Shown here piece after piece: positions 1 to 34,760 of a DNA stretch of 34,760 bases. Below the pieces are notes generated by a model that did not search any database, was not told where the DNA came from, and worked only from the letters and a program-made list of their open reading frames with translations. Where the stretch lies: assembly GCA_021324435.1 (NCBI GenBank), contig JAJPIZ010000018.1, positions 1 to 34,760 of the forward strand. Direction: 5' to 3'. This stretch comes from Anaerolineae bacterium (lineage in GTDB: Bacteria > Chloroflexota > Anaerolineae > Anaerolineales > Villigracilaceae). Both the position numbers and the translations under genes were made by a program. Position 1 is the first letter of the stretch. Each line of letters opens with the position of its first letter.

Positions 1-150
1 CTAGAGTGTGTATGCAAAATCAATTTCATGTGTCATTCTGAGGAGCGAAGCGACGAAGAATCTCAAATTTTGAACGAAAAAAAAACGAGATTCTTCGCTC
101 CCGTTGGCCGCTCAGAATGACATGACACGAATTTGCATACAGACCCTAAG
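1..150. repeat. Long imperfect inverted repeat (MITE-like element)
   Basis: Two arms, about 1-64 and 87-150, are inverted copies around an A-rich centre. Both contain TGTCATTCTGAG, GAAGAATCTC and an outer TATGCAAA block, with scattered mismatches and small indels. The left edge may continue outside the window. Such elements are frequent between genes in Anaerolineae-like genomes (my general knowledge). No transposase is present, so it is either a non-autonomous element or a structured RNA-forming repeat. It ends just before the promoter of the first gene. Confidence 0.75.
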
Positions 151-157
151 AAAAAGA

Positions 158-185
158 TTGCCATCCAAGAAATTTAGAGTATGAT
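158..185 (+). promoter_or_regulatory. Probable sigma70-type promoter of the TenA-like gene
   Basis: TTGCCA (158-163), a 16-base spacer and TATGAT (180-185) lie 27 bases before the start codon. An AGGAGG ribosome binding site follows at 202-207. The match is seen in sequence; activity is inferred. Confidence 0.5.
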
Positions 186-212
186 TGTCCAAATTTAGAA
201 CAGGAGGCAGTC

Positions 213-806
213 ATGGATCGTACTCAGGAATTGAACGAGATCGTCGAGAAGTGGAACCTGTTGAAGCATCCGTTTTATCAGGCGTGGAGCGCGGGGACGC
301 TTCCGGTCGAAGCCTTGCAAGTATATGCGCGCGAGTATGGAGCATTTATCAAAACCCTTCCACAAGGCTGGCTCACACTCAATGATGCTGAGACCGCGCA
401 CGAAGAGAAAGAGCACGCAGAGTTATGGCAGGATTTTGGCAAGAGCCTCGGCGCGTCGGAAGGTTCTGCTGAAATCGCGCAGACAGTGTCGCTGGCCCAA
501 ACTGCTAAAGCGCTTTTTGCCATACCGGCCTCGGCGCTCGGCGCTTTGTACGCATTTGAAGTCCAGCAACCGGCAACTGCCAAATCCAAACTGGATGGAC
601 TGAGAAAATGGTACAACGTTGACGATGCAGGCGAAAAATATTTTGCCGCACACTCAGTCAACTGGCGCGAGTCCGAAAAGATTCTGGCGCAAATCAACGC
701 TCTGCCCTTCAACGAGCAGGAACAAACGCTGGAAGCCTGCGCCAAGATGAGCGAAGCGCTTTGGAACGGCTTGACTGGAATTTACGAGAAGACTTGCCAG
801 AACTAG
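213..806 (+). CDS. TenA/PqqC-fold (iron-containing redox enzyme/CADD-like) protein
   Basis: A 197-residue, mostly helical, soluble protein with no signal peptide. The start is set by AGGAGG five bases before the ATG. The N-terminal pattern (HPFYQAW, then a Y-AREYGAF segment) and the acidic/His segment [10 protein letters not shown] near residues 68-77 fit the heme-oxygenase-like fold shared by TenA thiaminases, PqqC and the chlamydial CADD proteins. In that superfamily such residues line a small-molecule or di-iron site. No thiamine or PQQ genes lie nearby, so the substrate is unknown. It stands alone between its own promoter and a strong terminator. Family assignment is fairly sure; function is not. 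Confidence 0.75.
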
Positions 807-812
807 ACACAG

Positions 813-840
813 AAATCCCGCAGGCTCCTGCGGGATTTTC
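813..840 (+). terminator. Rho-independent terminator of the TenA-like gene
   Basis: The hairpin ATCCCGCAGG/CCTGCGGGAT has a two-base loop and runs into TTTTC. It lies seven bases past the stop codon and directly before the -10 box of the next gene. Confidence 0.85.
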
Positions 841-851
841 GTTCGGTCAGA

Positions 852-857
852 TATAAT
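852..857 (+). promoter_or_regulatory. -10 box immediately upstream of the YyaL-type gene
   Basis: A perfect TATAAT ends seven bases before the ATG at 865. A start site at the usual distance would fall on or next to the A of the ATG, so the transcript may be leaderless. No ribosome binding site or convincing -35 box is visible. Confidence 0.5.
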
Positions 858-864
858 CGCCGTC

Positions 865-2910
865 ATGAATCACCTCGCCAATTCTACCTCGCCTTATTTG
901 CTTCAACACGCGCACAACCCCGTTGACTGGTATCCCTGGAGCGAAGAGGCGCTGGTGAAAGCCAGAGTCGAAGACAAACCTATCTTCCTCAGCATCGGCT
1001 ATGCAGCCTGTCACTGGTGTCACGTGATGGCGCATGAGTCATTTGAAAACCCAGAGATTGCGCAGATCATGAACGATCATTTCATCTGCATCAAAGTGGA
1101 TCGTGAAGAACGACCGGACCTCGACAGCATTTACATGCAAGCGACTCAAGCCATGACCGGTTCCGGCGGCTGGCCGATGTCTGTGTTCCTCACGCCGGAT
1201 CTCAAACCGTTTTACACAGGCACCTACTTCCCTCCGGTCCGACGCTACAACATGCCATCTTTCAAAGAAGTGCTGTTGAGTTTGGCGCGGGCCTGGCGCG
1301 AAGAACGCGGCGAGATCTATCGCGTGGGCGGACAGGTGGTTGAACATATCATTCCGCAAACCAATCGGGCAAGCGGCGCATTCACGCAACAATCGCTGGA
1401 AGCTGTTACAAAATCCATTCTTGACGCGTATGATTGGGGCTATGGCGGCTGGGGCGACGCGCCTAAATTCCCTCAACCGATGACGATCGAATTTCTGCTT
1501 CGCCGTGCAGTCGGCGATTCGCCAGCGCGCGAAAATATGCTGAAGGCCGCGCTCCACGCGCTCAAGTCCATGGCGCGCGGCGGAATGTATGATGTGGTTG
1601 CAGGCGGATTTGCTCGCTACTCCACAGATAACTCATGGCGCGTGCCTCACTTTGAAAAAATGTTATACGATAACGCACAACTCTCCCGCGCCTATTTGCA
1701 TGCATGGCAAATCACGCGCGAGCCTTTTTACAAGCACATCGTCATTGAGACACTTGATTTTGTAGCGCGCGAAATGACACATTCCAAGGGCGGCTTTTAT
1801 TCATCGCTCGATGCGGATTCGGAAGGCGAAGAAGGCAAGTTCTATGTTTGGACAAAAGAAGAAATTCAAAAAGCAATCGCGGACGATTCCGATTTTGAAT
1901 TCTTTGTAACAGCGTATGGGATAACTGAATCAGGAAACTGGGAAGGCAAGACGATCCTTCAACGCGCACTCGACGACGCCTCCCTCGCCGCCCGCTTCGA
2001 ACTGGACCTGGAACGTGTCGCCGATAAATTGAGCAAATGCCATTCCAAACTTCTCGCGGCGCGTGACCAACGTATCCGCCCCGGCACCGATGACAAAATT
2101 CTCACTGCATGGAACGGTCTGATGCTCGAAACGTTTGCAGAGGCCGCGCGTTTTCTGGATGATAAACAAAAGTCCGATCAATATCTCTTATTGGCTACAC
2201 GTAATGCAGATTTTTTGCTTACCGCCGTGCGGCCTAACGGAAAGCTTCGCCGCGCTTGGAGAAATGGAAACACAACAAACGAGGTCTTTCTTGAGGATTA
2301 CGCGGCGTTGATCAATGGTCTGCTTGAACTGTATCAAACAGATTTTAATAATCGCTGGTTCAAAGCCGCGCAGGAATTGACCGATGAGATGATTTTACGT
2401 TTCTCCGATCCGAGTGGCGGATTCTTCGACACACCAAACGATGGCGAGACTCTGTTAATTAGGCCAAAAGACATTCAAGACAACGCTACTCCATCGGGGA
2501 ACGCGTTGGCATGCGAGGCATTGCTCAAACTCGCATCCTTCACGGACAAGGGCCAGTACCGCGATCTTGCAGAAAAAGCCTTGAGCCTCGTAGTCGAACC
2601 CGCGCTCCGCTATCCGCTCGCGTTTGCGCGCTGGCTGTCAGCTGCAGATTATGCCCTCGATAACGGCAAGCAGATCGCGGTCCTGTATGAAGCGGAAGAT
2701 AAAAACGCGCGGGCGCTGTTGGATGTGATCCGGTCCGACTTCAGGCCAAACATCGTAGTTGCATCTTCTTCTTATCCCCCATCTACAGACGCCCCGGCTC
2801 TTTTGATTGACCGTCCTCTCAAAGAGGGAACATCCACCGTATACGTTTGCGAGAATTTCGTCTGTAAATCCCCTGCGAATACAATTGAAGAATTGAGGCA
2901 ACAGTTATAA
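865..2910 (+). CDS. Thioredoxin domain-containing protein, YyaL/SPATA20 family (DUF255)
   Basis: This 681-residue protein matches the family's usual length. The N-terminal thioredoxin-like domain (about 1-170) contains [17 protein letters not shown] and a CHWC redox motif at residues 49-52, then VDREERPD. The rest, about 200 onward, is an (alpha/alpha) barrel of glycosidase or epimerase type, with motifs such as [26 protein letters not shown] and [12 protein letters not shown]. The family is widespread but its cellular role is not settled; a disulfide or sugar-linked activity is only inferred from the fold. The gene is single, with a possibly leaderless start, and ends in a terminator shared with tatA. 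No signal peptide is visible, so it is probably cytoplasmic. Confidence 0.93.
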
Positions 2911-2914
2911 AAAG

Positions 2915-2944
2915 AAAAGGCTCTCAAAATTTCGAGAGCCTTTT
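2915..2944. terminator. Bidirectional terminator between the YyaL-type gene and tatA
   Basis: AAAAGGCTCTC and GAGAGCCTTTT form a perfect stem with A and T tracts on both sides. It can therefore stop transcription from either of the two convergent genes. Confidence 0.85.
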
Positions 2945-2951
2945 ATCGTGT

Positions 2952-3143
2952 TTAGTTTTGTTCTGGCTTATCTGGCGGTTGTTGCTGTGATGCTTCGTCT
3001 TTGCCGCTGAGACCGTCACGAAAATTCTTGATGCCTTTGCCAAGTTCGCCGGCGATCTTTCCGATGCGGCCCGGGCCAAAAAGCAGAATGATGATGACCA
3101 GGATGATAAGCAGTTCAGGGATGCCAAAGTCACGAAACAACAT
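2952..3143 (-). CDS. tatA: Sec-independent translocase subunit TatA/TatE
   Basis: A 63-residue protein with the full TatA layout. A short polar N-terminus is followed by one membrane helix (about 7-22), the FGPGRI hinge, an amphipathic helix (IGKIAGELGKGIKNFRDGL) and an acidic/glutamine-rich tail. TatA oligomers form the pore of the twin-arginine export system for folded proteins. AAGGAG precedes the ATG. No tatC lies nearby, so the partner must be encoded elsewhere. It follows fabH on the same strand across a gap of about 70 bases. TatA and TatE cannot be told apart from sequence. Confidence 0.93.
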   Translation of the reverse strand: MLFRDFGIPELLIILVIIILLFGPGRIGKIAGELGKGIKNFRDGLSGKDEASQQQPPDKPEQN

Positions 3144-3212
3144 TTTTACTCCTTCGCAGTTACTTTACCACAATCAAAAGGAATTGGGTATCCCTGCCGC
3201 TCAAATCTTATT

Positions 3213-4328
3213 CTACTCTAAGCCGCTATGAGTCTCGGCCCCAGATAAGACCTCGATGAAGCGGATGATGCGGCGCAACAACGAGCGGACGCGCGCCCAT
3301 GTGGGATAGATTTCAGGGTGGACGTTGCGTTCAGTGGAAAGCGGGCCTGTCCAATGTGCAACCAGCGCGCCCCACGTCAACCCGGCGCCAAACCCAACCA
3401 ACACAATCTTGTCGCCGCTCTTGATCTGACCTTTTTCAACGGCTTCCACTGTTGCAATCGGAATGGAAGCTGTAGATGTATTTCCATAACGATCCACATT
3501 GATGACAAATCGTTCGAGGGGCATTTTTAAATATTTTGCCGCTGTTTCAATAATGCGAAAATTGGCCTGATGCGGGACAATCCATTGCACATCGTTGGTG
3601 GTCAGTCCAGCCAGTTCCAACGCCTCCCTCGCGGCGTGACCCATGACGCGTGTTGCAAAGCGGAAGACCGCCTTGCCATCCATGTGAATGTAATGCTTGC
3701 CTTCGTGTACAGTCGCCTCTGTGGCTGGAATACGGCTTCCACCGCCCGGCAGGGATAGCGAATCGCCGCCCGAACCATCCGAGTGCATCACCGCGGAAAG
3801 GACTCCGCCCGGCTCATCACTGGCCTGCAAAACAAAGGCCCCCGCGCCATCGCCAAATAAAATACAAGTATTGCGATCCTGCCAATCCACGAAACGGGAT
3901 AAAGTCTCTGCGCCGATCACCAGCGCATTCTTGATCGAACCGCTGCGAATGGATTGTGCCGCCATATTCGTTGCATAGATAAAGCCGGTGCAGGCGGCAA
4001 GCAGGTCAAATGCTCCCGCCTTGGACGCGCCGAGTTGATCCTGGATCAAACAGGCCGTGGCCGGGAAAATATATTCCGGGCTGGAGGTGGAGCAGATGAT
4101 CAGATCAATATCGGTGGGCTTGAGGTTCGCAACCTTCAAGGCTTTGATGGACGCCTCTACCGCAAGCGTGGAAGGAAAATCACTCTCGCGCGCAATGCGG
4201 CGCTCGCGGATTCCAGTGTGATCGCGAATCCATGCATCGTTCGTATCAATGATCCTGGATAGGTCATCGTTCGTTAGTACAGACTCTGGGACAGCCATCC
4301 CCCAACCCGTAATGTGTGCATATGGCAT
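3213..4328 (-). CDS. fabH: Beta-ketoacyl-ACP synthase III
   Basis: KAS III starts fatty acid synthesis by condensing an acyl-CoA primer with malonyl-ACP. The protein is 371 residues from the ATG at 4328, chosen because AAGGAAG precedes it; an upstream in-frame start at 4361 lacks that support. The Cys-His-Asn triad is visible: C113 in AACTGF, H253 in PHQANF, and N283 in GNTSTAS. The catalytic fold ends near residue 326. An additional tail of about 45 residues, with a basic amphipathic helix (RVRSLLRRIIRFIEVL), makes it longer than typical FabH (about 320-330). It sits 44 bases downstream of fabF, probably in one operon. The substrate could be an acyl other than acetyl, which sequence alone does not tell. 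Confidence 0.93.
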   Translation of the reverse strand: MPYAHITGWGMAVPESVLTNDDLSRIIDTNDAWIRDHTGIRERRIARESDFPSTLAVEASIKALKVANLKPTDIDLIICSTSSPEYIFPATACLIQDQLGASKAGAFDLLAACTGFIYATNMAAQSIRSGSIKNALVIGAETLSRFVDWQDRNTCILFGDGAGAFVLQASDEPGGVLSAVMHSDGSGGDSLSLPGGGSRIPATEATVHEGKHYIHMDGKAVFRFATRVMGHAAREALELAGLTTNDVQWIVPHQANFRIIETAAKYLKMPLERFVINVDRYGNTSTASIPIATVEAVEKGQIKSGDKIVLVGFGAGLTWGALVAHWTGPLSTERNVHPEIYPTWARVRSLLRRIIRFIEVLSGAETHSGLE

Positions 4329-4372
4329 GGCAACTTCCTTTTTGATTCGCGGCAATTGCACCGCGGTGTACG

Positions 4373-5614
4373 CTATGAACTGAAGCGGCTCAGAATGAGT
4401 GTGGCATTGTGTCCGCCGAAGCCAAACGAATTGGACATCACATGTTTCGGGGCGGCTTTACGCGGTTTGTTTGGGACATAATCCAAGTCACAAGCCGGAT
4501 CGGGAGTTTCGTAATTGATCGTAGCAGGCAGAATGTGTTCAGTGATTACTTTGGCGCAGACTACGGCTTCGAGCGAGCCGGATGCGCCGAGCAAATGCCC
4601 GGTCATGGATTTGGTCGAGGAGATCGGGACCTCATAAGCCCGTTCACCAAAGACCGTTTTGATGGCGGCGGTCTCGCTTTTATCGTTCAACTGTGTAGAC
4701 GTACCATGTGCATTGATATATTCGATGTCATTGACCTTGAGGCCCGCGTCTTCGAGGGCAAGTTTCATCGAAATGGCCGCGCCTGCGCCGTTTTCCGCCG
4801 GGGCGGAAATGTGATGAGCATCGTCCGAGGTTCCATAACCCGTGAACTCACAAATGATCTTCGCGCCGCGCGCCTGCGCGAACTCAAGCGATTCGAGAAT
4901 CAACATGCCTGCGCCTTCGCCCATCAGGAATCCATCGCGGTCCTTGTCGAAAGGACGCGAGGCGCGTTCGGGGTCATCGTTGCGCGTGGACAAGGCGGTC
5001 ATCACATTCATACCGGCCATCGCCACCGGGACGATCGCGGCCTCCGATGAACCGACGATCATCGCGTCTGCCGCGCCGCGCCGAATCATCGCGGCGGCTT
5101 CGCCTAACGCATTTGTGCCCGTCGCGCAGGCCGTTGCCAGCGACATATTCGGGCCGCGCGCGCCGACGCGGATCGCCAAAATTCCCGCGGCGCTGTCGGA
5201 AATCATCATCGGGATCAGGAAAGGACTCACACGATCCGGCCCACGCTCTTTGAGCGCGTCGTAGTTTTCCATCATCGTACCGATGCCGCCGATACCCGTT
5301 CCGATCACGATGCCGATTCGGTCGCGATTCGATTCGTCAATTTTCAAGCCGGCTTGCGCGATCGCTTCATCCGCGGCGGCAATGGCAAATTGCGCGAACC
5401 GGTCCATCTTGCGCGCTTCACGCGCGCCAAACAAAGCGACCGCGTCGAATCCTTTTACTTCCGCCGCAAACCTCGTTTTATGCCGGCTGGCATCAAACCG
5501 TGTGATAGGCGCCGCGCCCGATTTTCCCGCCAGTAAAGCGGTCCATGTCTCGTCTGTATTAAGTCCGAGCGGACTAACACAACCCAAGCCGGTGATAACT
5601 ACTCGTTTCCTCAT
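4373..5614 (-). CDS. fabF: Beta-ketoacyl-ACP synthase II
   Basis: KAS II elongates acyl-ACP in fatty acid synthesis. Its 413 residues match the family. The catalytic Cys-His-His set is present: C163 in TACATGTNAL, H303 in NAHGTST and H340 in SMTGHLLGASG, together with the FGFGGHN glycine loop near the C-terminus. AGGAG lies eight bases before the ATG, directly after a terminator-like hairpin. fabH follows 44 bases downstream. Acyl carrier protein and the malonyl transferase are not in the window. Confidence 0.96.
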   Translation of the reverse strand: MRKRVVITGLGCVSPLGLNTDETWTALLAGKSGAAPITRFDASRHKTRFAAEVKGFDAVALFGAREARKMDRFAQFAIAAADEAIAQAGLKIDESNRDRIGIVIGTGIGGIGTMMENYDALKERGPDRVSPFLIPMMISDSAAGILAIRVGARGPNMSLATACATGTNALGEAAAMIRRGAADAMIVGSSEAAIVPVAMAGMNVMTALSTRNDDPERASRPFDKDRDGFLMGEGAGMLILESLEFAQARGAKIICEFTGYGTSDDAHHISAPAENGAGAAISMKLALEDAGLKVNDIEYINAHGTSTQLNDKSETAAIKTVFGERAYEVPISSTKSMTGHLLGASGSLEAVVCAKVITEHILPATINYETPDPACDLDYVPNKPRKAAPKHVMSNSFGFGGHNATLILSRFSS

Positions 5615-5627
5615 TTAGTTTGCTCCT

Positions 5628-5657
5628 AAAAAAATAGGACAAGATGGCATCTTGTCC
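5628..5657 (-). terminator. Terminator-like hairpin between the HAD-DinB gene and fabF
   Basis: On the minus strand GGACAAGATG and CATCTTGTCC pair across a one-base centre, and TATTTTTTT follows at once. It is the right shape to end the HAD-DinB transcript. The ribosome binding site of fabF begins at the end of the T run, so any fabF promoter upstream must read through it; attenuation is possible. Confidence 0.7.
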
Positions 5658-5694
5658 CGCACAATTCTGGCAGTTATAACACGGCCTGCCCGAA

Positions 5695-6903
5695 TCAGAT
5701 GCGGGCAGACGATTGGAGCGATTTTATCGTATTCCAGGCTTGCTGGACGTGCAGGCGATCATGGTCGGCCATGAAGCCAATGACTTCACGAAAGTTCGTC
5801 GGACCAAAGATGGCATGACGCGCTGGCCGTTTCCAACTATCGTCAGGTAAATCATTGAGTCTATTCAATGTTTCGATTCGCGCAGAGGTGAAAGCGCGCA
5901 ACGCCGCGAATCCATCTTCATTCAAATATTTGCGTTGCTTGGCCCACACGCCCGCATCGGGTCGTGGGATGAACGGCCTCGTCTCTTCCAGCAAAGTTTT
6001 AATTTGCAGTTGATGAACTTCGGTCTCGGTGTCGCGCAAATGGCACAAGACCTCGATGACTGCCCAATCATCAGACGATGGCTCATCCGACCACGAGGCT
6101 TGTGGAAGATCAGACATCAGGCTTTTCATGACGCCCGGCGTCGAAGCCATGATAGCCAGGATCGCCTCCTTTGTTTTGAAGGACGGTTCGAGGGATGGCA
6201 GATCAGCAGACTCAAGCCATGAGCGCAGATCATGTAAATTGCCGCGGCGGCCCGCCTCGGGTCCGGACCTTGAAGCGGATTCCGCGTCGATATGATACGT
6301 CATCAATCCCAATCTTTGCGCGGGAGCCAAGTCGCGTTCGACATCGTTCCCCACCATCAACACCGGCCCATCCGGCCATCCAAGCCGACCCAACACTTCC
6401 GCGAAATACGCGGGATGCGATTTACTGAAATGGAATGTTTCAAACGAGGAAATCAAATCAAAACGTTCCGGCTCAAGCCCTGCCCAGCGAATGCGATGAT
6501 ATGTGGCCTTGCGCGGAAACAGCGGATCGGTGGCAATCGCCACGCGATAGCCTTTTGCTAAAGCCCATTCCACAAGTTCGACCGCGCCTGCGCGTTTCTT
6601 CGTCACCGAACCGAGCGAGGGGAAAACGTTGTCGTAGAAATCTTCGATGAGATCATTGAGTTCTGATTTTGGAACGCCCAGCTTCGGATAAAAATCCGCT
6701 TCGAAAACTTCCTGTAGAGTACGCGAAGGATCGTTGCTGGCAAGCATGAGTTGCGTGCCAGACATCAACGCGGGAAGCATGGCTTCCGGTCGAACGCGCC
6801 CGCCAAGATGTTTTGCCAGCGCCTGAAAATACGCCGGGACAAACGCGTCCATGTTTGTGTTCAGCAAGGTATCGTCGAGATCAAGCAACAATGTGAGTAT
6901 CAT
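5695..6903 (-). CDS. HAD-family hydrolase fused to a DinB-like domain
   Basis: A 402-residue protein. Residues 1-230 are an HAD phosphatase: DLDDTL at 8-13 supplies the nucleophile Asp8 and the acid/base Asp10. An IATDP segment follows as motif II, with a GNDVERDL motif IV in the VLMVGNDV region. Residues about 240-402 are a four-helix DinB/YfiT-like domain with the expected histidines, VLCHLRDTE near 286 and DHDRLHVQQ near the end, which in that superfamily bind a metal. Both halves are continuous in one frame. I know each family but not a described function for the fusion. No clear ribosome binding site precedes the ATG. The substrate is unknown. Confidence 0.85.
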   Translation of the reverse strand: MILTLLLDLDDTLLNTNMDAFVPAYFQALAKHLGGRVRPEAMLPALMSGTQLMLASNDPSRTLQEVFEADFYPKLGVPKSELNDLIEDFYDNVFPSLGSVTKKRAGAVELVEWALAKGYRVAIATDPLFPRKATYHRIRWAGLEPERFDLISSFETFHFSKSHPAYFAEVLGRLGWPDGPVLMVGNDVERDLAPAQRLGLMTYHIDAESASRSGPEAGRRGNLHDLRSWLESADLPSLEPSFKTKEAILAIMASTPGVMKSLMSDLPQASWSDEPSSDDWAVIEVLCHLRDTETEVHQLQIKTLLEETRPFIPRPDAGVWAKQRKYLNEDGFAALRAFTSARIETLNRLNDLPDDSWKRPARHAIFGPTNFREVIGFMADHDRLHVQQAWNTIKSLQSSARI

Positions 6904-6935
6904 TTTGGATTGATCAACTTATTCGCGCAGATAAA

Positions 6936-7014
6936 CACAGATGAACGTTGACGTTTCGATGAACAAACTATACAAGTCCACATTACACAACATGTATATC
7001 TGCGTTCATCTGTG
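6936..7014. repeat. Short inverted repeat, CACAGATGAACG family
   Basis: CACAGATGAACG (6936-6947) and CGTTCATCTGTG (7003-7014) are exact inverted copies about 55 bases apart. They lie in the gap between the HAD-DinB gene and the Cys-rich gene. No coding sequence is supported in the gap. It may be an intergenic repeat or a weak transcript-end structure. Confidence 0.55.
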
Positions 7015-7018
7015 GCTG

Positions 7019-7348
7019 CTATTCCTTCACTTGAAACACCGGCGGGAGTGGATGACATTCCCCGCAACCGATTTGCGGTTCAGAAACGGAGCGATTCGTC
7101 TTCTCGCAAAAGGCCGTGACCCGCACACGCCGTTGAAAGACAGCGCTCAAAGGACGCGTCACCGTTCCCTGCAATTTCAAAAACTCACAAGCATTGGCCT
7201 GCAAGATCGCTGGAACCGGGCACGTGTAACAGAGGTCTGCAGACCATTTCTGGCCCGATGCCTGAAGCAGGCGGCATTCTTCCACGTTGCGGCCGCGAAA
7301 ATAGTTGCCGTAGAAATATTTACATTCTTTGCCAGCAGGAGTACGCAT
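7019..7348 (-). CDS. Conserved cysteine-rich protein of unknown function
   Basis: A 109-residue basic protein with eight cysteines at positions 9, 25, 40, 43, 54, 81, 95 and 98, including CYTC and CGEC pairs. The spacing suggests a zinc site or an iron-sulfur cluster. No signal peptide or membrane helix is seen. The C-terminal segment GCGECHPLPPVF is compact and looks conserved in character. I do not recognise a named family. It lies about 106 bases downstream of efp, after a terminator, on the same strand. No good ribosome binding site precedes the ATG, so the exact start is uncertain. Confidence 0.65.
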   Translation of the reverse strand: MRTPAGKECKYFYGNYFRGRNVEECRLLQASGQKWSADLCYTCPVPAILQANACEFLKLQGTVTRPLSAVFQRRVRVTAFCEKTNRSVSEPQIGCGECHPLPPVFQVKE

Positions 7349-7381
7349 AATGATTTACGATTTCAGCTTGCCGGATGACAA

Positions 7382-7424
7382 GAAAATGGACGAATGCCTT
7401 GCGAAAAATGCAGGCCATTCGTCC
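7382..7424 (-). terminator. Terminator downstream of efp
   Basis: On the minus strand GGACGAATG and CATTCGTCC pair around an imperfect inner stem and loop. ATTTTCTTGTC follows. It lies about 30 bases after the efp stop codon. Confidence 0.65.
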
Positions 7425-7454
7425 ACGGTCTGTGATCAAGGATAAGATGGATAA

Positions 7455-8012
7455 TTACACGCGCGTGACATACTCGCCGGTGCGCGTGTCCACGCGAATG
7501 ATGTCACCAACCTTGACGAATTGCGGGCACTGCACTTCGAGGCCGGTCTCGGTCTTGACCTTCTTCGAGACGCCGGTGGCGGTATCGCCGCGCACGGCCA
7601 CTTCGGCCTCGACAACTTCCAAATCCACAGAGGTCGGAAATTCCACGCTGAGCGGCTGGCCCTTGTAAAACGTCAATTTGACTTCCATGCCCGCCTTGAG
7701 GTAAAGAGCATCGTCACCGAGGATGTCCTTTTTGATGGCCGGTTGATCGAAGGTCTCATTGTCCATGAAATGATAGAACTCACCATCCGTGTACAGATAC
7801 GATACATTGTGAAAGTCGAGGCTCACATCCTGAACGCTCTGCCCGGATGAGAAGGTGCGTTCGATGTTCGCGCCGGTAAACATATTGCGGGCCTTGATGC
7901 GGATCGAGGCGTTGCCGCGCCCGGATTTATTATGGCTGTATTCCAAGACTTTATAAAGCGTGCCATCCAGTTCAAAGGTCACGCCTTTGCGTAGATCGTT
8001 CACGTCAATCAT
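7455..8012 (-). CDS. efp: Translation elongation factor P
   Basis: EF-P rescues ribosomes stalled on polyproline stretches. The 185-residue length and three-domain layout fit: a KOW-like N-domain, then two OB domains ending in VDTRTGEYVTRV. The loop tip that reaches the peptidyl-transferase centre reads NKSGRGNA, with Arg at position 32 where E. coli has lysine. That places it among arginine-type EF-Ps, like those rhamnosylated by EarP in Pseudomonas, but no EarP-like gene is in the window. An AGGAAAG ribosome binding site precedes the ATG and a TATAAT box lies 45 bases upstream, so it has its own promoter although mogA is only 61 bases away. Confidence 0.97.
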   Translation of the reverse strand: MIDVNDLRKGVTFELDGTLYKVLEYSHNKSGRGNASIRIKARNMFTGANIERTFSSGQSVQDVSLDFHNVSYLYTDGEFYHFMDNETFDQPAIKKDILGDDALYLKAGMEVKLTFYKGQPLSVEFPTSVDLEVVEAEVAVRGDTATGVSKKVKTETGLEVQCPQFVKVGDIIRVDTRTGEYVTRV

Positions 8013-8057
8013 ACTTGCGCTTTCCTTATTCGATTTGAGATAATAACAAACGGCGGG

Positions 8058-8063
8058 ATTATA
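8058..8063 (-). promoter_or_regulatory. -10 box of efp
   Basis: A perfect TATAAT on the minus strand lies in the gap between mogA and efp. No matching -35 box is evident. Confidence 0.45.
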
Positions 8064-8073
8064 CTACAACTCC

Positions 8074-8568
8074 CTAATGACCCGCTTCAGCATTCGGGTC
8101 TTCGCTCAACAGCTGAACTGCATGTTCCAAGGCGGGCAGAACAACATTTAGATTTTCCACAGCGGCCTTTGGGCTTCCCGGCAAATTGATGATCAAGGCC
8201 TTTCCACGGATACCGGCGATCGCGCGCGACAGCATGGCATGAGGCGATTTCGATAGACTCGCGGCGCGCATCGCTTCGGCCAAACCTTGCGCCTCGCGCT
8301 CGATCACTTCGCGTGTGGCTTCGGGTGTAACGTCGCGCGGCGCAAAGCCCGTTCCGCCGGCAGTGAGGATGATGTCCGCCTCGCCGCGATCCGCCCAGGC
8401 CGCGAGCGTCTCTCGGATGACATTCAAGTCATCCGGCAAAACAGCGCTGCGGGTCACTTTCCAGCCCTGGCTTTGAACAACCTCGATGAGGGCCGGCCCT
8501 GATGCATCAGGCCGCTCGCCGCGCGAGGAACGGTCGGAAATAGTGAGGACGGCAAAGCGAAGTGTCAT
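8074..8568 (-). CDS. mog: MogA/MoaB-family molybdenum cofactor protein
   Basis: A 164-residue protein with the MoCF_biosynth fold. It starts VLTISDRSSRGERPD, carries the nucleotide/molybdopterin-binding motif TAGGTGFAPRDVTPEA at 69-84, and has INLPGSPKA further on. In this family MogA adenylylates molybdopterin before metal insertion. MoaB is a close relative, and the two cannot be separated here. The ATG overlaps the stop of the upstream acetyltransferase gene (ATGA), so it is the last gene of the hsp20-lon chain. No other molybdenum cofactor gene is in the window. Confidence 0.9.
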   Translation of the reverse strand: MTLRFAVLTISDRSSRGERPDASGPALIEVVQSQGWKVTRSAVLPDDLNVIRETLAAWADRGEADIILTAGGTGFAPRDVTPEATREVIEREAQGLAEAMRAASLSKSPHAMLSRAIAGIRGKALIINLPGSPKAAVENLNVVLPALEHAVQLLSEDPNAEAGH

Positions 8569-8996
8569 GATAATTCTTTTCCGTAAAGTTTTACGCCGTC
8601 CATGTGTTGCCAGCCGTGATGTTCGTAATATTCCATGGCATCTTGATTATCAAGTGTGACCAACAAATAACATTTCAGACAGCCTTTGGAGCGCAGGCGA
8701 GCCTGGACCTCGTCCATTAAACGGGACCCGATCCCTTGTCCGCGAAAAGAGGCGGCGACTGCCAGATGATAGATCAAGCCGCGCCGACCATCAAAGCCTC
8801 CAATCACGGAACCGATGATTTTATTGTCCAATTCTGCAACGAGAAAGAGATCGGAATCGCGCTGAAGTTTCTTTTGTATCTCCGCCGGTTCGTCAGACCG
8901 TCCCAGATGAATCCCTTTTTCAATGGACTGCCAGAGGCGAATCACTGCAGTCAGATCTTGAGGATAGCGGAATTCACGAATGTGAATCGATCCCAT
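8565..8996 (-). CDS. GNAT-family N-acetyltransferase
   Basis: A 143-residue single-domain GNAT protein. The acetyl-CoA pyrophosphate loop RGQGIG lies at 85-90, after a LAVAASF strand. The C-terminal NQDAMEYYEHHGWQ segment is the usual substrate/CoA-side helix, and the pattern resembles RimI or small-molecule acetyltransferases. The ATG at 8996 overlaps the response regulator stop as TGATG, so I prefer it to the TTG one codon earlier. The substrate is unknown. Translational coupling to both neighbours is likely. Confidence 0.88.
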   Translation of the reverse strand: MGSIHIREFRYPQDLTAVIRLWQSIEKGIHLGRSDEPAEIQKKLQRDSDLFLVAELDNKIIGSVIGGFDGRRGLIYHLAVAASFRGQGIGSRLMDEVQARLRSKGCLKCYLLVTLDNQDAMEYYEHHGWQHMDGVKLYGKELS

Positions 8997-9352
8997 CAAG
9001 AAGCCTGTACACTCTTGAGTTTCTTGATCAACTCATCCGGCATGAAGGGTTTGAGCAAAAAGTCATTCGCGCCGTGTTTGAGACATTCGTCTTCGAGATT
9101 CAAACCGGAGAACATGATCACACGCACATCATGGATATTTTTTGAAGCGCGGATGACATCCAGAATCTCAAGCCCATTTTGATTGGAAAGATGCACATCC
9201 ATTAACAAGACATCGGGGCTTACGCGGGCGACCGCGGCCGGCACATCATCGTCCGCGTCGAGCGCGATGACATCAAAGCCGTCCATGCGCAATAAAGTCT
9301 TTAGCAGGCTGACCATCGTCTGGTCATCTTCTGCCAGCATGACCTTTAGCAT
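8996..9352 (-). CDS. Single-domain response regulator (receiver only)
   Basis: This 118-residue CheY-like receiver has no output domain. The acidic pocket is EDD at 8-10, the phospho-acceptor is Asp52 in LLMDVHLS, the switch Ser82 lies in MFSG, and the lysine is K101 in LLKPF. No histidine kinase is in the window. Its first 29 bases overlap the 3' end of lon in another frame, and its ribosome binding site (AAGAAGGG) lies within the lon coding sequence. A link to protein quality control is suggested by position only. Confidence 0.92.
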
Positions 9353-11939
9353 TCGTTTTGCCCTTCTTCGTTGATTTAGCTTTCTTTTTTACAGCAACAG
9401 TTTTTTTGATTTCACCAGGCTGAGGTGGCTCCAACGCGGCGTTCAATACATCGTCCACAGTTTCGACGAACACGAACTCCATGGATTTTTTAATCTCATC
9501 CGGAACATCATCCAGGTCATATTTATTGCGCTTCGGCAGGATGACAGTCTTCAGGCCGCTTCGGTGCGCCGCCAGAACTTTTTCCTTGACGCCGCCAATC
9601 GGCAAGACCTGACCTCGAAGCGTGATCTCGCCCGTCATCCCCAAATGCGGTTTGACCTTGCGCCCCGAAATCAAGGACACAAGTGCGGTGGCGATAGTCA
9701 CACCGGCGGATGGCCCATCTTTCGGCGTGGAACCCGCAGGGATATGCAAGTGGATATCGTTATGATCGAAGAAATCGGAGGAGAGACCCATTCCCTGCGC
9801 CCGTGAACGAACGTAAGACAGCGCGGCACGCGCCGATTCCTGCATGACGTTCCCGACCGAACCGGTTACTTGAAAGCCGCGGCTGCCGGGCATACGCGTT
9901 GCCTCCACAAACAAAACATCGCCGCCAAAAGGCGTGTATGCGAGACCGGGCACGATACCGGGAATCGAAGTGCGCTCATTCAACTCCTCGGTGCCGAAGA
10001 AGATCGGGTGCTCAAGGAATTCCTCAACCAACTCCGGCGTGATGTCGAATTTTTCCCCTTTGCCCTCCGCGATGCGCGTCCCAACTTTGCGGCAGATCGC
10101 GCCGATTTTTCTTTCCAGGTTGCGGACGCCGGCTTCACGCGTATATTGGCGGATGATCTTTTGCAGAGATTCATCGCTGAAACTGACTTCCGTCAAACGC
10201 AAGCCGTTCTCGCGAATTTGACGAGGGATTAAGTAACCTTTGGCAATCGCAATCTTCTCGTTATCCGTGTAACCGGAGAGATAAATCACTTCCATGCGGT
10301 CATACAACGGCCCGGGGATGGTCTCTGCTGTATTGGCCGTCGTGATGAAAAAGACCTGCGAAAGATCGTAGGAAACTTCCAGATAGTTATCGCGGAATTC
10401 AGAATTCTGTTCCGGGTCCAGCACTTCGAGCAGGGCCGAGGCAGGATCACCGTGAAAGTCATAGGTGAGTTTATCTACTTCATCAAGCATGAAGACCGGA
10501 TTTTTGGATTCCACGCGGCGCAGAGATTGCAGGATGCGTCCCGGCAACGCGCCAATATACGTCCGGCGATGACCGCGAATCTCGGCCTCGTCACGCACGC
10601 CGCCCAGCGAAGCGCGGATGAACTTCCTCCCCATCGCTCGCGCAATGGATTGCCCCAACGAAGTCTTGCCCACACCGGGCGGACCAATGAAGCATAAAAT
10701 CACGCCTTCGCGCTCGCGCCGAATTTTGTCCTGTGAAGGTTCTTTTATTTCACCTTTGCGGTCAAGCCGCAATTTTCGCACCGCCAAGAACTCAAGGATG
10801 CGATCTTTTACATCTTCCAGCCCATAATGATCGGCGTTCAATATCTCGCGGGCATGGGCAATATCCAAATTATCTTCCGTGGATTTCGACCACGGCAAAG
10901 AGACCAGCCAATCCAAATATGTGCGGATCACGCCGTACTCCGCGGCAGCCGCAGGCAGATTCTTCAACCGGTCCAATTCATGACGGGCCTGTTTATCTGC
11001 CTCTTCCGGCATCTTGGCTTCGTCAATTTTCTTCTTGAATTCCTCGATCTCGACGGCCTGCTCGTCTTTTTCGCCAAGTTCCTTTTGGATGGCCTTCATC
11101 TGCTCGCGCAGGTAATATTCGCGCTGGACCTTTTCGATTTCGCCGCGCGCTTCGTTTTGAATTTTCTGTCCCAAAGTCAAGACTTCGGCCTCGCGCACCA
11201 AAAGACCGATCAACTTGCGAAGCTTTTGTTCAGCAGAGTCCAGTTCGAGAATTTCCTGGGCATCTTTCAAGTCAATGCGCTGAAAGTTTGCAATCGTGTA
11301 AACGGTTTGAAGCGGATCCTCAAGCGAGATGATCGAGTTGACCAGTTCCTCAGGGAATGATGGAATCATCTGCGTGATCTGTTGGAACTGGTCACGCGCG
11401 TTGCGAGCCAGCGCGTCGATCTCCAATCCTTCTTCTACTTTTTCCGGCGCGAGCTGAATGTGTGCTTTGAGATACGGCTCCTCCGCGACGAACTCGCCCA
11501 GCCGGAAACGATCCATTCCCTGCACGAGCAGGCGCACCGTTCCATCAGGCGCGCGCAAGAGACGATGCACCGTCGCGATCACGCCGACTTTGTATAAATC
11601 ATTCGGTCCCGGCGCTTCGAGTTCAGGATTCACTGCGGCCACGAGTCCTACCAGTTTATCGGCGGCCACCACATCGTCCACGAGTTTGATCGAGCGCGGC
11701 TGACCCACCGTCAGCGGCACGGCAGTTTGTGGATAAACCACCACTCCGCGCAGGGGCAGAATCGGCAACACATCCGGATATTTCGATGCGTCAATCTTCG
11801 CCTCGGCCGCTTCACCTCCCTCTTCCTTCTTTCCGATTCGCTGAAAGACCGACGGCAGGAGCATGTTCAACTCGTCGTCAGTCTGACCCATCCATTCAAA
11901 AAAATCAGCCATACTGGTTTGCCACCGGGAGGCAGGCAT
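9324..11939 (-). CDS. lon: ATP-dependent protease Lon
   Basis: Lon is a cytoplasmic AAA+ protease that degrades misfolded and regulatory proteins. At 871 residues it has the full order: an N-terminal LON substrate domain (about 55-250), a coiled-coil, and an AAA+ module with Walker A GPPGVGKT at 419-426 and Walker B FMLDEVD at 483-489. The proteolytic domain has Ser744 in DGPSAG and Lys787 in [11 protein letters not shown] as the catalytic dyad. The last 30 residues are a lysine-rich tail not usual for Lon. The start at 11939 overlaps the hsp20 stop (TAATG) with GAGG just upstream. An internal ATG at 11912 (MADFFEW) is the alternative. Confidence 0.97.
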
Positions 11940-12343
11940 TAATCCTCGATCTTTACATACGTTGATTTTGCTTTCGGTAATTTCACCGTCAGAAAACCGT
12001 CGCTGTATCCTGCTTCGGAATGATCCAGATCCACAGGTCCGGGAATCGCGATCGCGGTCGAGAATTTCCCAAAGCGGATTTCCATCTGATGATAAGCGCG
12101 TCGTTCCGCGACGTCGGGCCGGACTCCGTTTATTAGCAATAGCCCATTCTCAAACGTGACTTCAAAATCGGACTCGCGCATTCCGGCCACTTCGACTCTT
12201 ATAACGTATTCGTTCTCCGTTTCATAGGCATCCGTCGGCGGGCTCCACACGCTGGAACTCACCTGCCAGCCGACCGCATGAAGAATTTCACGTCGTTTTT
12301 CGGTCAGCGTCACTGTTTCAGATCTTCTTATCACAGTGGTCAT
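11939..12343 (-). CDS. Hsp20/alpha-crystallin small heat shock protein
   Basis: An ATP-independent holdase of 134 residues. The alpha-crystallin domain spans about 35-134 ([18 protein letters not shown] at its start, then EIRFGKF and GFLTVKLPK). The usual C-terminal I-x-I/V anchor is not evident: the protein ends YVKIED. GGAG precedes the ATG. It is the first gene of the chain that continues into lon, pairing a holdase with a protease. tpx lies 40 bases upstream on the same strand, so the transcript may start earlier. Confidence 0.93.
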
Positions 12344-12383
12344 GTCCTGCTCCTTACCATCTTACAATTGCGAAGAAGGCAAT

Positions 12384-12908
12384 CTATCCGAGCGCTTTCT
12401 TTGCGGCATCAAGGACCTCGGTGTAATTGGGTTCATCGCCCAGGGCCGGCATATATGCTACATAAGTCACTTTATTATTTTTGTCAACAACAAAAACCGC
12501 GCGGCGGCAGATGCGTCGTTCTTTTACAAGCACGCCATACTTCTCGGCAAATTCAGCAGTCATATGGTCAGAAAGCGTCATCACCTGATCCACACCCGCC
12601 GCGCCGCACCATCTTTTTTGTGTGTAAGGCAAGTCGGCGCTGATCACTTCGATGACGATGTCCTTGCTCAGCGACGCGGCTTCCTGATTGAAGCGGCGCG
12701 TTTCGCGGTCACATACATCGGTTTCCAAGGAAGGAACCGCCGCAAGAATGCGAACCTTGCCCTCGGTGTCGGCCAGCCCGCGCTTAAATGACCAATCCGT
12801 TGCCTGAACCGTAAAATCCGGGGCGGTTTGTCCAACTTTGATGTCATCGCCGATGATGGTCGCGTCTTTGCCGCCAATTTGAAGCAAACCAACTCTTTCT
12901 GTAGCCAT
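12384..12908 (-). CDS. tpx: Thiol peroxidase (Tpx-type peroxiredoxin)
   Basis: A 174-residue atypical 2-Cys peroxiredoxin that reduces hydroperoxides with thioredoxin. The peroxidatic Cys66 is in SLETDVCDRET and the resolving Cys101 is in YTQKRWCGAAG, with the spacing typical of Tpx. The start at 12908 is set by AGGAG eleven bases upstream. A longer reading frame would run into the tRNA gene and is not real. The tRNA-Arg gene lies 41 bases upstream and hsp20 40 bases downstream on the same strand, an oxidative and heat stress neighbourhood. Confidence 0.94.
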   Translation of the reverse strand: MATERVGLLQIGGKDATIIGDDIKVGQTAPDFTVQATDWSFKRGLADTEGKVRILAAVPSLETDVCDRETRRFNQEAASLSKDIVIEVISADLPYTQKRWCGAAGVDQVMTLSDHMTAEFAEKYGVLVKERRICRRAVFVVDKNNKVTYVAYMPALGDEPNYTEVLDAAKKALG

Positions 12909-12949
12909 AAAATAAATCTCCTGATCCTTATCTCTAAACTTTCTTCCAG

Positions 12950-13022
12950 CGCCCCTGGCGGGATTCGAACCCACAACCTCCTGCTTAGAAGGCAGTTGCT
13001 CTGTCCATTGAGCTACAGGGGC
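12950..13022 (-). tRNA. tRNA-Arg (anticodon TCT)
   Basis: The minus strand folds as a complete cloverleaf. The acceptor stem is GCCCCTG/CAGGGGC, the D arm GCTC...GAGC, the anticodon loop CTTCTAA (TCT, reading AGA/AGG) and the T arm has TTCGAAT. The discriminator base is G, and CCA is not encoded. The base pair at the foot of the anticodon stem is an A-G mismatch. It begins three bases after the stop codon of the upstream unknown gene and may be cut out of a longer transcript. Confidence 0.95.
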
Positions 13023-13025
13023 ATG

Positions 13026-13481
13026 TCAAGCCGCCGTGGTCTCCTGCGCGGCTTCTTCAGGTTTTTCCATGCCATACGGTCTCAAGCCGCGATACACGCG
13101 CGAGCCAGTCAGGGTCCGCAAAATGGTTTCAGCGGGACGATTGAGCCGTTTCGACAACTCCTGCGCGTTCATTGGCTGGTTGCCATTGACGAGAAAAACA
13201 CGAAACACTGCCTCGACAATTGTTGTGTGTTCAGTGACAAAGTCCGGTTGCAGGGCACAATGGCTCATTAACGCGTGTTGGATACCATCCACCGGTTTGA
13301 CTTCGGCGGTTTGCGGATCAATCCAGTCAATTAGTGCGCCTTCCTGTACATCAGCCAACGACTGTTGATGCTCGGCACATAAGAGGGATCGCAAATAAAC
13401 ATGCCAGTTGCGGTCGTTATGCTCCCACCAGGCAAAATCAATATGGAAAGGTGTCTGAACAGTCGGCTTCAGCAGGCTCAT
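13026..13481 (-). CDS. Unknown protein with a possible C-terminal winged helix
   Basis: A 151-residue soluble protein, family not recognised. The N-terminal half is rich in aromatics and histidine (FHIDFAWWEHNDRNWHVYL near the start). Residues about 100-137 (QPMNAQELSKRLNRPAETIL, then a TLTGSRVYRGLRPYG wing-like strand) look like a helix-turn-helix. The start overlaps the stop of the 521-residue gene by ATGA, so the two are translationally coupled and probably act together. tRNA-Arg begins three bases after the stop. Confidence 0.75.
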   Translation of the reverse strand: MSLLKPTVQTPFHIDFAWWEHNDRNWHVYLRSLLCAEHQQSLADVQEGALIDWIDPQTAEVKPVDGIQHALMSHCALQPDFVTEHTTIVEAVFRVFLVNGNQPMNAQELSKRLNRPAETILRTLTGSRVYRGLRPYGMEKPEEAAQETTAA

Positions 13482-15043
13482 TCGGCCTCCTCCAAACGAT
13501 AATGCAGATCGCCGACATGAACAAAGCGCGGCTGTTTCGCAAGTAAAGCAAACAGCGGCGCGGGCGGGACGCGGCGAACAAGATTGACTGCCGCATACAA
13601 TTCCTGCGCGTGGACATGGCCTTGCGGATTCACTTTCGTTAGTTCACGCATTACAGACGCAACCAGGTCATCAAATGGGCGTTTCCGTTCCCATACTGGA
13701 TCAAGCGCTTTAAAGTCAGGAACATAAATTGCCATACGGTCGTTGAACTCGGCGGTGATCGGCTGTTTCAACATGGCAAAAACCAATCCGCCATCTGCGC
13801 CGACGATCAATGTGCGGATCCAATCCTTCGCGGCGCGCTGAGTCTTTGCTTCCACAATCACTTCACCGGGCTTGGCGCCGCGCCTGACTGAAACAAGACT
13901 GCCCGGAATCAATTGATGAGACTTGTACCACTCGCGCAGGCCAAACACATATCCATGTTGACGCACAACCCAGCCCGGCATCTTCATGCCGGATCTGGCG
14001 TCCACCAAAGTAAAACGCACGCGCGGCGATTCATATGCTGTTGGAAACAGTCCGCGCGCTCGCGGTGAAAGCGGAAGGGTGCCGGCGCGCAAATGCGGAT
14101 AAATCAGGCTGATCGTAATTTCTTTCGTGTCTTTGCTGTCCAGGCCGCTCGACTCGCTCAACTCATCGTCAAGCTGCGCCTCGAGTTTCAACATGCTCTC
14201 ATCTAAAGCAGAGCGATCATAATCAATCTTGGAATACTGGAGAAAGACTGGCACTTCGCGCACACCCTCCGGCTCCAATCGGCGCAGACACCAAAGCACC
14301 TGTCCTGCCGGGCCGACTTCATCAAAACGCTCATCATCTTGAAGCGCGTAGTTCAATGAAAATTCAGCCAATTTGGGATTTACGCCCGTCGGAAGTTCCA
14401 CATCTTTCAGCAAAGCCGATGTGGGCTGCGGCTCACCTTGTGCCATGTCCAGCACGGCCTCAGCGAGATTCAAATGGCCCTGATTCACATCCACCAGCAG
14501 GCCGCGCGGGAACCAGCGTCCCGCGATTTTCACAAGACCATCATCTTGAGAAAGAGCAGTTTCCAGTTTCCTCTCGATCTCATTGCCGTTTTCACGCAAA
14601 ATGAATTCGGGGTCGAGATCATCATCCAGGGGCGACACAGCAGGTTGCTCGTTCAAAACATGATGCGAAAGACCGGATGCGAACATGCGTTGAGTGCCAT
14701 CTTCCATTGCCACAGTGACGACTTCGAATACACCCGCTTCCGGGTTGACCCCAGGGCGAGCCGCCGTTACTTTGCCCTTTTTCCAATCGAGAGCCGGAAA
14801 CACCAACTCATCGCCCTCAGAATATTTTTCTTTCGGCAAAAAGGTTTTTCCTGTTCCCTGACGTTGCTTCGTCCGCGCATCGCGCTCGGCTTTGATGCGC
14901 CTGGCCACAAACACCGTTGCCAAATCATGGACAGTCAACGGTGTTTCTACTTCGAACAAATGCGTTTGCAGGAATTCAACATCTTGCCGGGTGATTTGAA
15001 GATTGGTCCAGTAGTCTGCTGGTAATGAGACAGTGCTCGCCAT
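13478..15043 (-). CDS. Unknown 521-residue protein, possible HARE-HTH-like ends
   Basis: I do not recognise a named family. The protein is soluble and acidic to neutral. A helical N-terminus (about 15-55) is followed by a basic linker, a small beta-barrel-like segment (about 75-130), a long mixed region, and a C-terminal segment ending in PRFVHVGDLHYRLEEAE. That end, and the internal KIAGRWFPRGLL, resemble the closing strands of HARE-HTH winged helices such as that of RNA polymerase delta; this is pattern inference only. AAGGA precedes the ATG, and a TATAAT box lies about 40 bases upstream. It is coupled to the following 151-residue gene. Confidence 0.75.
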   Translation of the reverse strand: MASTVSLPADYWTNLQITRQDVEFLQTHLFEVETPLTVHDLATVFVARRIKAERDARTKQRQGTGKTFLPKEKYSEGDELVFPALDWKKGKVTAARPGVNPEAGVFEVVTVAMEDGTQRMFASGLSHHVLNEQPAVSPLDDDLDPEFILRENGNEIERKLETALSQDDGLVKIAGRWFPRGLLVDVNQGHLNLAEAVLDMAQGEPQPTSALLKDVELPTGVNPKLAEFSLNYALQDDERFDEVGPAGQVLWCLRRLEPEGVREVPVFLQYSKIDYDRSALDESMLKLEAQLDDELSESSGLDSKDTKEITISLIYPHLRAGTLPLSPRARGLFPTAYESPRVRFTLVDARSGMKMPGWVVRQHGYVFGLREWYKSHQLIPGSLVSVRRGAKPGEVIVEAKTQRAAKDWIRTLIVGADGGLVFAMLKQPITAEFNDRMAIYVPDFKALDPVWERKRPFDDLVASVMRELTKVNPQGHVHAQELYAAVNLVRRVPPAPLFALLAKQPRFVHVGDLHYRLEEAE

Positions 15044-15083
15044 AGAGTCCTTGATATAGTGAAATGCATTTGTGCGCGGCGTA

Positions 15084-15089
15084 ATTATA
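15084..15089 (-). promoter_or_regulatory. -10 box of the unknown two-gene operon
   Basis: TATAAT on the minus strand lies about 40 bases before the ATG of the 521-residue gene. A clear -35 box is not present at the usual spacing. Confidence 0.45.
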
Positions 15090-15434
15090 CACTACCTTCT
15101 TCGTCGGACTGCTTGCTAGCTCACTTCATAGACCTGCCCGGTCTATTTCGCGTTGATTATGGCGAACAGATTCAAACGCTATGCTCAAAACACGAGGAAA
15201 ATACTGAGATAAAACTTCTTGGATACTTGAGACAGCGTAAAGACAAACTAAGTTTGCCTGCAAGCAATTCTATTTTTGTGATAATGAAGAAACAGTACAT
15301 TGTCTTCCGAAAATCATTCAACAAAAAAATCTGGAGCAATCAATAACCGATCCGAGCAGATTTGCTGCGCCGCGGTCTTGTCTGTCAATTTGAGGCCCGT
15401 TTTGCGCGGCGAACAATTAGTAACGTTCATCACC

Positions 15435-15463
15435 TTGACGATTCACAAATCCGGTCGTAGAAT
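15435..15463 (+). promoter_or_regulatory. Promoter of the gntR-korAB operon
   Basis: TTGACG, a 17-base spacer and TAGAAT form a near-consensus sigma70-type promoter. The expected start site near 15470 lies about 20 bases before the gntR ATG and just before a palindrome. Confidence 0.7.
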
Positions 15464-15473
15464 TTAATTAATC

Positions 15474-15483
15474 TGATTAATCA
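15474..15483 (+). promoter_or_regulatory. Candidate GntR operator (palindrome)
   Basis: TGATTAATCA is a perfect 10-base palindrome, and ATTAATC is also repeated in direct orientation at 15467-15473 and 15476-15482. It sits at the start of the transcript, where binding by the regulator encoded next would block initiation. FadR-type regulators often bind such short palindromes. Autoregulation is inferred. Confidence 0.5.
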
Positions 15484-15490
15484 TAGAAAT

Positions 15491-16165
15491 ATGCTTCGCG
15501 ACCGACTTTCCCCTGATATTTCTGAATTTCTCCGCTATTTAGCCGTTCATCCGGAGGCCGAAAGCGGCCTTCCGTCGTTAACTGAACTGGGCCGCGAGCT
15601 CGGCATCAGCGTAGCGACTCTGCGGGAACAACTCGAAGTGGCGCGCGCGCTTGGTTTAGTGGAAGTAAAACCGCGCACCGGAATGAGGCGCCGGGCTTTT
15701 TCATTCGCGCCTGCCGTCCGTCAGAGTCTCGAATATGCGCTGGCGTTGAACGATGGCCACTTTCAAAAATTTTCTGAACTTCGCAATCACATTGAGGCCG
15801 CCTATTGGGACGAAGCCGTCTGCAAATTGACGGATGAAGACAAACATGAATTGACCGCGTTGATCGCGCGTGCACAGGAAAAATTGCGCGGCACACCGGT
15901 ACAAGTCCCTCACGAAGAACATCGCAGACTGCATCTGATGATCTACAGCCGCTTGAACAATCCTTTCGTCACCGGCATTCTCGAAGCCTATTGGGACGCG
16001 TACGAGGCCGTTGGATTGAATATGTACGCGGGCGGTATTGATTACTTGAACGAGGTCTGGCAATATCATTCGAAGATGGTTGAAAGTATCTGCAATGGAA
16101 ATTACGAGGCAGGGCGTAAAGCATTGATCGAACATGTTGATCTTCTTGCACAACGCCCGTCGTAG
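15491..16165 (+). CDS. GntR-family (FadR/FCD-type) transcriptional regulator
   Basis: A 224-residue regulator. The N-terminal winged helix (about 25-70) has LPSLTELGRELGISVATLRE followed by ALGLVEVKPRTGM. Residues about 85-220 form an all-helical FCD-like ligand domain, with histidines in EEHRRLHLMIY, QYHSKMV and LIEHVD positioned as in metal/carboxylate-binding FCD proteins. It lies 15 bases before korA, so it probably senses a carboxylate tied to the 2-oxoacid oxidoreductase and controls its own operon. There is no ribosome binding site before the ATG. The ligand is unknown. Confidence 0.9.
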   Translation: MLRDRLSPDISEFLRYLAVHPEAESGLPSLTELGRELGISVATLREQLEVARALGLVEVKPRTGMRRRAFSFAPAVRQSLEYALALNDGHFQKFSELRNHIEAAYWDEAVCKLTDEDKHELTALIARAQEKLRGTPVQVPHEEHRRLHLMIYSRLNNPFVTGILEAYWDAYEAVGLNMYAGGIDYLNEVWQYHSKMVESICNGNYEAGRKALIEHVDLLAQRPS

Positions 16166-16180
16166 AACTTAAGGAGAAGC

Positions 16181-18103
16181 ATGAATAAAGTTGTAAACGA
16201 TTTTTCGATCACGGTTGGCACGGTCAACGGCTCAGGCAGTTCGACCGCCAACAATACCATCCTGCGCGCATTATTCAAGATGGGTATCCCCGTTTCGGGC
16301 AAGAACCTGTTTCCCTCCAATATTCAAGGACTGCCAACGTGGTACACAATCCGCGTCAACAAAGATGGATTCATCGCACGACGCGACGAGCAGGAAGTTG
16401 TCGTGGCAATGAATGCCAATTCGTTCGCGCGGGACCTGGCATCGGTCTCGTCCGGCGGAGCCTTTTTCTACGCTGACGACATCAAGCAACCCATCACACG
16501 GACGGATGTGGTGGTATACCCCATGCCGGTTAAAGAAATTGTCCGCAAAGATCCAAATGTGCCTTCTGATTTTCGCGATTTAGTCGGCAACATGGTCTAT
16601 GTTGGCGTGCTTGCCACCATACTCGGCATTGACATTGACAAAATCCAAGCCGCACTGAGTTTCCACTTCAAAGGCAAACAGAAGCCGATTGATATGAACT
16701 TCAACACGGTCAAAGCCGCGGCGGAATGGGCAAAGGCCAATCTTGAAAAGAAAGACCCGTTCTATCTCGAACCGATGAATAAAACAGACGGCTTGATCAT
16801 GGCAGACGGCAACACCGCCGCGGCGATCGGCTCCATCTTCGGCGGCGTACAATTCGCGGCCTGGTATCCGATCACGCCGGCCTCGTCATTGGCGGAGTCA
16901 TTGAATGATTATCTGCCGCAGCTTCGCAAGCGAGACGACGGCAAACACACCTATGCGGTCATTCAAGCGGAAGACGAATTGGCGGCGATTGGCATGGCGA
17001 TCGGTGCGGGTTGGAGCGGACTGCGCGCCATGACTTCCACTTCGGGCCCGGGCTTAAGCCTGATGACCGAATTTTCCGGTCTGGCCTACTATGCCGAAGT
17101 TCCCATCGTCGTTTGGGATGTGCAACGCATCGGACCGTCCACCGGCCTCCCCACGCGTACCTCACAAGGCGATTTAACCTTTGTCAACTTCATCGGTCAC
17201 GGCGACACACAGCAAGTCATCCTTTTGCCCGGAGATGTGAACGAGTGCTTTGAGTTTGGTTGGCGCGCCTTTGACATTGCCGAGCATCTGCAAACTCCCG
17301 TGTTTGTATTGAGCGATCTCGACATGGGGATGAATCAGTGGATGAGCAAGCCGTTCCAGTATCCGAATACACCGATGGATCGAGGAAAAGTTCTTTGGGA
17401 AAAAGATTTGGAAGAATTGAAAGGCAATTGGGCGCGCTATCTTGATAAAGACGGCGACGGCGTGCCGTATCGTACTCTCCCCGGCAACAAACATCCGGCT
17501 AGCGCCTATTTCACGCGCGGCACCGGTCATGACGAACAAGCGCGCTATACAGAAGAAGCCCCAATCTGGCATCGCATGATGGAGCGCTTGAAGAAGAAAT
17601 ATGAGACGGCGAAGAAGTTTGTCCCCGCGCCGGTTTTATACAGGATGAATGGAGCGACCGCGGGCATTATCGCCTTCGGCTCAACCGAGGCCGCGGTTCT
17701 CGAGGCGCGACATCAACTCGCGAACGAACACAACATCAAAGCAGATTTCCTGCGCGTGCGTGCCCTGCCCTTCGGGAATGAAGTCGGGGAGTTTATCAAG
17801 AAATACGATCAGGTCTTCGTCGTGGAAATGAATCGCGATGGGCAGTTGGATCAATTGCTCAAGATAGAGTATCCCGAATTCGCGACGAGGTTCAAATCCG
17901 TTGCGTTCGGCGATGGCATGCCTGCTTCGGCCAAATGGGTTCGAGAAGGCATTCTTGCGAAGTACGAAGAGACGTCAGTGAAGATAAAAGCCAACGGCGC
18001 GAAGCCCGCTTCAAAGTCCGCGAAAGAAGCGCAGACAAAGAAGAGGATCGGGGCCAAAGCCAGGGCAACGTCGAAGAGCAAATCATCTAAAGGTAAGAAG
18101 TAA
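16181..18103 (+). CDS. korA: 2-oxoacid:ferredoxin oxidoreductase, fused gamma-alpha subunit
   Basis: With KorB this oxidises a 2-oxoacid plus CoA to acyl-CoA and CO2, passing electrons to ferredoxin. The 640 residues hold the gamma domain (about 1-190; GTVNGSGSSTANN, then SGKNLFPSNIQGLPTWYTIRV), followed by the alpha domain with YPITPAS at 229-235 and TSTSGPGLSLM, and then the domain II/III region. The last 42 residues are a low-complexity lysine/alanine/serine tail with 13 lysines, not usual for the family. AAGGAG precedes the ATG. korB follows 20 bases on. The substrate (2-oxoglutarate, pyruvate or branched-chain oxoacid) cannot be fixed from sequence. Confidence 0.93.
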   Translation: MNKVVNDFSITVGTVNGSGSSTANNTILRALFKMGIPVSGKNLFPSNIQGLPTWYTIRVNKDGFIARRDEQEVVVAMNANSFARDLASVSSGGAFFYADDIKQPITRTDVVVYPMPVKEIVRKDPNVPSDFRDLVGNMVYVGVLATILGIDIDKIQAALSFHFKGKQKPIDMNFNTVKAAAEWAKANLEKKDPFYLEPMNKTDGLIMADGNTAAAIGSIFGGVQFAAWYPITPASSLAESLNDYLPQLRKRDDGKHTYAVIQAEDELAAIGMAIGAGWSGLRAMTSTSGPGLSLMTEFSGLAYYAEVPIVVWDVQRIGPSTGLPTRTSQGDLTFVNFIGHGDTQQVILLPGDVNECFEFGWRAFDIAEHLQTPVFVLSDLDMGMNQWMSKPFQYPNTPMDRGKVLWEKDLEELKGNWARYLDKDGDGVPYRTLPGNKHPASAYFTRGTGHDEQARYTEEAPIWHRMMERLKKKYETAKKFVPAPVLYRMNGATAGIIAFGSTEAAVLEARHQLANEHNIKADFLRVRALPFGNEVGEFIKKYDQVFVVEMNRDGQLDQLLKIEYPEFATRFKSVAFGDGMPASAKWVREGILAKYEETSVKIKANGAKPASKSAKEAQTKKRIGAKARATSKSKSSKGKK

Positions 18104-18123
18104 GAGCAGAGGAGTAAACGAAA

Positions 18124-19179
18124 ATGACTGAAACTCTCCCAATGGCCGGTGCGAACGCGCAAATAAATCTGGCCGGCCTTGCAAAGAACGATTATCGCGG
18201 CAACCCGAGCACTTTGTGCCAGGGATGCGGACATAACTCAATCTCGAATCAAATTATCAGCGCATTGTACGAGATGAATGTGGTCCCCGAAGATGTGGTG
18301 AAATTCAGCGGCATCGGTTGTTCAAGCAAAAGCCCCACCTATTTTCTGAACCGCTCATTTGGCTTCAACGGCCTGCATGGGCGCATGCCTTCAGTGGCGA
18401 CTGGCGCGTTGTTTGGCGATCATCGTATAAAGGGCATCGGCATTTCAGGCGATGGCGACACAGCCAGCATCGGCATGGGCCAGTTCAAACACATCGTGCG
18501 CCGCAATGTCAATATGGTGTACATTGTCGAAAACAACGGCGTGTATGGCTTGACCAAAGGTCAATTCTCTGCCACAGCCGAAGTTGGTTTGCAACTCAAG
18601 AAGCAGGGTACAAATCAATACATGCCTGTTGATATTTGCATGGAAGCATTGGCATCGAACGCGACATTTGTGGCGCGCTCGTTTGCGGGCAACCCAAAAC
18701 AGGTCAAGGAATTGATTAAAGCCGCGCTGGCCCACGATGGCATCGCCGTACTCGACATCATCAGCCCGTGCGTTACATTCAACAATCAAAGCAACGCCTT
18801 CCACTCCTACACGTGGGGCAAGGATCATGAAGAACCGCTTCACGACATTACTTACGTCGCGCCGCGCAATGAGATCATCCTTGAAGAGGAAATGAAGGAA
18901 GGCGAAATCCGCGAAGTCTCCATGCACGATGGCTCGATTGTGATTTTGAAGAACCTTGAAAAGAGTTACGATCCCACCAATCGCTTTGAGGCCCTGCGCG
19001 TGATGGAAGAGGCTCAACGCAACAACTGGCTGGTGACCGGCCTGCTTTATGTGGACACCAGTAAGCCCTCGTTGCTGGAAACCTACAACCTTGTGGACAC
19101 CCCTCTCAACCGCCTCACTCAAGCGGACCTGAGGCCGGCTCCCGATATGATGGAAAAAGTCAACGCCTTGATGTTCTAA
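18124..19179 (+). CDS. korB: 2-oxoacid:ferredoxin oxidoreductase, beta subunit
   Basis: The thiamine diphosphate-binding subunit, 351 residues. LCQGCGHNSI (Cys32, Cys35) and GIGCSS give cluster-ligand cysteines of the KorB type. GISGDGDTASIG with VENNGVYGLTKGQ near 138-146 is the thiamine diphosphate/magnesium motif. GAGG precedes the ATG. No ferredoxin-like delta subunit follows, so a separate ferredoxin must take the electrons. It ends the operon, with a stable hairpin nine bases after the stop. Confidence 0.95.
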   Translation: MTETLPMAGANAQINLAGLAKNDYRGNPSTLCQGCGHNSISNQIISALYEMNVVPEDVVKFSGIGCSSKSPTYFLNRSFGFNGLHGRMPSVATGALFGDHRIKGIGISGDGDTASIGMGQFKHIVRRNVNMVYIVENNGVYGLTKGQFSATAEVGLQLKKQGTNQYMPVDICMEALASNATFVARSFAGNPKQVKELIKAALAHDGIAVLDIISPCVTFNNQSNAFHSYTWGKDHEEPLHDITYVAPRNEIILEEEMKEGEIREVSMHDGSIVILKNLEKSYDPTNRFEALRVMEEAQRNNWLVTGLLYVDTSKPSLLETYNLVDTPLNRLTQADLRPAPDMMEKVNALMF

Positions 19180-19187
19180 CCTCCCAG

Positions 19188-19218
19188 CCTCCCCCAAACT
19201 CTGCGAATTTGGGGGAGG
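19188..19218 (+). terminator. Stable hairpin after korB, without a U tract
   Basis: CCTCCCCCAAA and TTTGGGGGAGG pair perfectly over 11 bases around a nine-base loop. No T run follows on either strand, so it may protect the 3' end or cause weak termination. It also contains the GGAGG that could otherwise serve a GTG at 19228. Confidence 0.55.
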
Positions 19219-19239
19219 CATCACATAGTGACCGAGGGG

Positions 19240-19245
19240 TATACT
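19240..19245 (+). promoter_or_regulatory. -10-like box just before arfB
   Basis: TATACT ends six bases before the ATG at 19252, which would give a leaderless or nearly leaderless transcript. No -35 box is seen. Confidence 0.35.
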
Positions 19246-19251
19246 GACCTT

Positions 19252-19668
19252 ATGCTTCAAATCACTCGTTCAATTCATATTGACGAACGCGAGTTGACCT
19301 TCGATCTCATCCGCGCCTCAGGCCCAGGCGGACAGAATGTCAATAAAGTGGCGACGGCTGTGCAGTTGCGATTCGATGTACGCGGCTCATCTTTGCCGGA
19401 AGATGTCAAAGCGCGGCTGATCAAACTGGCCGGCAGACGCATGACTCAAAATGGAATATTGGTGATCGAGGCCAAATCATCTCGGACGCAGGAAAAGAAT
19501 CGCCAAGATGCGATTGAGCGTTTCGTTGGATTAGCGCGAAGGGCCGCCGAAAAGCCGAAGGTCCGCAAAAAGACCCGGCCATCGAAAGCCGCAAAAGAGG
19601 AAAGGCTGAAAGCCAAGAAACAGCGAAGCGAAGTAAAGCGCGAACGGCAGAGAAAGGTCTTTGACTAA
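19252..19668 (+). CDS. arfB: Alternative ribosome-rescue factor ArfB (peptidyl-tRNA hydrolase)
   Basis: A 138-residue release-factor-like protein that hydrolyses peptidyl-tRNA on ribosomes stalled without a stop codon. The catalytic GGQ is at 26-28 within RASGPGGQNVNK, and the tail after residue 100 is strongly basic (KPKVRKKTRPSKAAKEERLK), as needed to enter the empty mRNA channel. Length agrees with E. coli ArfB (about 140). The ATG at 19252 gives the family-type start MLQITRSI. A GTG at 19228 with an upstream GGAGG would add eight residues and is less likely. Confidence 0.93.
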   Translation: MLQITRSIHIDERELTFDLIRASGPGGQNVNKVATAVQLRFDVRGSSLPEDVKARLIKLAGRRMTQNGILVIEAKSSRTQEKNRQDAIERFVGLARRAAEKPKVRKKTRPSKAAKEERLKAKKQRSEVKRERQRKVFD

Positions 19669-19690
19669 AGCAAGTCAAAGACCTTTTATT
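19653..19690. terminator. Bidirectional terminator between arfB and the minus-strand fragment
   Basis: AAAGGTCTTTGACT and AGTCAAAGACCTTT form a perfect 14-base stem that includes the arfB stop codon. It abuts the stop codon of the minus-strand reading frame. TTTTATTT follows on the plus strand. Confidence 0.85.
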
Positions 19691-19988
19691 TCCACTCAAA
19701 CTGAAAGACTTTCTGAGCAGGCAACGTGAAAGCAATGACTTCAGGTGACGGTTTGCAAACAGCACTTGTGCACTTGCAGTTTGGGCCCATGACGTTACTA
19801 TTGCAATTAAGAGATACATAGGACATCGTCCATGTGCCGGCGGCAGAGAGAGGCAGATAAAAATAGAAGCGACCGCTGGAATCAGAAATTGAATCATTGC
19901 GAATATTTCCCTGCGCCACAGCAAAACCAACTCCGCTGATAGCGGTTATAGTCTGCGTCCACGACCGTCCCATGCAGAACTTGGACAT
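19686..19988 (-). pseudogene. Possible remnant of a secreted-protein gene
   Basis: An open frame of 100 residues ends exactly at the shared terminator. Its composition (GRFYFYLPLSAAGTWTM, a cysteine cluster in GPNCKCTSAVCKPSP, ending FQFEWK) looks like the C-terminal beta-sandwich of an exported protein. There is no signal peptide, ribosome binding site or promoter before the first ATG, and nothing continues it upstream. I read it as a truncated 3' end, but a short real gene is not excluded. I know no family for it. Confidence 0.35.
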
Positions 19989-20087
19989 CAGAAGGTTTGA
20001 TCATAGACAAGAGAGGCAATTCAAGCAGCGCGTGTTTCTTCCTTTCTCACTGGCGCTGATCGTCAGCAAATCATACCTTTTGGGTGG

Positions 20088-20116
20088 TTGTAATCTGACT
20101 TGGGATATGCTATAAA
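20088..20116 (+). promoter_or_regulatory. Promoter of the S53 peptidase gene
   Basis: TTGTAA, a 17-base spacer and TATAAA lie about 45 bases before the ATG, and AAGGAG follows at a proper distance from the start. Confidence 0.5.
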
Positions 20117-20159
20117 AGACAAAGTTTTGCAGACCAATTTCAACCAAAGGAGAGTAAGT

Positions 20160-21308
20160 ATGAAACGTTTGCAGTACCTGTTCTTAATCACTGTTTTGCT
20201 TTTGTCTTTCTCTCTTGGCGGGACGGCAAAAGCCGCTTCGCTCTCGGACCCCGGAAACGGAGCTAGACCAGTTTGCCCCGGCCCGGCCGCCCCCGGTGAT
20301 ACCCATTGTCACGCATGGGTACGACCAAATGCTAGCTCATCGCCTGTAGGGCTCACTCCGGCCCAGATGAAGGCGGCGTATGGTTTCTCCACCAGCAACA
20401 CAGCCGGCGCAGGCATGACCATCGCCATTGTTGATGCATACGACCTGCCAACTGCTGAAAACGATCTCAACGTCTTCAGCGCACAATTCGGCCTCCCCGC
20501 CTGCACAACAGCCAATGGTTGTTTCAAGAAGGTCAATCAGACTGGCGGGACAAAATATCCGCGTTATAACGCAGGCTGGGGCCTCGAGATTGCCCTGGAT
20601 ATCGAGTGGGCACATGCTATCGCTCCAGGCGCAAAAATACTTCTCGTGGAAGCCAGTTCAAATAGCTTTGCCAATCTGCTTGCCGCAGAAGACTATGCCG
20701 CCGCCCACGCAAACTATGTTAGCAATAGCTGGGGTGGCAGTGAATTCTCAGGCGAAGCGTCTTATGATCCTCACTTCGTCCATTCGGGCGTGGCGTTCTT
20801 CGTCTCCGCCGGTGATGCGGGTCTGCCCGCGGAATATCCATCCTCATCGCCAAACGTTATATCAGTCGGCGGCACGCTTTTGACTTTCGACTCTAACGGC
20901 AATCTTGTCAGTGAGACCGGCTGGTCGAACGGCGGCGGCGGATGCAGTCAATATGAAACGGCCAATTCCGCTCAATCCGGCTTCAGTGGATATGCTCAAG
21001 CAAATTGCGGAGGCAAGCGCGCCACGCCAGATGTCTCGCTGGATGCCGATCCCAACTCCGGCGCGGCTGTCTATGATAGCTCGAAATACAACGGTCAAAG
21101 CGGCTGGTATCAAGTTGGCGGAACAAGCCTCAGCTCACCGATGTGGGCCGGACGCGCGGCGGTCTCCGGCGCGGTGGTAAATGCCACTTATGTATACGGC
21201 AACAATATAACGTTCCGCGACATTACCGTTGGTAACAACGGCGCTCCATGCTTGGTCGGTTTTGACCTGTGTTCGGGCCGCGGTAGTTGGACCGGTTCAA
21301 CGCCATAA
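20160..21308 (+). CDS. Secreted S53-family (sedolisin-type) serine peptidase
   Basis: An exported acid-type serine peptidase of 382 residues from the ATG set by AAGGAG. A signal peptide covers about 1-26 (hydrophobic core, then AKAAS). The catalytic set is visible: Glu143 and Asp147 (E-x3-D in GLEIALDIEWAHA), the oxyanion Asp219 in VSAGDAG, and Ser323 in GGTSLSSP. The calcium site near the C-terminus starts with DITVG at 354. Unlike classical sedolisins it lacks the large N-terminal propeptide: only about 60 residues separate the signal from the catalytic fold. Several cysteines suggest disulfides. It is a single gene with its own promoter and terminator, and it could also be listed as subtilase-like. 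Confidence 0.9.
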   Translation: MKRLQYLFLITVLLLSFSLGGTAKAASLSDPGNGARPVCPGPAAPGDTHCHAWVRPNASSSPVGLTPAQMKAAYGFSTSNTAGAGMTIAIVDAYDLPTAENDLNVFSAQFGLPACTTANGCFKKVNQTGGTKYPRYNAGWGLEIALDIEWAHAIAPGAKILLVEASSNSFANLLAAEDYAAAHANYVSNSWGGSEFSGEASYDPHFVHSGVAFFVSAGDAGLPAEYPSSSPNVISVGGTLLTFDSNGNLVSETGWSNGGGGCSQYETANSAQSGFSGYAQANCGGKRATPDVSLDADPNSGAAVYDSSKYNGQSGWYQVGGTSLSSPMWAGRAAVSGAVVNATYVYGNNITFRDITVGNNGAPCLVGFDLCSGRGSWTGSTP

Positions 21309-21333
21309 GATTCGATTAAATTCATACAAAGCC

Positions 21334-21366
21334 AAAGCGGTGCGAGAAATTCTCGTACCGCTTTTC
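21334..21366 (+). terminator. Terminator of the S53 peptidase gene
   Basis: AAAGCGGT-CGAGAA and the complementary TTCTCG-ACCGCTTTT pair with one internal mismatch and a short loop, running into TTTT. It sits directly before the -10 box of the next gene. Confidence 0.8.
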
Positions 21367-21374
21367 ATTCCCTG

Positions 21375-21380
21375 TATAAT
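21375..21380 (+). promoter_or_regulatory. -10 box of the EamA transporter gene
   Basis: TATAAT ends nine bases before the ATG, giving an expected leader of at most a few bases. No -35 box is clear and no ribosome binding site is present. Confidence 0.45.
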
Positions 21381-21389
21381 CAGAAAGCT

Positions 21390-22265
21390 ATGAATGAAAA
21401 ATCCTTCATCGGAATCATCTGTGGACTCAGTGCGGCATCTATTTGGGGCGGAATGTACGTGGTCAGCAAAGTGGTATTGGAAGTTATTCCGCCCTTCACT
21501 CTGTTAACGATACGGCTTGTGTTGGGCATGCTCGCTCTTGGAACTGTGATCGCTTTACGCACCAAAGCCGAAATGACGGCCAGGCAGGTGTGGGAGATTT
21601 TTCTTGTCGGCTTCGTGGGGTACGGTATCTCACTCGGATTTCAATTCGTCGGAACAAAACTTTCCACCGCTTCCAACGCTTCGCTCGTGACCTCGGCCAC
21701 GCCCGCGTTCATTTTGCTTTTCGCGCCCTTTTTGCTGGGAGAGGCGACCACACTGCGACGCGTGATTGCCCTCGTGATATCAACGCTGGGAGTCATCGCA
21801 GTCATTGATCCGCGCACCGCTCAACTCTCACCCTCTTTGTTTTGGGGAAACATGAGTCTGCTCAGTGCGGCGCTGACTTGGGCGTTGTATTCTGTCCTCG
21901 TGCGCAAAACGACTCAGACCACAGATGTAATCACGTCAACGGCTATCATGCTGGCCGGTGGACTCCCAACGGGAATCGTTTTCAGCGCGTGGGAGATCAA
22001 AACACAGGGCGTTGGTGTCATTACCCTCGGCATCGTCGGGGGGATTTTGTTCCTCGGCATTATCGCGACCGCGGTTGCCATGTTTTTGTGGAACTTTGCA
22101 TTTGCCGAACTACCGGCCGCAGTGGCCTCATTGACCTTTTTTGCGCAACCCGTTGTCGGGTCCGTTCTGGGTGCGGTTTTCCTCGGAGAAAAGATCACGC
22201 CGCTGTTTTTGGTCGGCGGTCTGTTCATTGCTATTGGTCTGGTGATTGCCAGCCGCGAATCTTAA
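21390..22265 (+). CDS. EamA/DMT-superfamily transporter
   Basis: An integral membrane protein of 291 residues with ten predicted helices arranged as two EamA repeats (about 8-140 and 152-288). Family features are the AASIWGGMYVVSK opening, the GYGISLGFQFVGTKLSTASNAS segment after helix 3, and a second-repeat end with TFFAQPVVGSVLGAVFLGE. DMT proteins usually export metabolites such as amino acids or drugs; the substrate here is unknown. It has no ribosome binding site and a -10 box right before it. It is followed by lacI but is not obviously part of that locus. Confidence 0.92.
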   Translation: MNEKSFIGIICGLSAASIWGGMYVVSKVVLEVIPPFTLLTIRLVLGMLALGTVIALRTKAEMTARQVWEIFLVGFVGYGISLGFQFVGTKLSTASNASLVTSATPAFILLFAPFLLGEATTLRRVIALVISTLGVIAVIDPRTAQLSPSLFWGNMSLLSAALTWALYSVLVRKTTQTTDVITSTAIMLAGGLPTGIVFSAWEIKTQGVGVITLGIVGGILFLGIIATAVAMFLWNFAFAELPAAVASLTFFAQPVVGSVLGAVFLGEKITPLFLVGGLFIAIGLVIASRES

Positions 22266-22279
22266 GCAAAAATTGGTAC

Positions 22280-22308
22280 TTGACAAGCACCCTCGAAGTC
22301 TATATACT
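22280..22308 (+). promoter_or_regulatory. Promoter of lacI-type regulator
   Basis: TTGACA, a 17-base spacer and TATACT form an almost perfect sigma70-type promoter. The predicted start site near 22315 is the edge of the operator palindrome. Confidence 0.8.
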
Positions 22309-22315
22309 GATTTCA

Positions 22316-22329
22316 CTAACACGTGTTAG
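22316..22329 (+). promoter_or_regulatory. LacI-family operator O1
   Basis: CTAACACGTGTTAG is a perfect 14-base palindrome with the central CG typical of LacI-family sites. It occupies the first transcribed bases of the lacI-type gene. The same 12-base core recurs before the sugar ABC operon, which strongly suggests autoregulation and shared control. Confidence 0.8.
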
Positions 22330-22343
22330 CAATCAGACAAAAA

Positions 22344-23372
22344 ATGTCCGCTTCCAAACGCACAACCAGCGTAGATGTCGCCAAACGAGCCGGGGTTTCC
22401 CGGACGACGGTTTCATTCGTCCTGAATAATGTACCTGACGTCAGCATCAGCCCATCAACCCGCCAGCGTGTTTTGGAGGCCGCGAAATCACTCAACTATC
22501 ACCCCGATATGGCCGGCCGAAAACTAGCCAGCGGAAAATCGAATACGATTGGGCTGGTCATTCGCCAGAATCCCGAGCAGGTTTTTGCGGATGCTTTTCT
22601 GCTTCAAGTGGTTCTGGGCGTGGAAGGTGCCGCCGCTGAACGAGGCTTTCATGTATTGCTCAAGCCTGTTGAGCCGGATGATCAGCATGGCTATGCGCGG
22701 CTCATCCACGAAAATTATGTGGATGGAATTCTAGTCTCTGGCCCGCGCGAAGATGATGCCGAGATCATTCGACTCCACAAACAAGGCGTGCCCATCATGT
22801 TGATGGGTCAACTCCCTGACACTGATATTCCCTTCGTAGATATCAACGCAATCGCGGGAGCCGCGGCTGCAGTTTATCATTTGATTGGTCAAGGCCACCG
22901 AAGGATCGCGATGATTACCAACGCCCCTCTAACCTACACATCTGCTCAACAGCGGCGTGATGGTTATCATCAGGCGTTGAAACAAGCCAACCTGGAAATC
23001 CATGATGCCTATCTGCAGGAAGGCAATTACACACCCGCCAGTGGATTTGCGGCCATGACGAGGTTGCTCGAGTTGACTCCGCGACCCACAGCAGTGTTTG
23101 TTGCTAGTGACGTGGTCGCGATGGGCGCGATCCAGGCGATTAAACGCGCTTCGCTTCGCGTCCCGGACGATGTGGCGGTCGTCGGTTTCGACGATGTCCC
23201 CTTGGCTGAATACTATGACCCGCCATTGACCACAATTCGTCTGCCCGCCTACGGTTTGGGTTGGGCGGCAGGAGATCGCCTGGTTCGCATGATCGAAGGA
23301 GATAACCTTGACACGCCAAGGCTTCTCCTTGACTCAGAACTCGTTGTACGGCAGTCAAGTGTAAAAAACTGA
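22344..23372 (+). CDS. LacI-family transcriptional regulator of the sugar locus
   Basis: A 342-residue repressor. The N-terminal helix-turn-helix is [20 protein letters not shown] (about 9-28), followed by the hinge region [16 protein letters not shown] periplasmic-binding-like sugar domain spans 60-340, with typical blocks [38 protein letters not shown] and [12 protein letters not shown]. The ATG at 22344 is taken because it begins just before the HTH; a GTG at 22323 lies inside the operator. Identical operators before itself and before the ABC operon point to sugar-induced release. The ligand is probably the sugar handled by the transporter and TreS. Confidence 0.95.
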
Positions 23373-23413
23373 TTTGCCAATTCTGAAGACGAGTTAATTT
23401 TTAGCCCAATTAC

Positions 23414-23425
23414 TAACACGTGTTA
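23414..23425 (+). promoter_or_regulatory. LacI-family operator O2 before the sugar ABC operon
   Basis: TAACACGTGTTA repeats exactly the core of the operator at the lacI-type gene. It lies about 105 bases before the binding-protein ATG. A promoter core around it is not clear: TTGCCA at 23374 is one possible -35 box. Confidence 0.75.
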
Positions 23426-23518
23426 TCAAAGGAGGTTCCCCGTAACAAGATACTGTCAGCCGCCAATCTCTACGAACAAAAAAAAAATAAAACTCTCTTA
23501 CACACGGAGGAAGAGAAA

Positions 23519-24856
23519 ATGTTTAAACTATCGAAACTTTTGACGTTGCTCGTGCTGGCCGGTTTGCTCCTCGCGGCTTGCGGACCGCAGGCCACTCCAA
23601 CCGAAGTTATGACTGAGGCGCCAGCCACAGAAGCCTCATCAAGCAGTAGCAGTGCCCCGGCCCAACCCGCAATGTGCATGGGCGCGCAACCGGGTGACCA
23701 ATTGACAGTCATGTACCAGTGGTCTGGCGCGGAGGAAGAATCTTTCAACGCGATTGTCAAGCCCTTGCTGGATGCGTGCGGCATTAAACTTGTCGCTCAA
23801 ACAAATCGCGACATGGCCGTGTTGGACACCGCGGTCAAGAGCACGCCGCCCGACGTGTTGTTCTGGCCGGACCTGCGCCCGTTGAAACTATATTCCGACA
23901 AACTCCTGGCGCTCGATTCGATTGGTGCCGATAAATCCAATTTCGCGTCCTATTGGATGGACATGGGCACAACCAATGGAAAATGGGTTGCCATTCCCGT
24001 GAAAGCAGATGTGAAATCCATTATCTGGTACAGCCCCGCACAATTCCAAGCCTTGGGCTACCAAGTTCCGGCCACATTTGAAGACCTTCAAACCCTCGTT
24101 GACAAGATGGCCGCAGATAATAACGTACCGTGGAGCATGGGTTTCAATAACGGCGGCGCGGCAGATGGTTGGTCTGGGACCGACTTCATTCAGGATATTC
24201 TGCTCGCGACACAGGGCCCGGATTACGTCAACGGAATCCTTTCCGGCAAGGTCGCATATAATGACCAGCCCGTTGTTGACGCCTACACTCTTTACCATAA
24301 ATGGGCATCAGACGCCAAGTACACCGTCGGTGGCGCAGATGGCACGGTCAATACAAAATTCCTGGATGCGATCCATAAAGTGTTCTCCAACCCGCCGGAG
24401 GCTATGATGGTTAAACAGTCCGGCTTTGCTGGTGGTGAGATTGTCAAGGAGTTCCCCAATCTAAAGTATGGAACCGACTTTGACTTCTTTGAATTCCCCG
24501 GCGTGAAGGGCGTGCAAGGCGGCGCGGACTTTATGTATGCGTTCGGCAACTCGCCTGCCGCTCAGGCCTTGGTCGCTTATTTGACAAGCAAGGATGGCGG
24601 CAAAGCCTGGGCCGCCGCAGGATTCGGCCTCTCGCCTAACAGTGGCGCGAACGGCAATTATACGGACCCGCAGGTTGCAAAACTGGGCGATATTCTTGCC
24701 AATGCAAGCGGATTCACCTTCGACATCGGCGATGGTCTCGGTGATCCCTTCGCCACCGCCGAGTTCAAAGGCGTCGTAGACATTGTCCAGGGCGCAGATA
24801 TCAAGGCTACTCTTGATACAATCGCACAGGCTCAAACAGAGACGCTGAACAAGTAA
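23519..24856 (+). CDS. Sugar ABC transporter substrate-binding lipoprotein
   Basis: An extracytoplasmic binding protein of 445 residues, MalE/UgpB-like (family 1). The signal peptide ends in the lipobox LLAAC with lipid-bearing Cys21, followed by a Ser/Thr/Ala-rich linker. The binding fold begins near residue 60 (QLTVMYQWSGAEEESFNAIV), with PDVLFWPDLRP, a hinge near PWSMGFNNGG, and an FWP/DGWSGTDF aromatic set suited to sugars. Two other cysteines (53, 87) could form a disulfide. GGAGG precedes the ATG. A strong intercistronic hairpin follows before the permease genes. The sugar is probably a gluco-disaccharide, judged from treS downstream. Confidence 0.93.
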   Translation: MFKLSKLLTLLVLAGLLLAACGPQATPTEVMTEAPATEASSSSSSAPAQPAMCMGAQPGDQLTVMYQWSGAEEESFNAIVKPLLDACGIKLVAQTNRDMAVLDTAVKSTPPDVLFWPDLRPLKLYSDKLLALDSIGADKSNFASYWMDMGTTNGKWVAIPVKADVKSIIWYSPAQFQALGYQVPATFEDLQTLVDKMAADNNVPWSMGFNNGGAADGWSGTDFIQDILLATQGPDYVNGILSGKVAYNDQPVVDAYTLYHKWASDAKYTVGGADGTVNTKFLDAIHKVFSNPPEAMMVKQSGFAGGEIVKEFPNLKYGTDFDFFEFPGVKGVQGGADFMYAFGNSPAAQALVAYLTSKDGGKAWAAAGFGLSPNSGANGNYTDPQVAKLGDILANASGFTFDIGDGLGDPFATAEFKGVVDIVQGADIKATLDTIAQAQTETLNK

Positions 24857-24872
24857 GCACGATCTGCATAAG

Positions 24873-24904
24873 AAGCTGGGACATCCTCCCCGATGTCCCA
24901 GCTT
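24873..24904 (+). other. Intercistronic hairpin between binding protein and permease genes
   Basis: AAGCTGGGACATC and GATGTCCCAGCTT form a perfect 13-base stem with a six-base loop and no U tract. At this place in sugar ABC operons such hairpins stabilise the binding-protein mRNA and lower permease expression (known from mal-type operons). That role is inferred here. Confidence 0.75.
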
Positions 24905-24931
24905 AATCCTTGGCGAGGTAAGGAGACATCT

Positions 24932-25843
24932 ATGGTCCCCAAGATTATGAAACAGGGCCGTTTGGCACCGTGGCTTTATTTATTTCCCGCACTTCTCATC
25001 ATGGGCTTATACATCATTTACCCAACCATAGGCACAATACGGCTGAGTCTTCTGAACTACAACAGCACGGCCTCTGCCGCGACGACCTGCACAGCCAACC
25101 AACCTTGCTGGGGAATTTTCGAGAATTACCGCTATGCCCTGACCAATTCAGAGATGTTGACCGCCTTGCGAAACAACGCTTTGTGGTTGCTAGTCATGGT
25201 GCCGGCGACAGTTATCATTGGTCTATTGTTCGCATTGCTTGCTGATCGCGTCCGATACGAGAGTTTAGCCAAGGCGGTGATCTTCATGCCTGTGGCAATA
25301 TCCTTTATCGGAGCAGGCATTATCTGGAGATTTGTGTACTACATCGAGACCGGTACCGGCGCACAGATCGGTTTGCTGGATGCGATCATCAGCGGCTTTG
25401 GAGGCAAGCCCGTTGCCTGGCTAAGTAATCCCGCGACAAACAACTTCGCCTTGATGGCCGTCGGTGTTTGGCTCTGGGCCGGTTTCTGCATGACCATCCT
25501 GTCCGCGGCAATCAAGGGTGTGTCCGCAGAAATGCTCGAGGCCGCCCGTGTGGATGGAGCCACCGAGTTTCAAGTATTTTGGAACATCATGCTCCCCACC
25601 ATCATGCCGTCCATTGTTGTCGTGACCACCACGATGTTCATTATCATCCTGAAGATTTTTGATGTCGTCTTCGTGATGACAGGCGGAAATTTTGGGACCG
25701 AAGTCATTGCCAACCGCATGTTCAACCTGATCGTCACCAACGCCGGGCGATCCACGGCTATTGCCGTGGTTTTGATCGCGCTGACTATCCCCATTATGAT
25801 TTTCAACGTGGATCGTTTCCGAAAAGAGGAGATGGCCCGATGA
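24932..25843 (+). CDS. Sugar ABC transporter permease (MalF/UgpA-like)
   Basis: An integral membrane subunit of 303 residues with about six helices. The start at 24932 is set by AAGGAG six bases upstream. The cytoplasmic EAA loop that docks the ATPase is at 203-222 (EAARVDGATEFQ, then NIMLP). The first outside loop contains a short Ser/Ala/Thr insertion with Cys53 and Cys59 (TTCTANQPCW), which could form a disulfide. It overlaps the next permease by ATGA. No ATPase gene is in the operon; a shared MsmK-type ATPase elsewhere is likely. Confidence 0.94.
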   Translation: MVPKIMKQGRLAPWLYLFPALLIMGLYIIYPTIGTIRLSLLNYNSTASAATTCTANQPCWGIFENYRYALTNSEMLTALRNNALWLLVMVPATVIIGLLFALLADRVRYESLAKAVIFMPVAISFIGAGIIWRFVYYIETGTGAQIGLLDAIISGFGGKPVAWLSNPATNNFALMAVGVWLWAGFCMTILSAAIKGVSAEMLEAARVDGATEFQVFWNIMLPTIMPSIVVVTTTMFIIILKIFDVVFVMTGGNFGTEVIANRMFNLIVTNAGRSTAIAVVLIALTIPIMIFNVDRFRKEEMAR

Positions 25844-27051
25844 ATGCTTTTCAGAGCCTGAACAAAATCTTTCGCAGACTGCCGCTTCACCTTGCCATCA
25901 TCGTCATGTGCCTGTTGTGGATTATTCCGACTCTCGGCCTGTTTGTCACTTCGTTTCGCTCCCGCGAAGCGGTCCGCACTTCCGGTTGGTGGTCGGCCTT
26001 CCTCCCGCAACCTAAAGTTGGCCTGCCGGAATATACACAATACTGCGCATCCTGCCACGGCGCGGATGGCAGGACGATCCAGACCGCCGACTTGTCCGAC
26101 CCCGATCTCGTTAACCAATTCCCGCGCGCCGCGAATTTGCTGGTCATGCTTAAACAGCCTGTGAACGGCAGCTCACATTTGATCAACCCGCCTCTTCCCG
26201 CGGATGCAAAGACCGCCCTCAGCACACTGGCGCCAATCATCACATACATGCAGACGCTGGGAGGGACAAATACGCAGAACCAACTCACCCTCAACAACTA
26301 TGTTGATTCTCTGGTTGGATATAAAGGCACGCAGGATTATTCAACGGATTGCCAGCAAAAGGTACCCAGCACGCTGGCAAAATACAAATGCAATATCAGT
26401 GACTTGCTCAACCCTGAAGGCATGGGCGCGGCTTTCATTAATACAGTTCTGGTTTCCGTTCCAGCCACCCTCCTGGTTATCATCTTCGCGGCGCTGGCAG
26501 CCTATGCCTTTGCCTGGCTGGATTTTCCCGGCCGCCATTGGCTTTTCGCATTATTGGTCGGTTTGCAAGTGATTCCTTTGCAAATGTCACTGGTTCCCAT
26601 TGCACAGTTATACGTCAAACTGGGTTTGCAAAGTTCCTTCCTCGGCATTTGGCTTTTCCACGTCGGCTTCGGCCTGCCTTACGCGATTTACTTGATTCGC
26701 AACTTCATCGGCGGCTTGCCGCGCGATGTCTTCGAGTCTGCTTATTTGGACGGAGCCAGCCATTGGACAGCCTTCCGCCGTTTGGCACTGCCATTGGCAA
26801 TGCCGGCTATCGGCGCGCTTGGCATCTTCCAATTCATTTGGGTTTGGAACGATTTCCTCGTTGCCAAAATCTTCCTCAACACTCACCCGGTGCTGACCGT
26901 GCAGATCACCAACCTGCTCGACCCGCGCGGCGGCAACTGGCACATTCTCACCGGCGCCGCATTCCTTTCGTTCATTATTCCAATGGTGGTTTTCTTCGCT
27001 TTTCAACGCTCCTTTGTGCGCGGCTTGCTTGCCGGCTCAGTCAAAGGATAG
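25840..27051 (+). CDS. Sugar ABC permease (MalG-like) with inserted cytochrome c-like domain
   Basis: A 403-residue permease, against about 275-285 for the family. Residues 1-55 hold helix 1 (about 17-38) and the usual loop start SREAVRTSGWW. Residues about 62-188 are extra and contain CASCH at 69-73, a c-type heme attachment motif. After that the standard permease resumes with GMGAAFINTVLVSVPATLLV, and the EAA loop is at 299-318 (ESAYLDGASHWT, then RLALP). Helix 1 runs outward from a basic N-terminus, so the insert faces outside the cell, where c-type heme is attached. Start overlaps the previous permease (ATGA). Permease identity is certain; heme binding is inferred from the motif. Confidence 0.93.
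   Translation: MNAFQSLNKIFRRLPLHLAIIVMCLLWIIPTLGLFVTSFRSREAVRTSGWWSAFLPQPKVGLPEYTQYCASCHGADGRTIQTADLSDPDLVNQFPRAANLLVMLKQPVNGSSHLINPPLPADAKTALSTLAPIITYMQTLGGTNTQNQLTLNNYVDSLVGYKGTQDYSTDCQQKVPSTLAKYKCNISDLLNPEGMGAAFINTVLVSVPATLLVIIFAALAAYAFAWLDFPGRHWLFALLVGLQVIPLQMSLVPIAQLYVKLGLQSSFLGIWLFHVGFGLPYAIYLIRNFIGGLPRDVFESAYLDGASHWTAFRRLALPLAMPAIGALGIFQFIWVWNDFLVAKIFLNTHPVLTVQITNLLDPRGGNWHILTGAAFLSFIIPMVVFFAFQRSFVRGLLAGSVKG
26023..26403 (+). other. Cytochrome c-like insert within the MalG-type permease
   Basis: Residues about 62-188 of the permease. Order: EYTQYCASCHGADG with the CxxCH at 26044-26058, a helical stretch FPRAANLLVMLKQPVNG, then INPPLP in the place where cytochromes c usually have the axial-Met loop. 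A closing helix LSTLAPIITYMQTLG follows, and then a linker with Cys171 and Cys184. The layout follows small class I cytochromes c. The usual axial methionine is missing at its expected position; His113 or Met103 could substitute. The frame is unbroken on both sides. Confidence 0.75.
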
Positions 27052-27068
27052 GAACTTAAGAGTAAGTG

Positions 27069-28679
27069 ATGAGTCCTCCTGATTGGTATAAAAATGCCAT
27101 CTTCTATGAAGTATATGTGAGGGCCTTTCGTGACAGCCATGGCGATGGCCACGGTGATCTGCAGGGCCTCACCCAAAAACTCGATTATCTCAAAGACCTC
27201 GGCGTAGATTGTCTGTGGTTGATGCCGATCTACCCCTCCCCGCTCAAGGATGACGGCTACGACATCGCCGACTATTACGGGATTCATCCGGACTACGGCA
27301 CCCTCGACGATTTCAAATCACTATTGAAAGCGGCCCATGCCCGCGGCATCCGCATCATCACGGACCTCGTGCTGAATCACACCTCCGACCAGCATCCCTG
27401 GTTCCAGGCCTCCCGCCGCGAAAAAACCTCGCGATATCGCGACTATTACGTGTGGAGTGACACCGACAAAAAATATTCCGATGCGCGCATCATCTTCGTG
27501 GATACCGAACGCTCCAACTGGACCTGGGATTCTGCCGCCGGTCAATATTATTGGCACCGCTTCTATTCATCACAGCCCGATCTCAACTATGACAATCCAG
27601 CCGTCCGCGCCGAAATGCTGAATGTGATGAAGTTCTGGCTTGACCTCGGCGTAGACGGATTCCGCGCTGACGCGGTTCCTTATCTGTTTGAACGCGAAGG
27701 CACCAACTGCGAGAACCTGGCGGAGACCCACAGCTACCTCAAAGAATTGAGGCGCTACATTGACAAGCATTATCCAGATCGCATTCTGTTGTGCGAAGCC
27801 AATCAATGGCCGCGTGATGTCCGTGCATATTTTGGCGAGGACGATGAATTTCACATGGCGTTTCACTTCCCGCTCATGCCGCGCGTCTTTATGTCCATCC
27901 GCCGCGGAGACTCTGAGCCTATTCATTGGGCGCTCGAACAGACCCCGCCCATTCCCCCGAACTCGCAGTGGTGCACCTTCCTTCGAAATCACGATGAGCT
28001 GACTCTCGAAATGGTCAGCGAAGAAGATCGGCAATGGATGTGGAAGGAGTATGCACCTGATCCACGCATGCGCTTGAATTTGGGAATTCGGCGGCGGCTT
28101 GCGCCTCTACTCGACAATGATCAACGAAAAATCGAGCTGGCTTACTCCCTGCTCTTCACGCTTCCCGGCTCGCCGATCATTTATTACGGCGATGAAATCG
28201 GCATGGGCGACAATATCTCATTGCACGATCGCAACGGCGTTCGCACACCTATGCAATGGGATGACTCGGCCAACGCAGGCTTCAGCGAGGCAAAAGACAT
28301 CTTCGCCCCGGTGATTGATAATTCCATGTTTAGACTTCGCGACGTTAATGTAGCTTCGCAAAAGGCAAAACCAAATTCGCTTCTGCAAACTATCCAAAAG
28401 ATGATTGCCGTACGAAAAAAACACTCGGCATTGGGATATGGGTACTTGACCTGGCATAACCTCAACACAAGAGCCGTCGCGGCTTATTCACGCACCCATA
28501 AAAAGGATCGTCTGTTCGTACTTAACAATCTAAGTGACAGCAAACAGACTGTTCACATGGACGTTGCTGGTCGCTCTCTCACAGACATTCTAAGAAATAA
28601 AATTTTCCCTGTGACAAACGATCAACTTCAAATCGAATTGGAACCGTACGAATATCTCTGGCTTGAGACGACAAAATAG
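27069..28679 (+). CDS. treS: Trehalose synthase (maltose alpha-D-glucosyltransferase), GH13
   Basis: Interconverts maltose and trehalose. The protein has 536 residues from the ATG at 27069; a GTG one codon earlier is the alternative. The GH13 barrel is complete, with TreS signatures [34 protein letters not shown] and NGVRTPMQW. The catalytic residues are nucleophile Asp201 ([10 protein letters not shown]), acid/base Glu243 (LLCEANQW) and Asp309 ([12 protein letters not shown]). A short C-terminal beta domain follows, with no fused maltokinase. It lies 17 bases after the permease gene and ends the LacI-type operon, so the imported sugar is probably trehalose or maltose. Other alpha-glucosidase activities are less likely. 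Confidence 0.9.
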
Positions 28680-28708
28680 CCCACCGAAATCAGTGGGCTA
28701 TTTTGTCG
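28669..28708. terminator. Bidirectional terminator between treS and pyk
   Basis: CGACAAAATAGCCCAC and its exact complement form a 16-base stem with an eight-base loop. It includes the treS stop codon, and A and T tracts within the arms let it act on both strands. A second small hairpin, TCCGCTC/GAGCGGA at 28727-28746, lies nearer the pyk stop. Confidence 0.85.
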
Positions 28709-28751
28709 CTTAATTGTCCACCCAACTCCGCTCTGATCTGAGCGGATGACA

Positions 28752-30254
28752 TTATTTATCCTTCTTTTGCCCACGCGTCATGGCGTCCAGCGCCTCACGC
28801 GACATTTGCATGGTCACATCACTGCCAACTGTGTGCAACAAAGCCATGTTTGGCGGGCGGACCGCACCGACCGGGAAACCACACACCAGCACTACTTGAT
28901 CTCCGGAATGCACAACGTCCGAGCGCATTAATGCCGAGTCCACATGCTCCAGCATCTCTTCCAGTGAATTCGCAAACGGGACCTGCTGAGGGCCTACGCC
29001 CCACATAAACGCCAAACGCCGAAACGTTTGCGGGTCCGGTGTGAACGCCATGATCGGCACACGCGGCCGAATCTTCGACATCAGCCAGGCAGTTTGCCCC
29101 TGCGTTGTAAAACAAGCCACCGCCGTTACATTCTTATCATTTGCCAGCGCCTGTGCGGCGCGCGCCATGGACGCCGCGTCATTCGACTCGAGTCCTTCAA
29201 TCGCGGCCTGTTCCTTGCCCCATTCCCAGAAATGCGATTCGGCTTCGCGCACGATGCGATCCATCATTTGGACGGCCTCGACCGGATACTTCCCCGAGGC
29301 TGATTCCGCAGACAGCATGACCGCATCTGTGCCGTCAAAGATGGCGTTGGCTACATCGGACGCCTCAGCCCGCGTGGGAAGCGGATTCGAGATCATCGAC
29401 TCAAGCATCTGTGTGGCGGTGATCACCAGCTTGGCGCGCTGATTTGCAGCGCGGATGATATGCTTCTGCAAAGCAGGCACTCGCTCCGGTGGAAGTTCCA
29501 CGCCGAGATCGCCGCGCGCGACCATTACACCGTCCACGATGTCGAGAATAGCGTCGAGGTTATCCATGGCTTCGGGCTTTTCGAGTTTGGCAATCAGCAG
29601 CGGCAGACGCTTACCGCTTGAAAATCTTTCCATCGCGTAGCGGACTTTTTTCACGTCGTCCGCTGTGCGGACAAAAGAAATTGCAACCGCGTCCACATTC
29701 TGCGAAATACCAAAAGCGAGATCGGCCTCGTCTTTTTCTGTGAAGCCCGCAATGCGCAGACGGACGCCGGGCAGATTGATTCCTTTGTGTGAGGTCAGCG
29801 GGCCGCCCACAACCACGCGCGCGCTGAGGGTTTGTTCCTTGACAGAGACAACTTCCAGCGCGAGACGGCCATCATCCAGCAGAAGCCGGTCCGAGGTCCG
29901 GACGGAATCGAACAGTTGGCGGAAGTCTACAGGAATTTGTTTTCCCTCGGAGGCCGGGGGCGTGGACCCCGTGGCATACAACGTCACCGCCTCTCCCTCG
30001 GAAAGTTGGAGCGGCGCAGGCAAGTCACCCACGCGAATCTTCGGTCCCTGCAAATCCTGCAAGATACCGACCGCGACTCCAAGTTTTTCAGCGATTCGTC
30101 GAATAGTAGCGATGCGCGTTGCATGTTGCTCGTGCGTGCCATGCGAAAAATTCATGCGGGCGACATTCATGCCCGCACGAATCAATTGCTCAAGAACGGC
30201 CTCGTCCTGACTGGCGGGGCCAATCGTCGCAACAATCTTCGCTTTACGGTTCAT
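28752..30254 (-). CDS. pyk: Pyruvate kinase
   Basis: Final step of glycolysis: phosphoenolpyruvate plus ADP gives pyruvate plus ATP. The protein has 500 residues from the ATG at 30254, set by AAGGA. The A domain carries R34, N36 and S38 (VARMNFSHG), catalytic Lys223 with Glu225 (IAKLEKPEAMDN), and Asp249 in ARGDLGVELP. The B domain spans about 75-170, and ITATQMLESM marks the phosphoenolpyruvate loop. The C-terminal regulatory domain is complete. The start overlaps the stop of the membrane-protein gene by 11 bases, so pyk is cotranscribed with two genes of unknown function. Confidence 0.97.
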   Translation of the reverse strand: MNRKAKIVATIGPASQDEAVLEQLIRAGMNVARMNFSHGTHEQHATRIATIRRIAEKLGVAVGILQDLQGPKIRVGDLPAPLQLSEGEAVTLYATGSTPPASEGKQIPVDFRQLFDSVRTSDRLLLDDGRLALEVVSVKEQTLSARVVVGGPLTSHKGINLPGVRLRIAGFTEKDEADLAFGISQNVDAVAISFVRTADDVKKVRYAMERFSSGKRLPLLIAKLEKPEAMDNLDAILDIVDGVMVARGDLGVELPPERVPALQKHIIRAANQRAKLVITATQMLESMISNPLPTRAEASDVANAIFDGTDAVMLSAESASGKYPVEAVQMMDRIVREAESHFWEWGKEQAAIEGLESNDAASMARAAQALANDKNVTAVACFTTQGQTAWLMSKIRPRVPIMAFTPDPQTFRRLAFMWGVGPQQVPFANSLEEMLEHVDSALMRSDVVHSGDQVVLVCGFPVGAVRPPNMALLHTVGSDVTMQMSREALDAMTRGQKKDK

Positions 30255-31083
30255 GGGGTTCCTTTTTGAAAATCGGGCCATAGTTTAGTATGAGCCACTG
30301 CGTAAAACACCCCAAAGCGACTATTAGATACGCGATCAGATAGGTGATATCAGCAATCGCGCTCAGGGAGTTACCATGAGACAAACTCCATGAGTACGCG
30401 CCGCTCAAATCGAGCCAGGTGTACAGCAGGTCGGAAATGCAGAACACAAACAGGCCGATCCAGGCATATGCCAGAGCACCATTCCGAAAACGGCGCGCCA
30501 GCCACAGCCCAGCCAGGCCAATCCCAAAATCGCCCACCGGATAAAAAGCGTTGACTAATGTATCGAGTCCAAGAGGTTGACCGGTGATGAAGGAAAAGAA
30601 GAATGCAGAAAGGGCAGTGAACGCGGCGAATAGAAGAAGCGCGTAGAACAAACGGCGGCGCGCCGAGGCGGGATCGGGATGATAAAGGAGAATGAATTGA
30701 CGATATAACGCCGCCCCAAACAAGATGTAAGCGAAGACCCAAAAAACATCGGGCCAGCCGGTGGGTACTTCTTCCAATGTCATGTTTTGATATGCCCAGA
30801 TCAGCTCGGCAATTGTCCATAACCACAAGGCGGTCATGAACCATTGCCAGATGCGGCGCGGCGGTTCGCCCTTTTCATACCTCCACCACACCAACGTCGC
30901 TGCGACGGCGCTCAGGAGGGCCGCAAAGACTGTAAAGAAATTCGAAAGGAAGTTATTTAAAAAATCAGAGAAGGGCGTGGCGATATAGATAACCGCGTAG
31001 GCAAACACCACTACGGACGCAACAGCCAGGGCAAACCGGAACCAATGGAGACCTTTTGCGCGCATCATTGCTCGGCGATTCAC
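30244..31083 (-). CDS. Membrane protein with eight helices, sensor-module-like
   Basis: A 279-residue integral membrane protein, family not named. Eight hydrophobic segments are evident (about 14-37, 48-68, 78-99, 110-134, 144-166, 182-202, 208-229 and 241-268). Motifs such as FYPVGDFGIGLAGL and SDLLYTWLDLSGAYSW resemble membrane sensing modules that elsewhere precede PAS or GGDEF domains, but no output domain is attached. The GTG start at 31083 overlaps the upstream stop (GTGA) and has GGAGG at a proper distance. An internal ATG at 31068 is the alternative. Confidence 0.8.
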   Translation of the reverse strand: MNRRAMMRAKGLHWFRFALAVASVVVFAYAVIYIATPFSDFLNNFLSNFFTVFAALLSAVAATLVWWRYEKGEPPRRIWQWFMTALWLWTIAELIWAYQNMTLEEVPTGWPDVFWVFAYILFGAALYRQFILLYHPDPASARRRLFYALLLFAAFTALSAFFFSFITGQPLGLDTLVNAFYPVGDFGIGLAGLWLARRFRNGALAYAWIGLFVFCISDLLYTWLDLSGAYSWSLSHGNSLSAIADITYLIAYLIVALGCFTQWLILNYGPIFKKEPHEP

Positions 31084-32060
31084 GGCTTCACCTCCAGCTT
31101 GATCGGGAAGGGTATGCCTGCTAACACATATGTTTCAAGTTGTCGGCGCAAACGCGGAGAGGTGGAAGCCAATGCGTCTTCGAAAATCCTGCCTGCAATT
31201 TCACTGCCGACCACAAGACTCATCTCCTCATACATCTTTTCGAGCAGGATTTTATAAACTCTCCCGGCTTGTTCCGAATCCATAAAGAACTCGCGATGAT
31301 TGACGTTGGTTCCCAAAAAATACATGGACTGGCGATTCTGCTCGTTCAAATAGTTAATGGCGTCATTGAGGTGCGTCACCAGGAAGCGACCCGCCAGTTC
31401 CTGATAGCGTTCGAGCGTTCTTTGCGCCAAACTGGAGAATGCGACACGTAGGACATATTCATTCCCGCCGACAGATTCCAGGTTGGTTGGCAAGCGAGTC
31501 ACGTAACAAGCCCGGTTCCCCCAAGACTTTATCTGGGTCAATACTGCCGATCCGCTTTGGAATCGTTCCGATCCGATCAGCAAAGACTCGAGCGGAAGGG
31601 AAGGACCGCCCAAAATGACAAAAAAGGCCTGTGTCTCACCTTGCCGAACATGCACCAAACTTGGAGAGTCCGATTGTTCCCAGTCCGCGATTTTCGCCGG
31701 GATTTTATCGGCATTTATCGAGATAAATGTGTGCTCTTCATTCCTTTCAAGTTCGAGGAAGAGACGGAAAATACGCAATCCTTCGACTGGGAGAGCCAAC
31801 ACACGCACATTTCCCTCAGTCTGGGTGAGCTCATGATTCCAGTCTTGTCGGGAAACAGATAGCCATTGCCTGCCCACAAGCGTATAGAATGCAAACAGCA
31901 CGCCCTCTCGAAAAAACATAACTGCCTGACTCTTCTCCCCGTTCTGAACATGAAGCACGCCTGTGAATAATTCGCGCTCCTGTATCTTCAGCAGAGTCTG
32001 CAGGTAGCTGTTTGCGACCTCTTTATTCCTGACTGACAGGGAGGAAAAAAGATCGAACAT
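31080..32060 (-). CDS. Unknown protein with DUF4388-like N-terminus
   Basis: A 326-residue soluble protein. Residues about 20-70 (LQTLLKIQERELFTGVLHV, then AVMFFREGVLFAFYT) resemble the DUF4388/PatA-type domain found in response-regulator contexts: a helix, then a G-x-L-x-V strand and a second F-x-x-G-x-L-x-x-A strand. The middle is unrecognised. The C-terminal third is helical (REFFMDSEQAGRVYKILLE, then a RRQLETYV end). The ATG at 32060 is chosen over a TTG three codons earlier because the promoter start site falls there. It heads an overlapping unit with the membrane protein and pyk. Function unknown. Confidence 0.75.
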   Translation of the reverse strand: MFDLFSSLSVRNKEVANSYLQTLLKIQERELFTGVLHVQNGEKSQAVMFFREGVLFAFYTLVGRQWLSVSRQDWNHELTQTEGNVRVLALPVEGLRIFRLFLELERNEEHTFISINADKIPAKIADWEQSDSPSLVHVRQGETQAFFVILGGPSLPLESLLIGSERFQSGSAVLTQIKSWGNRACYVTRLPTNLESVGGNEYVLRVAFSSLAQRTLERYQELAGRFLVTHLNDAINYLNEQNRQSMYFLGTNVNHREFFMDSEQAGRVYKILLEKMYEEMSLVVGSEIAGRIFEDALASTSPRLRRQLETYVLAGIPFPIKLEVKP

Positions 32061-32068
32061 GTATCGCA

Positions 32069-32097
32069 ATGATAGGTTTATATTCGGAGGTTGTCAA
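32069..32097 (-). promoter_or_regulatory. Promoter of the DUF4388-like/membrane protein/pyk unit
   Basis: On the minus strand TTGACA, a 17-base spacer and TATCAT form a near-consensus promoter. The -10 box ends eight bases before the ATG at 32060, so the transcript is predicted to start within about three bases of the start codon. No ribosome binding site is present. Confidence 0.7.
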
Positions 32098-32104
32098 TGC
32101 CAAA

Positions 32105-32146
32105 ACATAAAGGTGCGCAGAAGTAGAAATCAAACCTCTGCGCACC
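32105..32146 (-). terminator. Terminator of the CoA-transferase gene
   Basis: On the minus strand GGTGCGCAGA and TCTGCGCACC pair around a 15-base loop, and TTTATGTTTT follows. It lies about 20 bases past the stop codon and just before the next promoter. Confidence 0.8.
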
Positions 32147-32165
32147 CATCGAAAACCCGCTTGGT

Positions 32166-33476
32166 TTAGAGAAAATGCAGATCTCTGGCTTGCTTTTCCA
32201 AATCCTTGCGAAAATCGGGATGCGCAATGCCGATCAGCTGTTGCGCGCGTTGGCGGATGGTCTTGCCGTACAGGGCCGCCACACCGTATTCAGTGACAAC
32301 GTAATGGATATGATTGCGGCTGGTCACCACGCCCGCGCCCTGCTTCAACATGCACACGATGCGGCTGAGCAGAGTCCCGTCTTTGAGCGTGGTCGTGCTG
32401 GGCAGAGCAATGATGGGAACGCCGCCTTTCGAACGCGAGGCGCCGTAGACGAAATCCAGTTGGCCGCCGACGCCACTATAGAATTTGGGGCCGATGCTGT
32501 CGGCGCAGACCTGACCGGTGACATCCACCTCGATGGCCGAGTTGATGGCGACCATGCGCTCGTTCTGCGCGATGACGAAGGGATCGTTGATGTATTCCGT
32601 ACGATGCAGTTCGATCAATGGGTTGTCATCCACCCAATCGTAAAGTTTCTTCGTGCCGAGGATGAAGCCGGCTACGATCTTGCCGGGATGCAGGCTTTTG
32701 CGCGAACTGGTCAACACGCCGCGTTCGACCAATTCGATCACGCCGTCGGAGAACAACTCGCTGTGCACACCGAGGTCTTTTTTGTTGAACAGATATTTCA
32801 AGACTGCATCTGGAATAGCGCCTATGCCCATTTGCATGGTCGCGCCATCGGGAATCAACTCCGCAATGTGACCGGCAATCTTTTCCACCACATCGCTGTT
32901 TCCGTCTTCGGTCATCGCCATTTCGGGAATGGGATAATTGACCGGCACAATGTAATTCAAACGGCTCACATGAATGAACGAATCGCCCAATGTGCGCGGC
33001 ATCTGTTCGTTGACTTCCGCGATGATCACTTTGGCTGATTCCGCCGCGGATTTTGTGAGACCAACTTCCACACCGAGACTGCAAAAGCCATGCTCATCCG
33101 GCGGCGAGACATGAATCATGGCAACGTCCAAAGGCAGGATGCCGCGCTTGAACAGCAAGGGAAATTCAGAAAGCAGAACGGGCGTGAAATCCGCGCGGCC
33201 CTCCTGCACAGCTTTGCGGACATTAGCGCTGATGAACATGGTGTTCACGCGCAGATGCCCTTCCATTTCAGGCTTGACATAGTCGGCAGGACCAACCGTC
33301 AGGGCCTGGCAGATTTCCACATCTTTGAGTTTCGGAGCGTATTCGACCAGAGCCGAGAGCGACTTCTGGGGCACCGACACGTTACCGGTCAGAAAGATGC
33401 GGTTGCCCGATTGAATCGCCTTGACCGCTTCCTGCGGGCTGACCACCCGCGATTGATACTGGCTAGTCCAATCCAT
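32166..33476 (-). CDS. Acetyl-CoA hydrolase/transferase (4-hydroxybutyrate CoA-transferase type)
   Basis: A 436-residue class I CoA-transferase-like enzyme that moves CoA between acetyl-CoA and another short acid, or hydrolyses it. The catalytic glutamate is Glu240 in LGVHSELFSDG. Other family blocks are GNVSVPQKSL near 31-40, VSPPDEHGFCSLG and the glycine-rich MQMGIGAIPDAVL. GGAGACGG precedes the ATG. It overlaps the 3' end of the alanine dehydrogenase gene by 14 bases, so the two are coupled. Likely roles are acetate formation or use of butyrate-type acids; the partner acid is not fixed by sequence. Confidence 0.9.
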   Translation of the reverse strand: MDWTSQYQSRVVSPQEAVKAIQSGNRIFLTGNVSVPQKSLSALVEYAPKLKDVEICQALTVGPADYVKPEMEGHLRVNTMFISANVRKAVQEGRADFTPVLLSEFPLLFKRGILPLDVAMIHVSPPDEHGFCSLGVEVGLTKSAAESAKVIIAEVNEQMPRTLGDSFIHVSRLNYIVPVNYPIPEMAMTEDGNSDVVEKIAGHIAELIPDGATMQMGIGAIPDAVLKYLFNKKDLGVHSELFSDGVIELVERGVLTSSRKSLHPGKIVAGFILGTKKLYDWVDDNPLIELHRTEYINDPFVIAQNERMVAINSAIEVDVTGQVCADSIGPKFYSGVGGQLDFVYGASRSKGGVPIIALPSTTTLKDGTLLSRIVCMLKQGAGVVTSRNHIHYVVTEYGVAALYGKTIRQRAQQLIGIAHPDFRKDLEKQARDLHFL

Positions 33477-34557
33477 CGTCCGTCTCCTTGCTCGTCAAAC
33501 GCGTGAGATGGCGATTTTCACCGTTGTAGGTGTTAACAGCGACCTCAATGGAGGGATTCTGCAAGATCGCTTTCGGCCCCATCGCGATCTCTATGATGTA
33601 AGGCATGGCCGCGTTGACAAACGCATGCGTGGCCGTGCGCGCTACCGCGCTGGGCATGTTGGGCACACAATAATGCAGAATGCCTTCTTCGATGTAAACG
33701 GGATGCTCGTGCGTGGTTGGACGCGATGTTTCGACGCAACCGCCCTCATCAATGCTGACGTCCATGATGACCGAGCGCGGTTTCATCGAACGAACCATTT
33801 CACGCGTGACGAGAATCGGCGGGGTCTTTCCGGAAACGAGAATCGCGCCGACCACTACATCCGCATATGCGACCGAACGCTCAAGATTGCGTTTGGTGGA
33901 AATCATGGTCACGATGTTCGGGAAACGATCCCACAAGCGTTGGAGCGCGCCGAGGTTATGATCAATCACCGTGACGTGCGCGCCCATTCCCAAAAACATC
34001 TGTGTGGCATACGTGCCGACCACCCCCGCGCCGAGGATCACAATTTCCGCGGGCGGCACACCGGGCACACCGCCCAACAAAATGCCTTTGCCTCCCCAGT
34101 TGTTTTGAAGCAGGCGCGCCGCAATCTGCGCGGCCATCGCGCCGCCGATCTGGCTGAACGGTCTCAGAACCGGCAGACTTCCATCCGGCGCTTCGATCTG
34201 TTCATACGCGACCGATGTGATTTTCTTTTCAAGCAGGATGTCAATCTTGTCCTGCCGCGCCGAAGCAAGATGCAGGAAGCCCGCCAGAATCGTTTCAGGC
34301 CTCAGCCAATTCAACTCCTGCTTCAATGGCCGCGCGACTTTCAGCAAAAGATCGGCGCGGCCAAAGACTTCCTCCGTCGAATAGACCAGACGCGCGCCGG
34401 ACTTTTCGTAATCGGCGTCGCTGAAGCCCGCCCCCACCCCCGCTTCATGCTGGACGAAGACCGTGTGTCCGTTTTGAGTCAATATCTGCACGCCTGCGGG
34501 CGACAGCCCCACGCGAAACTCAAAGGGACGGCTTTCTTTTGGTATTCCAATGTTCAT
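33463..34557 (-). CDS. ald: Alanine dehydrogenase
   Basis: NAD-dependent interconversion of alanine with pyruvate plus ammonia. The protein has 364 residues. Substrate residues are Arg15, Lys73 (LLKVARP) and catalytic His96 (GFLHLA). The NAD-binding fold has ILGAGVVG at 174-181, and catalytic Asp270 is in DVSIDEGGC. GGAGGG precedes the ATG. It is coupled to the CoA-transferase gene, and a probable aminotransferase gene lies upstream on the same strand. Together with pyruvate kinase it ties carbon flow at pyruvate to ammonia. Confidence 0.95.
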   Translation of the reverse strand: MNIGIPKESRPFEFRVGLSPAGVQILTQNGHTVFVQHEAGVGAGFSDADYEKSGARLVYSTEEVFGRADLLLKVARPLKQELNWLRPETILAGFLHLASARQDKIDILLEKKITSVAYEQIEAPDGSLPVLRPFSQIGGAMAAQIAARLLQNNWGGKGILLGGVPGVPPAEIVILGAGVVGTYATQMFLGMGAHVTVIDHNLGALQRLWDRFPNIVTMISTKRNLERSVAYADVVVGAILVSGKTPPILVTREMVRSMKPRSVIMDVSIDEGGCVETSRPTTHEHPVYIEEGILHYCVPNMPSAVARTATHAFVNAAMPYIIEIAMGPKAILQNPSIEVAVNTYNGENRHLTRLTSKETDDGLD

Positions 34558-34591
34558 CGTGCCCTCCGGCCCTCACCCATCCCCACCCCAG

Positions 34592-34635
34592 CCCTCCCCT
34601 TCCCTCTCCCGAATTCGGGAGAGGGAAGGGGAGGG
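34592..34635. repeat. Perfect 44-base GC-rich palindrome
   Basis: Two 22-base arms of CCCTCCCC-type sequence meet at a central GAATTC with no mismatch. It fills the gap (34558-34691) between ald and the partial gene upstream, along with a C-rich stretch. The type is common as dispersed intergenic repeats. It could also end transcription of the upstream gene, although no T run follows. Confidence 0.85.
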
Positions 34636-34691
34636 TGCCGCTCGCCCGCTGTTCTTTGCGGGAAGGCGGGAGGGGGTAGATGAGGAAAAAT

Positions 34692-34760
34692 TCATTTTAT
34701 ATTCAGCACTTCCCTGATGGAAGGAAGCGCCCAGTCAATTGTCTCTTTGTCAATCACCAG
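34692..34760 (-). CDS. 3' end of a probable class III aminotransferase gene (partial)
   Basis: The last 22 codons and the TGA stop of a gene that continues beyond the window. The residues LVIDKETIDWALPSIREVLN match in style the closing helix of class III (acetylornithine/4-aminobutyrate type) aminotransferases. This is a short stretch, so the family call is tentative. Its position upstream of ald would fit amino-group metabolism. Confidence 0.55.
   Translation of the reverse strand: MVIDKETIDWALPSIREVLNIK

Follow-up and report, generated by a model that had tools for sequence, protein, structure and literature searches.

The window analyzed here is a 34,760-nucleotide stretch of DNA from an Anaerolineae bacterium of the phylum Chloroflexota, and it lies on contig 14 of a 3.11 Mb genome that is 97% complete. 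Genes on its forward strand encode a LacI-family regulator, a solute-binding lipoprotein, two permeases, and a GH13 enzyme. The loop that follows the first transmembrane helix of the second permease almost certainly contains a cytochrome-type domain. Homologs with the same insert are referred to here as carriers, and relatives that lack it as insert-less; loci are numbered with L and genomes with G. The features of the region are as follows.

22323-23372, forward strand: LacI-family regulator (NCBIfam; a neighbor in carrier loci)
23519-24856, forward strand (ORF opens at 23420): solute-binding lipoprotein (lipobox-like LAAC; weak NCBIfam sugar-binding similarity)
24893-25843, forward strand: MalF-type partner permease (4-base overlap with the MalG gene)
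25840-27051, forward strand: MalG-type permease with inserted c-type cytochrome domain (403 aa ORF)
25885-25953, forward strand: transmembrane helix 1, aa 16-38 (predicted model; MalG-type structural match)
26008-26280, forward strand: inserted cytochrome c domain, aa 57-147 (Pfam, PDB profile, fold prediction, carrier alignment)
26044-26058, forward strand: putative heme c attachment motif CASCH, aa 69-73 (C, C and H identical in 51/51 carriers)
26176-26178, forward strand: H113, invariant distal histidine and candidate sixth heme ligand (51/51 carriers)
26179-26181, forward strand: L114, column of the class-I distal Met (alignment to cytochrome cy; Met in 28/51 carriers)
26281-26433, forward strand: rest of the loop, aa 148-198, with the Cys pair C171/C184, part of the permease (kept in 7/7 insert-less clade relatives)
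26434-27048, forward strand: permease core, aa 199-403 (BPD_transp_1; PF00528 over 206-394)
27066-28679, forward strand: TreS-type maltose alpha-D-glucosyltransferase, GH13 (TIGR02456, 832.7 bits, cut-off 678.35)

Both sequence and predicted structure identify the product of 25840-27051 as a MalG-type sugar ABC importer permease. The 403-residue protein matches PF00528 (BPD_transp_1) over residues 206-394 with 46.4 bits against a cut-off of 26.4. A Foldseek search with the whole-permease model, which has a mean pLDDT of 63.7 and is poor in the membrane part, returned chain B of LpqY-SugABC, which we take to be SugB, as the closest match (E = 1.4e-5), followed by MalG (4.8e-4). The trehalose importer LpqY-SugABC (PDB 8hpm, 7caf, and 7cae, chain B) shares the permease fold, and a related cargo is suggested by the TreS gene adjoining the heme permease gene; MalG of MalFGK2 (PDB 4ki0, 3puv, 9bcr) belongs to the same permease family, and the operon logic of a binding protein with two permeases is the same. 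The heme permease has 403 residues, in contrast to 270-272 in the SugB chain and 286-293 in the matched MalG chains. To our knowledge SugB has no heme domain, and we know of no cytochrome domain in the first loop of MalG. No second heme permease was seen among the 26 other PF00528 matches in the window's genome; 25 of these fall in 14 regions in which no ORF of at least 200 aa has a CxxCH motif, and the remaining match is the MalF of the same operon, likewise without CxxCH.

The gene arrangement is shared by many carriers. Across 32 carrier loci, some of which end at contig edges, the LacI regulator, binding protein, MalF, MalG-cytochrome, and GH13 genes are all found together on 23, with the binding protein present on 30, MalF on 31, and GH13 on 27. 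A tandem pair of binding-protein genes is located upstream of the heme permease in L018 (1937-4273). The binding protein of the window likely starts at 23519, and it has no Pfam match above cut-off (best PF13531, with 12.6 of 25 bits), suggesting a diverged lineage. The imported sugar is probably trehalose or maltose, as the TreS gene sits in the operon.

The inserted domain and its predicted heme site

The initial annotation placed a CxxCH motif in the MalG-type frame between helix 1 and the FINTVLVS helix, and this has been confirmed, as CASCH (aa 69-73) lies in frame at that position. It also described an insert of about 120 residues. The extra stretch is indeed about that long when compared with plain relatives such as L046, but only about 90 residues (aa 57-147) are cytochrome. 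Residues 148-198 are assigned to the permease because the insert-less relatives keep them, and on the same grounds both an extension of the cytochrome to aa 188 and a heme-related function for C171/C184 were rejected. Helix 1 of MalG-type permeases runs to the outside of the cell. The structural match to these permeases is consistent with such a course for helix 1 and supports the extracytoplasmic location first proposed for the cytochrome domain.

The C171/C184 pair has counterparts elsewhere in the importer, with one conserved extracytoplasmic Cys pair in each part: C171/C184 in MalG, C66/C72 in MalF, and C86/C120 in the binding protein (numbered from the ORF start at 23420). The MalF pair is kept in 32 of 32 rows and that of the binding protein in 29 of 30. 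These pairs appear to be independent of the heme domain, since relatives without the insert retain them (7/7 in the clade for MalG; 3/3 examined for both MalF and the binding protein).

The domain was recognized as a cytochrome by family-level evidence. The Pfam matches anticipated by the initial annotation were obtained, but for the window protein both fall below the curated cut-offs (PF13442, 16.6 bits against 27; PF00034, 14.4 bits against 21.3). Within the family, 32 of the 33 members match PF13442 with an E-value no higher than 0.1 (lowest 1.7e-7), and the PF13442 cut-off is passed by three relatives that were inspected by position (G064, 30.5 bits; G145, 28.8 bits; G054, 27.4 bits). A profile of the insert searched against the PDB gave a CcoP-cytochrome cy chain as the top match (1.2e-7), followed by other CcoP and bc1 cytochrome subunits; these E-values refer to whole chains, most of which contain several heme domains, and the best single printed stretches have values of 0.04-0.25. 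When the insert was predicted alone from a 33-sequence input, the model had a pLDDT of 90.9 and a pTM of 0.81. Every one of the best 50 of 56 Foldseek matches to this model contains a c-type cytochrome, with weak E-values (best 0.038), as do all 50 matches listed by VIA-align, with Z of at most 6.4; a few of these entries were classified from the entry name. Because of this evidence from the family, the case for a cytochrome is strong despite the weak Pfam score of the window protein. The CxxCH motif, fold, and PF13442/PF00034 similarity are shared with class I c-type cytochromes (CcoP of cbb3 oxidase, the bc1 cytochrome c subunit, cytochrome c6, OmcF, KustC0563). Unlike these proteins, the domain sits within an ABC permease, and the window protein has Leu at the column of the distal Met with an invariant His one position before it.

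Conservation is concentrated at the heme site. The retention of CxxCH among homologs, on which the heme reading had been made to depend, holds throughout: all 51 distinct carriers, of which 18 were added by a class-wide search, have C69, C72, and H73. Together with G74, L100, and H113, these are the only positions of the domain (aa 57-147) that are identical in all carriers, and the probability that the three pre-specified heme residues would all fall within six invariant positions of 93 by chance is 1.5e-4. On average, two carriers share 46% identity over the insert, compared with 78% over the permease core. Among ten close carrier pairs chosen for the comparison, the dN/dS of the insert is 0.08-0.26 in nine (three of them rough, with dS over 2; the tenth pair is saturated at synonymous sites), while that of the core is 0 to 0.07. 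The insert is clearly under purifying selection; it evolves faster than the core yet is clearly constrained, the heme residues most of all.

The domain very probably binds heme covalently. As to the sixth ligand, residue 114, which aligns with a Met of cytochrome cy that is presumably the distal ligand of the class-I cytochrome, is Met in 28 carriers, Leu in 12, Val in 7, Ile in 3, and Thr in 1. The window protein has Leu114 and therefore does not have the class-I distal Met. In the window protein, where Leu occupies the classical Met position, the sixth ligand is probably H113, which alone is invariant, and the heme would then most plausibly be bis-His. In carriers that have both H113 and M114, either side chain could be the ligand. 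With regard to the sugar importer carrying a covalent heme that was originally proposed, the heme site is well supported, while the heme itself and its role are what we infer from sequence and model.

No clear parent cytochrome for the insert was identified among the loci compared within its own genome. L144 comes closest, with a whole-sequence E of 3.3e-6 against a very small set of sequences, and is similar at the attachment end only. The insert also matches L148, a multiheme protein of another Chloroflexota genome with seven CxxCH motifs in frame, mainly at the attachment end.

Distribution and history of the insert

A scan of species genomes with exact short peptides matched 365 loci, of which 80 were kept, and 32 of these 80 have CxxCH at the same place. 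Among the loci kept, every carrier comes from a record whose title gives Chloroflexi, Chloroflexota, or Anaerolineae/-ales/-aceae, and one (L016) is on a record titled chromosome, CP070764.1. The question of whether the architecture recurs across Chloroflexota was answered by a class-wide search of 396 genomes, in which full-length matches were found in 26 genomes (the window's own included) from 13 families, with five further matches without the insert. A phylum search of 400 genomes gave nine full matches, all within the 26 known carriers. Outside Chloroflexota, 396 genomes from the phylum to which L045 belongs gave no match, in a search that had no positive control.

Trees were built without the insert columns, with 61 rows in the first two and 62 in the last. 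The 51 carriers and seven insert-less rows (L040, L041, L043, L124-L127) form one clade relative to L044-L046 and L149, with support of 100/95. The insert-less sisters show 54-64% identity over the shared part and have the same Cys pair, and L040, L041, and L043 have the binding protein followed by the permease as in carriers; unlike the carriers, they have no cytochrome domain. The number of insert changes on the tree is three in the careful trees and four in the quick tree. Under this rooting, the three changes correspond to a single gain followed by two losses, although a third loss may have occurred at a fork that the trees do not resolve. The insert-less copy of G065 (L149), a genome with three PF13442 matches, was considered as a loss in a cytochrome-bearing genome; this was rejected, as the tree places L149, on a long branch, before the gain (100/95).

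The copy in G351 (L150) lacks its 5' part and adjoins another permease, and it was left out of the counts with its insert state unreadable. This stretch (L150, 1239-2009), which is 92% identical to L043 over 222 residues, immediately follows the other permease gene and resembles a gene remnant.

Maturation genes and other cytochromes

Cytochrome c maturation genes, which the initial annotation had proposed to look for, were found. The window's genome has two PF01578 genes, with frames of 700 and 315 aa, that are CcmF- and CcmC-like by size. Similarly, every carrier genome but one (25/26) has PF01578; the one without it, G054, is 73% complete. This is a weak test, as PF01578 is near universal in the set (49/54 genomes, carriers or not). 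Among the seven insert-less clade genomes, PF01578 is absent from G396, G397, and G390 and present in four; G398, G314, and G387 have two PF01578 genes each, CcmF- and CcmC-like by size.

A different pattern is observed for PF13442, the one cytochrome family that was counted here. The window's genome has seven PF13442 matches in six ORFs, and the insert of the window protein is below that threshold. All 26 carrier genomes have PF13442 matches, 18 of them five or more. Positions were checked in the other eight, and five have PF13442 beyond the insert while three (G012, G013, G075) have the insert only. In contrast, PF13442 is found in none of the seven insert-less clade genomes, compared with 326 of 392 class genomes (insert matches included); completeness is 83% and 90% for two of the seven and unstated for three. 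PF13442 besides the insert is thus present in 23/26 carriers and 0/7 insert-less genomes (Fisher p = 2.8e-5, with kinship ignored). Counted as events, this corresponds to two or three independent losses, all in lineages without PF13442. Because four of the seven insert-less genomes keep PF01578, absence of PF13442 is the better correlate of domain loss. The carriers without PF13442 beyond the insert (G012, G013, G075) indicate that this cytochrome pool is not strictly required.

Oxygen respiration was also considered as the shared factor. COX1 is present in the window's genome, in 18 of 26 carriers (weakly, below cut-off, in G149), and in two of the seven insert-less genomes. Its absence from eight carriers and presence in two insert-less genomes leave this idea unsupported.

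Possible roles of the heme

The best explanation for these observations, and still a tentative one, is that the operon encodes an alpha-glucoside importer into which a cytochrome was inserted a single time and whose external, covalent heme couples uptake to redox state. The permease would be the MalG-like member of the pair in a type I ABC importer that takes up trehalose, maltose, or a related alpha-glucoside. Its first extracytoplasmic loop would have acquired the c-type cytochrome domain just once, in an ancestor within the Chloroflexota class. Following export of this loop, the Ccm system would join heme to C69 and C72, with H73 as the proximal ligand and H113 as the most likely sixth ligand in the window protein. 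The heme would then lie on the outside of the membrane, on the docking side for the binding lipoprotein, and may exchange electrons with extracytoplasmic c-type cytochromes. Finally, the redox state of the heme may change docking or gating such that sugar uptake tracks respiratory status. Redox gating of sugar uptake is itself somewhat less likely than not. Redox coupling is nevertheless judged the likeliest role because the losses follow PF13442 and not the maturation genes, and because conservation within the domain is strongest at the heme site. More speculatively, there may be a new class of redox-gated ABC importers in which a covalent outer-face heme senses how reduced the extracytoplasmic cytochromes are and thereby controls how fast sugar is taken up.

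ABC sugar importers rank among the best-studied transporters and are generally described as controlled from inside, through regulatory domains and inhibitor proteins. A covalent heme at the outer face, if present, would provide a direct physical link of nutrient uptake to respiration, and a redox-gated importer, if it exists, would match carbon import to the supply of electron acceptors. The domain is found across 13 families of a single class, and the only members of the clade that lack it come from genomes in which no PF13442 was detected. The initial annotation knew of no characterized case, and likewise no description of a cytochrome domain in an ABC importer permease was found among the matches listed in the literature searched, with most subscription journals outside its scope. 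The permease and the cytochrome are each of known kinds; what was not found described is their union in an ABC importer permease.

Alternatively, the heme may be structural and serve as a folding checkpoint, wherein the domain folds only once heme is attached, so that importer levels depend on a working heme supply and on cytochrome c maturation. The presence of invariant heme residues in a fast-changing remainder (46% identity, against 78% in the core) and of PF01578 in 25/26 carriers is consistent with such a role. However, G398, G314, and G387 keep two PF01578 genes each and have no domain, indicating that maturation alone does not preserve it, and this reading is unlikely.

It is also unlikely that the heme is an electron relay that links external cytochromes to a partner, such as the thiol pairs of the importer or a sugar-oxidizing enzyme, with transport unaffected. 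The conserved extracytoplasmic Cys pairs in MalF, MalG, and the binding protein could be such partners, and the other PF13442 cytochromes in 23/26 carrier genomes could be the external cytochromes. The pairs are also present in insert-less relatives, however, and hence are heme-independent, and no redox enzyme was seen among the window genes that recur at carrier loci.

A third alternative is that the cytochrome fold is kept as a contact surface for the binding protein or for respiratory complexes, with heme bound but its redox chemistry unused. In PMC11414716 and PMC8134467, the P3 'scoop' loop of MalG-type permeases is described as inserting into the binding protein, which is also touched by other external loops of MalG and MalF. 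A first-loop domain would thus be close to the side where binding proteins dock, and the cytochrome domain may itself touch the binding protein. The two to three losses, all without a PF13442 match, suggest instead that cytochrome biology matters, and a purely docking or scaffold function is quite improbable. Lastly, a chance CxxCH, an assembly error, or a decaying insertion is scarcely credible: while the window protein alone is under the Pfam cut-off, the same architecture in 51 distinct carriers, one of them on CP070764.1 (L016), rules out chance and misassembly together with a dN/dS well below 1, and the heme residues are invariant.

Two other sets of CxxCH-containing ORFs were observed. 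At L142 (G000:C29:17000-36500), three ORFs with 9, 10, and 12 CxxCH motifs adjoin cytochrome c maturation genes, hinting at multiheme cytochromes and possibly at extracellular electron transfer. Within the window, an ORF at 775-2907 contains a CHWCH motif, and its product presumably resembles the thioredoxin-like SPATA20/YyaL proteins rather than a cytochrome.
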